NCBI RefSeq assembly: GCF_039555755.1
Contig: NZ_CP154631.1
Coordinates: 3,844,001-3,908,000, forward strand
Length of the DNA stretch: 64,000 nucleotides
Reading direction: 5' to 3'
DNA from: Pseudomonas sediminis
GTDB lineage: Bacteria; Pseudomonadota; Gammaproteobacteria; Pseudomonadales; Pseudomonadaceae
The position numbers and the translations under genes are program-made. Shown in pieces: positions 1 through 64,000 of the stretch. The notes under the pieces were generated by a model. That model did not search any database. It was given only the letters and a program-made list of their open reading frames with translations, and was not told the DNA's origin. How positions within the stretch are numbered: position 1 is the first letter of the stretch; the number at the start of each line of letters is the position of its first letter.

Positions 1-694
1 GACCGCAGCAGTAGAAGACGATGGGTGTGGTGAGGAACAGGCTGGTCCAGCGCAGGATCTTGTCCAGCTCCGGCGACAGGTCGATGTTGAATTCCGGCCA
101 GGTGGCCATGGTCGCCATCATCACCTGCATCCACAGCAGACCGGCCACGCCCAGCTCGCGCATGCGTCGGCGGTTTTCCGCAGCCAGGCGTTCAGCGGCC
201 TCGTCTGCCCGCCAGGGGTGCGCGGCATAGCCGATGCGGCGCAATTCGGCGAGTAGCTGGCTCAGGGGAATCTGGCTGTCCTGCCAGCGCACCTGCAGGC
301 GGTGGTTGGACAGGTTCAGGTGTGCTTCGGCCACGCCCGGCACGCCGCGCAGGTGCTTCTCGATCAGCCAGCCGCAGGCGGCGCAGCTGATGCCCTCGAT
401 CAGCAATTGGGTTTCACTCAGCTCGCCTTCGTGCTGGACGAAGGGCTGCTGCACATCACTGCGGTCGTACAGCGCCAGTTCGTCAGGCAGCGCAGCGGGC
501 AGCGCCTGAGGGTTGGCGGCGTTCTCGCTGCGATGGCTGTAGTAGTGCTCCAGTCCGCCGGCGACGATGGCTTCGGCCACGGCCTGGCAGCCAGGGCAGC
601 ACATCTTGCGAGTCTGGCCGAGCACGTCGGCACGGAACTGACTGCCGGCAGGAACCGGCAGGCCACAGTGGTAGCAGGGAGTCGGGGCGGGCAT
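1..694 (-). CDS. ccoI: CcoI copper-translocating P-type ATPase, N-terminal part (cut by window edge)
   Basis: CcoI (FixI) is an inner-membrane P1B-type ATPase that moves copper for assembly of the CuB centre of cbb3 oxidase. The frame read leftward from ATG at 694 stays open to the window edge (about 231 codons). It starts with a Cys-rich segment (CYHCG, then CCPGC), followed by a ferredoxin-like metal-binding domain with the motif GISCAACG and the beginning of a transmembrane helix. The catalytic DKTG loop lies outside the window. Its ATG is 8 bp after the ccoH stop, so it is the third gene of a ccoGHI operon. A ccoS would be expected further left. Identity rests on sequence and gene order. 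Confidence 0.93.
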   Translation of the reverse strand, partial: MPAPTPCYHCGLPVPAGSQFRADVLGQTRKMCCPGCQAVAEAIVAGGLEHYYSHRSENAANPQALPAALPDELALYDRSDVQQPFVQHEGELSETQLLIEGISCAACGWLIEKHLRGVPGVAEAHLNLSNHRLQVRWQDSQIPLSQLLAELRRIGYAAHPWRADEAAERLAAENRRRMRELGVAGLLWMQVMMATMATWPEFNIDLSPELDKILRWTSLFLTTPIVFYCCG

Positions 695-702
695 TGGCGG
701 GA

Positions 703-1221
703 TCAGTAGGAGGGGTTGTCACCGATCATGATGGTCTGGCCATCGGTGATGTTCTCTTCCTCGAACAGGCGCCAGTTCTGGCTGCCTTCCTGGCCGAGCA
801 GTTCGACGAAGCGGCGACCACTGACTTGATCGACCATCTGCCCATGGTACTGGCTGTCGGCATTGGGTTGCAGGATCACGCGGCGGTCGCGCTCCGGCTG
901 GGTTGGCGAGATCAGGTTGAGGACGATCTGCTGCGGTCTGCTGTTGCCCTCAAGCGACAGGGTCGCGACACCGGTGGTGTTGTCCAGTACCAGCTCACCA
1001 TGCAGTTGCAGACGCTCGGCCAGCTTTTCGCGTTCCAGCGACTGGTTGATGCCCTTGCCGACGTCGTAGTAGTCGTCGGAGATCAGCCCTGGCGGGTTCT
1101 TGGTGGCGATGGTCAGCAGGGTCAGGCCCTGCACCACGGAGTAGCCCAGCAGGAACAGGATGAACCAGGGCCAGAACTGCTTGTACCAGGGTTTGACGGG
1201 CGATTGGGTTTGCTCGGTCAT
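703..1221 (-). CDS. ccoH: CcoH/FixH cbb3 oxidase assembly protein
   Basis: This 172-residue protein has a short cytoplasmic N-terminus, one transmembrane helix (about residues 14-36) and a periplasmic domain, the architecture of FixH/CcoH. CcoH is needed for stable assembly of cbb3 oxidase and interacts with CcoN and CcoI in related bacteria (known of the family). I chose ATG 1221, giving MTEQTQSPVK; an in-frame start 24 codons earlier would run into the end of ccoG and is not needed. The gene lies 13 bp after ccoG and 8 bp before ccoI, so the three are probably translated from one mRNA. Confidence 0.9.
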   Translation of the reverse strand: MTEQTQSPVKPWYKQFWPWFILFLLGYSVVQGLTLLTIATKNPPGLISDDYYDVGKGINQSLEREKLAERLQLHGELVLDNTTGVATLSLEGNSRPQQIVLNLISPTQPERDRRVILQPNADSQYHGQMVDQVSGRRFVELLGQEGSQNWRLFEEENITDGQTIMIGDNPSY

Positions 1222-1234
1222 GCGTTTTCCGTTG

Positions 1235-2647
1235 TCAGCGGACGCTTGGGCCGATGAAGCGGCTGTCGGCGTCGTTCTTGATACTGGGGTCATCCGCGGA
1301 TTGTACGTGGAAGACGATGTTGTTGGCGCTCGACGGCAGCTTCTCCGGTGCGATGGACAGCTCTACCGGGAAGGAATACACCTCGCCCGCTAGGGCACGC
1401 ACTTCGCGCTTGCCTTCGTAGACCAGACCATCGAGGCCGTCGGCGCTGATCACGTAGGTCATGTCGCGCTGCGACTTGTTCATGATCTTCAGGGTGTAGA
1501 CGTTCTCGATGTGGCCGCGCTCGTTCTCGCGGAACAGTACGCGGTCCTTGAGCACGTCCAGCTCCACCAGCGGGCGATTGGCCACGGCCCAGGCGAACAG
1601 GCCGATCATGGCGACCAGCGCGACAGCGTACCCGATCAGGCGCGGGCGCAGCAGGTGGGTCTGGCGGCCAGACAGGTTGTGTTCAGTGGTGTAGCTGATC
1701 AGCCCTTTGGGGTAGTTCATCTTGTCCATGATGTCGTCGCAGGCGTCGATACACGCGGCGCAGCCGATGCACTCGATCTGCAGGCCATCACGGATGTCGA
1801 TGCCAGTGGGGCAGACCTGCACGCACATCTTGCAGTCGATGCAGTCGCCCAGGCCCTGCGCCTTGTAGTCGGCGTCCTTCTTGCGCGGCCCGCGCGATTC
1901 GCCGCGGCGCGGATCATAGGAGACGATCAGGGTGTCCTGGTCGAACATCACGCTCTGGAAGCGCGCATAGGGGCACATGTAGATGCATACCTGCTCACGC
2001 AGGTAGCCGGCGTTGCCGTAGGTGGCGAGGGTGAAGAAACCGATCCAGAAATAGGCCCAGCCGCTGGCTTCACCGGTAAAGATCTCGATCACCAGGTCAC
2101 GGATCGGCGTGAAGTAGCCAACGAAGGTGATCGCGGTCAGCAGTGACACGCCCACCCAGATGCCATGCTTGGCCAGCTTGCGCCCGAATTTCTTGCCGCT
2201 CATGGGCTGCTTGTCCAGCTTCATGCGCTGGTTGCGGTCACCTTCGGTGATTTTTTCCGCCCACATGAATACCCAGGTGAACACGCTTTGCGGGCAGGTG
2301 TAGCCGCACCAGACGCGGCCGGCGAACACGGTGATGAAGAACAGGCCGAAGGCGCAGATGATCAGTAGCCAGGACAGCAGCATGAAGTCCTGCGGCCAGT
2401 AAGTGGCGCTGAAAATGTGGAACTTGCGTTCGGGGAGGTTCCACCAGACCGCTTGGCGGCCGTTCCAGCTCAGCCACACCGTGCCGAAGAAGAGTATGAA
2501 AAGGAGGGCGCCGCCAGCGACTCGCAGGTTGCGAAACAGGCCGGTGAACGCGCGGGTGTAGATCTTCTCGCGGCTGGCGTAGAGATCGACGCTGGCATTC
2601 TTGGCGGGAGGAGGGGTGACGTCCTGGACGGGAATCTGTTCGCTCAT
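1235..2647 (-). CDS. ccoG: CcoG/RdxA/FixG cytochrome cbb3 oxidase accessory ferredoxin-type protein
   Basis: This 470-residue membrane protein has several transmembrane helices in its first half. Two [4Fe-4S] ligand clusters follow near residue 270 (CIDCKMCVQVCP and CIGCAACIDACD), and the C-terminus is an immunoglobulin-like FixG domain. CcoG is the reductase-like factor that prepares copper for CcoN maturation (family knowledge). It is the first gene of ccoGHI and is separated from ccoP1 by 161 bp holding a terminator and an Anr box, so it should have its own oxygen-controlled promoter. The length matches the family. Confidence 0.94.
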   Translation of the reverse strand: MSEQIPVQDVTPPPAKNASVDLYASREKIYTRAFTGLFRNLRVAGGALLFILFFGTVWLSWNGRQAVWWNLPERKFHIFSATYWPQDFMLLSWLLIICAFGLFFITVFAGRVWCGYTCPQSVFTWVFMWAEKITEGDRNQRMKLDKQPMSGKKFGRKLAKHGIWVGVSLLTAITFVGYFTPIRDLVIEIFTGEASGWAYFWIGFFTLATYGNAGYLREQVCIYMCPYARFQSVMFDQDTLIVSYDPRRGESRGPRKKDADYKAQGLGDCIDCKMCVQVCPTGIDIRDGLQIECIGCAACIDACDDIMDKMNYPKGLISYTTEHNLSGRQTHLLRPRLIGYAVALVAMIGLFAWAVANRPLVELDVLKDRVLFRENERGHIENVYTLKIMNKSQRDMTYVISADGLDGLVYEGKREVRALAGEVYSFPVELSIAPEKLPSSANNIVFHVQSADDPSIKNDADSRFIGPSVR

Positions 2648-2738
2648 CAGTGCATACCACGGCGGTTGGTTGGCAGCCCGGGCCGATGCGTGTCGGTCAG
2701 GGTCAGTTCACGATCACTATATGGTACGCCTGAAAGAC

Positions 2739-2776
2739 AACGCCCGGGTGCGACCAGCAGTCGCGACCCGGGCGTT
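2739..2776 (-). terminator. Intrinsic terminator after ccoP1
   Basis: AACGCCCGGGT at 2739-2749 pairs with ACCCGGGCGTT at 2766-2776, with a further GCGA/TCGC pairing inside. On the minus strand the stem is followed by GTCTTTCA, a weak U tract. It lies 33 bp past the ccoP1 stop and would end the ccoNOQP-1 transcript before ccoG. Confidence 0.7.
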
Positions 2777-2778
2777 CA

Positions 2779-2792
2779 TTGACCCTTGTCAA
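2779..2792. promoter_or_regulatory. Anr/FNR box upstream of ccoGHI
   Basis: TTGAC-CCTT-GTCAA is a perfectly symmetric FNR-family half-site pair (consensus TTGAY-N4-RTCAA). It is centred about 138 bp upstream of the ccoG start and sits between the ccoP1 stop and the terminator. Anr control of cbb3 maturation genes is established in Pseudomonas; use of this exact site is inferred. No convincing -10 element lies at the usual class II distance. Confidence 0.7.
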
Positions 2793-2808
2793 AAGAGTCG
2801 CTTTGCGC

Positions 2809-3804
2809 TTACTGCTCTTCGGCCTTGTGCGACAGGCTGTACACATAGGCAGCCAGCAGGTGCACCTTGTCGTTGCCGAGGAATTCTTCCTGGGCCGGCA
2901 TCTTGCCGTGACGACCGTAACGGATGCTCTGCTGCAGTTGTGCGTAGCTGCTGCCGTAGATGAACGCTGCCGGGTTGGTCAGGTTCGGTGCACCCATGGC
3001 CGCGGTACCCTTGCCGTCAGCACCGTGGCAGGCGAAACAGGTACCGGCGAAGACCTTCTGACCTGCTTCGATATCGGCTTCCACGCCTTCTGGCAGCTCA
3101 CGACCGGCCAGTTGAGTCAGGACGTAGGCGGCAACGTTGCGCACGCCGTCTTCGCCGATGGCCGGACCTTGAGCCGGCATGGCGCCTTCACGACCCTTGA
3201 GAATGGTGGTCTTGATGGTTACCGGCTCGCCGCCCCAGCGCCACTCGTTGTCGGTCAGATTGGGGAAGCCGTAGCTGCCTTTGGCATCGGAGCCGTGGCA
3301 GACCGAGCAGTTGGAGGCGAACAGACGACCACCCATTTTCAGGGCTTGCTGGTCCTTGGCCACTTCCTCGATCGGCATGGCGGCGTATTTGGCGAACAGC
3401 GGGCCGTACTGCTCATCGGCGCGCGCCATTTCCTTTTCCCACTGGTGTACGCCGGTCCAGCCAGCGTGACGCATGGAGCCGTCAGCGATTTGTACGCCAG
3501 CAGCAAAAGGCGTCTGCTTTTCGTTGTCGACGTAGTCGTAGCCAGGCAGCAGGCCTTTGAAGTTGCCCAGCCCCGGGTACAGGGCGAGGTAACCGAGGGC
3601 GAAGACGATGGTGGCGACGAACAGCATGAACCACCACTTCGGCAGCGGGTTGTCATACTCCTCGATGCCGTCGAAGCTGTGCCCGACGGTTTCCTCGGTA
3701 GTCTCCTGGCGCTGGCCCTTGCGGGTGCCGAAGATCAGCCAGGTCAGGGCGAAGATGGTGCCCAGAGACAGAATGGTTACGTACCAACTCCAGAACGTGG
3801 TCAT
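2809..3804 (-). CDS. ccoP1: CcoP1, di-heme cytochrome c subunit of cbb3 oxidase 1
   Basis: This 331-residue subunit passes electrons to CcoO/CcoN. It has the double hydrophobic N-terminus of proteobacterial CcoP (residues 5-27 and 55-78), then two cytochrome c domains with heme motifs CSVCH (166-170) and CFACH (256-260). Compared with CcoP2 in this window it carries about 24 extra residues around positions 91-115, between the second helix and the first heme domain. Its ATG overlaps the ccoQ1 stop by 4 bp. It is numbered 1 because, as in P. aeruginosa, this operon is the one next to ccoG. Confidence 0.95.
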
Positions 3805-3989
3805 TGGTTATTGCTCCTGGAAGAGTCCTGATCGCGCTTGGACTCGGGCTTGGGATCGTCGGCGAAGGGCAGGTTGGCAGCTTCGTCGAAGCTGGACTTG
3901 CGCTTGCTGCTGTAAGCCCAGAGCACCACGCCGATGAAGGCGATGAACACCACCGCCGTGCCGATGCCGCGAATCATCCCGATGTCCAT
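3801..3989 (-). CDS. ccoQ1: CcoQ1, small subunit of cbb3 oxidase 1
   Basis: This 62-residue protein has one transmembrane helix (about residues 7-27) and a polar C-terminus containing the family segment [13 protein letters not shown]. CcoQ stabilises the complex and is thought to help CcoP join it. It starts 6 bp after the ccoO1 stop and overlaps ccoP1 by 4 bp, in the invariant order N-O-Q-P. The closest relative in the window is CcoQ2. Confidence 0.93.
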
Positions 3990-3995
3990 AGCGTC

Positions 3996-4603
3996 TTACC
4001 GTTTGTTCTTGATGGAAGTGCCGAGAACCTGCATGTACGCGATCAGCGCGTCCATTTCGGTCTTGCCTTTCACTGCGTCACGGGCACCGGCGACATCTTC
4101 GTCGGTGTAGGGGATGCCGAAGCCCCGCATGACTTCCATCTTCTTGGTGGTGTCGCGACCGTCGAGCTTGTTCTCCACCAGCCATGGGTAGGCGGGCATC
4201 TTCGATTCAGGCACTACGTTGCGTGGGTTGTACAGGTGGGCGCGATGCCACTCGTCCGAGTAACGACCGCCTACACGAGCCAGATCTGGGCCGCGACGGT
4301 TGGAGCCCCACAGAAAGGGATGATCCCAGACGCTCTCGCCGGCTACCGAGTAGTGGCCGTAGCGCTCGGTTTCAGCGCGAAATGGGCGAATCATCTGTGT
4401 GTGGCAGCCGACGCAGCCCTCACGGATGTAGATGTCGCGGCCTTCCAGTTGCAGCGCTGTATAAGGCTTGAGGCCTTCTACCGGTTCGTTGGTGACGTCC
4501 TGGAAGAACAGCGGGACGATCTGTGTCAGGCCGCCGATGCTGACGGCAATCACCATCAGCAGCGCCATCAGGCCGATATTCTTCTCGATGATTTCGTGTT
4601 TCA

Positions 4604-4604
<1 letters not shown>
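3996..4604 (-). CDS. ccoO1: CcoO1, mono-heme cytochrome c subunit of cbb3 oxidase 1
   Basis: This 202-residue membrane-anchored cytochrome c has an uncleaved N-terminal helix (residues 8-31) and the heme motif CVGCH, followed by QMIRPF as in all CcoO. It receives electrons from CcoP or soluble cytochromes and passes them to the low-spin heme b of CcoN. ATG 4604 starts MKHEIIEKN and shares one base with the ccoN1 stop (TGATG), so translation is probably coupled. A longer in-frame extension into ccoN1 was rejected. Confidence 0.95.
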
Positions 4605-6353
<1,749 letters not shown>

Positions 6354-6378
6354 CCGGCGACCGCGGTTCGGTCGCCGG
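6354..6378 (-). terminator. Hairpin after ccoP2
   Basis: CCGGCGACCG (6354-6363), loop CGGTT, CGGTCGCCGG (6369-6378) form a perfect 10-bp stem 15 bp past the ccoP2 stop. On the minus strand it is followed by a pyrimidine tract (CCCCTCC) rather than a U run, so it may be a weak terminator or a 3'-end stabiliser. Confidence 0.55.
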
Positions 6379-6392
6379 TAATGCAGGGGGGG

Positions 6393-7319
6393 TTACTTGT
6401 TTTCGCCCTGGCTCAGCTTGAGCACATAGGCGGCCAGCAGGTGGGCCTTGTCATTGCCGAGGAAGTCGCCCTGAGCTGGCATCTTGCCGCTGCGTCCGTA
6501 GCGAATCGTCTGCTGCAGTTGGGCGAAGCTGCTGCCGTAGATGAACGCGCTGGGTTGAGTCAGGTTCGGTGCGCCCATCGCCGGCATGCCGGTGCCGGCC
6601 GGGGTGTGGCAGGCGGAGCAGACGGTGGCGAAGATCTGCTTGCCGGCGGCGACGTCGGCCTGGGCGTCGTCTGGCAGTTCACGGCCACCGAGTTCGGTGA
6701 GGACGTAGGCAGCGACGTTGCGTACGCCATCTTCGCCGATCACCGGGCCCTGTGCCGGCATCATGCCCATACGGCCATGCATGATGGTGGTCTTGATGGT
6801 TTCCGGCTCGCCGCCCCAGCGCCAACTGCTATCGGCCAGGTTGGGGAAGCCGTAACTGCCCTTGGCATCGGAGCCGTGGCAAACCGCGCAGTTGGAGGCG
6901 AACAGGCGACCGCCCATTTTCAACGCGCGCTCGTCCTTGGCCACTTCTTCGATGGGCATGGCGGCATATTTGGCGAAGATCGGCCCGTATTGCTCATCGG
7001 CACGGTTCATCTCGCGCTGCCACTGGGTGACCTGGGTCCAACCGTCCTCATAGCCCGGCAGCAGGCCCTTGAAGTTGCCCAGGCCGGGATACAGCAGCAG
7101 GTAGCCCACGGAGAACACCAGGGTGCCGAGGAACAGCATGAACCACCACTTCGGCAGTGGGTTGTCATATTCCTCGATGCCATCGAAGGCATGGCCCATG
7201 GTCTGTTCGGTCGGGCTCTTGTGCACCTCGCTCTTGCGAGTGGCGAAGATCAGCCAGAACAGGGCGACCATGGTGCCGAGGGTCAGCAGGGTGATGTACC
7301 AACTCCAGAAGGTGGTCAT
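6393..7319 (-). CDS. ccoP2: CcoP2, di-heme cytochrome c subunit of cbb3 oxidase 2
   Basis: This 308-residue paralogue of CcoP1 has the same two N-terminal hydrophobic segments and heme motifs CAVCH and CSACH. It lacks the roughly 24-residue insert of CcoP1 ahead of the first heme domain, which is the main difference between the two. Its ATG overlaps the ccoQ2 stop by 4 bp. It is the last gene of ccoNOQP-2, followed by a 10-bp stem-loop. Confidence 0.95.
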
Positions 7320-7495
7320 GCTTGGGTCCTCGAAACGGCGGGCTTGGGCTCATCGGCGAAGGGCAGGTTGGCGGCTTCGGCGAAAGCGTCGCGGCGTTTG
7401 CCGCTGTAGGCCCAGAGGGTGACGGCGGTGAAGGCGATCAGGACCAGCGCGGTGCCTAGGCCGCGCAGGGTACCGATATCGATAAGCTCGAACAT
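7316..7495 (-). CDS. ccoQ2: CcoQ2, small subunit of cbb3 oxidase 2
   Basis: This 59-residue protein has one transmembrane helix (about residues 9-29) and the CcoQ-type tail [13 protein letters not shown], nearly the same as in CcoQ1. I start it at ATG 7495 (MFELIDIGT), 5 bp after the ccoO2 stop; a longer open frame upstream overlaps ccoO2 and is not coding. It overlaps ccoP2 by 4 bp. The role is stabilisation of the second cbb3 isoform. Confidence 0.9.
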
Positions 7496-7500
7496 GGCAC

Positions 7501-8109
7501 TCACCTCTTGTTCTTCACGGCGGTGCCAAGCACCTGCAGGTAGGCGACCAGAGCATCCATCTCGCTCTTGCCCTTGACCGCGTCGCTGGCCCCGGCGATA
7601 TCGTCGTCGCTGTAGGGCACGCCCAATGTGCGCAGTGCGCTCATCTTCTTGGCGGTGTCCTTGCCGTCGAGGGCGTGCTCCACCAGCCAGGGGTAGGCGG
7701 GCATGATCGACTCCGGCACGACGTTGCGCGGGTTGTACAGGTGAGCGCGATGCCACTCGTCCGAGTAGCGACCGCCGACGCGAGCCAGATCCGGGCCGGT
7801 ACGCTTGGAACCCCACAGGAAGGGGTGATCCCAGACGCTTTCTCCAGCGACGGAGTAGTGGCCGTAGCGCTCGGTTTCGGCGCGGAACGGACGGATCATC
7901 TGCGAGTGGCAGCCGACGCAGCCTTCGCGGATGTAGATGTCGCGGCCTTCCAGTTGCAGCGCGTTGTAAGGCTTGAGGCCATCGACCGGCTCGTTGGTGA
8001 CGTCCTGGAAGAACAGCGGGACGATCTGAGTCAGACCGCCGATGCTGACCGCCAGGATCATCACCAGGGCCATCAGACCGATGTTCTTCTCGAGAATCTC
8101 GTGTTTCAT
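7501..8109 (-). CDS. ccoO2: CcoO2, mono-heme cytochrome c subunit of cbb3 oxidase 2
   Basis: This 202-residue protein is the same length as CcoO1 and almost identical through the heme domain ([12 protein letters not shown]). One N-terminal anchor helix is present. ATG 8109 shares a base with the ccoN2 stop, exactly as in operon 1, showing that the two operons arose by duplication with junctions preserved. It carries electrons from CcoP2 to CcoN2. Confidence 0.95.
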
Positions 8110-9548
8110 CAGTGGGCTCCTTCTACCGAGAACTGCGCAGCGGCTTCCATCTCGGTGGATTTCGCGCTGCGTACGGTCAGCCAGACGTTCCAGGCCATCA
8201 GCAGCATGCCGGCGAAGAAGATGGCGCCGCCGATCACCCGCACCACGAAGCCGACATGGCTGGCTTCCAGCGCTTCGACAAAGGAGTAGGTGAGGGTGCC
8301 GTCTTCGTTGACTGCGCGCCACATCAGGCCCTGGGTGATGCCGTTGACCCACATCGAGGCGATGTAGAGCACGGTACCGATGGTGGCCAGCCAGAAGTGG
8401 CCGTTGATCAGGCCGATGCTGTGCATCTGCTCACGACCGAACACCTTCGGAATCAGGTGATACAGCGAGCCGATGGACACCATGGCGACCCAGCCGAGGG
8501 CGCCGGCATGCACGTGGCCGATGGTCCAGTCGGTATAGTGGGACAGGGCGTTGACGGTCTTGATGGCCATCATCGGACCTTCGAAGGTCGACATGCCGTA
8601 GAAGGCCAGGGACACCACCAGAAAGCGCAGAATCGGGTCGGTACGCAGTTTGTGCCAGGCACCGGAGAGGGTCATCATGCCGTTGATCATGCCGCCCCAG
8701 CTCGGGGCCAGAAGGATCAGCGACATCACCATGCCGAGGCTCTGTGCCCAGTCCGGCAACGCGGTGTAATGCAGGTGGTGCGGGCCGGCCCAGATGTATA
8801 CCGCGATCAGCGCCCAGAAGTGGACGATGGAGAGGCGGTAGGAGTAGACCGGGCGACCGGCCTGTTTGGGCACGAAGTAATACATCATCCCCAGGAAGCC
8901 CGCGGTGAGGAAGAAGCCCACGGCGTTATGGCCGTACCACCACTGGATCATCGCATCGGTGGCGCCAGCATACAGCGAGTAGGACTTGGTCAGGGTGACC
9001 GGAATCTCCAGGTTGTTGACCACGTGCAGGATGGCCACGGTGAGGATGAACCCGCCGAAGAACCAGTTGCCGACATAGATGTGGCTGACCTTGCGCTGCA
9101 TCACCGTGCCGAAGAAGACGATGGCGTAGGACACCCATACGATGGTGATCAGGATGTCGATCGGCCATTCCAGTTCGGCGTATTCCTTGGAGCTGGTCCA
9201 GCCCAGGGGCAGGGTGATGGCTGCAAGCAGGATCACCAGTTGCCAACCCCAGAAGGTGAAGGCCGCCAGTTTCGGTGCGAACAGCGTGGTCTGGCTGGTG
9301 CGTTGCACCGCGTAGTAACTGGTGGCGAACAAGGCGCAGCCACCAAAGGCGAAGATCACCGCATTGGTATGCAGCGGGCGCAGGCGGCCGAAGCTGGTCC
9401 ACGGTAGGTTGAAGTTGAGTTCGGGCCAGGCCAGCTGGGCAGCGATGAATACGCCGAGTCCCATGCCGACGATGCCCCAAACCACCGTCATAATGGCGAA
9501 CTGGCGAACCACCCTGTAGTTGTAGGCGGAACGGGTTGTTGTGTTCAT
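8109..9548 (-). CDS. ccoN2: CcoN2, catalytic subunit of cbb3 oxidase 2
   Basis: This 479-residue oxidase subunit I carries all the heme and CuB histidine motifs of CcoN1 ([33 protein letters not shown]). I chose ATG 9548 ([11 protein letters not shown]), which aligns with the CcoN1 start; an in-frame extension of 39 codons has no similarity to the family. The promoter region contains a strong Anr box at 9675-9688, so this is the low-oxygen-induced isoform, as cco-2 is in P. aeruginosa. Confidence 0.96.
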
Positions 9549-9649
9549 GTCTGGGCTTCCATCCACGGTTATGGCAGAGCGGCCGATAACCGTGGTGGCC
9601 GCAGGCATGAGCAAGCCACGGACACCACGGATATCGACGCGAGGCAAGC

Positions 9650-10330
9650 ATGAGCAAAGGGCCATCTGGATTTATTGACGCTGATCAATGCGAGCAGGAA
9701 CTGCCCTGGCAGTGGGACGAACCGCCGCAGGCGGCATCGAGCACGCTGATCCTCGCGCACGGGGCCGGCGCGCCGATGGACAGCCCGTTCATGCAGACCA
9801 TGGCGCTGGGCCTGGCAGAGCGGGGCGTGCGTGTGGTGCGTTTCGAGTTCGCCTACATGGCGCAGCGGCGGGTGGACGGACGTAAACGACCGCCCAATCC
9901 GCAGGCGCAACTGCTGCAGCAATGGCGTGATGTGCATGCACAGGTGCGCCATCGGGTCACAGGGCCCGTGGCCATCGGCGGCAAGTCCATGGGCGGGCGC
10001 ATGGCCAGCTTGCTGGCTGACGAATTGGAGGCTTCCGCTCTGGTTTGCCTCGGCTATCCCTTCTATGCCGCCGGCAAGCCCGAGAAGCCGCGCGTCGCCC
10101 ATCTCGCCGAACTGCGCACGCCAACGCTGATCATCCAGGGCGAACGCGACGCACTGGGCAATCGCGAAGCCGTTGCCGGCTATGAGTTGTCAGCGGCCAT
10201 CGAGCTGCACTGGCTGCAGGCTGCCGACCATGACCTCAAGCCGTTGAAGGCGTCCGGCTTCAGCCATGAGCAGCACCTCGCCACTGCAGCGGCACAGATC
10301 GTGGCGTTTCTTGGGCGCATGAAACACTGA
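9650..10330 (+). CDS. Alpha/beta-fold family hydrolase (TEX30/KANL3-like)
   Basis: This 226-residue cytosolic alpha/beta hydrolase has the N-terminal strand motif [13 protein letters not shown], a nucleophile elbow [11 protein letters not shown] (Ser in GxSxG), an acid region QGERDALG and the catalytic His in ADHDLKP. The substrate is unknown. ATG 9650 has a Shine-Dalgarno GAGG 5 bp upstream. It is transcribed divergently from ccoN2, and the Anr box of that operon lies inside its codons 9-13, which constrains both. The 3' neighbour is an unrelated sigma-54 operon, so it is probably monocistronic. Confidence 0.85.
9675..9688. promoter_or_regulatory. Anr/FNR box for ccoNOQP-2, inside the hydrolase coding region
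   Basis: TTGAC-GCTG-ATCAA matches the FNR-family consensus TTGAY-N4-RTCAA. It is centred at 9681.5. Class II activation at -41.5 would place the leftward start near 9640 and give a leader of about 92 nt before ccoN2. The site overlaps the 5' end of the divergent hydrolase gene. Confidence 0.75.
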
Positions 10331-10500
10331 TCCGAGCTCGGCCGCGTGCTCGTATTCGGACACTTTTTCCTCGCACGGCCGCTGTAAAAGCGGTTGCGCT
10401 TGACCGCCTGGTCACGCAATGTGACAGCTGAGTGTCCGGGCCCGTTTCAGTGCGGGCATTGCAGGCTTTTTACCTGCATGGGTAAGCGGATGGCTGCCCT
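10331..10500. other. Intergenic region downstream of the hydrolase
   Basis: There is no credible gene here. A weak stem CCGCT/AGCGG near 10378-10394 and GCAGG/CCTGC near 10459-10475 with an internal T run may end the hydrolase transcript. The regulatory sites of the next operon begin at 10501. Confidence 0.3.
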
Positions 10501-10516
10501 GCACAGCACGCTGTGC
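10501..10516. promoter_or_regulatory. GCAC/GTGC palindrome, possible second NtrC-type enhancer site
   Basis: GCACAGCACGCTGTGC is a perfect 16-bp palindrome whose outer GCAC and GTGC arms resemble NtrC half-sites, but with 8 rather than 7 bases between them. It is centred 55 bp upstream of the better NtrC-like site, a spacing seen for paired enhancer sites. This is an inference only. Confidence 0.35.
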
Positions 10517-10555
10517 CACGCAATGGGGCGGTACGTCATGACGGAAACATCGTAT

Positions 10556-10572
10556 TGCACTGTAATGGTGCG
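10556..10572. promoter_or_regulatory. NtrC-like enhancer site
   Basis: TGCACTGTAATGGTGCG matches the NtrC consensus TGCACYAWWWTRGTGCA at 15 of 17 positions, including GCAC-N7-GTGC. Its centre is about 87 bp upstream of the start site predicted from the sigma-54 promoter, a normal enhancer distance. Confidence 0.6.
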
Positions 10573-10592
10573 CAATGTTTTTGGTTGATAGG

Positions 10593-10605
10593 TAGGTTTT
10601 TGATT
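10593..10605. promoter_or_regulatory. IHF-like site between enhancer and sigma-54 promoter
   Basis: TAGGTTTTTGATT fits YAANNNNTTGATW with one mismatch and sits in an AT-rich stretch between the NtrC-like site and the -24 element, where IHF normally bends DNA at sigma-54 promoters. Confidence 0.4.
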
Positions 10606-10623
10606 TTAAAGGATTAATTGTGC

Positions 10624-10639
10624 TGGCTCGGGCCTTGCA
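10624..10639 (+). promoter_or_regulatory. Sigma-54 (RpoN) promoter of the ATP-grasp operon
   Basis: TGGCTCGGGCCTTGCA matches TGGCACR-N4-TTGCW at all but one position, with GG and GC separated by the required 10 bp. The predicted start near 10651 leaves a leader of about 25 nt containing AAGGAG before ATG 10676. Confidence 0.75.
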
Positions 10640-10675
10640 GAGGATGCTGCAAGTCCGGGTGACAAGGAGTACGGC

Positions 10676-12085
10676 ATGGCCCGCACCTTTTATGACGAGA
10701 TGTACGACGCGAGCGGCGCTGTCCGCCCGCATTACCGCGAATTTGCCCGCTGGTTGGCAGAGACGCCGGACGATCTGCTGGCTCAGCGCCGACGAGAAGC
10801 CGACCTGTTGTTCCACCGCGCCGGTATCACCTTCACCCTCTACGGGGATGACCAGGGCACCGAGCGACTGATCCCCTTCGACATCATCCCGCGCGCCATC
10901 CCCGCTAGCGAATGGCGTATCGTCGAACGCGGCTGCATCCAGCGAGTGCAGGCGCTCAACCTGTTCCTCGCCGACCTTTACCACGACCAGCGCATCATCA
11001 AGGCGGGGATCATCCCGGCCGAGCAGGTGCTGGCCAACGAGGGTTACCAGATGGCCATGCAGGGCCTCGACCTGCATCGCGACATCTACGCACACATCGC
11101 CGGGGTCGACCTTGTGCGTGACGGCGACGGCAGCTATTACGTGCTGGAAGACAACCTGCGCACGCCCAGCGGTGTGAGCTACATGCTCGAAGACCGCAAG
11201 ATGATGATGCGTTTGTTCCCCGAGCTGTTCGCTGCGCAACGCGTGGCGCCGGTGGACCACTACCCGAACCTGCTGCTCGATGCGCTGAAGAGCTCCAGCC
11301 CGCTGGACAACCCCACGGTCGTGGTATTGACCCCCGGGCGCTTCAACAGCGCCTACTTCGAACACGCGTTCCTCGCCCGTGAAATGGGCGTGGAGCTGGT
11401 GGAAGGCGCTGACCTGTTCGTCCGTGACGACAAGGTCTACATGCGCACTACCGCCGGTGCGCGACAGGTGGACGTGATCTATCGCCGCCTTGACGACGCC
11501 TTCCTCGATCCGTTGGCTTTCAACCCCGACTCGATGCTCGGTGTCGCAGGGCTGCTCTCGGCCTATCGCTCACGCAACGTGGTGCTGGCCAACGCCATCG
11601 GCACTGGCGTGGCCGACGACAAGTCGGTCTACCCCTACGTCGGTGACATGATCCGCTTCTATCTGGACGAGGAGCCGATCCTCAAGAACGTGCCAACCTG
11701 GCAGTGTCGCAAACCGGAAGAACTGTCCCACGTGTTGGCCAATCTGTCCGAGCTGGTGGTCAAGGAAACCCAGGGCTCCGGCGGCTACGGCATGCTGGTC
11801 GGCCCGGCGGCGAGCAAGGCCGAGATCGAGAACTTCCGCGCGCGCCTGATCGCCAAGCCGGAGGCTTACATCGCTCAGCCGACGCTGTGCTTGTCGACCT
11901 GCCCGACCTTCGTCGAGCGCGGCATCGCACCGCGCCATATCGACCTGCGTCCGTTCGTTCTGACCGGTCGCGAAACCCGCCTGGTGCCTGGCGGTCTGAC
12001 GCGTGTGGCACTGCGCGAAGGCTCGCTGGTGGTCAATTCGTCGCAAGGCGGCGGGACCAAGGACACCTGGGTGGTGGAGGACTGA
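10676..12085 (+). CDS. Circularly permuted ATP-grasp protein, predicted amide/peptide ligase
   Basis: This 469-residue protein belongs to the circularly permuted ATP-grasp family that co-occurs with alpha-E and transglutaminase-like proteins. The family was predicted by comparative genomics to make a peptide-like or amidated product; the product is unknown. Visible features are MARTFYDEMYD at the start, EDNLRTPSGVSYM (about residues 158-170), VDVIYRRLDDAFLDPL (about 264-279) and a glycine-rich ATP-binding segment GSGGYGMLVGP (about 365-375). It has a strong Shine-Dalgarno AAGGAG 6 bp before ATG. The stop is 2 bp before the alpha-E gene. The sigma-54 promoter upstream suggests control by nitrogen supply. 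Confidence 0.9.
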   Translation: MARTFYDEMYDASGAVRPHYREFARWLAETPDDLLAQRRREADLLFHRAGITFTLYGDDQGTERLIPFDIIPRAIPASEWRIVERGCIQRVQALNLFLADLYHDQRIIKAGIIPAEQVLANEGYQMAMQGLDLHRDIYAHIAGVDLVRDGDGSYYVLEDNLRTPSGVSYMLEDRKMMMRLFPELFAAQRVAPVDHYPNLLLDALKSSSPLDNPTVVVLTPGRFNSAYFEHAFLAREMGVELVEGADLFVRDDKVYMRTTAGARQVDVIYRRLDDAFLDPLAFNPDSMLGVAGLLSAYRSRNVVLANAIGTGVADDKSVYPYVGDMIRFYLDEEPILKNVPTWQCRKPEELSHVLANLSELVVKETQGSGGYGMLVGPAASKAEIENFRARLIAKPEAYIAQPTLCLSTCPTFVERGIAPRHIDLRPFVLTGRETRLVPGGLTRVALREGSLVVNSSQGGGTKDTWVVED

Positions 12086-12087
12086 AT

Positions 12088-13038
12088 ATGCTTTCGAGAA
12101 CCGCCGCCGATCTGTACTGGATGTCGCGCTACCTGGAGCGTGCCGAGAACCTGGCACGCATGCTCGACGTCAGCTATTCGCTGTCGCTGATGCCGCAGGA
12201 CGGCCGTGGTGATGGCCTCGATGAACTGGCCATGCCGCTGCTGATCACCGGCACCCTGGATGATTATCTGGAGCGCCACGGCCCCCTGCATGCCGAGCGC
12301 ATGCTGTATTTCTTCGCCCTCGATGCGAGCAACCCGGGCAGCATCTACTGCTGCCTGCAGGCTGCGCGCAGCAATGCCCATGCGGTACGCGGGCGGATCA
12401 CCGCGGACATGTGGGAGAACATCAACGCCACCTGGCTGGAAATGCGCGGCATCGCCGAACAGGGCCTGGGCCGTTACGGCATCAGCCGTTTCTGCGAGTG
12501 GGTCAAGGAGCGTTCGCACCTGTTTCGTGGCGCGACCTTCGGCACCATTATGCGCGGCGAGGCCTATCGCTTCATCCGCCTCGGCACCTTCATCGAGCGT
12601 GCCGACAACACCCTGCGCCTGCTCGACGCGCGCTACGAAATGCTCGGTGAGGAGATCGACGAGCTGGAGGAGCGCACCGCGCGCAGCTACTACCAGTGGA
12701 GCGCACTGTTGCGTGCGCTGTCCTCGTTCGAGGCATTCGCGGAGATCTACCGGGGCTCGCCTCGTACGCGCAAGGTCGCGGAGTTGCTGCTGCTGCGCCC
12801 GGAAGTGCCGCGTTCGCTGCGCGCCTGCATGGAAGAACTCAATCTGATGCTCGCCGGCCTGCCCGGCGAGAACGGTCGCCCGGCACAGCGTCTGGCCGCC
12901 GAGCTGGGTGCTCGCCTGCGTTACACCAGCATCGACGAAGTGCTGGATGAAGGCCTGCACGCCTGGCTCACCGACTTCATCCTGCTGGTGCGCCAGTTGG
13001 GCAACACCATCCATACGTCCTATCTGGAGGTCGCATGA
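12088..13038 (+). CDS. Alpha-E domain protein (DUF403)
   Basis: This 316-residue, mostly helical protein is of the alpha-E family, starting MLSRTAADLYWMSRYLERAE, the usual family beginning. No catalytic residues are assigned; it is thought to act with the ATP-grasp partner, perhaps as a substrate carrier or second ligase subunit (inference from conserved gene linkage). I chose ATG 12088, 2 bp past the previous stop; a longer frame inside the ATP-grasp gene is not coding. It overlaps the transglutaminase gene by 4 bp (ATGA), so translation is coupled. Confidence 0.9.
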   Translation: MLSRTAADLYWMSRYLERAENLARMLDVSYSLSLMPQDGRGDGLDELAMPLLITGTLDDYLERHGPLHAERMLYFFALDASNPGSIYCCLQAARSNAHAVRGRITADMWENINATWLEMRGIAEQGLGRYGISRFCEWVKERSHLFRGATFGTIMRGEAYRFIRLGTFIERADNTLRLLDARYEMLGEEIDELEERTARSYYQWSALLRALSSFEAFAEIYRGSPRTRKVAELLLLRPEVPRSLRACMEELNLMLAGLPGENGRPAQRLAAELGARLRYTSIDEVLDEGLHAWLTDFILLVRQLGNTIHTSYLEVA

Positions 13039-13832
13039 GACTCTCGATCAGCCATGACACCACCTACCGTTACGATGATCAGGTGCGCGCGAGCATCCAG
13101 TACCTGCGCCTGACCCCGCACGACAGCGAGCGCCAGCAGGTGCTCAGCTGGCAACTCGACCTGCCGCGCCCGGTGCATGCCCAGCTCGACCCTTATGGCA
13201 ACATCCTGCACGTGCTGACCCTGGATGAGCCGCACGAGTCCATCGTCATCGGCGCCCGTGGCCAGGTCGATATCGACGAAACCTGCGAGGCCGAGCACGA
13301 GCGCCAGTCAGCGCTGCCGTTTCTGCGCTTCACACGCCTGACCCAGGCTGACGATGCCATCCGCGAGTTCGCCAGGCAGCAGAGCAGGGCCCGCACGGAT
13401 CGGACCGGGCTGATCGACCTGATGCATGCGCTCAACGCCCATATCGCCTACCAGCCTGGCGCCACCGAAGTGGACACCAGCGCTGCCGAGGCATTCGCCG
13501 GTCGGCGTGGCGTCTGTCAGGATCACACCCATGCCTTTCTCGCCTGCGCGCGCAGCCTGGGTGTGCCGGCGCGCTATGTATCGGGTTACCTCTATACCGA
13601 TGACGCCGAGCACCTGGCCAGTCATGCCTGGGCCGAAGCCTGGCTGGGTGACGCCTGGTACAGCTTCGATGTGACCAACTGCCTGGCGCGCCCGGAGCGA
13701 CATCTGAAGCTGGCAGTCGGCCTGGATTACCTCGATGCCTGCCCGGTACGTGGCATGCGCCGCGGTGGCGGTTGCGAGCAAATGCATGCGCAGGTGCAGG
13801 TGGCGCCACTGCTGCAGGTGCGTCAGCAGTGA
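13035..13832 (+). CDS. Transglutaminase-like cysteine protease family protein
   Basis: This 265-residue protein has a bacterial transglutaminase N-terminal beta domain (residues 1-80) and a transglutaminase/protease core. Its catalytic triad is visible as Cys in RRGVCQDHTH, His in SHAWAEAWL and Asp in SFDVTN. It has no signal peptide, so it acts in the cytoplasm. In this gene set it is expected to cleave or trim the product of the ATP-grasp/alpha-E pair, or to cross-link it. It is the last gene of the operon; 25 bp downstream is a GC hairpin and then a dispersed palindrome. Confidence 0.9.
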   Translation: MRLSISHDTTYRYDDQVRASIQYLRLTPHDSERQQVLSWQLDLPRPVHAQLDPYGNILHVLTLDEPHESIVIGARGQVDIDETCEAEHERQSALPFLRFTRLTQADDAIREFARQQSRARTDRTGLIDLMHALNAHIAYQPGATEVDTSAAEAFAGRRGVCQDHTHAFLACARSLGVPARYVSGYLYTDDAEHLASHAWAEAWLGDAWYSFDVTNCLARPERHLKLAVGLDYLDACPVRGMRRGGGCEQMHAQVQVAPLLQVRQQ

Positions 13833-13857
13833 TGCGCCAATAGGCACTCGTGACATA

Positions 13858-13874
13858 GGGGCGCCGCGCGCCCC
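13858..13874. terminator. GC hairpin between convergent genes
   Basis: GGGGCGC, loop CGC, GCGCCCC form a 7-bp stem 25 bp after the transglutaminase stop. No U tract follows on either strand, so its terminator role is uncertain. Confidence 0.35.
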
Positions 13875-13892
13875 AGACTGACGGCCTTCCGT

Positions 13893-13953
13893 GGGGTGCG
13901 CCATGCGCACCTCGGTTTACCCCGCCAAAATCCCGGTGCGCACGGCGCACCCT
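13893..13953. repeat. Dispersed palindromic repeat, family A (GTGCGC type)
   Basis: The left arm GGTGCGCCATGCGCACC and right arm GGTGCGCACGGCGCACC are inverted copies with one mismatch, flanking a short centre. A related element lies at 20150-20225. The type is familiar from Pseudomonas intergenic regions. Here it separates two convergent genes. Confidence 0.6.
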
Positions 13954-13965
13954 TCCCTAATCGTT

Positions 13966-14772
13966 CTACGGGCTCGTGTCGCTCTTGCGCTGGGCCATGT
14001 GCCGCAGGTAGGCGATCAAGCGCTGCAGTTCGGCAGGTGGCAGTACCTGCTCGCTGAAGCCGGGCATACGCCCCTGCGGCCAGCGCCGCAAGCTCTGTGG
14101 GTCGCGGATGTAGCGCTGTAGAAAATCGCCTGTGAAATATTCGGTCGGGTTGTGCGGAATGTTCAGGTCCGGGCCGAACTCGGAATCACCCGCGCCATTG
14201 AGGCGATGACAGGCCATGCAGTTCTTCTGGTAGACGGCGAAACCGGCCTGCACCTCAGCATTGGCATCCGTCGCCGGGAGCAGGGCAGGGAAGCGCTGTT
14301 CGACAGCGGCCAGCTGACGAATCCGGGCGACCTGAAAGGGCCACTGCTCGGGGCCGATCTGGCTGGCAGAAGGATCGGTCCAGACCAGGTAGAAAGGTCC
14401 TGCGCTGGGTTTGCCCTGTGCCAGCGGCGGCCAGGGATGCTCGGGATCTTCGATGGCCAGCCAGGCTTTTGCTCCTTCCCTGGCCAACAGAATCGAGGCT
14501 GGCAGTTCTGCGGCAAAACCGTCGAGCGCCACGGCCTGGAGATGGTCGCCGGGCTCGATACCCTCCAGCAGCGCACTGACCGGCACGGCGCTGTAGTGCA
14601 TGGTGCGCTTGTAGCTGACGTCATCGATGATCTCGATATCGCGAGCTTGCGGGTGCTCGAGCAGTTCGCTGCTGCTCCAGGCGCGTCGGCCATCGTTGAG
14701 TTGCACCTCGAACTCGGCCGCCTGGGCCACGCCGCTCAGGATGACCAAAGTCAGCAGCAGGGCAGCTCTCAT
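13966..14772 (-). CDS. Secreted c-type cytochrome with N-terminal molybdopterin-oxidoreductase-like domain
   Basis: This 268-residue exported protein has a signal peptide (residues 1-18, cleaved after AQA). A domain at about 19-150 looks like the substrate-side fold found in SoxC/YedY-type relatives, without a recognisable cofactor Cys. A mono-heme cytochrome c domain follows, with CMACH at 185-189 and a probable Met ligand in GRMPGFSEQ. It should be periplasmic and redox active. Its ATG overlaps the stop of the upstream rhodanese gene by 4 bp, implying a joint sulfur or electron-transfer role (inference). The exact function is unknown. Confidence 0.75.
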   Translation of the reverse strand: MRAALLLTLVILSGVAQAAEFEVQLNDGRRAWSSSELLEHPQARDIEIIDDVSYKRTMHYSAVPVSALLEGIEPGDHLQAVALDGFAAELPASILLAREGAKAWLAIEDPEHPWPPLAQGKPSAGPFYLVWTDPSASQIGPEQWPFQVARIRQLAAVEQRFPALLPATDANAEVQAGFAVYQKNCMACHRLNGAGDSEFGPDLNIPHNPTEYFTGDFLQRYIRDPQSLRRWPQGRMPGFSEQVLPPAELQRLIAYLRHMAQRKSDTSP

Positions 14773-15128
14773 TCGCGATGCTCCAGCAGTGGTCGTAGTT
14801 CGTCATAGGCACCGGCATTGATCACCTGGCTATAGCCCATTTCCTCGAGGCTTTGCTGGGCGATGGCGGAGCGGCGACCGCTGCGGCAGTAGAGCACCAG
14901 GGGGCGATCTTTGTCCGGGGCGACACTGGCGATCTGGGCGGCGATATCTTCATGGCCGATACGGATGGCGCCGGGCAGTGCACCTTCTGCGAACTCTTCG
15001 GCGCTACGCACGTCGATCAGCAGGCTGTCGCTGCGCTGCAAGGCGGAGATGGCGGCGGCCTGATCGATTTCACCGGCATGGGCAGTGAGCAGAGCGAACA
15101 GGCTGGTGAGCAGGAGAATCAGGCGCAT
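14769..15128 (-). CDS. Periplasmic rhodanese-like domain protein
   Basis: This 119-residue protein has a signal peptide ending at AHA (residues 1-18) and one rhodanese domain. The active-site loop CRSGRRS carries the persulfide-forming Cys. Rhodaneses move sulfane sulfur; periplasmic single-domain forms often pair with redox proteins. I chose ATG 15128; the longer in-frame extension crosses the promoter region. It is the first gene of a two-gene operon with the cytochrome and is divergent from the AEC transporter. Confidence 0.85.
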   Translation of the reverse strand: MRLILLLTSLFALLTAHAGEIDQAAAISALQRSDSLLIDVRSAEEFAEGALPGAIRIGHEDIAAQIASVAPDKDRPLVLYCRSGRRSAIAQQSLEEMGYSQVINAGAYDELRPLLEHRE

Positions 15129-15222
15129 GGCAGACCCCAGAGCGGATTGATAGGACCCGGCATCATTGCCCGAGCCTTTTGTGCAGTCTAGGATGCCTCG
15201 CTCGACGTGACGGGGGTAGTAG

Positions 15223-16110
15223 ATGTTAGCCGAGTTGTTCGCCGTTCTGGCTCCGGTACTGATTGCGGCAGGCATCGGCTACGGCTGGGTGCGCAGCGGT
15301 CACCAGTACCCCACTGATTTCATCGCGCGCCTGGTGCTAAATGTCGGTACGCCTTGCCTGGTGCTGTCTACCCTGAGCCGAGCCGAACTGGATGTGGGGG
15401 CCTTCTCGCAGATGGCCCTGGCCTGCGTGCTGGTGACCTCATGCATGGGGCTGGTCGGCTGGCTGCTGAGTCGCCTGTTCGGCCTGGACTGGAAAGTGCT
15501 GGTACCGGCCTACCTGTTCCCGAACTCGGGCAACATGGGCCTGCCCATGGCCCTGTTCGCCTTCGGTGAGCCTGGCCTGGCATTGGCGGTGGCGTTTTTC
15601 CTGGTGCTGTCGGTGGGGCATTTCAGCATCGGCATGCTGCTCTCCGGAGCCGCGGCTTCAGTCAAGGGACTGTTGTTAAACCCGATAATGATCAGCCTGG
15701 CGCTGGTGTTGCCAGTACTGTTTCTCGATGTTGAATTGCCGCGCTGGCTGGCCAATACCGTCGACCTGTTGGGCGGCATGACCATCCCGCTGATGCTGAT
15801 CACGCTGGGTGTGTCACTGGCCAGTATCCGCGTGCAGCACCTGGGTAACGGCCTGGTGCTGGGGTTGCTGCGCATTCTTTGTGGCGCGGCGCTGGGCTGG
15901 ATCATCGGCTGGGCAATCGACTTGCAGCCCTTGGCGCACGCGGTGCTGGTGCTGCAATCGTCGATGCCAGTGGCGGTGTTCAATTACCTGTTCGCGGTGC
16001 GCGCAGGCCGTTCACCTGAGCAAGTCGCGAGTCTGGTGCTGTGCTCGACACTGCTGGCCTTCGTGCTGATTCCACTGCTGCTGGCGTGGTGGATACCCGC
16101 ACTGCGCTGA
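15223..16110 (+). CDS. AEC family (auxin efflux carrier-type) transporter
   Basis: This 295-residue integral membrane protein has about 10 helices throughout. It belongs to the AEC/membrane transport protein family, with the Gly/Asn-rich segment PNSGNMGLPMALFAFGEPG near residues 103-121, typical of the first repeat end. Substrates of bacterial members include malate, malonate and other organic acids, and cannot be told here. It is expressed alone, divergent from the rhodanese-cytochrome pair; the 94-bp gap holds both promoters. Confidence 0.85.
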   Translation: MLAELFAVLAPVLIAAGIGYGWVRSGHQYPTDFIARLVLNVGTPCLVLSTLSRAELDVGAFSQMALACVLVTSCMGLVGWLLSRLFGLDWKVLVPAYLFPNSGNMGLPMALFAFGEPGLALAVAFFLVLSVGHFSIGMLLSGAAASVKGLLLNPIMISLALVLPVLFLDVELPRWLANTVDLLGGMTIPLMLITLGVSLASIRVQHLGNGLVLGLLRILCGAALGWIIGWAIDLQPLAHAVLVLQSSMPVAVFNYLFAVRAGRSPEQVASLVLCSTLLAFVLIPLLLAWWIPALR

Positions 16111-16150
16111 GCGCGCTACGGCGTCTGCGCAGTTGCGGGGACAGTGGGGA

Positions 16151-16246
16151 TCAACTGACCAGACGGGTCAGATTGGGAAGGATCAGGATGACCGCTGTGG
16201 CGAAAAGGATGACGCCAGCCTGGCGGTATTTCGGCTGTTTGAACAT
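16151..16246 (-). CDS. Small membrane protein of 31 residues
   Basis: This short frame reads MFKQPKYRQAG followed by a hydrophobic helix (residues 11-24), the helix end NLTRLVS and TGA. It has a positive N-terminus and one transmembrane segment, the usual shape of bacterial small membrane proteins. A purine stretch, AAAAGG, lies about 10 bp before the ATG. It ends 40 bp from the AEC transporter stop in convergent orientation. I recall similar short proteins in other pseudomonads but cannot verify this. The function is unknown. Confidence 0.5.
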   Translation of the reverse strand: MFKQPKYRQAGVILFATAVILILPNLTRLVS

Positions 16247-16699
16247 GGCCGTATGCCTTTTGTTGTTATGGGTGGCGTTGGATGCCTGTGGTACTGCCTG
16301 ACAGGTCGCTGCGTCACGCCTGGGCGTTGTTCTGACTCACCGCCCCGGCATGACCCGGCGGCGGCTCCCTGCGCCGCTTTGTGCAAGGGCGCATGTGTAA
16401 CTCTAGGGTTGGTGTCACAACTTCCTTAGATGACTTGGTTTCTAGCCGAGGCCTGTTAAAACGTTCGAGCTATGTGCGCCTTCGCAGGACATGCCGCAGG
16501 CCTTGAGACAGAGCGCTTGCTTGCTGAGGCCACTGCCAACCCGGCAACCGACCGTTCGTCTGAGCTCAGTGGTCAATAGCGCTGAGCGCTTCGGTCATTG
16601 AGCCATCGCGTCTCGGCGCTATGGTAAGCAGGCTCAATAAGAACAGGTGTGGCCGGAACGTGATGTTCCGCCAGCGCCGTAATAGTCTCCGAGGACGCC
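16247..16699. other. Long intergenic region upstream of the thiolase gene
   Basis: About 450 bp without a supported gene. It should contain the promoter of the beta-oxidation operon. A perfect inverted repeat CGGAAC-GTGAT-GTTCCG at 16654-16670, 30 bp before the thiolase ATG, is well placed for a repressor operator but matches no site I know. A short GC-rich palindromic stretch around 16340-16385 may be a terminator for leftward transcripts. Confidence 0.35.
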
Positions 16700-17905
16700 A
16701 TGACCGAAGCATATATTTTCGACGCGGTGCGCACGCCCCGTGGCAAGGGCAAGAAGGACGGCGCGCTTTACAGCGTCAAGCCTGTTCAACTGGTTGCCGG
16801 CCTGCTGAACGCCCTGCAAGTGCGCAATGATCTGGACACCAGTCAGGTGGATGACATCGTCCTCGGTTGCGTGACGCCGGTGGGCGATCAGGGTGCCGAT
16901 ATCGCCAAGACCGCTGCCATGGTCGCGGACTGGGACGTCAGCGTGGCAGGTGTGCAGCTCAATCGCTTCTGTGCGTCTGGGTTGGAGGCGGTGAACCTGG
17001 GGGCGATGAAGGTGCGCTCCGGCTTCGAGGATCTGGTGGTGGTCGGTGGCGTGGAGTCCATGTCGCGCATTCCCATGGGTTCCGACGGCGGTGCCTGGGT
17101 GATGGACCCGGAAACCAACATCCACAGCAATTTCGTGCCGCAGGGTATCGGCGCCGACCTGATCGCCACCCTGGAAGGCTTCAGTCGCGCCGATGTCGAC
17201 GCCTTCGCCCTGCGTTCGCAGCAGAAGGCAGCGCGTGCCAGCAGCAATGGGTCGTTCGCCAAGTCGCTGGTGCCGGTCGCCGATCAGAACGGCATCGTGC
17301 TGCTCGACCATGACGAGTTCATTCGTGGCGATTCGACTCTGGAAGGCCTCGGCAAGCTCAAGCCGAGCTTCGAGATGATGGGGCAGATGGGCTTCGACTC
17401 CACCGCGCTGCGCGTCTACAGCCATGTCGAGCGTATCGAGCACGTGCACACGCCCGGCAACAGCTCGGGCATCGTCGATGGTGCGGCGCTGATGCTGATC
17501 GGCTCCGAGGCCAAGGGAAAGGAGCTGGGCCTGAAGCCACGCGCGCGCATCGTCGCGGCGGCGGTGACCAGCACTGACCCGACCATCATGCTCACCGGCC
17601 CAGCACCGGCCACGCGCAAGGCGCTGGCCAAGGCGGGGCTGTCCATCGACGACATCGACCTGTTCGAGGTCAATGAGGCCTTCGCCTCGGTGGTGATGAA
17701 GTTCATGAAGGACATGGGCGTGAGCGAGGACAAGGTCAACGTCAATGGTGGCTCCATCGCCATGGGCCATCCGCTCGGCGCCACTGGTTGCGCCATTCTC
17801 GGCACGCTGCTCGACGAGCTGGAGAAGCGCCAGCTGCGCTACGGCCTGGCCACATTGTGCGTCGGCGGCGGCATGGGTATCGCCACCATCATCGAACGAG
17901 TCTGA
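16700..17905 (+). CDS. Acetyl-CoA C-acyltransferase (thiolase), FadA-like
   Basis: This 401-residue thiolase catalyses the last step of fatty-acid beta-oxidation, cleaving 3-ketoacyl-CoA with CoA. The acylated Cys lies in [11 protein letters not shown] (Cys91), followed by NEAFASV, the catalytic His in [14 protein letters not shown], and the second Cys in LCVGGGMG near the C-terminus. The start at ATG 16700 is preceded by GAGG. The next gene encodes the matching hydratase/dehydrogenase, so the two form a beta-oxidation pair, probably like P. aeruginosa PA1736-PA1737 (recalled). The gene order thiolase-first differs from classic fadBA. Confidence 0.93.
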
Positions 17906-17908
17906 CCG

Positions 17909-17961
17909 GTAGGGCGGGTGAAACCCGCCATTCGTATGTTGGCGGGTTGCACCCGCCCTAC
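17909..17961. repeat. Dispersed palindromic repeat, family B (GTAGGGCGGGTG type)
   Basis: GTAGGGCGGGTGAAACCCGCC is followed, after a 9-bp centre, by an inverted copy ending ACCCGCCCTAC. The 22-bp arms are nearly perfect. A second copy lies at 32172-32224. Here it sits in the 90-bp gap between two genes of one operon, where the transcript would form a long hairpin. Confidence 0.75.
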
Positions 17962-17995
17962 GCAGCTCTCGCAGTTTTGGGAAGAGAATATAAAA

Positions 17996-20140
17996 ATGAC
18001 TGACGCCATCCGTTACGAAAAAGGTCAGGACAATATCGTCGTCCTGACCATGGACATGCCCGGCCAGAGCGCCAACACCATGAGCGCGGTATACCGCGAA
18101 GCCATGGGCCAGATCGTCGAACGCCTGGAAGCGGAAAAGGATTCGATCGCGGGGGTGATCGTTACCTCGGCGAAGAAGACCTTCTTCGCCGGCGGTGACC
18201 TCAACGAGCTGATCAAGGTCACCAAGGCCGATGCTCAGGGTTTCTACGAGATGATCCTGAAGATCAAGGGTCAGCTGCGCCGCCTGGAAACCCTCGGTAA
18301 GCCGGTGGTTGCTGCCATCAACGGTGCGGCGCTGGGCGGCGGCTGGGAAATCGCCCTGGCCTGTCACCACCGCATCGCCCTTAATGAGAGCCACGTGCAG
18401 CTCGGTCTACCGGAAGTCACCCTGGGTCTGCTGCCAGGCGGTGGCGGGGTGGTGCGTATGGTGTGCCTGCTCGGTCTGGAAAAGGCGTTGCCGTATCTGG
18501 CCGAAGGCAAGAAGGTGCGCCCGGACGCGGCGCTCAAGGCCGGTTTGATTCATGACCTGGCCAATGATCGCGACGAGATGCTGAGCAAGGCCCGCGCCTG
18601 GATCGTCGCCAATCCGTCCGCAAAGCAGCCGTGGGACGTGCAGGGCTACAAGATTCCCGGCGGCACGCCCAGCTCGCCCAACGTGGCGCAGATGCTGGCC
18701 ATCGCCCCGAGCGTATTGCGCGACAAGACCAAGGGCTGCTTCCCGGCGCCGGAGAAGATCATGTGCGCGGCTGTCGAGGGTGCGCAGGTCGACTTCGACA
18801 CTGCGCAGATCATCGAAGCGCGCTACTTCACCGAGCTGACCACCGGCCAGGTGGCGAAGAACATGATTGGTACCTTCTGGTTCCAGTTGAACGAGATAAA
18901 CGCCGGCGGCTCACGCCCACAGGGCTATCCGAAAACCCAGACGAAAAAAGTCGGCGTGCTCGGTGCCGGCATGATGGGCGCCGGCATCGCCTATGTGTCG
19001 GCGGCGGCCGGTATCGAGGTGGTGCTCAAGGACGTGTCCGTCGAGGCGGCGGAGAAGGGCAAGAGCTATTCGGCCAAGCTGCTCGACAAGAAAGTCGCCA
19101 AGGGCCACATGACGGCCGAGCAGCGTGAGGCTTTCCTGGCGCTGATCAAGGCTACCGATAGCGAGGCGGATTTCGCCGGTTGCGACCTGATCATCGAAGC
19201 CGTATTCGAGGATCGTGCGCTCAAGGGCAAGGTCACCGCGGCAGCCGAAGCTGCTGCGCTGAGCGATGCGGTGATCGCCTCCAACACCTCGACGCTGCCG
19301 ATCACCGGCCTGGCGGCTGCCGTGGCCAAACCGGAGAAATTCATCGGCCTGCACTTCTTCAGCCCGGTGGACAAGATGCCGCTGGTGGAAATCATCCGCG
19401 GTGAGCAGACCAGCGATGAAACGCTGGCGCGCGGCTTCGACTACGTCATGCAGATCAAGAAGACGCCCATCGTGGTCAACGACAGCCGCGGCTTCTTTAC
19501 CTCGCGGGTGTTCGGCACCTTCACCAACGAAGGCCTGGCCATGCTTGGCGAAGGCGTCAGCGCTGCGATGATCGAGAACGAGGCGCGCAAGGCCGGCATG
19601 CCGGTCGGCCCGCTGGCGATCAGCGACGAAGTGTCGATGAGTCTGATGAACCACATCCGTCAGCAGACCATTAAGGATCTGGCGGCCGAGGGCAAATCCA
19701 TCCCGGAACACCCGGCCTTTGCGGTCATCGACCTCATGCTCAACGAGTACAAGCGTCCGGGCAAAGCGGCGGGCATGGGCTTTTACGACTACCTAGTAGG
19801 AGGCAAGAAGCACCTGTGGCCCGAGCTCAAGGCACGTTTCGAGAAGGCCGATGCGCAGATCTCGCAGGAGGACGTGCGTGACCGCATCCTGTTCATCCAG
19901 GCCATCGAGACGGTGCGCTGTGTGGAGGAGGGTGTACTGAAATCGGTGGCCGATGCCAACATCGGCTCGATCTTCGGTATCGGCTTCGCCGCCTGGACCG
20001 GCGGTGCGCTGCAGTTCATCAACCAGTACGGGGTGAAGGACTTCGTCGCGCGTGCGCAGTACCTGGCCGAGCAGTACGGCGAGCGCTTCCTGCCTCCAGC
20101 CCTGTTGCTGGAAAAGGCCGCCAAGGGCGAGACGTTCTGA
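17996..20140 (+). CDS. FadB-like multifunctional enoyl-CoA hydratase / 3-hydroxyacyl-CoA dehydrogenase
   Basis: This 714-residue two-domain enzyme has an N-terminal crotonase fold with the oxyanion-hole motifs FAGGDLNEL and GAALGGGWEIALAC (about residues 59-125). The NAD-binding dehydrogenase starts at GVLGAGMMGAGIAY (about residue 319), with its catalytic region at GLHFFSPVDKMPLVEI. It hydrates and oxidises acyl-CoA for the thiolase encoded just upstream. I chose ATG 17996, preceded by GAAGAG; an earlier in-frame start lies inside the dispersed repeat. It is followed by a repeat and a strong bidirectional terminator. Confidence 0.93.
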   Translation: MTDAIRYEKGQDNIVVLTMDMPGQSANTMSAVYREAMGQIVERLEAEKDSIAGVIVTSAKKTFFAGGDLNELIKVTKADAQGFYEMILKIKGQLRRLETLGKPVVAAINGAALGGGWEIALACHHRIALNESHVQLGLPEVTLGLLPGGGGVVRMVCLLGLEKALPYLAEGKKVRPDAALKAGLIHDLANDRDEMLSKARAWIVANPSAKQPWDVQGYKIPGGTPSSPNVAQMLAIAPSVLRDKTKGCFPAPEKIMCAAVEGAQVDFDTAQIIEARYFTELTTGQVAKNMIGTFWFQLNEINAGGSRPQGYPKTQTKKVGVLGAGMMGAGIAYVSAAAGIEVVLKDVSVEAAEKGKSYSAKLLDKKVAKGHMTAEQREAFLALIKATDSEADFAGCDLIIEAVFEDRALKGKVTAAAEAAALSDAVIASNTSTLPITGLAAAVAKPEKFIGLHFFSPVDKMPLVEIIRGEQTSDETLARGFDYVMQIKKTPIVVNDSRGFFTSRVFGTFTNEGLAMLGEGVSAAMIENEARKAGMPVGPLAISDEVSMSLMNHIRQQTIKDLAAEGKSIPEHPAFAVIDLMLNEYKRPGKAAGMGFYDYLVGGKKHLWPELKARFEKADAQISQEDVRDRILFIQAIETVRCVEEGVLKSVADANIGSIFGIGFAAWTGGALQFINQYGVKDFVARAQYLAEQYGERFLPPALLLEKAAKGETF

Positions 20141-20149
20141 GCCTCCCTT

Positions 20150-20225
20150 GTAGGGTGTCGCGGGGCCGCCCAGGCCATGCGCACCGCTTAAGCGGAGTGT
20201 CCCCGGTGCGCACGGCGCCCCCTAC
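20150..20225. repeat. Dispersed palindromic repeat, family A (second copy)
   Basis: This stretch starts GTAGGGTGTCGCG and ends GGTGCGCACGGCGCCCCCTAC. It contains ATGCGCACC and an inner palindrome CCGCTTAAGCGG. It is related to the element at 13893-13953 but with a longer centre. It lies just after the FadB-like gene. Confidence 0.5.
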
Positions 20226-20232
20226 GGATGCA

Positions 20233-20256
20233 GAAACGGCCCGAAAGGGCCGTTTC
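20233..20256. terminator. Bidirectional terminator
   Basis: GAAACGGCCC, tetraloop GAAA, GGGCCGTTTC: a perfect 10-bp stem with a stable GNRA loop between the convergent FadB-like and PepSY genes. Confidence 0.8.
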
Positions 20257-20258
20257 AG

Positions 20259-20525
20259 TCAATCTTCCAACTGGTCGCGAATCACTGCACCGCTCTTGCC
20301 GTCGATACGAAATTCGTGAAGACGGCCATCCTGTTTCAGGCCTTCGCCTTCCCAGTAACCGTCATTGTCGGCTTCGATCTTGTGTAGCTCCGTGTAGCCA
20401 GCTGCACGTGCTTTGCTCAGAGCCTCGTCGATGCTGATCCAGTCGCTGCCGGGGCGATCTGCTAGAGCGTTGCCGGCAAGCAGCAGGCTGCCGGCGAACA
20501 GGGTGATCAGATTGCGTGTTTGCAT
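20259..20525 (-). CDS. Secreted PepSY-domain protein
   Basis: This 88-residue exported protein has a signal peptide (residues 1-20, ending ALA) and one PepSY domain recognisable from SIDEALSKARAAGYTELHKI and the C-terminal EFRIDGKSGAVI. PepSY domains bind or inhibit peptidases, or act in envelope redox and metal processes. ATG 20525 has a perfect AGGAGG Shine-Dalgarno, so the longer in-frame extension is rejected. It is probably monocistronic, converging on the FadB-like gene through a strong terminator. Confidence 0.85.
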   Translation of the reverse strand: MQTRNLITLFAGSLLLAGNALADRPGSDWISIDEALSKARAAGYTELHKIEADNDGYWEGEGLKQDGRLHEFRIDGKSGAVIRDQLED

Positions 20526-20578
20526 GGGGCCAGTTCCTCCTTCCGTGAATGTCACGAGGAGTCTAGACCATCGCTTTC

Positions 20579-20779
20579 TCACGCCGCCTGGCACCAGCCC
20601 TGACGGATGCACACGGCCTCGTGGATCGCCAGCATCTCGCTATGACGAGTTGGCATGCGCAGGGTCAACATGCTGCCATCATCGAGTTGCAGGGCGGCTT
20701 CGGTTTCGAACTGCAGGCTGCCATCTTGCAGGTGGGCGTAGGTGACGCCGTAGGCGTCCAGGCTGAGTTGGCTGTGCAT
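20579..20779 (-). CDS. Conserved small hypothetical protein, 66 residues
   Basis: This short cytosolic protein is predicted to be mostly beta-strand (LQFETEAALQLDDGSMLTLRMP) with two Cys residues near the C-terminus. ATG 20779 is preceded by GGAGAGAGGAGAG, a strong purine-rich ribosome site. It lies between the PepSY gene and a 37-residue frame, all on the minus strand. I do not recognise a function; composition and codon usage look coding. Confidence 0.65.
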   Translation of the reverse strand: MHSQLSLDAYGVTYAHLQDGSLQFETEAALQLDDGSMLTLRMPTRHSEMLAIHEAVCIRQGWCQAA

Positions 20780-20806
20780 GGCGGCTCTCCTCTCTCCTGG
20801 GTTGTG

Positions 20807-20920
20807 TCAGCTCGAACGAACGTCGCGGGCTGCGGCGGCAGCCTGCTCGGCGCGAACCGGTGCGACGGTCTGGAAGGCGGAAGCGGCGGCGAAGCTGGCG
20901 AGTGCGGCGTAGATGCTCAT
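20807..20920 (-). CDS. Possible small protein of 37 residues
   Basis: This short frame starts MSIYAALASFAAASAF, weakly hydrophobic, and ends in an Ala/Arg-rich tail. AAGG lies about 10 bp before the ATG. It is upstream of the 66-residue gene, with a 27-bp gap. It could be a small protein or the leader of that gene; no family is recognised. Confidence 0.4.
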   Translation of the reverse strand: MSIYAALASFAAASAFQTVAPVRAEQAAAAARDVRSS

Positions 20921-21062
20921 GATCGATTGCCTTCTGTGCGATGGGGCGACTGCCCGATGTGGCGATATTCGCTGCGGGCGTGCAATCACAGAAGTGAATG
21001 GCGTGCATGGTAGCTATCGAAGCGGCTGATGAAGCGTCGCCACGCACTGGCAGGGTAAAGTT

Positions 21063-21082
21063 TCGTCAATTTTAATTGACGA
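21063..21082. promoter_or_regulatory. Perfect inverted repeat upstream of the amidotransferase gene
   Basis: TCGTCAAT-TTTA-ATTGACGA is a palindrome with 8-bp arms in an AT-rich promoter region, followed by GATAAT at 21107-21112, a possible -10. It looks like a dimeric regulator operator; the regulator is unknown. Confidence 0.45.
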
Positions 21083-21216
21083 CCGTTCGTGGCATTGCAC
21101 AGCGCCGATAATCGCGGATCTGCTTGAAAATCAAGGTTGGCTATTTATTTGTGCGAATTCATATGTTAAGAAAAACGCACAAATTACCCGCCCGCGTGTT
21201 CACCACAGGAAACCTC

Positions 21217-21942
21217 ATGCCACTGCGTATCTGTATTCTGGAAACTGACATCCTCCGCCCCGAACTGGTCGACCAGTATCAGGGCTATGGCCGCATGTTC
21301 GAGCAGTTGTTCGCTCAGCAGCCGGTTGCGGCGGAGTTCAGTGTCTACAACGTGGTGGATGGCCATTACCCGCCCGATAGCGAGAAATTCGATGCCTATC
21401 TGGTGACGGGCAGCAAGGCGGATTCTTTCGGCAGCGATCCCTGGATTCAGACCCTCAAGGAGTATCTGCTCGAGCGCTACAAGCGCGGCGACAAGCTGCT
21501 GGGCATCTGTTTTGGTCACCAGCTGCTGGCCTTGCTGCTCGGTGGGAAAGCCGAGCGCGCGGAGCAGGGCTGGGGCGTAGGGGTGCACAGCTATCGCCTG
21601 GAGAACAAACCCGAGTGGATGAGCCCGTCGCTGGACGAACTGCAGTTGCTGATCAGCCACCAGGACCAAGTCACTCGCCTGCCGGAAAAGGCCACGCTGC
21701 TGGCTTCCAGCGACTTCTGCCCGATCGGTGCCTACCACATCGAAGATCAGGTGTTGTGCTTCCAGGGACACCCGGAATTCGTCCACGATTACTCGCGGGC
21801 GCTGCTTGAGCTACGTCAGCAGCATCTTGGCGAGCAGATCTATCAGCAGGGCGTGGATAGCCTCAAACACTCGCAGCAGGGCAGTGCTGTGGCGGAGTGG
21901 ATGATGCGTTTTGTCGCTCAGGGCAAGCAAGCCAAGGCCTGA
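21217..21942 (+). CDS. Class I glutamine amidotransferase family protein
   Basis: This 241-residue stand-alone class I glutamine amidotransferase resembles the GMP-synthase glutaminase domain. The nucleophile is in LGICFGHQLLA and the His-Glu pair in GHPEF. Such proteins hydrolyse gamma-glutamyl amides or related substrates; examples are PuuD-like and carbapenem-type amidases, but the substrate here is unknown. I chose ATG 21217 (MPLRICILE), with AGGAAA before it, rather than an in-frame start 31 codons earlier. A 15-bp-arm terminator follows. Confidence 0.85.
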   Translation: MPLRICILETDILRPELVDQYQGYGRMFEQLFAQQPVAAEFSVYNVVDGHYPPDSEKFDAYLVTGSKADSFGSDPWIQTLKEYLLERYKRGDKLLGICFGHQLLALLLGGKAERAEQGWGVGVHSYRLENKPEWMSPSLDELQLLISHQDQVTRLPEKATLLASSDFCPIGAYHIEDQVLCFQGHPEFVHDYSRALLELRQQHLGEQIYQQGVDSLKHSQQGSAVAEWMMRFVAQGKQAKA

Positions 21943-21956
21943 GTCTGATATCGAGA

Positions 21957-21990
21957 CATGAAAAAGCCCGGTCAGCCGGGCTTTTTCATG
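21957..21990. terminator. Bidirectional terminator with 15-bp arms
   Basis: CATGAAAAAGCCCGG, TCAG, CCGGGCTTTTTCATG: perfect arms with A/T runs serving both strands. The stop codon of the minus-strand 80-residue gene (21986-21988) lies within it. Confidence 0.9.
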
Positions 21991-22228
21991 CCTGCTGAGT
22001 GAGCACGAAGTAAGGCGAGAGCCGTTCGCTTCTGCTCGGTGGCGGGCTGCTGCGCTGCCGCTTGAGGCTTTCGGCCAGGTCCAGGTGATGAGCCAGTTTG
22101 TGGCTGCATTCGATGTTGCGCGCCACGGCACCAGCCGAACCTTTGCCGATGCCAGTGAGGGCCAGCAAGGTGGTCAGCAGCGACAGGCTGGCGAGCACCA
22201 GCAGGCGGGTGCGGTAATTTTTGATCAT
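21986..22228 (-). CDS. Small membrane or secreted hypothetical protein, 80 residues
   Basis: It has a basic N-terminus (MIKNYRTR) and a hydrophobic helix (residues 8-27), which makes it a signal peptide or single-membrane anchor, followed by a polar Ser/Pro/Arg-rich tail. The function is not recognised. It is the second of two short minus-strand genes with a 16-bp gap, and its stop is inside the terminator shared with the amidotransferase gene. Confidence 0.6.
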   Translation of the reverse strand: MIKNYRTRLLVLASLSLLTTLLALTGIGKGSAGAVARNIECSHKLAHHLDLAESLKRQRSSPPPSRSERLSPYFVLTQQA

Positions 22229-22244
22229 GGCCGTTCACTCAACC

Positions 22245-22433
22245 TTACGAGCGCGCGCCGAGCAGGGCGGGCAGATGAGCGATCAGGCTCTGTAGTGGGC
22301 CTGCTTGTGCAAAGGTCGGAGTGCTTGGCTGGACGGCGGCGTAACTCACGACCAGCACCGTCGAGGTACTGATCAGGTACAGGCCGATGGCAGCGAGAGC
22401 GCCGTTGCGGGCAGCTTGAGAGAGGCGGGACAT
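22245..22433 (-). CDS. Small single-helix membrane protein, 62 residues
   Basis: One transmembrane helix (about residues 12-34) follows a short polar N-terminus, and the tail LQSLIAHLPALLGARS is amphipathic. GGAG lies before ATG 22433. It is the first of two small genes in a probable operon with the 80-residue protein. No family is recognised; the pair may be a small envelope module (inference from size and linkage only). Confidence 0.6.
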   Translation of the reverse strand: MSRLSQAARNGALAAIGLYLISTSTVLVVSYAAVQPSTPTFAQAGPLQSLIAHLPALLGARS

Positions 22434-22579
22434 GTTCTGTGCTCCAGGTCAGGAGTTGGCGTGGGCACAGAATCGCCTAAGTCATTTCGATTGAATAATG
22501 GATGCGCGGCAGAGTAACTATCGATAGGTTTGATGACTGGCGCGAGCTACCTGCTCGCGATGGCGCCTCGCGTCAGGCC

Positions 22580-23302
22580 TCATGCCGAGGCCAGTTCCTT
22601 GTCCATGCTGCTGATGCATTCGCTCATGGCTTGTTGGCAACGTTCGATCAGCGCGGGCATGTCATCCAGACTCAGGCCGGCAGTGGGGATGGCCGGCAGC
22701 GAACGAATCATGATGCGGCCGCTGTTCCAGCGGTTCAGACGCATGGATTGGCTGTAGTTGCTCACGCACACCGGGATGATCGGTACGCCGGCCGCGATTG
22801 CCATCTGAAATGCCCCCTTCTTGAATGGCAACAGACCGCGGCCGAGGTTGCGCGTACCTTCCGGGAATACCCAGATCGAGGTGTCGCGATTGCGCAGGGT
22901 TTCGGTGGTGGTGAGCATCGCGCGCTTGGCGGCGACGGCATTGCTGCGATCAATCAGCACGTTGCCGGCCAGCCAGTAGAGCTGACCGAAGAATGGCACC
23001 CATTTGAGACTCTTCTTGCCGATGCTCACGGTACGTTTCGGTACCACGCGGCCAAGCACGTAAAGATCGAAGTTGGACTGGTGGTTGGCGATGATCACGC
23101 AGGAGCGCTGATGCTCCAGCAGCGGGCGTACATCGGTCTTGAGCTTCAGGCTCAGCAGGCGCAGGGCGGGTAGCGAATAGAGGCGTGCGCACAGGCGGCT
23201 GTTATCAGGGTTGAAAGGACGGCACAGACCGAGCAGCAGACCGAGCAAGCCGGCCAGGATGAAATGCACGCCCATCAACAGCATGCGCAAAACGAAGAGC
23301 AT
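22580..23302 (-). CDS. plsC: 1-acyl-sn-glycerol-3-phosphate acyltransferase (PlsC family)
   Basis: This 240-residue membrane-bound acyltransferase has an N-terminal hydrophobic segment (residues 1-28) and the catalytic NHQSNFD (HX4D) motif. The FPEGTRNLGRG block binds the glycerol phosphate, and VPIIPVCVSNY is typical of the family. It acylates lysophosphatidic acid to phosphatidic acid in the inner membrane. Pseudomonas carries several PlsC paralogues, so the precise acyl donor or substrate is uncertain. Confidence 0.88.
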   Translation of the reverse strand: MLFVLRMLLMGVHFILAGLLGLLLGLCRPFNPDNSRLCARLYSLPALRLLSLKLKTDVRPLLEHQRSCVIIANHQSNFDLYVLGRVVPKRTVSIGKKSLKWVPFFGQLYWLAGNVLIDRSNAVAAKRAMLTTTETLRNRDTSIWVFPEGTRNLGRGLLPFKKGAFQMAIAAGVPIIPVCVSNYSQSMRLNRWNSGRIMIRSLPAIPTAGLSLDDMPALIERCQQAMSECISSMDKELASA

Positions 23303-23436
23303 TGGGGAGAACCGTCAGGGAAGGGGCGCGCAGTGTACGGGCGTTCACTCTGCCGGGCAATTGCTCGAAACCACCGCTTGGCGTACGTAACGTCCTGAAT
23401 TGTCGCAGAACTTGTCGATTTCCATGCCCATGTAGA

Positions 23437-23458
23437 AAGGGCGCCTCACGGCGCCCTT
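23437..23458 (-). terminator. Terminator after alaC
   Basis: AAGGGCGCC, TCAC, GGCGCCCTT form a 9-bp stem 6 bp past the aminotransferase stop, with TTTCT following on the minus strand. Confidence 0.75.
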
Positions 23459-23464
23459 CAATGC

Positions 23465-24694
23465 TTAGTCGGTTTCTGCCTTGGCCGGCTTGCCTGGCAG
23501 CAAACCGTCGGCGCGAAACATCGCCTTGATGCCGCGCAGCGCCTGACGACTGCGGTCCTGGTTCTCGATCAGGGCGAAGCGTACATGGTCGTCGCCATAG
23601 TCGCCAAAACCCAGGCCCGGCGAGACGCAGACCTTGGCCTCGGCCAGCAGCTTCTTGGCGAACTCCAGCGAGCCCAGGTGCGCGTAGGCGTCGGGGATCT
23701 TGGCCCAGATGTACATCGAGGCCTTGGGCTTCTCAACCATCCAGCCGATCTCGTGCAGGCCCTTGACCAGCAGGTTGCGGCGTTGCCGGTACTGTTCGGC
23801 GATATCGCGCACGCATTGCTGATCGCCTTCCAGGGCAGCGATGGCCGCGACCTGCAGCGGGGTGAAGGTGCCGTAATCGTGGTAGCTCTTGATCCGCGCC
23901 AGGGCGCTGACCAGCTCGGGGTTACCGACCATGAAACCGATGCGCCAGCCGGCCATGTTGTAGCTCTTGGACAGGGTGAAGAACTCCACCGCGATGTCCT
24001 TGGCGCCCGGCACCTGCATGATCGACGGGGCTTTCCAGCCGTCGTAGACGATGTCGGCGTAGGCCAGGTCGTGAATCACCAGCACGTCGTACTGCTTGGC
24101 CAGGGTCACCACGCGCTCGAAGAAGTCCAGCTCCACGCACTGCGCGGTGGGGTTGGAGGGAAAGCCGAGAATCATCATCTTCGGCTTGGGGATCGACTCG
24201 CGAATGGCGCGTTCCAGCTCGGCGAAGAAGTCTACGCCCGGCACCAGCGGCACGGAGCGCACCTGGGCACCGGCGATCACTGCGCCGTAGATATGGATCG
24301 GGTAGCTGGGGTTGGGCACCAGCACGGTGTCGCCATGATCCAGGGTGGCCAGCATCAGGTGTGCCAGGCCTTCCTTGGAGCCGATGGTGACGATGGCTTC
24401 GCTTTCCGGATCGATCTCCACGTCGTAGCGGTCCTTGTACCAGCGCGAGATGGCGCGGCGCAGGCGCGGAATACCGCGGGAAGTGGAGTAGCCATGGGTG
24501 TCTTCACGCTGGGCGACCTGCACCAGTTTCTCGACGATGTGCGGCGGCGTCGCACCGTCGGGGTTGCCCATGGAAAAGTCGATGATGTCCTCGCCGCGAC
24601 GGCGTGCAGCCATCTTCAGTTCGGCGGTGATGTTGAAGACGTAGGGGGGCAGACGATCGATGCGCGCAAAGCGACGCTTGGCGTTATCAGCCAT
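23465..24694 (-). CDS. alaC: AlaC-type alanine/class I-II aminotransferase
   Basis: This 409-residue PLP enzyme of fold type I begins [16 protein letters not shown], the characteristic start of the AlaC (YfdZ) group that transaminates pyruvate with glutamate to alanine. The PLP Lys lies in [17 protein letters not shown], and the aspartate that holds the pyridine nitrogen in [14 protein letters not shown] 24694 has GAGGAAA 3 bp upstream, so an in-frame start 42 codons earlier is rejected. It is monocistronic with its own terminator. Alanine specificity is inferred from family resemblance. Confidence 0.87.
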
Positions 24695-24823
24695 GATTTC
24701 CTCGAAGTACGTAAGCGCCCGGAACCGTCCGAGCGACGTTGGCCACTGCTGCAGCCTGCGGCGAAGATACGCGCGCCGCCGTCTCGCTGTCCAGTACAGC
24801 CAGCGAGCGGCGTAGCGCAACAG

Positions 24824-25402
24824 TCAACTACCGAGCATGTCGTGCATGGCGATGATCTGTTCGGCCACCTGGATCAGCTTCTGCTGGCGACTCATCGCCT
24901 GGCGGCGCATCAGGGTATAGGCCTCTTCCTCGTTGCAGCTCTTCATCTTCATCAGCAGGCCCTTGGCCAGTTCCACACGTTTGCGTTCGGCCAACTGGGC
25001 ATCGCGCGCCTGGAGCTGAGCGCGTAGTGCCTGGTCGCTCTCGAAGCGGGCCATGGCGACGTCGAGGATCGGTTGCAGGCGCTGGGCGTGAATGCCCTCG
25101 ACGATATAGGCGCTGACGCCGCTCTGGATCGCCTGGCGCATCACGCCGGGGTCGTGCTCGTCGGTGAACATCACGATCGGCCGTGGCTGATCGCGGCTGA
25201 CCAGTACCACCTGCTCCATCACGTCGCGGCCGGGGGATTCGGTGTCGATCAGGATGACGTCAGGGCGTACCGCCTCGACCCGCTCAGGTAGGTCGATGGT
25301 CAGGCCGGATTCGTCGATCACCTCGAAACCCGCTTCGATCAGGGCGCATTTCAGGCGACCGACTTTCTTCGGGGTGTCGTTGATCAGAAGGATACGCAGC
25401 AT
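24824..25402 (-). CDS. nasT: NasT, ANTAR-domain RNA-binding antiterminator
   Basis: This 192-residue protein has an N-terminal receiver-like domain (MLRILLINDTPKK, with DVILIDTES at the phosphoacceptor position) and a C-terminal ANTAR domain (about residues 125-185: RKRVELAKGLLMKM and EEAYTLMRRQAMSRQQ). NasT binds paired hexaloop RNA hairpins and prevents termination in leaders of nitrate-assimilation genes; NasS holds it inactive until nitrate or nitrite binds. I chose ATG 25402 with GGGAG upstream, not an upstream TTG. It follows nasS by 18 bp. Confidence 0.93.
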   Translation of the reverse strand: MLRILLINDTPKKVGRLKCALIEAGFEVIDESGLTIDLPERVEAVRPDVILIDTESPGRDVMEQVVLVSRDQPRPIVMFTDEHDPGVMRQAIQSGVSAYIVEGIHAQRLQPILDVAMARFESDQALRAQLQARDAQLAERKRVELAKGLLMKMKSCNEEEAYTLMRRQAMSRQQKLIQVAEQIIAMHDMLGS

Positions 25403-25420
25403 CGGATGCTCTCCCGGCAA

Positions 25421-26632
25421 TTACAGGGCGACAGCCGGGCTATCGGCCAGGGCATGGAGGCGGAAGCTGCGCGCGTAGGCGGCCGGGTCGCTGCCGTCCC
25501 AGCACGTGCCGTCCTGCAGGATGGAGCTACGCATTTCCCCCGGCACCGGTATGCCCAGCGTCGACGCGGCCTCGCGGTACAGTGCAAGTTGTTGGACCTG
25601 GCGGGCCACCCCCAGGTAGTCGGGATCGCTACGCAACAGGCCCCAGCGGCGGAACTGAGTCATGAACCACATGGCGTCGGACAGATAGGGATGGTTGACC
25701 AGCCCGCCGGCATGAAAGCGCAGCGGATGCTCGTCCTGCCAGGCATGGCCGAGGCCGTCCTGATAGTGGCCGAGAAAACGCGGGGTGATCGCCGAAACCG
25801 GTGCGTTGACGTAGTCGCTACCGCTGAGCAGCAGGGCGGTGCTGCGTTTGTTTTCTTCGCTCTCGTCGATGAAGCGTGCCGCGTCTAGCACCGCCATGAT
25901 CAGGGCGCGAGCGGTATTGGGGTTCTGCTCGGCGAAGGCGCGGGTACAGCCCAGCACCTTTTCCGGGTGATCCGGCCAGATCGCCTGAATGGTGGTGACG
26001 GTGCAGCCGAGCTGTTCATCGACGGCCTTGGCGGTCCAGGGTTCGCCAACGCAGAAACCATCGATGCGCTTGGCCTCCAGGTGCTCGACCATCTGCGGCG
26101 GCGGCACCACCACGCTGTCGACGTCGCGCAGTGGATGAATGCCCTGGCTGGCCAGCCAGTAGTAAAGCCACATCGCGTGGGTGCCGGTGGGAAAGGTCTG
26201 GGCGAAGGTTAGGCGTGCTTCATGCTGGTGCACGTATTGGCGCAGTGCTTCGCCGCTGGTCACGCCAGCGGCTTGCAGGGTGTGCGACAGGTTGATGCTC
26301 TGGCCGTTCTGGTTCAGCCCCATGAGCACGGCCATGTCGGTGGCCGCGGCGCCGCCAAGGCCCAGCTGCACGCCATAGATCAGCCCATACAGGCTGTGGG
26401 CGGCGTCCAGCTCGCCGCTGAGCAGGCGGTCGCGCGAGCTGGCCCAGGAGGTCTGACGTTGCAGTCTGAGGCTCAGCCCGTACTTCTCGGCAAAGCCCTG
26501 AGTCGCGGCGACGATCACCGAAGCCGAATCGCTCAGCGCCATGAAGCCGATGTTCAGCATGCTCTTCTCCGGGGCGTCGCTACCCCAGGCCCAGGCCAGG
26601 GCATCGTCGCGCGGGGTGTCGTGTTCGCTCAT
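25421..26632 (-). CDS. nasS: NasS, cytosolic nitrate/nitrite sensor
   Basis: This 403-residue protein of the NrtA/CmpA nitrate-binding family lacks a signal peptide, which distinguishes the regulatory NasS from transporter binding proteins. The core starts MLNIGFMALSDSASVIVAA and includes MGLNQNGQSINLSH and DGFCVGEPW, as expected for the ligand pocket. NasS sequesters NasT and releases it when nitrate or nitrite is bound. It has AAGGAAG before ATG 26632. The leader carries a sigma-54 promoter, two ANTAR-type hairpins and an attenuator-like hairpin. Confidence 0.92.
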   Translation of the reverse strand: MSEHDTPRDDALAWAWGSDAPEKSMLNIGFMALSDSASVIVAATQGFAEKYGLSLRLQRQTSWASSRDRLLSGELDAAHSLYGLIYGVQLGLGGAAATDMAVLMGLNQNGQSINLSHTLQAAGVTSGEALRQYVHQHEARLTFAQTFPTGTHAMWLYYWLASQGIHPLRDVDSVVVPPPQMVEHLEAKRIDGFCVGEPWTAKAVDEQLGCTVTTIQAIWPDHPEKVLGCTRAFAEQNPNTARALIMAVLDAARFIDESEENKRSTALLLSGSDYVNAPVSAITPRFLGHYQDGLGHAWQDEHPLRFHAGGLVNHPYLSDAMWFMTQFRRWGLLRSDPDYLGVARQVQQLALYREAASTLGIPVPGEMRSSILQDGTCWDGSDPAAYARSFRLHALADSPAVAL

Positions 26633-26653
26633 GCTGCTTCCTTACCTTCACGC

Positions 26654-26695
26654 AAAAAGACGTTGATTCATGGGCGGCTGCCCATAAAAAACGTC
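26654..26695 (-). terminator. Attenuator-like terminator in the nasS leader
   Basis: On the minus strand GACGTT (26695-26690) pairs with AACGTC (26664-26659), and ATGGGC (26685-26680) pairs with GCCCAT (26675-26670). TTTTT follows at 26658-26654. It ends 21 nt before the nasS ATG, so it would stop transcription in the leader unless prevented. Confidence 0.6.
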
Positions 26696-26728
26696 GTACC
26701 AGATCCAGGCGCGAGAGATCCGGGATTC

Positions 26729-26773
26729 GATACGACGCCGTTGTCGATCAAGCCATTCCGCCATTGGAACGGC
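26729..26773 (-). promoter_or_regulatory. Two hexaloop hairpins of ANTAR-target type in the nasS leader
   Basis: Hairpin P1: GCCGTTCC (26773-26766), loop AATGGC, GGAATGGC (26759-26752). After 2 nt, hairpin P2: GATCGAC (26749-26743), loop AACGGC, GTCG then ATC with one bulge (26736-26729). Both hexaloops have A at position 1 and G at position 4, the ANTAR recognition signature. They begin about 7 nt after the predicted transcription start. Confidence 0.65.
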
Positions 26774-26790
26774 TGTATACGAAGTGACGA

Positions 26791-26806
26791 AGCAAGGCAT
26801 ATGCCA
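26791..26806 (-). promoter_or_regulatory. Sigma-54 promoter of nasST
   Basis: On the minus strand, TGGCATATGCCTTGCT matches TGGCACR-N4-TTGCW at 15 of 16 positions with GG-N10-GC spacing. The predicted start is near 26780, giving a leader of about 148 nt before nasS. Confidence 0.7.
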
Positions 26807-26884
26807 GAAGACACGCGTCCCAAGTGGGCGTCGCCGTTTGTGATGAGTGCGCTGACGAGTCGACAGAGTGGCAGGCCATAAAAA

Positions 26885-26905
26885 AGCCCCGCACTAGGCG
26901 GGGCT
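26885..26905 (-). terminator. Terminator after acnB
   Basis: AGCCCCGC, loop, GCGGGGCT with TTTTTT following on the minus strand, 18 bp past the acnB stop. Confidence 0.9.
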
Positions 26906-26923
26906 CCTTTCACTACGCTTTGA

Positions 26924-29524
26924 TCAGGCCTGAACGACCGGGATCTTGGCGTTGGCTGCCGCTTCACGGAAGTCGGCGATCTGGTCGAAGCTCAGGTAGC
27001 GGTAGATGTCGCCAGCCATGCTGTCGATATCCTTCGCGTAAGCCATGTACTCCTCGACGGTCGGCAGTTTGCCGAGAATCGAAGCGACCGCTGCCAGTTC
27101 GGCAGAGGCCAGGTACACGTTGGCGCCATCGCCCAGGCGATTCGGGAAGTTACGGGTGGAGGTGGAGACCACGGTGGAGTTGGCAGCCACACGTGCCTGG
27201 TTACCCATGCACAGCGAGCAGCCCGGCATCTCCATACGCGCACCGGCCTTGCCGTAGATACCGTAGTAGCCTTCTTCGGTCAGCTGGTGAGCATCCATCT
27301 TGGTCGGCGGCGACAGCCACAGACGGGTCGGGATACCACCCTTGACCTTGTCCAGCAGCTTGCCGGCAGCGCGGAAGTGGCCGATGTTGGTCATGCACGA
27401 ACCGATGAACACTTCGTCGATCTTGTCGCCGGCCACGGTGGACAGCAGACGGGCATCGTCCGGGTCGTTCGGGGCGCACAGTACCGGCTCGTTGAGCTGG
27501 CTCAGGTCGATCTCGATGACTTCGGCGTACTCGGCGTCCTTGTCGGCTTCCATCAGGACCGGGTTGGCCAGCCAGGCTTCCATAGCCTGGGCACGACGCT
27601 CCAGGGTGCGCGGATCACCGTAGCCTTCGCTGATCATCCAGCGCAGCAGGGTGATGTTGGACTTCAGGTACTCGGCGATGGCCGACTCCGGCAGCTTGAT
27701 GGTGCAGCCGGCAGCCGAACGCTCGGCGGAGGCGTCGGACAGCTCGAACGCCTGCTCGACGGTCAGGTTGTCCAGACCTTCGATCTCGAGTATGCGGCCG
27801 GAGAAGATGTTCTTCTTGCCTTTCTTCTCGACGGTCAGCAGGCCTTTCTGGATGGCGTAGTAGGGGATGGCATGGACCAGGTCACGCAGGGTGATACCCG
27901 GTTGCATCTTGCCCTTGAAGCGCACCAGAACCGATTCTGGCATGTCCAGCGGCATTACGCCGGTGGCGGCGGCGAAGGCCACCAGGCCGGAGCCGGCCGG
28001 GAAGGAAATACCGATCGGGAAGCGGGTGTGCGAGTCGCCACCGGTGCCGACGGTGTCAGGCAGCAGCATGCGGTTCAGCCAGCTGTGGATGATGCCGTCG
28101 CCCGGACGCAGGGACACGCCGCCACGGGTGCGGATGAAATCCGGCAGGGTGTGGTGGGTGGTGACGTCGATCGGCTTCGGATAGGCCGCGGTGTGGCAGA
28201 AGGACTGCATCACCAGGTCAGCCGAGAAGCCCAGGCACGCCAGGTCTTTCAGCTCGTCGCGGGTCATCGGGCCGGTGGTATCCTGGGAGCCGACGGTGGT
28301 CATCTTCGGTTCGCAGTAGGTGCCCGGACGTACGCCTTCGACGCCGCAGGCCTTGCCGACCATCTTCTGCGCCAGGGTGAAACCCTTGGTGCTGGCAGCA
28401 GGCTGGTCCGGCTTCTTGAACAGGTCGGAAGCGCCCAGGCCCAGTTCGGCGCGCGCCTTCTCGGTCAGGCCGCGGCCGACGATCAGCGGGATACGGCCGC
28501 CAGCGCGGACTTCGTCGAGCAGCACCGGGGTCTTCAGTTCGAAGGTGGTGATGACATCGTCGGTGCCGTGCTTGCAGACTTTGCCGGCGTACGGGTAGAC
28601 ATCGATCACGTCGCCCATGTTGATGTTCGACACGTCGAACTCGATCGGCAGGGCGCCGGCATCTTCCATGGTGTTGTAGAAGATCGGGGCGATCTTGGTG
28701 CCGAAGCAGAAGCCGCCAGCGCGTTTGTTCGGAACGTACGGAATGTCGTCACCGAAGAACCACAGCACCGAGTTGGTGGCGGACTTACGGGAAGAACCGG
28801 TACCGACCACGTCACCGACGTAGGCAACCGGGAAGCCCTTGGCCTTGATCTCTTCGATCTGCTTCAGCGGGCCGATGGCGCCTTGTTGCTCCGGCACGAT
28901 GCCGTCGCGGGCCATTTTCAGCATGGCCAGGGCGTGCAGCGGGATGTCAGGGCGCGACCAGGCGTCCGGGGCAGGGGACAGGTCGTCGGTGTTGGTTTCG
29001 CCAGGCACCTTGAACACAGCCAGGCTGTATTTCTCGGCGATGGCTGGCTTGGCGGTGAACCACTCGCCGTCGGCCCAGGACTGCAGCACGGCCTTGGCGT
29101 TGGCATTGCCAGCCTTGGCTTTCTCGGCGACGTCGTGGAAGGCGTCGAACATCAGCAGGGTGTGCTTGAGTTGCTCGGCGGCAACGGCGCCCAGAGCGGC
29201 GTCGTCCAGCAGTTCGACCAGGGTGGCGATGTTGTAGCCGCCTTGCATGGTGCCCAGCAGCTCAACGGCGCGTTGCTTGGTGATCAGCGGGGAAGTGGCT
29301 TCGCCCTTGGCAACGGCAGAGAGGAAACCTGCCTTGACGTAGGCGGCTTCATCGACGCCTGGCGGTACGCGGTTGGTGATCAGGTCTACGAGGAATTCTT
29401 CTTCGCCAGCCGGCGGGTTTTTCAGCAGCTCGACCAGGCCTGCGGTTTGTTCGGCGTTCAGCGGCTGGGGCACGATACCCTGAGCGGCACGCTCTGCTAC
29501 GTGTTTGCGATAGGCTTCAAGCAC
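26924..29524 (-). CDS. acnB: Aconitate hydratase B (bifunctional aconitase / 2-methylisocitrate dehydratase)
   Basis: This 866-residue AcnB interconverts citrate and isocitrate in the TCA cycle through a [4Fe-4S] cluster. It has the N-terminal HEAT-like domain of AcnB ([15 protein letters not shown]), then the swivel and aconitase core. Cluster ligands are visible in [11 protein letters not shown] and [11 protein letters not shown] near the C-terminus. The start is probably GTG 29524 with GAGGGT upstream; an ATG 5 codons earlier is possible. Its leader holds a long-range inverted repeat (29643-29781). A strong terminator follows. Confidence 0.96.
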
Positions 29525-29642
29525 AGTTATTACCCTCATCAGTGGTCCCAAAGGGTTGTCCGGGACGCGATCCAGATACTCATGAATCAGGCGCTTTTCG
29601 ACTTTATGAGCCGAGCAGCCGAGGTTTCATGAGTCTCTTGTA

Positions 29643-29781
29643 GAAGCTGCTTTCAAAGTTTTACGCCGGCAGGACGGTTTCTGATGAGGGCTGACGCAGA
29701 CGCTCGGGGGGACTCCAAGTGGCTGCGCCGCCATCGTACCTGCAGGATCGACTGTGCTCGTGACGCTTTGAAAACAGCTTC
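29643..29781. other. Long-range inverted repeat in the acnB upstream region, possible structured leader or miniature element
   Basis: GAAGCTGCTTTCAAAG (29643-29658) is matched by an inverted copy CTTTGAAAACAGCTTC (29766-29781) with one mismatch, enclosing 107 bp of GC-rich sequence. The similarity extends a few bases on both sides. On the acnB strand it would close a folded domain of about 140 nt. The rest of 29525-29928 holds no gene I can support. Confidence 0.5.
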
Positions 29782-29928
29782 CAACGGACATTGGCGCCAT
29801 AAAAGGCGGGCCGATTCTAATGGAAAGCGCGAATAAAGTTAAGTCGATGTCCCCGTATCGGCAGGGGTGATCTGGATTAGACAAAGGGCTAAGATGCCAG
29901 GCCGTTTTGCTGTTTATGTTGTTTCGCC

Positions 29929-30405
29929 ATGTCCAATCAGCGCATCAAGACGCCCTGCGTGGGGCTGTGCTCAACCGTTTACGGCGATGTCGTGTGCCGC
30001 GGTTGCAAGCGCTTCCATCATGAGGTGATCAACTGGAACAGCTACAACGACGATGAGAAGCGCGCCGTCTGGACGCGTCTGGAAGTGCTGCTGGTGCAGG
30101 TGATGGCGGGCAAGGTCGAGGTATTCGATGAGCAGCGTCTACGTAGTCAGCTGGAGCAGCGGCAGATTCGTTTCGTACCGCAACAGTCGCCTTACTGCTG
30201 GGCCTATCAGCTGATCGCACGTGGTGCGCGGATGATCAATCAGCTGGAGGCGTACGGCATGGTCGTACTGCCTGAGTTCCGCAATTGGGCGCTGCCCGAA
30301 TTGCGTGACGCCATCGATCGCGAATTCTTCCTGCTCTCTGAAGCGCACTACGAGCGTTACATCGCGCCGAAGTTTCTGCGGGAAGGTCTGGAGCTGCGAG
30401 TCTAG
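29929..30405 (+). CDS. DUF1289 domain protein
   Basis: This 158-residue protein has the DUF1289 motif at its N-terminus: TPCVGLCSTVYGDVVCRGCKRF, whose four Cys residues suggest a small metal or Fe-S site. The remaining 110 residues are a Pseudomonas-type helical extension. The function is unknown. It is divergent from acnB and followed by a bidirectional terminator. The start at ATG 29929 agrees with the family. Confidence 0.85.
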   Translation: MSNQRIKTPCVGLCSTVYGDVVCRGCKRFHHEVINWNSYNDDEKRAVWTRLEVLLVQVMAGKVEVFDEQRLRSQLEQRQIRFVPQQSPYCWAYQLIARGARMINQLEAYGMVVLPEFRNWALPELRDAIDREFFLLSEAHYERYIAPKFLREGLELRV

Positions 30406-30424
30406 TCCGGCCCGGAGGGAAAGA

Positions 30425-30453
30425 AAAATGCCGCTCATGCAGAGCGGCATTTT
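30425..30453. terminator. Bidirectional terminator
   Basis: AAAATGCCGCTC, ATGCA, GAGCGGCATTTT: a 12-bp stem between the convergent DUF1289 and UspE-like genes. Confidence 0.85.
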
Positions 30454-30469
30454 CGTTTCGGGAGCTGGC

Positions 30470-31333
30470 TCAGCGTTGCGCCACCAGCTCTTCGAGGTGG
30501 GCGATGATCTCGTCAGGCTTGAGCACCAGCACGTCACTTTCCAGTGCGTCGAGTACGACCTCGGCGGTATTGCCGATCAGTGCGCCGGAGAGCCCGGTGC
30601 GCGCCACGGTGCCGATCACCGTGACAGCCGCATCGAGCTGGTGGGCAACTTGCGGAATTACCACGTCGGCTGGGCCTTCCAGCACATGCAGGCGCTCGTC
30701 GCTGATGTCGTATTCGGCCTGGAAACTGCGGCATTGCTCGCGATAGCGGGCCTCGATGGTTTCCTTGAGCTGGAAGGTCGGATCGGCAGCCGACAGCATC
30801 GGGGTCGGATGCGCGGTGGTCACGTGCAGCGTGCCCTTAGCCAGGCCAGCGATATCGTAACCATGGCTGATGATGCCGGCATGCAGGGTGCGGTGCTCGC
30901 CATCGGCGTTACCGACGTCCACGGCAGCGAGGATGTTGCCGCCGGTCCAGGGGCGCTCGGTCTTGACCATCAGCACCGGGCCTGGGCAATAGCGCAGCAA
31001 CTTCCAGTCTTCCGGGGTGAGCAGGGCCTTTTTCAGCGGGTTGTCCGGCAGGTGCTGCTTGATCACCAGGCCGCAGCCCTCGGCCTGCTGCACGGCGATG
31101 ATGGTTTGGTGCTGGTTTTCATGCCAGGACTGCTGGGTGGAGACGCTGAAACCTTCCCCGGCGAGACTGCTGCTGAGATCGTTGAGCCACGCGCTGTGGT
31201 CGCCTTTCTTCTCGCAGACCAGCAGGTGCAGGTGTGATTGGGTTACCCCGGCTATCAGTTTTGCCCGTTTCAGTGCGAGGGCTTCTGGGTGTTGGGGATC
31301 CATCACCACCAGAATGCTGCGGATCGCTTGCAT
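30470..31333 (-). CDS. Tandem universal stress protein, UspE-like
   Basis: This 287-residue protein has two Usp domains: residues 1-150 (ILVVMDPQHPEALALKRA) and 155-287, ending with the nucleotide-site motif GTVARTGLSGALIGNTAEVVL. It is a stress or low-energy protein; in Pseudomonas several Usp genes are Anr controlled, though I see no strong Anr box here. Start choice: ATG 31333 lies 7 nt after AGGGAG, while ATG 31339 would abut it, so 31333 is preferred. Confidence 0.87.
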   Translation of the reverse strand: MQAIRSILVVMDPQHPEALALKRAKLIAGVTQSHLHLLVCEKKGDHSAWLNDLSSSLAGEGFSVSTQQSWHENQHQTIIAVQQAEGCGLVIKQHLPDNPLKKALLTPEDWKLLRYCPGPVLMVKTERPWTGGNILAAVDVGNADGEHRTLHAGIISHGYDIAGLAKGTLHVTTAHPTPMLSAADPTFQLKETIEARYREQCRSFQAEYDISDERLHVLEGPADVVIPQVAHQLDAAVTVIGTVARTGLSGALIGNTAEVVLDALESDVLVLKPDEIIAHLEELVAQR

Positions 31334-31490
31334 GGTCATCTCCCTGAGCGTGAATGGCAGTTATCCAACTATAGGCGGGTCGTTATCAGCGGCATGTTGA
31401 CCTGTATCAACAGCATGCTGGTCGTCCGGCCTGCCACTCGTATAATGGCCCGCCATTTCCAACCTCGCCAGCACCGAGAGCGCTTCAAAT

Positions 31491-32144
31491 ATGATGTCAA
31501 TTACCAAGCATGTTCCGAGTAATGGCGAGGAACCTGTAACGATCCTGCAGGAAATTCTCGAGTTTCTCGGTGGCGTCGCTACCCCTGAGACCTGGCTGGA
31601 CGAGGCCCTGCGCCAGCAGGAGATCCTCCTGCTCGATCACCGCAACCTGGAATACAAAGCGGCACAGACGGCACTGAGCCTGATGGGGCGCTACCTGACC
31701 AAGACCGAATTGACCGCGAGAATGTCGCGTTTGGCCCGTGAGGAACTGGTGCACTTCGAGCAGGTGAGCAAGATCATCCGCGGGCGCGGTATCGAGGTCC
31801 GCCATGTATCCGCCTCGCGCTACGCCGCCGGCCTGCGTGCGCTGTTGCGTGGTGGCGAAGTGGAGCGGCTGGTGGATGTGCTGGTGGTCGGTGCGTTCAT
31901 CGAGGCGCGCTCCTGCGAGCGCTTTGCCGCGCTGGTGCCGCGACTGGATGCCGAGCTGGCCAAGTTCTACGCCGGATTGCTGGAGAGCGAAGGGCGCCAC
32001 TACCGCGGTTACCTCAAGCTTGCCTATCTGTATGGTGATGCTGCCGACGTGGATGCGCGTATCGAGGTGGTGCGCGCGGTGGAGCAGGAACTGATCACTA
32101 CGCCAGATGAGCAGTTCCGTTTCCATAGTGGCGTGCCCGCATAA
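31491..32144 (+). CDS. miaE: tRNA-(ms2io6A37) hydroxylase MiaE
   Basis: This 217-residue diiron monooxygenase hydroxylates the isopentenyl group of ms2i6A37 in tRNA, using oxygen. The helical ferritin-like fold shows diiron ligands in DEALRQQEILLLDH, REELVHFEQV, FIEARSCERF and ESEGRHYRGY (EXXH pairs). Either ATG 31491 or 31494 can start it. It is divergent from the UspE-like gene and followed by a family B palindrome and a REP-like hairpin. Confidence 0.92.
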   Translation: MMSITKHVPSNGEEPVTILQEILEFLGGVATPETWLDEALRQQEILLLDHRNLEYKAAQTALSLMGRYLTKTELTARMSRLAREELVHFEQVSKIIRGRGIEVRHVSASRYAAGLRALLRGGEVERLVDVLVVGAFIEARSCERFAALVPRLDAELAKFYAGLLESEGRHYRGYLKLAYLYGDAADVDARIEVVRAVEQELITTPDEQFRFHSGVPA

Positions 32145-32171
32145 AACAGCCGCGAACACTGCAATAGACGG

Positions 32172-32224
32172 GTAGGGCGGGTGAAACCCGCCGCGAGGGA
32201 AATGGCGGGTTTCACCCGCCCTAC
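32172..32224. repeat. Dispersed palindromic repeat, family B (second copy)
   Basis: GTAGGGCGGGTGAAACCCGCC and its inverted copy ending CACCCGCCCTAC flank a 10-bp centre. The outer arms are identical to the copy at 17909-17961. It lies between the convergent miaE and lpxH genes. Confidence 0.75.
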
Positions 32225-32234
32225 ATCGTGGCTT

Positions 32235-32257
32235 TTCGCGGCTGAAGCCGCTCCTGC
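32235..32257. repeat. REP-like element
   Basis: TTCGCGGCTGAAGCCGCTCC is the GCGGCT-GA-AGCCGC hairpin type that is very common between Pseudomonas genes. It immediately follows the family B repeat. Confidence 0.6.
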
Positions 32258-32271
32258 AACCGTTTTATGGG

Positions 32272-33015
32272 CTACGGCTTGGAGACGTTTGCAGGCGTGA
32301 GCTCGAACGGTGCCTGGTTGAAGCCCTGTTCATCGACCTGCAATGCCCAGCCCTGACGATCCCAGTCGCCCAGCACGATACGGCGTGCCGGTTGGCCGTT
32401 CACTTCCAGTTCGTGCACGGCTGGCCTATGGGTGTGGCCATGGATCAGCGTGCGCACGCCGTATTCGTCCATCACCTTGAGCACTTCCTCGGGCGTGACA
32501 TCGACGATCTCGCTGGCTTTCATCCGCGTCTGTGCGCGGCTTTCGTTGCGTAGCTTGCGCGCCAGCTTCTGCCGGGTAGTGAGCGGCAGGTTACGCAGGA
32601 TCAGCAGCGACAGCGGATTGCGCAGCCAGCGGCGCAGCTTCATGTAGCCGACATCGAGGGTGCACAGGCTATCGCCGTGCATCAGCAGGACCGACTCGCC
32701 GCCCATCTGCACTTTGTGCGGGTCGCTCAGCAAGGTGCAGCCCGCCGCGCGGCAGAACGCCTTGCCGATAAGGAAGTCGCGATTGCCATGCATCAGGTAG
32801 ATGCGCGTGCCGGCATTACTCAGTTCGCGCAGGGCACGGGCGATCTCGTGCTGGAAGGGCGTCATGCCGTCGTCGCCTATCCAGACTTCGAAGAAGTCAC
32901 CGAGGATGTACAGCGCCTCGGCTTGACGCGCGCGGGTGGCGAGAAAATGCAGAAACGCCCGGGTGATGTCCGGGCGTTTCTCTTCGAGGTGCAGATCGGA
33001 GATCAGCAGGATCAT
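32272..33015 (-). CDS. lpxH: UDP-2,3-diacylglucosamine diphosphatase LpxH
   Basis: This 247-residue calcineurin-like phosphoesterase cleaves UDP-2,3-diacylglucosamine to lipid X, the fourth step of lipid A synthesis, at the inner membrane face. All metal motifs are present: [35 protein letters not shown] and HGHTHRP. It starts 4 bp after the ppiB stop, an operon pairing usual in Pseudomonas. Confidence 0.95.
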
Positions 33016-33019
33016 CGAC

Positions 33020-33517
33020 TTACTCGGCTACGACTTCAGCCTTCTCGATGATCACGTCGTCCACCGGTACGTCCTGGTGGCCGGATTTCATGGTGGTGGC
33101 GACGCCCTTGATCTTCTCGACCACGTCCATGCCTTCGACCACTTCACCGAATACGGCGTAGCCCCAGCCCTGAACGGTCGGCGCGCTGTGGTTGAGGAAG
33201 GCGTTGTCGGCGACGTTGATGAAGAACTGCGCACTGGCCGAGTGCGGCTCCATGGTGCGGGCCATGGCGACGGTGCCGATCTTGTTGGCGACGCCGTTGT
33301 TGGCTTCGTTCTTGATCGGTGCGCGGGTCGGCTTCTGCTTCATGCCCGGCTCGAAACCGCCGCCCTGGATCATGAAGTTGCCGATCACACGGTGGAAGAT
33401 GGTGCCGTCGTAATGGCCTTCCTTCACGTATTGCTCGAAGTTGGCTACGGTTTCCGGGGCCTTGTCGGCGAACAGGTTCAGGGTAATGACGCCGTGGTTG
33501 GTGTGCAGTTTGATCAT
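33020..33517 (-). CDS. ppiB: Cytoplasmic peptidyl-prolyl cis-trans isomerase PpiB
   Basis: This 165-residue cyclophilin has no signal peptide and is therefore PpiB rather than PpiA. The active-site segments [13 protein letters not shown] and [12 protein letters not shown] contain the catalytic Arg and substrate-binding residues. It assists protein folding. It is the first gene of ppiB-lpxH and divergent from glnS, with 160 bp between them for both promoters. Confidence 0.95.
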
Positions 33518-33677
33518 GATCGTATCCGTGATGGGGCAGGTTCGAGCCGATGGCTCGGGGGTGAACAGCGCTTGTCAGGGTGGTATGCACCCTGTCAGGG
33601 GCTTGACAGGTTGGTTATGATACGGACTTTGCCCGAAGCGGCCTACCCTGTGCCGCGCCAGTATTGTTAAGGACACC

Positions 33678-35342
33678 ATGAGCAAGCCTACCGTCGAAAA
33701 AGCTGCCAACTTCCTGCGCCCCATCGTCCAGGCTGATCTGGATAGCGGCAAGCACGCCAAGATCGTGACCCGCTTCCCGCCGGAGCCCAACGGCTACCTG
33801 CACATCGGCCATGCCAAGAGCATCTGCCTGAACTTTGGCCTGGCCGAAGAGTTCGGCGGCCAGTGCAACCTGCGCTTCGACGACACCAACCCGGCCAAGG
33901 AAGACCAGGAATATATCGACGCCATCAAGGCCGACGTCGAGTGGCTGGGCTTCAAGTGGGCCGGTGAGGAGCGTTACGCCTCCGATTATTTCGAGCAACT
34001 GCATGCCTGGGCCATCGAGCTGATCAAGGCCGGTAAGGCCTTCGTCTGCGACCTCAATGCCGAAGAGATGCGCGAATATCGCGGCAGCCTGACCGAGCCA
34101 GGCAAGAACAGCCCGTTCCGCGAGCGCAGCGTCGAAGAGAACCTCGACCTGTTCGCCCGCATGAAGGCCGGTGAGTTTCCCGATGGCGCCCGTTCGCTGC
34201 GTGCCAAAATCGACATGGCTTCGCCGAACATCAACCTGCGCGACCCGATTCTCTATCGCATTCGCCACGCCCATCACCACCAGACCGGTGACAAGTGGTG
34301 CATCTACCCGAGCTATGACTTCACCCACGGCCAGTCGGACGCCATCGAGGGCATCACTCACTCCATCTGCACCCTGGAGTTCGAGGACCATCGCCCGCTG
34401 TACGAGTGGTTCCTGACCAACCTGTCGGTGCCGGCGCAGCCGCGTCAGTACGAATTCGCCCGGCTGAACCTGAACTACACCATCACCAGCAAGCGCAAAC
34501 TCAAGCAGTTGGTGGACGAGAAGCACGTCAGCGGTTGGGACGACCCGCGCATGTCGACGCTGTCCGGTTACCGTCGCCGTGGCTATACCCCGGCTTCGAT
34601 CCGCGCTTTCTGCGACATGATCGGCGTCAACCGCGCCGGCGGCCTGGTGGACATCGGCATGCTCGAGTTCGCCATTCGTGACGACCTGGACGCCAACGCC
34701 GCGCGTGCCATGTGCGTGCTCAAACCGCTGAAGGTGGTGATCACCAACTACCCGCAAGGCCAGATCGAGAACCTGGAGCTGGCGCGCCATCCCAAGCAGG
34801 ACATCGGCACCCGCGTGCTGCCGTTCTCCCGCGAGATCTACATCGACGCCAGCGATTTCGAAGAAACCCCGCCGGACGGCTTCAAGCGCCTGATCCCAGG
34901 TGGTGAGGTGCGCCTGCGTGGCAGCTACGTGATTCGTGCTGACGAGGCCATCAAGGACGCTGCCGGCAATATCGTCGAGCTGCGTTGCTCTTACGACGAG
35001 AACACCCTGGGCAAGAACCCCGAAGGCCGTAAGGTCAAGGGTGTGATCCACTGGGTGCCGGCGGCCGAGAGCGTTGAGTGCGAAGTGCGCCTGTACGATC
35101 GTCTGTTCCGCTCGGCCAACCCCGAGAAAGCGGAAGAGGGCGGTAGCTTCCTCGACAACATCAACCCGGATTCGCTGGTGGTGCTCACCGGTTGCCGCGC
35201 CGAGCCGTCGCTGGCCAAGGCAGCGGCCGAGGATCGTTTCCAGTTCGAGCGCGAAGGCTACTTCTGCCTGGACAAGGACTCGACTGCCGATGCGTTGGTG
35301 TTCAACCGTACCGTCACCCTGCGCGATTCGTGGGGGCAGTAA
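33678..35342 (+). CDS. glnS: Glutaminyl-tRNA synthetase
   Basis: This 554-residue class I synthetase charges tRNA-Gln. The ATP signature [20 protein letters not shown] (about residues 34-53) is typical of GlnRS, and the second signature is [10 protein letters not shown] in place of the canonical KMSKS. The C-terminal beta-barrel anticodon domain follows. Its TAA shares one base with the cysS ATG (TAATG), so translation is coupled, as in other pseudomonads. Confidence 0.97.
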
Positions 35343-36727
35343 TGGCACTGTCGATCTACAACACGCTCAGCAAGGTCAAAGAACCGTTCAAGCCGCTGAT
35401 CGGTAACAGCGTGCGCATGTACGTGTGCGGCATGACTGTCTATGACTTCTGCCACATTGGTCACGCCCGGGTGATGGTCGCCTTCGACGTGGTCACCCGC
35501 TGGCTGCGTCAGCGTGGCTACGATGTGACCTATGTGCGCAACATTACCGACATCGACGACAAGATCATCAAGCGCGCCAACGAGAACGGCGAGCCGTTCG
35601 AGGCGCTGGTCGAGCGCATGATCGCGGCGATGCACGAGGACGAAGGTCGTCTGAACGTACTGCGCCCGGACATCGAGCCGCGCGCCACCGGCTATATCGC
35701 CGGCATGCACCAGATGATCCAGACCCTGATCGACAAGGGCTTTGCCTACGCGCCGGGTAATGGCGATGTGTACTACCGCGTCGGCAAGTTCGTTGGTTAC
35801 GGCAAGCTGTCGCGCAAGAAGATCGAAGACCTGAAGGTCGGTGCGCGCATCGAGGTCGACGAGGCCAAGGAAGACCCGCTGGACTTCGTCCTGTGGAAGG
35901 GCGTCAAGCCGGGCGAGCCGAGCTGGGAGTCGCCTTGGGGCGCAGGACGTCCGGGCTGGCATATCGAGTGCTCGGTGATGTCCACCTGCTGCCTGGGCGA
36001 GACCTTCGACATCCACGGCGGCGGCCCGGATCTGGTGTTCCCGCACCACGAGAACGAAATCGCCCAAAGCGAGGCAGCCACCGGCAAGCAGTACGCCAAT
36101 GCCTGGATGCACGCCGGCGCGGTACGTGTGGATGGCGAGAAGATGTCCAAGAGCCTGGGCAACTTCTTCACCATCCGTGAGGTGCTGGAGAAGTACCACC
36201 CGGAGGTGGTGCGCTACCTGCTGGTGTCTAGCCACTACCGCAGCCCGATCAACTACTCCGAGGAGAGCCTCAAGGAAGCCAAGGGCGCCCTGGAGCGTTT
36301 CTACAACGGCCTCAAAGGCCTGCCGGAAGCTACGCCTGCTGGTGGCGAGGCGTTCGTCGAGCGTTTCGGCGCGGCGATGGACGACGATTTCAATTCACCA
36401 GAAGCCTGTGCGGTGTTGTTCGAGATGATCCGCGAGGTCAACCGCTTGCGTGAATCCGACGTGCAGGCTGCTGCTGGCCTGGCCGCCCAGCTCAAGCAAC
36501 TGGCCAGCGTGCTTGGCGTGCTGCAGCTCGAACCCGATGCATTCCTCCAGGCCGGAGCTGCCGGCAAGGTCGATGCCGCCGAAGTCGAGGCGCTGATCGC
36601 CGCGCGCCTGCAGGCCCGTGCCGACAAGAACTGGGCAGAAAGCGACAGCATTCGCGACCAGCTCACTGCCATGGGCGTGGTGCTGGAAGACGGCAAGGGC
36701 GGCACCACCTGGCGCCTGGCCGAGTAA
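35342..36727 (+). CDS. cysS: Cysteinyl-tRNA synthetase
   Basis: This 461-residue class I synthetase has Zn-binding and HIGH motifs in [16 protein letters not shown], the loop [10 protein letters not shown], and a helical C-terminal anticodon domain. I start at ATG 35342, overlapping the glnS stop; an open frame 50 codons upstream lies inside glnS. A very long perfect hairpin follows as terminator. Confidence 0.97.
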
Positions 36728-36735
36728 GGGTGATG

Positions 36736-36777
36736 CTCAGCGACAAAGGCCGCTGGAAAGCGGCCTTTGTCGCTGAG
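36736..36777. terminator. Terminator after cysS with 19-bp perfect arms
   Basis: CTCAGCGACAAAGGCCGCT, GGAA, AGCGGCCTTTGTCGCTGAG: 19 matched bases on each side. The AAAGG/CCTTT core works as a terminator and the outer 9 bp are extra. The rest of the gap to brnQ (36778-37098, about 320 bp) shows no gene and only the unseen brnQ promoter. Confidence 0.75.
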
Positions 36778-37098
36778 ATGACTTCTACGTTGCGAGTGAG
36801 TTGCTGAGTCTGTTACTGGCGTTTCTGGTGTCGGCGGCAGAGTTTCGCAAGTGTGGTGGTCAGATTTTCGATGTTTTTTGTCGATGCGACAGTCAGTTAC
36901 GCCAGTTCGACAGCTCGTCCGTCAACTGTGCTGTTGATGGGCGCTTTTCGTTAGTATGCGCGCCTTATCGTGTCCGTTGCGCCACAAGCGCCTGGCGATG
37001 CCTGCAGTGGTTCGAGCCAAACGCTCGGGCGACGTTTCCCCGATCCCTCAAGGAAACCCCCGCAACTCTTCGATTTCCTGTCTGTGGTATTTCCCTTT

Positions 37099-38407
37099 AT
37101 GACTCGTTTGAAAGGCTCGGACCTCCTGGCCCTCGGCTTCATGACATTTGCGTTGTTTCTCGGCGCAGGCAATATCATCTTCCCGCCTAGTGCCGGCCTG
37201 GCGGCGGGGGAGAACCTGCTTCCTGCCGCCATCGGTTTTCTACTGACCGGTGTCGGCCTGCCGCTGTTGACTGTGGTGGCCCTGGCCCGAGTGGGCGGCG
37301 GTATGGATCTGCTCACCGCGCCACTGGGTAAAGTGGCGGGTGGAATCCTTGCGGTAGCGGTGTACCTGGCCATCGGCCCGCTGTTCGCTACGCCGCGCAC
37401 CGCCGTGGTGTCCTTCGAGATGGGTATCGCGCCGTTCACCGGCAACGACGGTGCGCCACTGCTTATCTATACCCTGGTGTATTTCGCTGCTGTGCTGTTC
37501 CTCTCGCTCAATCCTGGTCGACCGTATCGGTAAATTCATCACGCCGGTCCTGTTGGCTGCGCTGCTGGTGTTGGGCGGTGCAGCGCTGTTCGCGCCTGCT
37601 GGCAAGATTGGCGCTGTAGCTGAAAGCTACCGTGACGCGCCGTTGGTGCAGGGCTTCCTTCAGGGGTACCTGACCATGGATACCCTGGGTGCACTGGTGT
37701 TCGGCATCGTGATCGCCAGCGCCATTCGTGACCGTGGTGTTAACGACGCCGGCCTCGTCACACGTTACTCGGTGATCGCTGGCGTCATCGCCGCCACCGG
37801 TTTGTCGCTGGTTTATCTGGCGCTGTTCTACCTCGGCGCTACCAGCCAGGGCATCGCGGGTGATGCGCAGAACGGCGTGCAGGTGCTGACCACTTACGTG
37901 CAGCACACCTTCGGTACCACCGGGAGCCTGCTGCTGGCAGTGGTTATCACCCTGGCCTGCCTGACCACTGCGGTTGGCCTGCTGACTGCGTGTGGTGAGT
38001 TCTTCAGCAAGCTGTTGCCGGTTTCCTACCGTAGCGTGGTGATCGTCTTCGGCCTGTTCAGTCTGGTGGTGGCCAATCAGGGCCTGACTCAACTGATCAG
38101 TTTCTCGATTCCGGTTCTGGTGGGGCTTTATCCGCTGGCTATCGTTCTGGTTGCGCTGAGCCTGGCCAACCGCCTGTGGATCTCCCAGTCGCTGGTTTTC
38201 GTGCCGGTGATGGCCGTTACGCTGGTCTTCGGCGTTGCCGACGGTGTTGCCGCGACTCCCTGGGCGGACAAGGTCCCCGCGTGGTTCGGGCAGTTGCCTT
38301 TGGCCGGCCAGAGCCTGGGCTGGCTGCTGCCGGTGGCGGTGACGCTGGTTCTGGTGGTGGCACTGGATCGCATCCTGAGCCTGCGTCAGAGCGCTACTGC
38401 TGCGTAA
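37099..38407 (+). pseudogene. brnQ: BrnQ branched-chain amino acid transporter, frameshifted
   Basis: BrnQ imports Leu, Ile and Val with Na+ through 12 helices. Frame one starts at ATG 37099 ([20 protein letters not shown]) and ends at a stop at 37533, right after LFLSLNPGR. The protein continues in another frame from [14 protein letters not shown] to 38407. Family members read LNPGRLVDRIG here. Restoring a second copy of CCTGGTCG beside the one at 37513-37520 rejoins the frames and gives 438 residues, the normal BrnQ length. So an 8-bp tandem unit appears to be lost, in the strain or in the assembly. Both halves are otherwise intact. Confidence 0.9.
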
Positions 38408-38426
38408 GGCACGCTCGAAAGAAAAT

Positions 38427-38453
38427 AAGGCTGCCCACGAGGCGGCCTTTTTT
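38427..38453 (+). terminator. Terminator after brnQ
   Basis: AAGGCTGCC, CACGA, GGCGGCCTT with one G-T pair and a T6 run, 20 bp past the brnQ stop. Confidence 0.85.
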
Positions 38454-38512
38454 GTCGAACAAGGAAAGAGGCAGCCTGGCTATAATCCTTCGCAGTCTTA
38501 CAAGGAGTTGGC

Positions 38513-39247
38513 ATGCTCAACAGTTACCCGTATTTGCCTCATTTTCTGGCCGCGCTGTGGTTCGTTCTGTGCTGGGGCGGCTACACCCGCTATGCCTCGG
38601 CAAAAGCGCAAACCACTCCCTGCCTCGCCAGTGTGCTGCATCTGTACCGTGAGGACTGGATGCGCCGCATGCTGCTGCGCGACAATCGCATTGCCGACGC
38701 CAACGTGATCGGTAACCTCGAGCGTAATGCCTCGTTCTTCGCCTCCAGCACGCTGATTATCCTGGCCGGTATCCTCACCGTGCTGGGCGCTTCCGACCGT
38801 GCCTTGTCGCTGCTGGCTGACATTCCCTTCGTGCAGCAAGCCAGTCGTGGTCTATCCGAGATCAAACTGCTGTGCCTGGGCATCATCTTCGTCTATGCCT
38901 TCTTCACCTTCAGTTGGTGCATGCGTCAGTACAACTTCGCAGCGGTGTTGGTGGGTTCAGCGCCAATGTTGGGCGAGCGGCATGTCACCGAGCAGGAGCG
39001 CAAGGCTTTCGCCGAGCGCACGGCGCGGGTGATTTCGATGGCGGCCAACCAGTTCAACTTCGGTTTGCGCGCCTATTATTTCGGTATGGCAACCCTGTCC
39101 TGGTTTATCAATCCATGGTTCTTCATGCTGGTGACTGCCGGCGTTGTCGTGGTGCTTTATCGCCGAGAATTCCATTCCGATGTCTTGGAAGTGATGGTCT
39201 ATACGCCAACGCCGGCCGCTGAGGTGGCCAAGGAGAAGAGTGAATGA
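38513..39247 (+). CDS. DUF599 membrane protein
   Basis: This 244-residue protein has about four transmembrane segments (residues 6-24, 72-92, 110-135, 185-220) and the DUF599 pattern (DWMRRMLLRDNRIADANVIGNLERNASFFAS). The function is unknown. It has AAGGAG before the ATG. It overlaps the MAPEG gene by 4 bp, so the two membrane proteins are co-translated. Confidence 0.85.
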   Translation: MLNSYPYLPHFLAALWFVLCWGGYTRYASAKAQTTPCLASVLHLYREDWMRRMLLRDNRIADANVIGNLERNASFFASSTLIILAGILTVLGASDRALSLLADIPFVQQASRGLSEIKLLCLGIIFVYAFFTFSWCMRQYNFAAVLVGSAPMLGERHVTEQERKAFAERTARVISMAANQFNFGLRAYYFGMATLSWFINPWFFMLVTAGVVVVLYRREFHSDVLEVMVYTPTPAAEVAKEKSE

Positions 39248-39639
39248 GCCTGCCGTTCTGGTGCGTCTTCATCAGCGCCTTGTTGATCTTCATCGCCAAG
39301 GCCCCGGTGGCCAAGGCCATGGCCGAGGAGGGCGGTGGTCGCTATGACAACCATCACCCGCGCGCCCAGCAGGCGCGGCTAACGGGTTTCGGCGCGCGTG
39401 CTCTGGCCGCGCATTTGAATAGCATCGAGGCGTTCCCGCTGTTCGCGGTTGGTGTGCTGATGGCGCATACCACGCAGACTTACGGCTTTTTGATCGATAT
39501 TCTGGCCGTCACTTTTGTCGTCAGTCGCGTGCTGTATATGCTGTTCTACTGGTGGGATCTGCACTGGCAGCGCAGCCTGGTATGGGTGGTGGGCCTGGCC
39601 TGTAGCCTGCTGCTGATGATCAGCCCGGCGCTGAAATGA
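39244..39639 (+). CDS. MAPEG family membrane protein
   Basis: This 131-residue, four-helix membrane protein has the MAPEG signature around NHHPRAQQARLTGFGARALAAHLNSIEAFPLF. Eukaryotic relatives act in eicosanoid and glutathione metabolism; bacterial ones are mostly uncharacterised. It is co-transcribed with the DUF599 gene through an ATGA overlap and followed by a bidirectional terminator. Confidence 0.88.
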   Translation: MSLPFWCVFISALLIFIAKAPVAKAMAEEGGGRYDNHHPRAQQARLTGFGARALAAHLNSIEAFPLFAVGVLMAHTTQTYGFLIDILAVTFVVSRVLYMLFYWWDLHWQRSLVWVVGLACSLLLMISPALK

Positions 39640-39640
39640 A

Positions 39641-39665
39641 AGAAGGCCCGCATTGCGGGCCTTCT
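39641..39665. terminator. Bidirectional terminator
   Basis: AGAAGGCCCGC, ATT, GCGGGCCTTCT followed by TGGTTTTTG, between the convergent MAPEG and lipoprotein genes. Confidence 0.85.
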
Positions 39666-39680
39666 TGGTTTTTGCTTAGG

Positions 39681-39977
39681 TTACTGACCGTCGACAGCGT
39701 CTTTGACTTCGTCGCCAGCATCCTCGATGGCGTCGGCCGCATCGCTTGCCGCATCCTCAATTTTCTCGCCGGTGGTGGGTTCGTTACCCAGGACTTCATT
39801 GGTTTTCTGTTCGATGGCTTCGCCGGTGTCTTTGGCTGCATCGCCCAGGTTCTCCATCGCTTCGGAGACTGACTCCTTGGCCGACTCCATCTTGTCTTCC
39901 GGGGTTTTCTCGCAGGCGGCGAGACCCAGGGCAGTGGCAAGCAGCAGGGCATAAGTCAGAGGTTTGTTCACGGTCAT
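39681..39977 (-). CDS. Putative lipoprotein, acidic Ala-rich helical
   Basis: This protein of about 98 residues has a lipoprotein signal peptide ending in LGLAAC (lipobox Cys near residue 22). The mature part is very acidic and helical, rich in Ala, Glu, Asp and Lys (DAASDAADAIEDAGDEVKDA) with heptad-like repeats, recalling LEA-like or YtxH-type stress proteins. The start is uncertain: ATG 39977 or GTG 39971, both after GGAG. No specific function is assigned. Confidence 0.75.
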   Translation of the reverse strand: MTVNKPLTYALLLATALGLAACEKTPEDKMESAKESVSEAMENLGDAAKDTGEAIEQKTNEVLGNEPTTGEKIEDAASDAADAIEDAGDEVKDAVDGQ

Positions 39978-40151
39978 CACTCCATGTGTGAGAGTTATAG
40001 GTGGCTGGGTTGACCCCAGAACACACAGTCACTTTGAATGTCGGTAGTGCCAATAAGTTCCCAAGGCGATGAGAGCGGCACAGGGACTGGTGTGAGTCCA
40101 GGCACAAGGCGCTATCATTCGCTGTTTTTGCCATAGCAGAGCGGCAGGGTG

Positions 40152-40631
40152 ATGAGCGAACAGTCGATTCAGGAGCGGGCACAGCGGTTTTTGTCCGCGT
40201 TGCGTCATTGTCAGGTGCTGGGCATGCGTGTCGAGTCGGCCGACGGCAAGGGACTGACGCTGTGCTTGCCCTACACACCACATATCGTTGGCAATCCGGA
40301 CACCGGTGTGATCCATGGTGGTGCCATCACTACGCTGATGGACACCACCTGTGGTATCTCCACGGTCTGCGTACTGCCGGAGTTCGAGATCTGCCCGACG
40401 CTCGATCTGCGCATCGACTACATGCACCCGGCCGAGCCCGGCAAGGATGTGTTCGGTTTCGCCGAGTGTTATCGCGTTACCCCCAACATCATCTTCACCC
40501 GCGGCTACGCCTATCAGGACGACCCGCAGCAACCGATTGCCCACGTGGTCGGCACCTTCATGCGCATGGGCAAGGCCGCGCAGGGTGGCGCTGAGTTGAA
40601 ACAGAATATTCAGCAAGGCGGTGGAGCGTGA
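40152..40631 (+). CDS. Hotdog-fold thioesterase, PaaI family (first of pair)
   Basis: This 159-residue protein has a PaaI-type thioesterase motif, DTGVIHGGAITTLMDTTCG, containing the HGG turn and the catalytic Asp in the hotdog helix. It hydrolyses acyl- or aryl-CoA thioesters, with the substrate unknown. The likely start is ATG 40152. Its stop overlaps the GTG start of a second hotdog protein by 4 bp, suggesting that the pair works together or forms a heteromer. Confidence 0.85.
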   Translation: MSEQSIQERAQRFLSALRHCQVLGMRVESADGKGLTLCLPYTPHIVGNPDTGVIHGGAITTLMDTTCGISTVCVLPEFEICPTLDLRIDYMHPAEPGKDVFGFAECYRVTPNIIFTRGYAYQDDPQQPIAHVVGTFMRMGKAAQGGAELKQNIQQGGGA

Positions 40632-41074
40632 GCGAGTTGAGCCTGGAACAACTGGTGGCGCGTGCGCACCAGCAGAACGACTACGACCCGCTGATCAGTC
40701 TGATCCCTTACGCCAAACTGCTGGGTATCGAGTGCCTGCGCCTGGGCGACGACATGGTCTTTCGCCTGCCAGCCAATCGCGATTGCATCGGCAACCCGGT
40801 ACTACCTGCGCTGCATGGTGGCGTAATCGCCGGTTTCATGGAGCATGCGGCCATGCTTCATCTATTGATGTTCATGGGCATTCCACATTTGCCCAAAATC
40901 ATCGACTTCTCGATAGATTACTTGCGCGCCGGCCATTATCGTGACACCTATGCGCAGTGCCAGGTCTGGCGGCAGGGGCGTCGGGTGGCCAACGTGGCGA
41001 TTACCGCCTGGCAGACCAAACAGACCGAACCGATTGCCACCGCCCGTGCCCACTTCAAGGTCGATGAGCCCTGA
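40628..41074 (+). CDS. Hotdog-fold thioesterase, PaaI family (second of pair)
   Basis: This 148-residue hotdog protein has PALHGGVIAGFMEHAAM, in which the usual catalytic Asp/Glu helix position is Glu (MEHAAM). It starts with GTG 40628 inside the end of the first thioesterase gene. With low sequence identity to its neighbour, the two look like an old duplication specialised into a pair. The substrate is unknown. Confidence 0.82.
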   Translation: MSELSLEQLVARAHQQNDYDPLISLIPYAKLLGIECLRLGDDMVFRLPANRDCIGNPVLPALHGGVIAGFMEHAAMLHLLMFMGIPHLPKIIDFSIDYLRAGHYRDTYAQCQVWRQGRRVANVAITAWQTKQTEPIATARAHFKVDEP

Positions 41075-41143
41075 GCGCTTGAGACTTACCCGGCAGTTGG
41101 AACGGATCGGCAGCGCAGCGAAATCATGACAAGGACCCTGTAG

Positions 41144-42391
41144 ATGGATGCGTTGCTGATAATTGGTGGCCTGCTGCTGATGCTGGCTGGTCTGATATGG
41201 CTGGTCATGCGGGCGTTCGCCATCAGCCTGTTGTGGGGCTGGGGCAGCCTGATCCCGCCGATTACCCTGATTTACATCGTGCGCCACTGGCAGCGAGCGC
41301 GCAGTGCGGTCACTCTGATCGGGCTTGGTGTAATTCCCCTCGTGGTAGGTCTCACGTTGCTGGCCAGTAAGGATGCCGAACGTCTGGCGGCGATCGTCCG
41401 CCTGGACTGGCTCAAGCCCGAAGCGCAGGCGCCGGCCGAGCTTGCCATCAATCTGCGCGGAGAGCTCAACGGGCAACCATTTCACCCGCAGCAGGGTGAG
41501 CTGATCGATGGCGTGTTGGTGCTGCGCGAAGGCCTGGATTTCTTCGCCCTGCGTGAACTGAGTATCCGCCTGCCGCAGCCAGTCGAGGGTCCTGTACGTA
41601 TCGACGTGCTGCCCCAGGACAGCGGTAGCCTGCCAGAGGTAGAGCTGAGCTGGCTGTTACCGGAGCAAGATCTGCCCGAGGCGCGTCGTCTGAGTCGTGG
41701 CTACACCCTGCATCTGGACCTGCAGCCGCAGGAGCCGAACCGACTGGTCGGCGATTTCCATCTGGTCTTGCCGCCGCGCTTCAAAACCAGCCTCAGTGGC
41801 CGGGTCGAGCTGTACCGTGATCGCCTGCGCTATGTCGATGGCCAGGTCGATGCGCGTTTCGATTCCCGTGACACCATTGCCCATGTGCTGCAGGACTATC
41901 TGCAGCGGCGCTTCGCCACGCGCAAGGTGAGCGAGCTGAAGCTGCCGGTGTTCACCTTCGAGGGTGACAGCCTGGAGCTGCAGGTCGAAGCGCAGATTGA
42001 CGGGCGTAGCGAGCGTCTGCCGGTGCGCCTGTACAAGCGTGCCGAGCAGGGCTGGGCCGTGGAAGGTGATCGCTTCCCGGCATTGCCTGTAATTGCCACC
42101 GCTCAGGCTACGCCGCAGCGCGAGGCGGCCTCGATCGAGGAGCGCCTGAGTCGCCCGGTCGACCGCCGGCAACGCTTCAGTCTGGCGCGCCTGCAGCGCA
42201 ATCCGGAACAGTATCGCAACCTCAGCATGCGCCTGAGTCGCGCCAGTGGCGGTACGGTCGAGGGGCGCTTCGTCGGCGTCGACGCCGATGGCAGCATTCG
42301 CCTCACTCAGCAGATGGGCAGTGGCGGCGGGCAGGCCAGTTTCAGTTTCAAGCCGGAAGAAATCGGCCGTTTGCAGTTGCTGGAACCCTAA
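41144..42391 (+). CDS. Membrane-anchored hypothetical protein upstream of htpG
   Basis: This 415-residue protein has three hydrophobic segments (about residues 4-22, 27-45 and 58-78) followed by a large soluble domain with beta-rich stretches (VEGPVRIDVLPQDSG, YTLHLDLQPQEPNRLVGDF). The C-terminal part, RNLSMRLSRASGGTVEGRF and VGVDADGSIRLTQQMG, may be a small barrel. I do not recognise a domain. It has sat next to htpG in Pseudomonas genomes that I recall. The htpG heat-shock promoter lies between them. Confidence 0.7.
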   Translation: MDALLIIGGLLLMLAGLIWLVMRAFAISLLWGWGSLIPPITLIYIVRHWQRARSAVTLIGLGVIPLVVGLTLLASKDAERLAAIVRLDWLKPEAQAPAELAINLRGELNGQPFHPQQGELIDGVLVLREGLDFFALRELSIRLPQPVEGPVRIDVLPQDSGSLPEVELSWLLPEQDLPEARRLSRGYTLHLDLQPQEPNRLVGDFHLVLPPRFKTSLSGRVELYRDRLRYVDGQVDARFDSRDTIAHVLQDYLQRRFATRKVSELKLPVFTFEGDSLELQVEAQIDGRSERLPVRLYKRAEQGWAVEGDRFPALPVIATAQATPQREAASIEERLSRPVDRRQRFSLARLQRNPEQYRNLSMRLSRASGGTVEGRFVGVDADGSIRLTQQMGSGGGQASFSFKPEEIGRLQLLEP

Positions 42392-42394
42392 GCC

Positions 42395-42420
42395 CTTGAA
42401 ATTGATCGCGCTGCCCCCAT
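42395..42420 (+). promoter_or_regulatory. Sigma-32 (RpoH) promoter of htpG
   Basis: CCCTTGAA, 14 bp, CCCCATCT match the RpoH consensus (CTTGAA, 13-15 bp, CCCCATNT). The -35 core is 42395-42400 and the -10 core 42415-42420. The predicted start is near 42428, 48 nt before the htpG ATG. Confidence 0.85.
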
Positions 42421-42421
42421 C

Positions 42422-42458
42422 TGCAGGACATCCGCCGCTCGCGCGGCATAGTCCTGCA
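42422..42458 (+). promoter_or_regulatory. Hairpin at the 5' end of the htpG leader
   Basis: TGCAGGAC (42422-42429) pairs with GTCCTGCA (42451-42458) around an inner stem GCCGC-TCGC-GCGGC (42434-42447). The Shine-Dalgarno GGAG (42462-42465) lies just outside. Only the inner stem is fully within the predicted transcript, so the outer symmetry may act at the DNA level. Confidence 0.4.
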
Positions 42459-42475
42459 TGTGGAGTTAGAAGACC

Positions 42476-44374
42476 ATGAGTGTGGAAACTCAAAAAGAAA
42501 CCCTGGGCTTCCAGACCGAGGTGAAGCAGCTGCTTCATCTGATGATCCATTCCCTGTACTCGAACAAGGAAATTTTCCTGCGCGAGTTGATTTCCAACGC
42601 TTCCGACGCCGCTGACAAGCTGCGTTTCGAGGCGCTGGCCAAGCCCGAACTGCTCGAAGGTGGCGCCGATCTGAAGATCCGTCTGTCCTTCGACAAGGAT
42701 GCCAAGACCGTTACCCTCGAAGACAACGGTATCGGCATGAACCGCGAGGAAGTCATCGCGCACCTGGGTACCATCGCCAAATCCGGCACGGCAGACTTCC
42801 TGAAGAACCTCTCTGGTGACCAGAAGAAGGATTCGCACCTGATCGGCCAGTTCGGTGTGGGCTTCTACTCGGCATTCATCGTCGCCGATCAGGTCGAGGT
42901 GTTCAGCCGCCGCGCCGGTACTCCGGCCAGCGAAGGCGTGCACTGGTCGAGCAAAGGCGAGGGTGAGTTCGAGGTTGCCACCATCGACAAGGCCGAGCGC
43001 GGTACGCGTATCGTTCTGCACCTCAAGAGCGGTGAGGAAGAGTTCGCCGATGGTTGGCGCCTGCGCAACATCGTCAAGAAGTACTCCGACCATATCGCGC
43101 TGCCCATCGAGCTGCCGAAGGAGCACCACGGTGAAGACAAACCCGCGGAAGTGGAGTGGGAAACCGTCAACCGTGCCAGCGCCCTGTGGACCCGTCCACG
43201 TACCGAGGTCAAGGACGAGGAATATCAAGAGTTCTACAAGCACGTTGGCCACGATTTCGAGAACCCGCTGAGCTGGAGCCACAACAAGGTAGAAGGCAAG
43301 CTGGAGTACACCTCGCTGCTCTATGTGCCGGCTCGCGCACCGTTCGATCTGTACCACCGCGAAGCGCCCAAGGGCCTCAAGCTCTACGTGCAGCGCGTAT
43401 TCATCATGGATCAGGCCGACCAGTTCCTGCCCCTGTACCTGCGCTTCATCAAGGGCGTGGTCGATTCCAACGACCTGTCGCTGAACGTTTCCCGCGAAAT
43501 TCTGCAGTCCGGTCCGGTCATCGACTCGATGAAGTCGGCGCTGACCAAGCGCGTGCTGGACATGCTGGAGAAACTCGCCAAGGACAATCCGGACGACTAC
43601 AAGACCTTCTGGAAGGCCTTCGGTCAGGTACTCAAGGAAGGTCCGGCGGAAGACTTCGCCAACAAGGAGAAGATCGCCGGCCTGCTGCGTTTCGCCTCCA
43701 CTGCTGGTGAAGGTGACGAGCAGTCAGTTTCCTTGGCTGACTACCTGGGCCGCGTCAAGGAAGGTCAGGACAAGATCTACTTCCTCACTGGCGAAAGCTA
43801 CGCACAGATCAAGAACAGCCCGCACCTGGAGGTCTTCCGCAAGAAAGGCATCGAAGTGCTGCTGCTCACTGACCGTATCGACGAGTGGCTGATGAGCTAC
43901 CTGACCGAGTTCGACGGCAAGCAGTTCGTCGACGTGGCCCGTGGCGATCTGGATCTGGGTGAGCTGGACTCGGAAGAGGATAAGAAGGCCCAGGAAGAAG
44001 TCGCCAAGGCCAAGGAGGAACTGATCGAGCGTCTCAAGGGGGCGCTGGGTGAGCAGGTCGCCGAGGTACGCGTGTCTCATCGCCTGACCGACTCGCCGGC
44101 TATTCTTGCCATCGGTGAGCAGGATCTCGGCCTGCAGATGCGCCAGATCCTCGAAGCCAGCGGGCAGAAAGTGCCGGATGCCAAGCCGATCTTCGAGTTC
44201 AACCCTGCGCACCCGCTGATCGAGCGCTTGGATGCTGAGCCGGACGAGGATCGCTTCACTGATCTGTCGCACATCCTCTTCGACCAGGCCGCATTGGCCG
44301 CTGGCGACAGCCTGAAAGACCCTGCCGCTTACGTGCAGCGTCTGAACAAGCTGTTGGTGGAACTTTCTGCCTGA
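42476..44374 (+). CDS. htpG: Chaperone HtpG (Hsp90)
   Basis: This 632-residue bacterial Hsp90 has a GHKL ATPase domain with [21 protein letters not shown] and [11 protein letters not shown] (residues 37-125), a middle domain with the catalytic Arg region [10 protein letters not shown], and a C-terminal dimerisation domain. It remodels client proteins under stress. It is heat-shock controlled by a clear sigma-32 promoter and terminated by a TTCG-loop hairpin. Confidence 0.97.
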
Positions 44375-44393
44375 GTTGGCCAAGCTGTAGAAC

Positions 44394-44413
44394 AAGCCCG
44401 CTTCGGCGGGCTT
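44394..44413 (+). terminator. Terminator after htpG
   Basis: AAGCCCGC, TTCG, GCGGGCTT then TTCT, 20 bp past the htpG stop. Confidence 0.85.
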
Positions 44414-44510
44414 TTCTATGGGCGCGATTGATCGGCTTTAATTGACAAGCGCGACCCCGTCGTTTCAGATGCTGGCAATTGGCTGGCGTTCTGCAGTGCC
44501 TTGGGGTGGT

Positions 44511-47500
44511 ATGTCGATTTTCGAGTTGTTCTTCTTGATGGGCGCGGACCCAAGTGTCCTTGTGCTCAGTAGCTATGACACTTCTCTGGTATTGTTGTCG
44601 CTGGCCATTGCCGTATTCGCCGCCGGCATGGCGCTGCAGCTGGCCGGCGAAGCGCGCGTCAATTCGCATCCGGTCGCCCGGCAGATCACCATTTTCACCG
44701 GCTCGCTCGCCCTCGGCGGCGGCATCTGGTCCATGCATTTTCTCGGCATGCTCGCCTTCGAACTGTGTGCGGCAGTGCGATTCGATCTGGGCATCACGCT
44801 GTTATCGATGCTGCCGAGCCTGGCTGCTTCGTGGGTCGCACTTACTCTGCTGGCGCGGCGCGACTTGAGCCTGCTGCAACTCTGTGTTGGGGGTGTGCTG
44901 GTCGGGGCCGGTATAGGTGCCATGCACTACAGCGGTATGGCGGCGATGCAGATGGCGCCTCTGCTGCGCTATGACCCCTGGATGTTCGCCCTGTCCATCG
45001 TTGTCGCCGTTGCCCTGGCCATTCTGGCGTTGTGGGTACGCTTCGGTCTGCAGGGGCGTTTGCCGACGCTCTGGGCGCTTCTGCTCAGCGCCCTGGTGAT
45101 GGGGCTGGCGATCAGTGGCATGCACTACACCGGCATGGCCGCGGCGCGTTTTGTCGGCACGCCGGAGTCCGAGGTGCCGATGGCAGTGGTCGACAGTGGT
45201 TATATCGCCATTGCCATCACGCTGCTGACCGTCACTCTGACGGTCTTCGTGGTGGCGGCCAACACGCTGCTGCGCTATCGCCGCATGAGCCTCCAGCTCA
45301 AGGCCAGCGAACAGCATCTGCGCTCGATCTTCGATACCGCGCTGGATGCCATCGTCACCGTTGATCACACCGGCACTGTGCGCTCGGCCAATCGTGCGGT
45401 TTCGCGCCTATTCGGCTGGTCACCGCACGAGCTGGTGGGCATGCACATGCGCTCGCTGATGCCTGCCAGCCATGTCGAACAGGTGGAGGCACTACTGGAG
45501 AGCTACCTCAGAACCGGACGCCTGACGATGCCGGCGGGCGAGCAGGAGCTGGTGTGCCTGACTCGAGAGGGTGAAGAAAAACCTGTGCGCATCAGCGTTG
45601 GCGTTACCCATTCAGGCAGCCGGCCGCTGTTCGTGGTATTCGTCGCCGACATCAGCGAAAGACAGGCCATGGAGAGAGCCCTGCGTGACAGCGAGCAGCA
45701 GTACCGCTCGTTGATCAGCAACATTCCTGGTGTGTCGTTTCGCTGCATGCTGGACCGGGACTGGACCATGATATTTATCAGCGATGCGGTACAGACCCTC
45801 ACAGGGTGGAGCGCGGACGACTTCATCAGTCGCCGCTGTTCGATTGCCGATATGTATCACCCGGACGACTACCAGCGGGTCGCTGACGAGGTCGTTCAGG
45901 CCATTGAGCAAGGGCGCAACTATACCGTCGAATATCGTCTCTTTGATCGTAGCGGAACCGAACACTGGATCTGGGAGAGCGGTAGCGCGGTTTGCGACGA
46001 GAATGGCGTGCCGCGCTGGATCGATGGTGTATTGCTCGACCAGACCGAAACCAAGCGGCGCAATGCCGAGTACGAGGGCAAGGTCACCGCGATCAGCAAG
46101 GCGATGGCACTGATCGAGTTCGACCTCGACGGCAATATCCTCGAGATCAATGACAATGCGTTGGCGTTGTTTGGGTATGGCAAGGAGGAAGTGGTAGGGC
46201 GCCATCACGGTATGTTCTGCGCTCCTGAGCTGGTAGCAAGCGATGCCTATCGCCAGGGTTGGATGGATCTGCGCGCAGGTCATTTTCGTGCAGGCGAATA
46301 CCACCGCTTTGGTAAGGGCGGACGGGATGTCTGGATTCAGGCCAGCTACAACCCAATCCTCGACACCGACGGCAAGCCGTTCAAGGTCGTCAAGTTGGCA
46401 ACCGACCTGACCCCGCGCCGCGTCATGGAACAGGATCTGCGGGCTGCCCGTGATCGCGCCGAGGCCGCCGCTGCCGCGCGCAGCAGCTTCCTGGCCAACA
46501 TGAGTCATGAAATTCGTACGCCGATGAATGCCATCATTGGCTTTACCGACCTGCTGCTGGAAACGCCCCTTTCCAGCGAGCAGCGTCGTCACCTGAGCAC
46601 CGTGCAGCATTCCTCGCGTTCGCTGCTGGGTTTGCTCAATGACATCCTCGACACGGCCAAGCTCGACCGTGGCGCCATCGAGCTGGAGCAACTGGATTTC
46701 TCCCTGCGCGAACTGTGTGAGCAGGTGCTCGCAACGCAGCGCCTGACGGCCGAAAGTAAAGGCTTGCAACTGCATCTGGATTATCCGGCTACGACTACCG
46801 ATTTTTTCTGCGGCGACCCACTGCGTTTGCAGCAGATTCTGACCAATCTGCTGGGCAATGCGGTCAAGTTCACCCTGCACGGCGAGGTTCGTCTGAAGGT
46901 GACGGGGGAGCCAGGGGCGATGCGTCTGGCGGTGAAAGACACCGGCATTGGTATCGCAGCCGACCGCCTGGAGAAGATCTTCGAGCCGTTCGCCCAGGCC
47001 GATGCGTCGATGAGTCGACGTTTCGGTGGTACCGGCCTCGGTACCACCATCTCTCGGCAATTGGTCGAGTTGATGGGGGGGCGGTTGCGGGTCGAAAGTA
47101 CCGAAGGGCAAGGCAGTTGCTTCAGCATCGAATTGCCGCTGCGCGCCGGCAAGCGCTTGGCGTCGCAGCAACGCGCCGTGCTGCCTGAACTGGGGCAGCT
47201 GAATATTCTTGCTGCCGATGACGTGCCGCAGAACCTCGAATTGTTGCAACTGACCCTGGAGCATTTCGGCCATCGCGTACACTGCGTCGCCGATGGTGAA
47301 GGCGCACTACAGGCGTTCACCCAGCAGCGTTTCGATCTGATCCTGATGGATGTGCAGATGCCGGGTGTTGACGGCCTGGAAGCGTCACGGCGGATCCGCC
47401 AGCTGGAAGCCGCCGAGGCGCGAGAGCCGATTCCGATCATCGCTCTGACCGCCAGCGTACTTGATCAGGACCGTCAGGCTGCGTTGGACTCGGGGATGAA

Positions 47501-48203
47501 TGGTTTCGCCTCGAAGCCTTTGGATCTCAACGCACTGCTCTGGGAAATTGCACGCCTGCTCGGGCTGACCGATGTGCCCAGCGCGGTGGTCAGTGCCACT
47601 CGTGTCGCCGACGACGGCCTGTTCGACTGGGTTCGCGGCAGCAGCCTGTGGGGCGGGCCGCTGCGTATGGCTCAGGCGATCAATACGTTCATTGGCGAAC
47701 AGCATGATCTGGCGGTGCGCCTCAGTCGACTGCTGGCGGCACGCGACTGGCAAGAGGGCGAGGCGCTTGCGCATCGCCTACATGGTGCCGCCGCAAACTT
47801 GGCCATGAGCAGCCTTGCCACTTTGGGGCAGTCGATCGAGCGGGCGTTTCAGGCACAGGACGAGCAGGGGTTGCCCGCATTGATTGCGGAGCTTGAGCAG
47901 GCCCTTCTGACGGTCAAGGACGTAGTGCCGCAGGTGCCGGATACGGCGTCTACGAGCGAAAGTTCGGCTGTTGACGCACGCTCGCTGCGTGAACAGGCAA
48001 GTCAGCTGCGAAAGGCGCTGCAGCGGGGCGGTCTGGACGATGAAGTCCTTGCAGCCATGGCGCAGACCACCGAGAGTACGGCCCACAGCGCGGCCCTGAA
48101 CGACATACGCCAGGCGCTGGATGACTTTGATTTCGATCAGGCCCTGCAGGTGCTCGATCGACTGTTGCTGCGACTGCAAGATGAGGACGCGACTGCATCA
48201 TGA
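44511..48203 (+). CDS. MHYT-PAS hybrid sensor histidine kinase
   Basis: This membrane hybrid kinase has about 1230 residues. The MHYT sensor (residues 20-250, seven helices) carries three motifs, MHFLGM, MHYSGMAA and MHYTGMAA, that are proposed to bind copper and sense a gas. Three PAS domains follow (about 270-380, 395-510, 520-640), then HisKA with the phospho-His in SHEIRTPMNA (His666), HATPase_c (DTGIGIA, GGTGLGTTIS), a receiver with phospho-Asp in LILMDVQMPG (Asp947) and an HPt domain with LAHRLHGAAAN near 1088. The start is uncertain: ATG 44511 was chosen over an upstream TTG. It overlaps the HD-GYP gene by 4 bp. Confidence 0.9.
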   Translation: MSIFELFFLMGADPSVLVLSSYDTSLVLLSLAIAVFAAGMALQLAGEARVNSHPVARQITIFTGSLALGGGIWSMHFLGMLAFELCAAVRFDLGITLLSMLPSLAASWVALTLLARRDLSLLQLCVGGVLVGAGIGAMHYSGMAAMQMAPLLRYDPWMFALSIVVAVALAILALWVRFGLQGRLPTLWALLLSALVMGLAISGMHYTGMAAARFVGTPESEVPMAVVDSGYIAIAITLLTVTLTVFVVAANTLLRYRRMSLQLKASEQHLRSIFDTALDAIVTVDHTGTVRSANRAVSRLFGWSPHELVGMHMRSLMPASHVEQVEALLESYLRTGRLTMPAGEQELVCLTREGEEKPVRISVGVTHSGSRPLFVVFVADISERQAMERALRDSEQQYRSLISNIPGVSFRCMLDRDWTMIFISDAVQTLTGWSADDFISRRCSIADMYHPDDYQRVADEVVQAIEQGRNYTVEYRLFDRSGTEHWIWESGSAVCDENGVPRWIDGVLLDQTETKRRNAEYEGKVTAISKAMALIEFDLDGNILEINDNALALFGYGKEEVVGRHHGMFCAPELVASDAYRQGWMDLRAGHFRAGEYHRFGKGGRDVWIQASYNPILDTDGKPFKVVKLATDLTPRRVMEQDLRAARDRAEAAAAARSSFLANMSHEIRTPMNAIIGFTDLLLETPLSSEQRRHLSTVQHSSRSLLGLLNDILDTAKLDRGAIELEQLDFSLRELCEQVLATQRLTAESKGLQLHLDYPATTTDFFCGDPLRLQQILTNLLGNAVKFTLHGEVRLKVTGEPGAMRLAVKDTGIGIAADRLEKIFEPFAQADASMSRRFGGTGLGTTISRQLVELMGGRLRVESTEGQGSCFSIELPLRAGKRLASQQRAVLPELGQLNILAADDVPQNLELLQLTLEHFGHRVHCVADGEGALQAFTQQRFDLILMDVQMPGVDGLEASRRIRQLEAAEAREPIPIIALTASVLDQDRQAALDSGMNGFASKPLDLNALLWEIARLLGLTDVPSAVVSATRVADDGLFDWVRGSSLWGGPLRMAQAINTFIGEQHDLAVRLSRLLAARDWQEGEALAHRLHGAAANLAMSSLATLGQSIERAFQAQDEQGLPALIAELEQALLTVKDVVPQVPDTASTSESSAVDARSLREQASQLRKALQRGGLDDEVLAAMAQTTESTAHSAALNDIRQALDDFDFDQALQVLDRLLLRLQDEDATAS

Positions 48204-49192
48204 CCCTGGCTGCCGATACTCGCCCGCTATTACTGTTGGTCGACGACGAACCCACTAACCTGCAGGTGCTGCGCCATATCCTGCAGGAGGACTATCGCCT
48301 GCTGTTCGCCAAGGAAGGGCCGCGCGCCCTGGAAATGGTCGAGCGTGAGCGGCCCGACCTGATTCTGCTCGACGTGATGATGCCGGGCATGACTGGCTAT
48401 GAGGTGTGCGAACAGCTCAAGGCCAATCCGTTACTAAATACGATTCCGGTGATCTTCGTTACCGCCCTGGGCGATGTCGACGATGAAGCGCGGGGCTTCG
48501 AGGTCGGCGCGGTGGATTACATCACCAAGCCGGTGAGCCCGCCGATCGTGCGTGCACGTGTGCGTACCCACCTGTCACTGGTGCGGGTCGATGAGCTGAA
48601 ACAGACTCGCTTGCAGATCGTCCAGCGCCTGGGCATGGCGGCTGAATACAAGGACAACGAGACCGGCCTGCACGTTATCCGCATGAGCCATTTCTCCAAG
48701 GTGCTGGCGTTGGCCGCCGGCTTCAGCGAGAGCGCTGCCGAGGAGTTGCTCAATGCGGCACCCATGCATGATGTCGGCAAGATTGGCATACCCGATGCCG
48801 TGCTACGCAAGCCGGGCAAGCTCGACGAGCAGGAGTGGCAGGTGATGCGCCAGCACGTGGAGATCGGTGCGCGGATAATCGGCGAGCACAGCTCGGGGCT
48901 GCTGCGCACAGCGCAACGCATTGCCCTGTCGCACCATGAGAAGTGGGATGGCAGCGGCTACCCCAACGGTCTGAGTGGCGAGGACATTCCCCTGGAGGGC
49001 CGCATCGTCGCCATTGCCGATGTGTTCGACGCGCTGACCAGCGTGCGCCCCTACAAACAGGCCTGGTCCGTGGACGATGCAGTCGGTTTCCTGCGTGAAC
49101 AGAGTGGGCGCCACTTCGATCCCCGTCTGGTCGAGCTGTTCATCGCTTGTTTGCCCGAGATTCTGCAGATCAAGGAACGCTGGGCCGAATAA
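48200..49192 (+). CDS. Response regulator with HD-GYP domain (c-di-GMP phosphodiesterase)
   Basis: This 330-residue protein has a receiver domain (residues 9-130, phospho-Asp in LILLDVMMPGM) and an HD-GYP domain (about 145-325) with intact MHDVGKIGIPD and HHEKWDGSGYP motifs and the downstream DVFDALTS. HD-GYP proteins hydrolyse c-di-GMP and affect motility and biofilm. Translation is coupled to the hybrid kinase gene, so phosphotransfer from that kinase to this receiver is the obvious wiring (inference). Confidence 0.93.
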   Translation: MTLAADTRPLLLLVDDEPTNLQVLRHILQEDYRLLFAKEGPRALEMVERERPDLILLDVMMPGMTGYEVCEQLKANPLLNTIPVIFVTALGDVDDEARGFEVGAVDYITKPVSPPIVRARVRTHLSLVRVDELKQTRLQIVQRLGMAAEYKDNETGLHVIRMSHFSKVLALAAGFSESAAEELLNAAPMHDVGKIGIPDAVLRKPGKLDEQEWQVMRQHVEIGARIIGEHSSGLLRTAQRIALSHHEKWDGSGYPNGLSGEDIPLEGRIVAIADVFDALTSVRPYKQAWSVDDAVGFLREQSGRHFDPRLVELFIACLPEILQIKERWAE

Positions 49193-49299
49193 CCTGCCGC
49201 TTGAAATCTCCTGTCTAAAACCCGCCTCCTCTCGACTTGGTCATTGTCGAAGGTGAGGCTATTGTTAGGGGCCTACCATTGCCAAGGGCAGGTCTCATC

Positions 49300-50088
49300 A
49301 TGCAGAAGAAGACACTGGTTCCCCTGTTGTGCGCCGCATTCGCCGGTCTTGCCGATGCGGCGGTCGTGACCAAGACAGTTGCGTACGAAATCGATGGCGA
49401 AGCCTTCGAAGGCGTGCTGGTTTACGACGATTCGGTCACCACGCCGCGCCCTGGGCTGCTCGCCGTTCCCAACTGGATGGGGGTGAATGAAGACACCGTG
49501 GCCAAGGCCGCCCGCGCGGCAGGCGACAAATACGTGGTGTTCGTCGCCGACATGTACGGTAAATCCATTCGTCCCAGCAATGCCGAAGAAGCAGGGGCCG
49601 CGGCCACTGCCGTACGTGCAGATCGCCCGCTGATGCGTAAGCGTGCGCAGGCTGCAGTCGAGGTACTCAAGGCGCAGAACGGCGAGGTGGCACTGGATCT
49701 GAGCAAGCTGGGTGCCATCGGCTTCTGCTTCGGTGGCGGCACGGTGCTGGAACTCGCGCGCTCTGGGGCGCCGCTGAAAGGCTTCGTATCCTTCCACGGC
49801 AATCTGGATACGCCCAATCCGGCCGATGCCCAGAACATCAAGGCGCCGGTATTGGTACTGCATGGGGCTGATGATCCCGCCGTACCGCAGGCGCAGGTCG
49901 ACGGCTTCATCGCCGAGATGAAGGCGGCCAAGACTGATTGGCAATTGGTGAGCTATGGCGGTGCCGTGCACTCGTTCACCAACCCCAAGGCCAACGTGCC
50001 GGGTCGCAACGAATACCATCCGGTGGTCGCCGCGCGAGCATTCAAGGCGATGAACGATCTGTTCGATGAGGTATTCGCCGAGCAGTGA
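49300..50088 (+). CDS. Secreted dienelactone hydrolase family protein
   Basis: This 262-residue alpha/beta hydrolase has a signal peptide (residues 1-20, ADA), so it is periplasmic. The nucleophile elbow GFCFGGGT uses Cys, as in dienelactone hydrolase; the acid lies in LHGADDP and the His in AVHSFTNP. The natural substrate is unknown. I chose ATG 49300, which begins the signal peptide, over a start 21 codons earlier. It is followed by a 13-bp-stem terminator. Confidence 0.87.
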   Translation: MQKKTLVPLLCAAFAGLADAAVVTKTVAYEIDGEAFEGVLVYDDSVTTPRPGLLAVPNWMGVNEDTVAKAARAAGDKYVVFVADMYGKSIRPSNAEEAGAAATAVRADRPLMRKRAQAAVEVLKAQNGEVALDLSKLGAIGFCFGGGTVLELARSGAPLKGFVSFHGNLDTPNPADAQNIKAPVLVLHGADDPAVPQAQVDGFIAEMKAAKTDWQLVSYGGAVHSFTNPKANVPGRNEYHPVVAARAFKAMNDLFDEVFAEQ

Positions 50089-50113
50089 CGCCAGGTTTGC
50101 GATGCGTTGAACG

Positions 50114-50142
50114 AAAGGCTGCGCCCGATGGGCGCAGCCTTT
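50114..50142. terminator. Bidirectional terminator
   Basis: AAAGGCTGCGCCC, GAT, GGGCGCAGCCTTT plus more T, between the convergent hydrolase and DUF4394 genes. Confidence 0.9.
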
Positions 50143-50149
50143 TTTCATC

Positions 50150-50929
50150 TTACTTCGCGGGCAGCACGGCGATGTCGATGATGCCGTCCGGCAGATCGGC
50201 GACGTCGCCCAGGGTGGTGGGCTTGCCGCTGGTCAGATCCAGCTGGTGCAGGGTCTTGCCGGTCAATACGTAGGCGGTGTTGCCACCCTTGCCGTCGCTG
50301 GCGATATCCAGTGCAGCTGCCTTGAGGCCATCGGCGACCTTGCCGACCAGTTGCTGCACGCCATCGTTTGGTGGGTTCTGCAGCATCAGGCTGCTGCTGG
50401 CCAGGTCGATGTTGTACAGCGCCGTGCTCTGCGTACCGGCATAGGCATTGGTGTAGGCACCGGCGACCACCTTGGGCTGCTTGCCGGCGTAGGGGCCGTC
50501 GGTGGCGTAGGCGACTTTGCCGTCTACGGCCACTTCACCGGTATCGACGTTTACCCGCAGGCTGGTGCCGTCCGGGCCGAGCAGGCGCAGGCGGTCGGCC
50601 ACCGGGTTGAAATCGACCACCGCCTGGCCGCTGCCGGACAGCGCAGTTTGCAGCTTGCTACCTGCAGTTGCTTTACCGCTTGTGGCGTCCAGGGTGTAGA
50701 GCTGATCGGTACCGCTGAGGGCGTAGAGCTGACCGCTGGCCGGACGCACATCCAGGCCGCGCAGGTCGCTGGCGCCACTGACCGCCATGCTGGCGGTGAC
50801 CTTGAGGCTGGCGACATCGACCTTGAACAGCTTGCCATCGGCGCTTAGTGCGAGCAGTTCGGTGGCGCTGGCGGCACCTGCGCTCAGGGTCAGCAGGCTG
50901 GCGGTGCAAAGGGTAGTGATGCGTTTCAT
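50150..50929 (-). CDS. Secreted DUF4394 protein, probable ECF regulon member
   Basis: This 259-residue exported protein has a signal peptide (residues 1-22, ASA) and a DUF4394 beta-propeller-like repeat domain (ELLALSADGKLFKVDV, LRGLDVRPASGQLYALSG, LRLLGPDGTSLRVNVDTG). Its function is unknown. ATG 50929 has GAGGAAC 6 bp upstream. It lies downstream of the anti-sigma gene but behind a terminator. Its own promoter shares a two-box motif with the sigma-factor gene, which suggests that it is a target of that ECF sigma. Confidence 0.87.
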   Translation of the reverse strand: MKRITTLCTASLLTLSAGAASATELLALSADGKLFKVDVASLKVTASMAVSGASDLRGLDVRPASGQLYALSGTDQLYTLDATSGKATAGSKLQTALSGSGQAVVDFNPVADRLRLLGPDGTSLRVNVDTGEVAVDGKVAYATDGPYAGKQPKVVAGAYTNAYAGTQSTALYNIDLASSSLMLQNPPNDGVQQLVGKVADGLKAAALDIASDGKGGNTAYVLTGKTLHQLDLTSGKPTTLGDVADLPDGIIDIAVLPAK

Positions 50930-51011
50930 GGTTGTTCCTCATAAAGGTTTCAGCATCGAGACGAAGCCGGCTGGCCGGCTTCGCAGGTGCCTCGACGAAA
51001 CACCTGTGAGC

Positions 51012-51037
51012 TATACCCGCGAGGAACGGAGTTGGAT
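51012..51037 (-). promoter_or_regulatory. Probable ECF-sigma promoter of the DUF4394 gene
   Basis: On the minus strand ATCCA (51037-51033), 14 bp, GGGTATA (51018-51012). The same two boxes at the same spacing occur before the ECF sigma gene (52434-52409). The leader after it (about 75 nt) contains a hairpin CGAAGCCGG/CCGGCTTCG at 50962-50983. Confidence 0.6.
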
Positions 51038-51086
51038 GTCGGCGGAGGAAAATATTTTTTCCGCAGGGTAATCGGGGGTGGAAAGA

Positions 51087-51108
51087 TTGCCGGCCATGTG
51101 GCCGGCAA
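51087..51108 (-). terminator. Terminator after the anti-sigma gene
   Basis: TTGCCGGCC, ATGT, GGCCGGCAA: a 9-bp stem starting 6 bp past the stop, with TCTTTCC next on the minus strand. Confidence 0.65.
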
Positions 51109-51113
51109 CCCAC

Positions 51114-51827
51114 TCAGTTGGCGTTGGCCAGCACGGCGCGACCGATATACAGCACCGGGCCGCTGGGGCGGTTGTAGGGCGAGCCGCCTTCAGGTTCGAG
51201 GGTCAGCTCGAAGAGTTGCCCCGCCTGCACCGCACCGATCTGTTCGGCAGGCAGGCGCAGCGGCTGGCCAGCCTCGACCAGGCCCAGCGAGCGTGGGCCG
51301 TCGGCCGGATCGATCAGCGTCCAGAATTGCAAGTCGCGACCTTCGGGGACCTGATCGGCGACCAGCGGATCGAGCGAGAGCGTGCCATCGCTGCTGACCT
51401 GGATCACCCAACCGGGTTTGGCCGCTTCGCCTGGCTGCTGCAGCACCACGGTATAGCGTTCGCCGGCGATGTCCGGGGTGCGCAGCAGCGGCATCAGCAC
51501 GGCGACCAGCAGCGCCATGGCCAGCGCGGCGGCAGTCAGGCGCCAGGTCAGCAGGCTGTTCCACCAGTTGGCCAGCGGGCTCGGATGTGGCTCAACGTGC
51601 AGGCCCAGACTCTGCCGAATACGTGTCCAGAGTGCCGGGGAGGGCGCATGTGCCGGTAGCTGGTCGCTCAGGTCGAGAAAGTGCCGTTCCCATTCCAGGG
51701 CCATACGGGCAGCACTTTCATCCGATTCAAGCAACTGCTGAACCTCGGCGGCGTCCTGCTCGTCGAGCAGACCGAGCAGGTACTCGCCAATCAGGGCACG
51801 GCGTTCTTCGGGTTCGTGCGGAATCAT
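51114..51827 (-). CDS. Anti-sigma factor, RskA/anti-sigma-K type
   Basis: This 237-residue membrane protein has a cytosolic N-terminal zinc-less anti-sigma helix domain (ERRALIGEYLLGLLDEQDA), one transmembrane helix (about residues 98-118) and a periplasmic RskA C-terminal domain (GWVIQVSSDGTLSLDPL, SLGLVEAGQPLRLP). It should hold the ECF sigma factor at the membrane until an envelope signal releases it. ATG 51827 overlaps the sigma stop (ATGA), so the two are co-translated; a GTG 4 codons earlier is less likely. Confidence 0.88.
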   Translation of the reverse strand: MIPHEPEERRALIGEYLLGLLDEQDAAEVQQLLESDESAARMALEWERHFLDLSDQLPAHAPSPALWTRIRQSLGLHVEPHPSPLANWWNSLLTWRLTAAALAMALLVAVLMPLLRTPDIAGERYTVVLQQPGEAAKPGWVIQVSSDGTLSLDPLVADQVPEGRDLQFWTLIDPADGPRSLGLVEAGQPLRLPAEQIGAVQAGQLFELTLEPEGGSPYNRPSGPVLYIGRAVLANAN

Positions 51828-52372
51828 GCTTGCAGACACTCCTGCAGCGCGCGCAGGCCGGCGCGGATACGGCCTTTGATGGTGCCCAGCGGTGTGCTCA
51901 GGCGGCTGGCGATCTGCTCGTGGGTCAGGCCGCGGTAGAAGGCCAGCAGGATCGGATGGCGGCGCGGCCTTTCCAGGCGCTGCAAACAGCGACGCAGCAG
52001 GCGCTGCTCGGATTGCTCCAGCGCTTGTGCTTCGGCCTGCGGGCTGTCGTCTAGCACACGTTCGATGAAGTCATCGTCCACTTCGGCATGCCGGTTGCCA
52101 CTGCGCAACGCATTCAGCACGCGGTAGCGCAGGATGCTGTGCACCCAGGCGCGACCGCTGCCCAGTTCGCGCCTATAGCGCGCGGCGTGCTGCCAGATAC
52201 GCACGAAAGCGTCGTGCAGACAGTCCTCGGCAATATCACGGCGGCCCAGCATGCTGATGGCCAGGCCGAGCAATTGCCCGGCCTCTTGCCGGTAGAGCGT
52301 CTGGAAGGCACGTTCGTCGCCGCGTGCGCAGGCTTCCAGGGTGCTTTCGTAATCGAAGTTGCGATCTGCCAT
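51824..52372 (-). CDS. ECF-family RNA polymerase sigma factor
   Basis: This 182-residue sigma-70 family ECF factor has region 2 at about residues 20-90 (YRQEAGQLLGLAISML, AEDCLHDAFVRIWQH) and region 4 at about 125-175 with a helix-turn-helix (LTHEQIASRLSTPLGTIKGRI). It pairs with the RskA-type anti-sigma encoded next. Its promoter (52409-52434) resembles that of the DUF4394 gene, indicating autoregulation. The inducing signal is unknown. Confidence 0.92.
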   Translation of the reverse strand: MADRNFDYESTLEACARGDERAFQTLYRQEAGQLLGLAISMLGRRDIAEDCLHDAFVRIWQHAARYRRELGSGRAWVHSILRYRVLNALRSGNRHAEVDDDFIERVLDDSPQAEAQALEQSEQRLLRRCLQRLERPRRHPILLAFYRGLTHEQIASRLSTPLGTIKGRIRAGLRALQECLQA

Positions 52373-52408
52373 GGGTCATCCGTTGGCCTGAGAAATCCGC
52401 ATGCAGCT

Positions 52409-52434
52409 TATACCCGGCAACTGCGCTTCTGGAT
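52409..52434 (-). promoter_or_regulatory. Probable autoregulated ECF-sigma promoter
   Basis: On the minus strand ATCCA (52434-52430), 14 bp, GGGTATA (52415-52409), with the start codon about 37 bp further. It is identical in boxes and spacing to 51012-51037. Confidence 0.6.
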
Positions 52435-52491
52435 CACGCACAGGTAACAAAAAACTGCGAAGGCGTTACAGCATATTCATAGGGAGAGGCG

Positions 52492-52678
52492 TCATGGCCG
52501 AGTTTGGCCGTAGGCCTCGTCGAGTGATACCCAGCGCTCCAATGGTCCCTTGCGCGAGGCGTAACGAATCAGCAGCCAGTTTCCCTGTTGATCGAGGACT
52601 TCGCTCAGGTTCGAAATGGGGTAGATCGGCCAGGGCCTGCGTAGACAAAAGCAGCAGGCACGCGAGGGTGCGATACAT
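52492..52678 (-). pseudogene. Small secreted protein, apparently frameshifted in a C4 run
   Basis: ATG 52678 opens a signal peptide, MYRTLACLLLLSTQALAD. The continuation in this frame looks non-coding (Ser/Arg-rich), while the +1 frame gives a convincing C-terminus, ISNLSEVLDQQGNWLLIRYA to GQTRP and TGA at 52492. Removing one C from the CCCC run (plus-strand GGGG at 52618-52621) joins them into a coherent protein of about 61 residues. It is either a real lesion or a homopolymer sequencing error. The function is unknown. Confidence 0.6.
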
Positions 52679-52737
52679 AGGCAAGAGGGCAGTCCTTTGC
52701 GGTGATAGGCGCCGTTGTGCGCCTGCACGGGATGGAG

Positions 52738-53598
52738 TTAGCGCGGCAGCTCGATGCGCGTGGTTTCGCCTGGCACCTGCGGCCAGTCGCCAGCGGCCCA
52801 GCGTTGGCGCGCCTGGTCGATCAGCTCCGGGGTGGTGGCGACGAAGTTCCAGTTAATCCGTCGTGGGCCAATGGGCTCGCCGCCGATCAGTGCCAGGTGG
52901 CATTCGCCGCAGGCACTGAGGACGGGTGTTTCACCAGCCGGGATCACGGCCATGGTGTGTCTGGGCAGCGCTTCGCCATCGAGTTCCGCTTCGCCGTCGA
53001 TCAGGTACAGCGCGCGTTCGCTGTGCTCGGCGGGTATCAGCAGATTGGCACCGGCGGTCAGGCGCAGCTCGGCATACAGGGTCGGTGAACGAACCGGCAC
53101 TGGCGATTCGAGGCAGAAGCCGTTGCCGGCGATCAAGGTGATCTGTACGCCCATGGCATCGCTGCGCGGCAGCGACTCGGCCGGGTGATGGCTATAGCTC
53201 GGCTCGCACTGCTCGTCGGCCTCTGGCAGCGCCAGCCAGACCTGCAGGCCATGCGCTCGTTTGTCCTGACCTAGTTGTGCAGGCGGCGTACGCTCGACAT
53301 GGGCGACGGCGCGCCCTGCGGTCATCCAGCTGACATCGCCAGGGCCCACCACCTGATCCGAGCCCAGGCTGTCCTTGTGCTGCAACTGACCTTCGAACAG
53401 GTAAGTGAGGGTGGACAGACCGATATGCGGGTGCTGGGCGATATTCATGCCGCTGCCAGCGGGGTAGGCGTGCTCGAGCATATGATCGAAGAACACGAAG
53501 GGACCGATGCTGCGAAAGCGGGCCGAGGGTAGGGGGCGCAGGATCGGTTGCCCGGAGATGTCTTCTGCGCGCGGGCGAATCAGTTGCAGTTCGCTCAT
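52738..53598 (-). CDS. Pirin family protein
   Basis: This 286-residue bicupin has the Pirin N-terminal domain with metal-binding motifs FFDHMLEHA, AQHPHIGLSTLTYLFEG and GDVSWMTAGRAVAHVE, and a C-terminal pirin domain (LIDGEAELDG). Bacterial pirins can have quercetinase activity or regulate metabolic enzymes; the role here is open. ATG 53598 overlaps the end of the OsmC gene by 4 bp, so the two formed an operon. Confidence 0.9.
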   Translation of the reverse strand: MSELQLIRPRAEDISGQPILRPLPSARFRSIGPFVFFDHMLEHAYPAGSGMNIAQHPHIGLSTLTYLFEGQLQHKDSLGSDQVVGPGDVSWMTAGRAVAHVERTPPAQLGQDKRAHGLQVWLALPEADEQCEPSYSHHPAESLPRSDAMGVQITLIAGNGFCLESPVPVRSPTLYAELRLTAGANLLIPAEHSERALYLIDGEAELDGEALPRHTMAVIPAGETPVLSACGECHLALIGGEPIGPRRINWNFVATTPELIDQARQRWAAGDWPQVPGETTRIELPR

Positions 53599-53996
53599 GC
53601 CGTGACTCCCGCCAGGCGGGTTTCGACCTGGATGTCTGTAGTGGTCATCAGCTTGTGGATCGGGCACTTGTCGGCGACGCGCAGCAGTTGCTGGCGCTGG
53701 GCATCGTCCAGTGGGCCCTTGAGCGACAGCTCGACGATCAGGTGGTAGTTGCCTTGGCGTTCTTCGCTGTCGTCACGTTCGACGCTGACGTCGATGCCTT
53801 CCAGCGGCAGGCCGCGCTGGCGTGCATAGAGCAGCAGGGTCATGGCTTTGCAGGTGCCGAGCGAGGCGTCGAACAGGTCGTGCGGATCGGGGCCGGCGTT
53901 CTCACCACCGAGCTCGGTCGAAACATCGCCGAGGAGCTGGTGCGAGCCGATTTCGATCTGCTGCTACAGGCCCTTGCAGTTGTGAATGCGGATCAT
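53595..53996 (-). pseudogene. OsmC/Ohr family protein interrupted by an amber codon
   Basis: From ATG 53996 the frame reads MIRIHNCKGL, then TAG at 53966-53964, then continues in the same frame as QQIEIGSHQLLGDVSTELGG through FDASLGTCKAMTLLLYA to a stop at 53595. OsmC proteins are thiol peroxidases for organic hydroperoxides. The full frame (133 residues) fits a short OsmC with its Cys in LGTCKA and a second in DKCPIHK. The TAG probably replaced CAG (Gln). Downstream sequence shows no other damage, so the lesion is recent or an error. An internal restart at ATG 53843 would lose the first Cys. Confidence 0.8.
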
Positions 53997-54136
53997 GGCG
54001 CTTCCTTGTAGGCGTGACGGCAATTTCCGCCAGCCTAGGCGCTGTTGGCGCTCCGGCGCAAGCCGCGTTGCGGCGAGAAAGGGCTCCCGGCGCAGTCGCG
54101 GCGAAGCGTCAACAGACCTGGCTCAGGCAGCTCTGT

Positions 54137-55531
54137 TCACACCAGTGCCGACAAGCGCACATCGGCGCCCAGCACTCGCAGCAGGCGCCCCTGGCTGTCG
54201 ACGATAGGCACCGACACGGTGAAGCAGAAATCATCGGTCGCCGAGGAGCGATAGACCTGGGTGATATGACTCTCCATCCGTTCGGCCACGGCACGGAACC
54301 AGGGGCGCTGGCTCCAGTCGCGGCCGCGACAGCTGGCTCCCTCACTGTGCGCCACATCTGCGGCGAAGATATTCTCGGAAATCTGCACGCCGCGGCTATC
54401 TACCAGATAGAACAGCTCGAAACGGCTTTCGCGTGCCAGCGTATCGACAAGCAGGCGTTCGGCTGTTGCCACATCGCCGGCCAACTCGGGGCGTGTGGCC
54501 AGTTGCTCGATGCTGGCGCGTACGGCTGCGTGGATCTCCAGGCGGAAGTCGCCGAGCCCGGCGAGCAGGCGATCACCATCCTCGCGCACCGCCTGGCTGT
54601 GATGCAGCACCTGGCCTGCCTTGCCGAGCAGTTCTCCGGCGACCTGGGCGATGTTCTGCACATCGCCATTGATTGAGCGCACCGCCTGGCCTATCTGCTC
54701 GGTGCCTGCGGCGATCTGGCCGACCTGAGCGTCGAGACGATCCATGGCCTGGCGCGTGCTGTCCAGCCCAGCGCTGACGGCAATGATGCCGGTGCGGCCG
54801 TCGGCCACGGCCTGGTTCATATGCTGACCGGCATCGCCAAGCTGCTGCATGCCCTCGCGAAAACGCTCGATGATGCCGCTGACCTGGCCAGTGGCATCGG
54901 TGGTGTGGCCCGCTAGGCGCCGCACTTCTTCAGCGACCACGGCAAAGCCGCGGCCATGCTCGCCGGCGCGAGCGGCTTCGATGGCGGCGTTCAAGGCCAG
55001 CAGATTGGTCTGTTGGGAGATGCTGGCGATCACGCCGATGACCTTGCTCACTTCATCGAGTTGCCCGGCCAGTTGCTGGATCACCTGAGCCAGTTGCGCC
55101 TCGCTGGCGTCGATTACTTCAACCTGACGCAGCACCGCCTGGCCACTTTCCTGGCACTGATGGAGGGTGGCGGAAACCTCGGCGGACAGGCGCGCGACTT
55201 CGCCGGCACCAGGCACCAGTTCGGCATCCAGGGTAGTGGTGACCTGCTCGCTGGCGCTGGCGATCAGTTCCGAGGATTGCGCCAGGGTCTGTCCGCTTTG
55301 TTGATTGGCCGCGGCGATGCGCGCCAGTTGCGGCGCGTGCGCGGCGATGCCGACGGCAGCGCCGAGACTGGCGCGAATACGCTGCTGGAGGCTGGCGCTG
55401 AAATCGTTCAGGCGCACCATCCACTGGTAGTCCTCCGGGAGTCGAGTTGTGAGGTCGTGCTGTTGGAACAGAGCGTCCAATGCGGCCTCGTCCTTGGCCT
55501 TGCGGGCTGGCTTGCGCAGCAACTGCAACAT
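54137..55531 (-). CDS. Soluble methyl-accepting chemotaxis protein with C-terminal sensor domain
   Basis: This 464-residue chemoreceptor lacks any transmembrane helix. The signalling hairpin tip is at about residues 170-207 ([38 protein letters not shown], given only as landmark from ISQQTN to RRLAG). Helical arms flank it, and the C-terminal part (about 350-464) looks like a Cache/PDC-type ligand domain ([47 protein letters not shown]). This order, signalling first and sensor last, is the reverse of normal MCPs. ATG 55531 has AGGGGA upstream. The ligand is unknown. Confidence 0.85.
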
Positions 55532-55764
55532 GGTGATTCCCCTGGCTGGTCTGAGTGCAGACACTGCAAGCGAGGTGCCATCATCGACTGACACATCCAC
55601 GCCCGTCCCAGGCTGTTAGTTAGCTAATAATGTTCTGATTTGGTGCGTGTTTCATGTCCGAGCTCCAGATGAGTGCATTTGCGTGCGCAAGACCAGTAAG
55701 CCTTCGTAGAACTTGCGTAGCGGACCGGCGGTCTATGCTGCTCGTACCGTCAGGAGGACTCGCC

Positions 55765-56793
55765 TTGCTCACATCTCGAACGATGCCATGGATACTTGCG
55801 CTCAGCGCCGTGATTGCCTGCAGCGCCCAGGCCCGCGAATATCGCTACAGCGATGCCCATCTGCACTATGTCGACTTCTTCCAGGAAAGCGCCGGCATGG
55901 ATGAGTTGCTGGAAAAAATGGCGGAGAACAACGTCGATCATGTGATGTTCTCCGGCATTCCGGTGGCCAAGAAGTGGGACGAGGACGAGCCCAAGCGTCC
56001 ACGCTACTACGCCGGTGATGACGCCAATGCCTATTGGTACAGTGCCACCGACGTATTCATTGCCGCCGCTTACAAGCGCTTGCCGGCCGAGCAACGCAAA
56101 CGCTTCCATCCGTTTCTTTCCGGCTTCAACCCCAACGACAAGAATGCCGATGCGCATATCCGCCGTATGCTTGAGCTGGACCCAGGTTTGTGGCAGGGCA
56201 TCGGCGAGGTATTCACCCGTCACGACGACCTCACCGCGCTGATCCATGGCAGTGCGCCGCGCGCCAACAACGAGGCGCTGGCGCGGGTGTTCCACCTGGC
56301 TGCCGAATATGACTTGCCGGTGATGCTGCATTCGAACATCACCTCCAAGCGTGAACGTGAGCCGCTGTTCCTGGAAGAGATCGAGGCGCCGCTGCGCAAC
56401 CATCCGCATGTGCGTTTCATCTGGGCGCATGCCGGCACCAGTGCCGAGATTCATCGTCATCAGGAGAAACTCGACTTCCTCCTGGACACGGTCGAGCGCA
56501 TGCTCGGCCAATACCCCAACCTGTATATCGATCTGTCCTGGACTATGCTGCGTCCCTACCTGTTGGACGAAAACGGTAAACCGGACGCGAAGTGGGTGCA
56601 CCTGGTCAGCAGTTACCCGGAGCGCTTCATGCTGGGTTCGGACGTAGTCGGCCGCTTCGGCAACCTGGGCGAGTACATGAAGGGCTTCGATCCCTTCCTC
56701 GATGCCTTGCCCGAGGACGTGGCGCACAAGGTGGCGCGCGACAACTTCCTTTCCATTCTTCCGCGCAAGGTGCAGGCCGAGCTGGATCGCTAG
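55765..56793 (+). CDS. Secreted amidohydrolase family protein
   Basis: This protein of about 342 residues is of the amidohydrolase-2 (TIM barrel) family, with a signal peptide ending CSAQA. The metal motif is YSDAHLHYVDF; further conserved segments are VMLHSNI, FIWAHAGTS and MLGSDVVGRFG. The substrate is unknown. A perfect AGGAGG at 55752-55757 sits 7 bp before an in-frame TTG at 55765, so TTG is the best start; ATG 55783 would still keep most of the signal peptide. A Pho box begins 5 bp past its stop. Confidence 0.83.
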   Translation: MLTSRTMPWILALSAVIACSAQAREYRYSDAHLHYVDFFQESAGMDELLEKMAENNVDHVMFSGIPVAKKWDEDEPKRPRYYAGDDANAYWYSATDVFIAAAYKRLPAEQRKRFHPFLSGFNPNDKNADAHIRRMLELDPGLWQGIGEVFTRHDDLTALIHGSAPRANNEALARVFHLAAEYDLPVMLHSNITSKREREPLFLEEIEAPLRNHPHVRFIWAHAGTSAEIHRHQEKLDFLLDTVERMLGQYPNLYIDLSWTMLRPYLLDENGKPDAKWVHLVSSYPERFMLGSDVVGRFGNLGEYMKGFDPFLDALPEDVAHKVARDNFLSILPRKVQAELDR

Positions 56794-56798
56794 CCTAT

Positions 56799-56827
56799 CT
56801 GTCATCAGGCTGTCATTCGGGCGTCAT
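56799..56827 (+). promoter_or_regulatory. Pho box (PhoB-binding site)
   Basis: CTGTCAT-CAGG-CTGTCAT-TCGG-GCGTCAT: three TGTCAT-type units with an 11-bp period, the PhoB direct-repeat signature. It lies 33 bp before the DUF3859 ATG, oriented towards that gene. Confidence 0.8.
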
Positions 56828-56859
56828 AGGCTCGCGCTCATCTCAACGAGGAGCGCACC

Positions 56860-57324
56860 ATGCATTACACCCGAATGGCCATGATGGCCGGACTAGTCGC
56901 CTGGGCCGGGCTGAGCCAGGCTGATGTCCGCGTCGAAGGACCGGTGGAATACGGCATCTTCAGCAGCCAGTATCAGGACTTTCAGCCCGGCGAGCGGGTG
57001 CTGACCCGCAGCAATCAGGATATCGAGCGCACCGAGCAAATCCCCGCCAAGCTCGGCACCAAGTTCGGCATGCGCTACAGCCTGGCCGGCAAGCGCGAGG
57101 GCGATACCCCGCTGACATTGCTGTACCTCACGCCTGGTGTGGTCACCGCGGATGGTCAGCGTCATGACAAGTTCGAAGTGCAGCAGAAACTGGTGGTTGG
57201 TGCACCGCAGGACGTGATGGCCTTCGAGTTCACCGAACACCACGAAGTGGTACCCGGCGAATGGCATTTCATCGTCTATCAGGGCGATCGCAAGCTGGCT
57301 GAACAGCGCTTCATGGTGCGTTGA
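56860..57324 (+). CDS. Secreted DUF3859 protein, predicted Pho regulon member
   Basis: This 154-residue exported protein has a signal peptide (residues 1-21, SQA) and a DUF3859 domain (VRVEGPVEYGIFSSQYQDFQPG, with a beta-sandwich-like pattern after it). The function is unknown. GAGGAG precedes ATG 56860. A clear Pho box directly upstream predicts induction by phosphate starvation. Its TGA directly abuts the dgkA stop from the other strand, with no terminator between. Confidence 0.88.
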   Translation: MHYTRMAMMAGLVAWAGLSQADVRVEGPVEYGIFSSQYQDFQPGERVLTRSNQDIERTEQIPAKLGTKFGMRYSLAGKREGDTPLTLLYLTPGVVTADGQRHDKFEVQQKLVVGAPQDVMAFEFTEHHEVVPGEWHFIVYQGDRKLAEQRFMVR

Positions 57325-57711
57325 TCAAAGCAGGATGATCGCCCAGGTCAGGGCGATCATCAGCAGCGCGACCATTTGAGCTGCGCTGCCCATGTCCTTG
57401 GCCTGTTTGGACAGCGGGTGCAGGTTCAGCGAGATACGGTCGACCACTGCCTCGATGGCGGAATTGAGCAGCTCCACCACCAGCGCCAGCAAAGGCACCA
57501 GCACCAGCAGCGCCCGCTCCGCGCGGCTGACATCGACCAGGCAGGCCAGCGGTATCAGCACCAGGTTCAACCACACCAGCTGACGGAACGCGGCTTCACC
57601 CTGGTAGGCAGCGCGCAGCCCAGCGAGCGAATAACCGGTGGCGTCGAAGATGCGCGTCAGGCCGCGGCGGCCCTTGAATGACAGGGCATCAAGATCGGAG
57701 CCGTCGTTCAT
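57325..57711 (-). CDS. dgkA: Diacylglycerol kinase DgkA
   Basis: This 128-residue integral membrane enzyme has three helices and the DgkA signature ELLNSAIEAVVDRIS, followed by AKDMGSAAQM. It phosphorylates diacylglycerol to phosphatidate, recycling the diacylglycerol left when phospholipid headgroups are moved to glycans or lipid A. That matches its neighbours, an LtaS-like transferase and a PAP2 phosphatase. I chose ATG 57711, overlapping the LPS kinase stop by 4 bp. It is the last gene of the methyltransferase-kinase-dgkA operon. Confidence 0.93.
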   Translation of the reverse strand: MNDGSDLDALSFKGRRGLTRIFDATGYSLAGLRAAYQGEAAFRQLVWLNLVLIPLACLVDVSRAERALLVLVPLLALVVELLNSAIEAVVDRISLNLHPLSKQAKDMGSAAQMVALLMIALTWAIILL

Positions 57712-58412
57712 GGCTGCAGCCCACCCCATGGATCGTTCAAGGCTCGCTGGTAAGCCTGGCGCAGGTAGAGCATGTCAGCTTCGGGCATGCTGCCGCCGTG
57801 GCGTTGCAATTGGCCGAGATCACGCCGCGAAGCGCTGGCAATACGCCAATGCCGGCGGCTTTTCTCCAGATCCAGCAGGGCAATGTCCACCTCCCCATCG
57901 CTGCGCACTTTGACGAACAGATGCTTGGCGTAGCAGCAGCCATGCTGCCATCCACCCAGGTGCAGGCGCGCCAGGGTGACCGCCAGGCGTTGCAGCATGG
58001 CCTGGTTGAGCTTGGGGGCATGGGCCTCTTCGTACCACTGTTCCAGGCTGATGAAACCTGGCAAGGCTTCTGTGACCAGCAGCGCCTGCCACTGTCCACT
58101 TTGTTTGCGCGCCGAGCAGTAGACGATATTCGGTGTACGGATGCCGAGGCGGGCGAGGGCTCGGTAGGCCTGCAGCTCGCGCAGGATGGTCGGTCGTCCC
58201 AACGGATGACGTAGTGAGCGGTAGAGATGCCCGCTCTGGCGCTTGCAATACAGTCGCGGTCGGTTTGTGTCCCAGTGTTGTAGCAGGCACACGCCACTTT
58301 CGCCGCCGCGGCGTTGATTGGCGGGTTCGACCCATTCGCCGGGGCTGTGCCACCAGCGGTCGAATTCGGTCGAGGGTAGGGCGGCTAGTGCCTGTTCGCT
58401 GAGAATGCCCAT
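57708..58412 (-). CDS. Lipopolysaccharide kinase, InaA/Kdo-kinase family (WapQ-like)
   Basis: This 234-residue protein has a small kinase fold with RLYCKRQSGHLYRSLRHP (nucleotide-binding region), LARLHLGGWQHGCCYAKHLF (catalytic loop with His and Lys) and ALLDLEKSRR (DxEK metal loop). It phosphorylates LPS core sugars. It sits after the methyltransferase gene of the ColRS cluster; from recollection, the equivalent pair in P. fluorescens was described as the methyltransferase/wapQ operon controlled by ColRS. GGAGG precedes the ATG at 58412. Confidence 0.86.
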   Translation of the reverse strand: MGILSEQALAALPSTEFDRWWHSPGEWVEPANQRRGGESGVCLLQHWDTNRPRLYCKRQSGHLYRSLRHPLGRPTILRELQAYRALARLGIRTPNIVYCSARKQSGQWQALLVTEALPGFISLEQWYEEAHAPKLNQAMLQRLAVTLARLHLGGWQHGCCYAKHLFVKVRSDGEVDIALLDLEKSRRHWRIASASRRDLGQLQRHGGSMPEADMLYLRQAYQRALNDPWGGLQP

Positions 58413-58413
58413 C

Positions 58414-59103
58414 TCAGGCCTCCTTGCGCAGGACGTAGGTGCGCCACATAGCATAGCCGGGCAGGAAGTCAAGGTGGCCGAGAATGCTGAAGCCGGCCTG
58501 GTGGAATTCACGTTCTATCGTGCTCCGAGCGACGACGAAGCGATTCTGGTTTTCCGCCGCGCGACCTTGAGCCATTCTGCTGGCCTCCAGACGGCGGCGT
58601 TTCCAGGCTTTGTAGTTGCCGTCGACCCACAGCGAGACGATCACCGTATCGCGGCTGACGCGATGAAACTCGCGGAGAATGGCCAGGCGGTGTTCGGCCG
58701 ATTCGATGTGATGCAGCAGGCGGATGCAGAAGATGCAGTCCACCGCGTTGGCGCCCAGGTCGATATCGAAGGCGGAGGTGCGAAAGCTGTTGACCCGCGC
58801 CACCACCTCAGGTGCCTGCGCCGCGCGCGCGGTGGCGATCATGTCGGCAGAGTTGTCGGCGGCGAAGATCACTCGGTTCGGCTGCTCGCAGAGCATCGGC
58901 CAGAAGCGTCCGGCACCGCAGGGCAGGTCGAGTACCAGGTTCGGCTCATCGGCCATCTGCAATGCACGGCGCGCTACCTGCACGTCGCGCCAGTGCGACA
59001 GGCGCCGGGAAAGGCCGTCCTGGTGCTTGTGCAGGTATTGCTGAGCGTGATCGAAATCGTACTTGCGGGAAAAATCCAGCTCGATGGGGCTAGGCTTGGG
59101 CAT
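58414..59103 (-). CDS. Class I SAM-dependent methyltransferase of the ColRS locus
   Basis: This 229-residue Rossmann methyltransferase has the SAM motif LVLDLPCGAGRFWPML (about residues 57-72), the acidic loop FAADNSADMI and DCIFCIRLLHHIE. Its neighbours (LPS kinase, DgkA, ColRS) point to an envelope or LPS substrate, but this is not visible in the sequence. A ColR-type box lies 70-85 bp upstream on its strand (59173-59188), overlapping the end of colS. Confidence 0.87.
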   Translation of the reverse strand: MPKPSPIELDFSRKYDFDHAQQYLHKHQDGLSRRLSHWRDVQVARRALQMADEPNLVLDLPCGAGRFWPMLCEQPNRVIFAADNSADMIATARAAQAPEVVARVNSFRTSAFDIDLGANAVDCIFCIRLLHHIESAEHRLAILREFHRVSRDTVIVSLWVDGNYKAWKRRRLEASRMAQGRAAENQNRFVVARSTIEREFHQAGFSILGHLDFLPGYAMWRTYVLRKEA

Positions 59104-59172
59104 GAGGAACGTCCCTTGATGGATACGTTCGTTACCCTAAAGAACCAGGCATCAAGTTCATGTCAAAGGGGC

Positions 59173-59188
59173 GTGAAAATTTCGTCAA
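59173..59188 (-). promoter_or_regulatory. ColR-like binding site before the methyltransferase operon
   Basis: On the minus strand TTGACGAAATTTTCAC fits the ColR consensus as I recall it, YYNASNNYTTTTTCAC, at 14 of 16 positions. It overlaps the colS stop and points towards the methyltransferase-kinase-dgkA operon. Confidence 0.5.
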
Positions 59189-60453
59189 GCGCCGTTGTTC
59201 AGTGTCACCCGGAAGCGTGTATGACCCGGTTCGCTCTGCAGGCTGACCTGCCAGCCCTGTTTGGCGCAGATGCGTTTGACCAGCGACAGTCCCAGGCCTA
59301 ACCCTTCGCCACGTGCCTGGGAACCGCGAACGAAGGTCTGGAAGATGCGCTCGTGCTGTTCGGCAGGAATGCCGGCACCGCTGTCTTCGATACGGAAGGC
59401 GCCCTGTTCGAGGGTCAGACGCACACCGCCGCTCTCGGTGTAGTGCAGGGCATTGCGCAGCAGGTTGGCCATCACCGTGCCGAGAAAGGTGGCGTTGTAA
59501 CGGCCGTCGTCCTGACCTTCCACGATCAATTGGAAGTCCAGACCCTTCTCCTTCATCAAGGCGCCCCAGCGGCTTGCTTGCTCATGGGCGATGCTGGCGA
59601 GCGTACGGTCGCCGCCGAAGGCTGCCTCGTTGCTCTTGTCCCGCGCCAGTTGCAGGAAGGTCTGCACCAGCTCGCGCATTTCCTCGCTGGCGCGAGCGAT
59701 GCGCGCCACCTGGTCCTTCTCGCGCGGCCCCAGGGGCGCCTCGGCGAGCAGCTCGCAGGAGGTGGCGATAACCATCAGCGGTGTACGCAGTTCGTGGCTG
59801 ACATCGCTGGTGAACAACCGCTCGCGCTCCAGGGACTGACGCACCTGGCCCAGGGTGCTGTCGAAGGCAGCGGCCAACTGGCCGATCTCATCATCGGGGT
59901 AATCCGGTGCCAAGGGCGGCGCCAGCGGGTGCAACTGGTCGCGATGGCGCACCTGCTGGGCCAGACGGCTGATTGGCGCCATGACCTTGCGCGCCATCAT
60001 CAGCCCCAGGCCCCAGGCGGCCACCACCGTCAGCAGGAAACCGGCCAGCACCACGTTGAACAGGGCATTCTCGCGGGCTTCGAACTCCTGCTGTTCCTGC
60101 ACCAGCATGTAGGTTTCGCCGTTGATTCTCTGCACGTAGACGTAGAACGCCTCGTCGCCGCTGACCACTTCGTTGAAGCCTTCCTGCAGGCCGGTGTACT
60201 GCTCGGGAATCAGGTATTGATCGTGGTAGGAGGAGAAGAACTGCGTGCTGCTGTCCAGGCGCGGGGGGCGACCCTGACGAATGTCTTCGTTGAGCGTTTC
60301 GCCCAGCTCGCGGCTCATTTCCTGGGAAACCAGGTGCTCTTCGATGAAGTGCACCACGCCGACGATGCTTAGCGAGAATAGACCGCTGACCATGGCCGTC
60401 ATCAATACGAAGGCGATCAGAATCCGCCGTTCGAAAGGCTGTTTAGACGGCAT
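59185..60453 (-). CDS. colS: ColS sensor histidine kinase
   Basis: This 422-residue kinase has two transmembrane helices (about residues 10-35 and 145-165) flanking a periplasmic sensor of about 110 residues that is rich in Glu. HAMP (RKVMAPISRLAQQV), HisKA with SDVSHELRTPLMVIA and HATPase_c with NALHY, EDSGAGIP and GEGLGLGLSLV follow. ColS responds to excess zinc, iron or manganese and protects the envelope in Pseudomonas. I chose ATG 60453 (MPSKQPFERR), which overlaps colR by 11 bp. Confidence 0.9.
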   Translation of the reverse strand: MPSKQPFERRILIAFVLMTAMVSGLFSLSIVGVVHFIEEHLVSQEMSRELGETLNEDIRQGRPPRLDSSTQFFSSYHDQYLIPEQYTGLQEGFNEVVSGDEAFYVYVQRINGETYMLVQEQQEFEARENALFNVVLAGFLLTVVAAWGLGLMMARKVMAPISRLAQQVRHRDQLHPLAPPLAPDYPDDEIGQLAAAFDSTLGQVRQSLERERLFTSDVSHELRTPLMVIATSCELLAEAPLGPREKDQVARIARASEEMRELVQTFLQLARDKSNEAAFGGDRTLASIAHEQASRWGALMKEKGLDFQLIVEGQDDGRYNATFLGTVMANLLRNALHYTESGGVRLTLEQGAFRIEDSGAGIPAEQHERIFQTFVRGSQARGEGLGLGLSLVKRICAKQGWQVSLQSEPGHTRFRVTLNNGA

Positions 60454-61126
60454 CTGCGCTCTCCGCCAGGCGATAGCCGACGCCATGGATGGTGTGGAGT
60501 AAGGGCGTGGGGAAGGGCTTGTCGAGCACTTGGCGCAGTTGGTGGATGTGGCTGCGCAGGCTGTCGCTGTCCGGGCAGTCGTCGCCCCACAGCGATTCTT
60601 CCAGCGCCTCGCGGCGCACTACCGCTGGGCTGCGCTGCATGAGGATGGCCAGCAGTTTGAGGCCCAGCGGGTTGAGCTTGAGCGGCTGGCCGGCGCGGCT
60701 GACATGCAGGGTGTCGAGGTCGTAGCTGAGGTCGGCGACTTGCAGCTGGCGTTTGCGGCTGCCACGGCTGCGGCGCAGGATCGCCTCGATGCGCGCCACC
60801 AGCTCAGACAGCGCGAAGGGCTTTATCAGGTAGTCATCGGCACCGGCATTGAGCCCCTGCAGGCGATCATCCAGGGCATCGCGCGCGGTCAGCATGAGGA
60901 TCGGCACCTCGCTGCGCCCGTCCTCGCGCAGGCGCTTGCATACCTGATAACCGTCGATGCCGGGCAGCATGATGTCCAGCACGATCAGATCGTAATGACC
61001 GCTGCTGGCCAGGTGCAGACCGCTGAGGCCGTCCTGCGCGCAGTCGACGGAAAAGCCCTTGAGCTGCAGGTAGTCGAGCACGTTGGCGAGGATGTCTCGG
61101 TTGTCTTCGATGACCAGAATGCGCAT
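60443..61126 (-). CDS. colR: ColR response regulator
   Basis: This 227-residue OmpR-type regulator has a receiver with phospho-Asp in LIVLDIMLPGIDGY, Thr in LMLTARDA and Lys in LIKPFA, and a winged-helix DNA-binding domain ending IHGVGYRLAES. It activates genes for LPS and membrane lipid modification. AGGAA lies before the ATG. Two ColR-like boxes flank colRS (59173-59188 and 61145-61160), consistent with local control. Confidence 0.92.
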   Translation of the reverse strand: MRILVIEDNRDILANVLDYLQLKGFSVDCAQDGLSGLHLASSGHYDLIVLDIMLPGIDGYQVCKRLREDGRSEVPILMLTARDALDDRLQGLNAGADDYLIKPFALSELVARIEAILRRSRGSRKRQLQVADLSYDLDTLHVSRAGQPLKLNPLGLKLLAILMQRSPAVVRREALEESLWGDDCPDSDSLRSHIHQLRQVLDKPFPTPLLHTIHGVGYRLAESADAV

Positions 61127-61144
61127 CGCGAGTAATTCCTGGGT

Positions 61145-61160
61145 TTGACGATTTTTTCAC
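61145..61160 (+). promoter_or_regulatory. ColR box upstream of the LtaS-like gene
   Basis: TTGACGATTTTTTCAC matches the recalled ColR consensus YYNASNNYTTTTTCAC at every position. It lies between the divergent colR and LtaS-like genes, 70 bp before the latter's ATG. Confidence 0.65.
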
Positions 61161-61229
61161 ACGGCTTTGACGAGAGGCTCACGGCTCGCCTAGCAGACTG
61201 CGGCACGTTCATCCTGCAAGGATCATACG

Positions 61230-63188
61230 ATGCCTCGGCTTCAATACGCGCAACTTCGTTATCTGTCGATCATTCTGCTGGCCTGGCTGGCGGTTTTCTT
61301 CCTCACCCGTAGCGCGCTGCTGCTCAGCCACCTGAGCGATGCCGGCGTGACCTTGCCGGCGCTGCTCGGGTTGTATGGGGTGGGGCTGGTCTACGACCTG
61401 AGCTTTTTGGTCTACGCCGCCGTACCGCTAGCGCTTTACCTGCTGCTGTGCCCGGCCTGGTTATGGCAGCGTCGTTGGCATCAGCGCCTGCTGGTCGCCC
61501 TGGTGGCCATCAGCCTGTTCGCGATGTTCTTTACTGCGGTGGCCGAATGGCTGTTCTGGGACGAGTTCGGCGTGCGCTTCAACTTCATCGCCGTGGACTA
61601 CCTCGTCTATTCCAAGGAGGTGGTGGACAACATCCTAGAGTCCTACCCGATCTATCCCTTGCTGGCGCTGCTCGCGGCACTGGCCATCGGCCTGACCCTG
61701 GCGCTACGGCGGCCACTGCGCGCAGCCTTGCAGGCGCCGCGTCTGCCCCGGCTGCAGGCGGCCTACGCACTACTGATGCTGGCGCTGCTGGCGGGCTTGT
61801 GCAGCGGCCTGGTGGGGCAGGACGCACCGCGTGGGCTGGGCGGCAACACCTACCAGCGCGAGCTCGCAAGCAACGGCCCGTACCAGTTCTTCGCCGCGTT
61901 TCGTAACAACGAGCTGGATTACCAGCAGTTCTACGCCACCCTGCCTGATGCCGCGGTGGCCGAGCAACTGCGCGCAGAGGTGGCCGAGCCCAACGCCCGC
62001 TTCATTGGTAGCGATCCGCAGGACATTCGCCGGGTGATCGACAACCCCGGGCAGCCGCGCAAGCTCAATGTGGTGCTGGTCACCATCGAAAGCCTCAGCG
62101 CCAAGTACCTGGGCAGTTTTGGTGACAAGCGTGGTCTGACCCCGAATCTCGACGAGCTGCGCAAGCACAGCCTGACCTTCACTAATTTCTACGCCACGGG
62201 GACGCGTACTGACCGTGGGCTGGAGGCGCTCACCCTGTCGGTGCCGCCGACACCGGGGCGCTCCATCGTCAAACGCATCGGCCGCGAATCCGGCTATGCC
62301 AGCCTCGGCCAGCAGCTTGGCGCGCAGGGTTACGACAGCGTCTTCGTCTATGGCGGTCGCGGCTACTTCGACAACATGAACGCCTTCTTCGGCGGTAACG
62401 GCTACCGCATCGTCGATCAGAGCAGCGTCGACGAGGCCGAGATGAGCTTCCAGAACGCCTGGGGCATGGCCGACGAGGACCTTTACCATCAGGCGCTGAA
62501 GGTGGCCGATAGCGACCATGCGGCCGGCAAACCGTTTTTCCTGCAACTGATGACCACCTCCAACCACCGGCCCTACACCTATCCGGACGGGCGCATCGAC
62601 ATTGCCTCCGGTGACGGGCGTGAAGGGGCGGTGAAATACACCGACTACGCCATCGGTCAGTTCCTCGCCGAAGCGCGTAGCAAGCCCTGGTTCGACAACA
62701 CGCTGTTCGTCTTCGTCGCTGACCACACGGCAGGCAGTGCCGGGCAGGAGGACCTGCCCGTAGCCAACTACCATATCCCGCTGTTCGTCTACTCGCCAAA
62801 ACACATCGAGCCTGCCGAGTACGCCGACGTGGCCAGCCAGATCGACGTGGCGCCGACACTGCTCGGGCTGCTCAACCTGGACTACGTCTCCACCTTCTTC
62901 GGCCGCAACCTGCTGCGCGCCGACCATGCACCCGGTCGAGCGCTGCTCGGCAATTACCAGCATCTGGGCCTGTTCGACGGGCAGAACCTGGCGATTCTCA
63001 GCCCACGGCAGGGCATGCGCCTCCACGACGATGCCTTGGGCCTGAGCCATGAATGGCGGGTGGATGGCAGCGATCCGTTACTGCGTCGCGACATCGCGTA
63101 CTACCAAGGCGCCAGTCATGCCTTCGGCAAGCGACTGATCGCCTGGCAGCCCGATGATCAAGCGAGCCAGCAGCTCAGCCAGCGCTAA
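61230..63188 (+). CDS. LTA synthase family membrane phosphotransferase / sulfatase-fold protein
   Basis: This 652-residue protein has five N-terminal transmembrane helices (residues 8-205) and a periplasmic alkaline-phosphatase-fold domain. The nucleophile region NVVLVTIESLSAKYLG leads to TGTRTDRGLEA (catalytic Thr) and VFVADHTAG (metal ligands). Relatives move phosphoglycerol or phosphoethanolamine from phospholipids to glycans or lipid A and release diacylglycerol, which the nearby DgkA can recycle. ColR control is suggested by a perfect box upstream. It is 9 bp from the PAP2 gene. Confidence 0.88.
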   Translation: MPRLQYAQLRYLSIILLAWLAVFFLTRSALLLSHLSDAGVTLPALLGLYGVGLVYDLSFLVYAAVPLALYLLLCPAWLWQRRWHQRLLVALVAISLFAMFFTAVAEWLFWDEFGVRFNFIAVDYLVYSKEVVDNILESYPIYPLLALLAALAIGLTLALRRPLRAALQAPRLPRLQAAYALLMLALLAGLCSGLVGQDAPRGLGGNTYQRELASNGPYQFFAAFRNNELDYQQFYATLPDAAVAEQLRAEVAEPNARFIGSDPQDIRRVIDNPGQPRKLNVVLVTIESLSAKYLGSFGDKRGLTPNLDELRKHSLTFTNFYATGTRTDRGLEALTLSVPPTPGRSIVKRIGRESGYASLGQQLGAQGYDSVFVYGGRGYFDNMNAFFGGNGYRIVDQSSVDEAEMSFQNAWGMADEDLYHQALKVADSDHAAGKPFFLQLMTTSNHRPYTYPDGRIDIASGDGREGAVKYTDYAIGQFLAEARSKPWFDNTLFVFVADHTAGSAGQEDLPVANYHIPLFVYSPKHIEPAEYADVASQIDVAPTLLGLLNLDYVSTFFGRNLLRADHAPGRALLGNYQHLGLFDGQNLAILSPRQGMRLHDDALGLSHEWRVDGSDPLLRRDIAYYQGASHAFGKRLIAWQPDDQASQQLSQR

Positions 63189-63197
63189 GGAACGACC

Positions 63198-63923
63198 ATG
63201 CCGTCTCGTTATTTCGATTTTCGTCTGGCGCTGGGTATTCCACTGCTGCTGATGGCGTTGCTACTGCTGGTCGACCCCAGCCCTGTGGATTTCGCCCTCG
63301 CTCATCTGTTCTACGAGCCCGGCCAGGGGTTCATCGGCCGTAGCAGCTTTTGGCTCGAAGACATCCTGCATGACCGCGCCAAGCAGGCGGTGATCGTGCT
63401 GGGTGTGCTGGCCATCGCCGGCTTTGCGCTCAGCCTGCTGCCGACGCGCTTGCGTGCCTGGCGCCGTCAGCTCGGTTATCTGGTGCTGGCATTGGGGCTG
63501 TCGACCTCGGTGGTTACGCCGCTGAAGACGCTGACCGGCATGCATTGCCCCTGGAGCCTGAGCGAGTTCGGTGGCCAGGAGCAGTTCACACCGCTGCTCG
63601 CTGAACGCGCGCCAACAGCCAACCCCGGGCGTTGCTGGCCAGGCGGACATGCCTCGGCCGGGTTCTCACTGCTAGCGCTGTTTTTCGCGCTGCGCGATCG
63701 CCGCCCACGCGCTGCGCGCATCGCGCTGGTCGTCGCGTTGGGGCTGGGCTCGCTGTTTTCTCTGGGGCGCATGTTGCAGGGCGCGCACTTTCTTTCGCAC
63801 AACCTGTGGACGCTGCTGATCGACTGGGTGATCTGCGTGCTGACCTATCGCTGGCTACTTTACCGCGCTCCGCTGGCGCAACGTCCGTTTCAAGAAACCG
63901 TCTGGGGAGAAACCTGCCGATGA
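63198..63923 (+). CDS. PAP2 family membrane phosphatase
   Basis: This 241-residue PAP2 enzyme has about six helices and the three phosphatase motifs: KTLTGMHCPW, CWPGGHASAGFS and GRMLQGAHFLSHNLWT. It dephosphorylates a lipid phosphate such as lipid A or undecaprenyl/phosphatidyl phosphate on the periplasmic side. It is preceded by the LtaS-like transferase and overlaps the next gene by 4 bp, so the three form an operon for envelope lipid modification. Confidence 0.88.
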   Translation: MPSRYFDFRLALGIPLLLMALLLLVDPSPVDFALAHLFYEPGQGFIGRSSFWLEDILHDRAKQAVIVLGVLAIAGFALSLLPTRLRAWRRQLGYLVLALGLSTSVVTPLKTLTGMHCPWSLSEFGGQEQFTPLLAERAPTANPGRCWPGGHASAGFSLLALFFALRDRRPRAARIALVVALGLGSLFSLGRMLQGAHFLSHNLWTLLIDWVICVLTYRWLLYRAPLAQRPFQETVWGETCR

Positions 63924-64000
63924 ACAAACTCGTACAGGGCCTGCGCCTGACGCTGGCCGCACTGGTATTCGCGGGTGCATTGCTGGCGCTGCCACTGAGC
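63920..64000 (+). CDS. Start of an unidentified exported or membrane protein (cut by window edge)
   Basis: ATG 63920 overlaps the PAP2 stop (ATGA) and opens MNKLVQGLRLTLAALVFAG and more hydrophobic residues, a signal peptide or first membrane helix. Only 27 codons are inside the window, so the product cannot be named. It is the third gene of the LtaS-like/PAP2 operon. Confidence 0.7.
   Translation, partial: MNKLVQGLRLTLAALVFAGALLALPLS

Follow-up and report, generated by a model that had tools for sequence, protein, structure and literature searches.

Organization and promoter of the nasS–nasT locus

The window analysed here is a stretch of 64,000 nucleotides from Pseudomonas sediminis, in which nasS (positions 25421–26632; NMT1_2 match, 298.8 bits) and, directly behind it, nasT (24824–25402; Receiver match, 30.8 bits, and ANTAR match, 59.6 bits) are both encoded on the minus strand. 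Judging from its homologues, NasS is presumably a nitrate/nitrite sensor holding NasT, and NasT is an ANTAR RNA-binding antiterminator. The likely ATG of nasT lies at 25402, with GGGAGAG ahead of it, and is separated from the nasS stop codon by 18 bases. The leader, on the same strand, lies between acnB (29551–26924) and nasS (26632–25421), and an alanine-transaminase-type gene lies downstream of nasT; no nitrate reductase or transporter was found among the nine neighbouring proteins scanned. The NasT of the window is the single ANTAR match (PF03861) in its own genome (4.6 Mb). Among the named NasS proteins of the collection, from which the window's own record was possibly excluded, that of Pseudomonas chengduensis is the closest (93%). 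The segment WVAGSDAPEK in the N-termini of NasS proteins (26632–26570 in the window) resembles WAAGSDAPEK, which follows the Tat signal of NrtA encoded elsewhere in the genome (locus L078). NasS has no Tat motif, in contrast to NrtA, and in a midpoint-rooted tree from a quick search the NasS and NrtA proteins of Pseudomonadaceae are sister groups (SH-aLRT, 92), as if the sensor had been derived from the binding protein of the transporter.

Sigma-54 promoters carry a GG-N10-GC core in a sequence near TGGCAY-N5-TTGCW. The element TGGCATATGCCTTGCT (26791–26806, minus strand), read directly from the sequence, fits this core and pattern, and the -24/-12 element that the first-pass annotation had placed at 26806–26791 is indeed present. 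By the usual promoter-to-start spacing, the transcript is predicted to start near 26780. The best match to an NtrC consensus in 115 upstream regions was no better than those in mononucleotide-shuffled sequences. Sigma-54 promoters have already been predicted for genes of ANTAR proteins including NasT (PMC12316311), lower nasS and nasT transcripts have been reported for an ntrC mutant of Pseudomonas stutzeri (PMC8443478), and the nasTS promoter of Paracoccus denitrificans is reported to be similar in that transcription of the same regulator pair is nitrogen-regulated (PMC5424462).

Hairpins and predicted terminators of the nasS leader

Two hairpins, P1 (26752–26773, minus strand; 8–9 bp; hexaloop AATGGC) and P2 (core, 26733–26746, minus strand; 4 bp contiguous in the window; hexaloop AACGGC), fold at the sites where they had been claimed, and both loops have A at the first and G at the fourth position (A1/G4). 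The 3' arm of P2 also contributes to the 5' arm of an intrinsic terminator, T1 (26686–26738, minus strand), in which CGTCGTA (26737–26731) is paired with TACGACG (26698–26692), followed by U6 (26691–26686). P2 and T1 compete for the same bases and are mutually exclusive. The single hairpin of 26738–26686 has a folding energy of −22.3 kcal/mol (z-score, −4.05; equalled by none of 200 shuffles). Taken as far as the U-tract, the leader folds into P1 and T1 (−37.7 kcal/mol; z-score, −3.26). The first-pass annotation had noted the complementarity of CGTCGTA and TACGACG, which is exact, and had assigned TACGACG to the 5' arm of a later terminator; it is instead the 3' arm of the T1 stem, with U6 directly after it. 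The attenuator, assigned there to 26695–26654, was accordingly misplaced, the conserved and covarying terminator being that of 26738–26686.

Conservation was assessed in an alignment of 44 divergent leaders chosen to be less than about 80% alike (45 were picked, and L163, in which the T-run was wrongly set, was dropped). The A1/G4 signature, whose conservation in relatives had been proposed as a check, is nearly invariant, with A1 in 43 and G4 in 42 of the 44 P1 loops and both in all 44 P2 loops; P1 also covaries, two-sided changes occurring at six of its eight pairs. In P2, the GAC/GTC core is kept in 43 or 44 of the 44 leaders, and only these three pairs are general, the fourth failing in 34 of 44. 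P1 and P2 together are paired in 78.5% of cells, with 63 two-sided cells against 27.0 ± 5.0 in shuffles and a covariation score of 0.238 against 0.099, while 137 of 500 shuffles had at least as many pairs with a two-sided change. The pairs of T1 are formed in 90.2% of cells. Two-sided changes in T1 number 43, compared with 16.2 ± 3.4 in shuffles, and its covariation score is 0.379 against 0.242 (0 of 500 shuffles as high); 120 of 500 shuffles had at least as many T1 pairs with a two-sided change. Because the shuffle test is inflated by kinship among the sequences, slid registers provide the stronger control, and the T1 pairing beats all of them, every slide scoring far lower.

A further structure, T2 (26654–26695, minus strand), comprises a two-part hairpin (26695–26659) and U5 (26658–26654), and excludes T1. 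The earlier description of this element stands as far as the hairpin itself is concerned, which is strong (−20.6 kcal/mol; z-score, −4.93), but not as to its being the conserved attenuator. Among the loci read past the U-tract (L039–L068 and L229–L233), T2 was seen only in the window genome and in G064, a genome of the same species, where it is weaker, having a shorter outer stem of 4 bp. In the ensemble of the full-length leader, T1 is present at about 0.40, and P2 and T2 at about 0.60.

Distribution of the leader and its relatives

Of 149 genomes of the genus, 131 gave a NasS match and 127 a NasS locus; four loci with only an NrtA-type protein (L188–L191) were excluded from the nasS counts. 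With R1, a covariance model of P1 and T1 built from the 44 aligned leaders, the leader was located immediately ahead of nasS in 94 of the 127 loci (44 of the 94 constituting the R1 seed), and 33 loci are without it. A first search by regular expression, giving 84 of 124 loci, had missed the leaders in L127, L164, L175, and L187, which R1 and visual inspection recovered. Elsewhere in the family, 18 of the 25 fetched loci (L309, L339–L353, and L355–L363) carry the leader ahead of nasS; it is present in six of the eight genus codes and absent from two. These counts support the claimed NasT-type target ahead of nasS–nasT. Of the 80 named loci nearest the query, 68 carry the leader at E ≤ 0.001, including those of P. 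chengduensis, P. yangonensis, P. protegens, P. chlororaphis, and P. koreensis, and 12 lack it, including those of P. putida 31303, P. inefficax, P. vlassakiae, and P. huaxiensis.

In a FastTree phylogeny of NasS with 151 rows, leader presence requires eight changes, compared with a mean of 35.4 after shuffling (no value as low in 500 shuffles). In this tree, 21 leaderless rows form one clade, which appears to hold the named P. putida, P. inefficax, and P. huaxiensis loci (L154, L169, and L176). The leader was likely ancestral and probably later lost, on a root set by one long outgroup row. The P. putida group seems to be without the nasS leader, and nasT of P. putida is reported to be up 7.25-fold in nitrogen limitation (PMC7801951). 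In each of the 33 leaderless loci of the genus, R1 matches at another place in the fetched stretch; judging by the coordinates, this is mostly behind nasT. Locus L187 (G034) was excluded from the tree on account of its split nasS; its nasS match falls into two overlapping pieces, suggestive of a frameshift, and the leader ahead of it appears intact.

The promoter was traced with a looser pattern, GGCA[ACT]N5TTGC, which is found upstream of nasS in all 94 leader-bearing loci and in 29 of the 33 leaderless loci, compared with 0.5% of mononucleotide-shuffled upstream stretches. The distance from this pattern to the start of the NasS match is 113–194 bases in leader-bearing loci, with two outliers of 267 and 387, and 53–128 bases in leaderless loci. 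Promoter and leader are separable units. P2 and the terminator are lost in L129 and retained in its tree neighbours L110 and L124, and L097 has degraded remnants of the leader; in these two loci, as in L125 and L142, the nasS attenuator seems to have been deleted naturally or to have decayed, and the sigma-54 element is retained. In four other loci (L165, L170, L178, and L180), nasS lies close behind a stretch that looks coding, and both the sigma-54 element and the leader are missing, which suggests that nasS was captured by another operon.

Two further leaders were found in the genome of the window (L078; G000:C1:3998000-4016800). One (about 4013930–4013810, minus strand; R1, 36.9 bits, E = 1e-8) precedes genes for a Tat-type NrtA and then NrtB. 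The other (about 4009000–4008840, minus strand) precedes nirB; missed by R1, which counts against our main reading, it was read from the DNA, the cue being a weak match to the Rfam family RF03032 (16 bits, E = 3.05) of a strength also met in 13 of 14 control genomes. Both have a sigma-54 element, two A1/G4 hexaloop hairpins, and a terminator using the 3' arm of P2.

Class-wide, R1 matched in 55 of 369 genomes. The downstream genes of the 29 matches examined, among the 62 listed, encode an NrtA-type protein in 20 cases, NarK in four, NirB in three (one, L217, assigned by contig coordinates), and NasC in one, the last gene giving no query match; 28 of the 29 matches thus stand ahead of nitrate-assimilation genes. 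None of these 29 precedes nasS, the regulator-linked copy having been seen only in Pseudomonadaceae. The contiguous pairs of P2 number three in 72 of 84 nasS leaders, four in all 30 nasA leaders (a biased set, consisting of the best Rfam hits), and at least four in 26 of 28 class-wide leaders. R1, itself trained on nasS leaders, gives about 37–57 bits to nasA leaders and about 17–42 bits to Pseudomonas nrtA leaders. Inheritance of the nasS leader from nrtA, considered in view of the sisterhood of NasS and NrtA, is mildly disfavoured by this ranking of nasA above nrtA leaders.

Proposed regulatory mechanism and its place in the NasT regulon

NasT, NasR, EutV, and AmiR reportedly act through two-hairpin antitermination leaders, such as those of Azotobacter vinelandii nasAB and Pseudomonas aeruginosa nirBD. 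The nasS leader is like these in having two A1/G4 hexaloop hairpins, a P2 lying over the 5' arm of the terminator, and an ANTAR protein encoded in the genome, but differs in standing ahead of the regulator operon nasS–nasT and in a P2 often of three pairs. As in the amiR system, the ANTAR regulator is encoded downstream of its own target leader, although amiR is located inside an enzyme operon, whereas here the leader heads the regulator operon. It is, in short, a known kind of leader in an unexpected place. The window also agrees with the ANTAR two-hairpin RNA as described in PMC3369931, with stems of at least 3 bp, a short linker, A1/G4 loops, an ANTAR protein in the genome, and a terminator overlapping P2, which is the published arrangement. 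Since P2 and T1 exclude each other, binding of NasT is predicted to antiterminate, following the usual ANTAR logic.

In Paracoccus, the NasS–NasT complex is reported to dissociate on nitrate or nitrite (PMC3795266). In the proposed mechanism, transcription of nasS–nasT would start near 26780 from the sigma-54 promoter. Without nitrate, NasS would hold NasT, the nascent RNA would fold into P1 and T1, and most transcripts would end near 26686. With nitrate or nitrite, the released NasT would bind the hexaloops of P1 and P2 and stabilize P2, which would take part of the T1 5' arm and block T1, so that the polymerase could read into nasS–nasT. NasS and NasT would thereby be produced together on induction, in parallel with the genes behind the leaders of nrtA and nirB in this genome. 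Because a NasT-type target stands ahead of nasS–nasT and NasT is the sole ANTAR match, autoregulation, as claimed in the first-pass annotation, is the natural reading.

The presence of the elements, the mutual exclusion of P2 and T1, and their covariation and distribution are established here. We infer NasT binding, termination, and induction at this leader, and put the probability that it is a NasT antitermination leader conferring nitrate-gated positive autoregulation of nasS–nasT, with normal ANTAR polarity, at roughly 80%. This level was set in view of a counter-example from Bradyrhizobium, where NasT hairpins are predicted in the narK and bjgb leaders and narK-bjgb-flp is reported to be higher in a nasT mutant (PMC6759348); hairpins alone therefore do not prove activation. 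Counted against the proposed mechanism as well are the three contiguous pairs of P2 in most nasS leaders, which equal the published minimum; the missing leader in 33 of 127 loci of the genus; the shuffles that reach the number of changed pairs (137 and 120 of 500); the NtrC-like site search, which gave nothing above shuffles; and T2, which in the window strain could offset readthrough. A nasT-lacZ fusion in Paracoccus denitrificans was hardly nitrate-responsive (11 000 with glutamate, 15 000 with glutamate and nitrate), and no comparable loop is apparent there from the expression values of that report (PMC5424462). A literature search, which was incomplete and does not prove absence, recognized no printed nasS leader or nasST autoregulation.

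Alternatively, the sigma-54 promoter might be what matters, with T1 acting as a fixed, unregulated attenuator that keeps NasS–NasT low and with P1 and P2 as inherited relics. A P2 weaker than that of the nasA leaders would fit such an arrangement, as would the loss of the leader in 33 of 127 loci with the promoter mostly retained. The hexaloop signature and the P2 core, however, are nearly invariant though mostly needless for a terminator, and P1 covaries though no part of T1; we therefore regard a fixed attenuator as unlikely.

Less probable still is the inverted logic of the first-pass annotation, by which a stabilized P2 frees TACGACG, T2 then terminates, and NasT represses nasST. The pairing supposed to release the terminator is in fact the conserved terminator T1, so that a stabilized P2 prevents termination. 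It is true that T2 is strong and excludes T1, that P2 and T2 prevail slightly in the full-length fold, and that a negative effect of NasT is reported at a hairpin-bearing leader in Bradyrhizobium (PMC6759348). T1, however, is conserved, covarying, transcribed and met first, whereas T2 is absent from the relatives read and weaker in G064, and at most acts on transcripts already past T1. Repression by NasT was thus rejected as the main reading, with T2 leaving a small remainder: as T2 uses the TACGACG arm freed by P2, it could bring a partial inversion confined to the species of the window. If T2 terminates, it would limit the response rather than reverse it.

As to antitermination by NasT, the regulator leader may be tuned apart from its targets, a tentative proposal of low probability. 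The weaker P2 of most nasS leaders suggests that the autoregulatory copy may need a higher level of free NasT than the target leaders, so that transport and reductase genes might respond first and the regulator operon only later, giving a delayed and possibly bistable positive feedback; in the species of the window, where P2 has four pairs, T2 might serve as a NasT-exposed second terminator capping the loop.

The leader also bears on the Rfam family RF03032 (narK RNA). A covariance-model search gave a match to this family at 26805–26732 (minus strand; 42.5 bits, E = 4.5e-5 in 25 kb), which narrowly misses the gathering score of 43.2. Of the 149 genomes of the genus, 129 match the family, 124 of them above the cut-off, the window genome (G000) falling below it. 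The family consensus opens with GGCaCAgcucUUGCU, a -24/-12 element that Rfam shows as unpaired RNA. At the end of the consensus stands ACGACAAAGACGUCGC, a P2 whose loop has the A1/G4 signature, although Rfam draws one hairpin only. By the usual spacing, about 25 of the 72 positions would be promoter and hence untranscribed. The 30 best hits in the genus (L009–L038) all overlap an R1 match, with an offset of about 20 bases, and all have a 4-bp P2 with an A1/G4 loop. The window matches RF03032 end to end, while the Rfam model includes the promoter and omits P2 and the terminator. RF03032 appears to combine a sigma-54 promoter with a NasT two-hairpin target; that it represents a distinct RNA, ligand-binding or of some other unknown kind, with an incidental ANTAR likeness, as the 42.5 bits of the window and the single drawn hairpin might suggest, is hardly credible, given the promoter element and A1/G4-loop P2 at its ends and the uniform overlap of the 30 best hits with R1. 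Our literature search, without proving absence, recognized no paper naming narK RNA.

Such a reinterpretation would correct the boundaries, structure, and function of this family. The nasS–nasT pair itself joins the predicted NasT regulon of Pseudomonas, as a predicted positive-feedback loop working through RNA antitermination, and the leaderless clade with its P. putida-type loci, the promoter being mostly retained where the leader is missing, provides a natural experiment.
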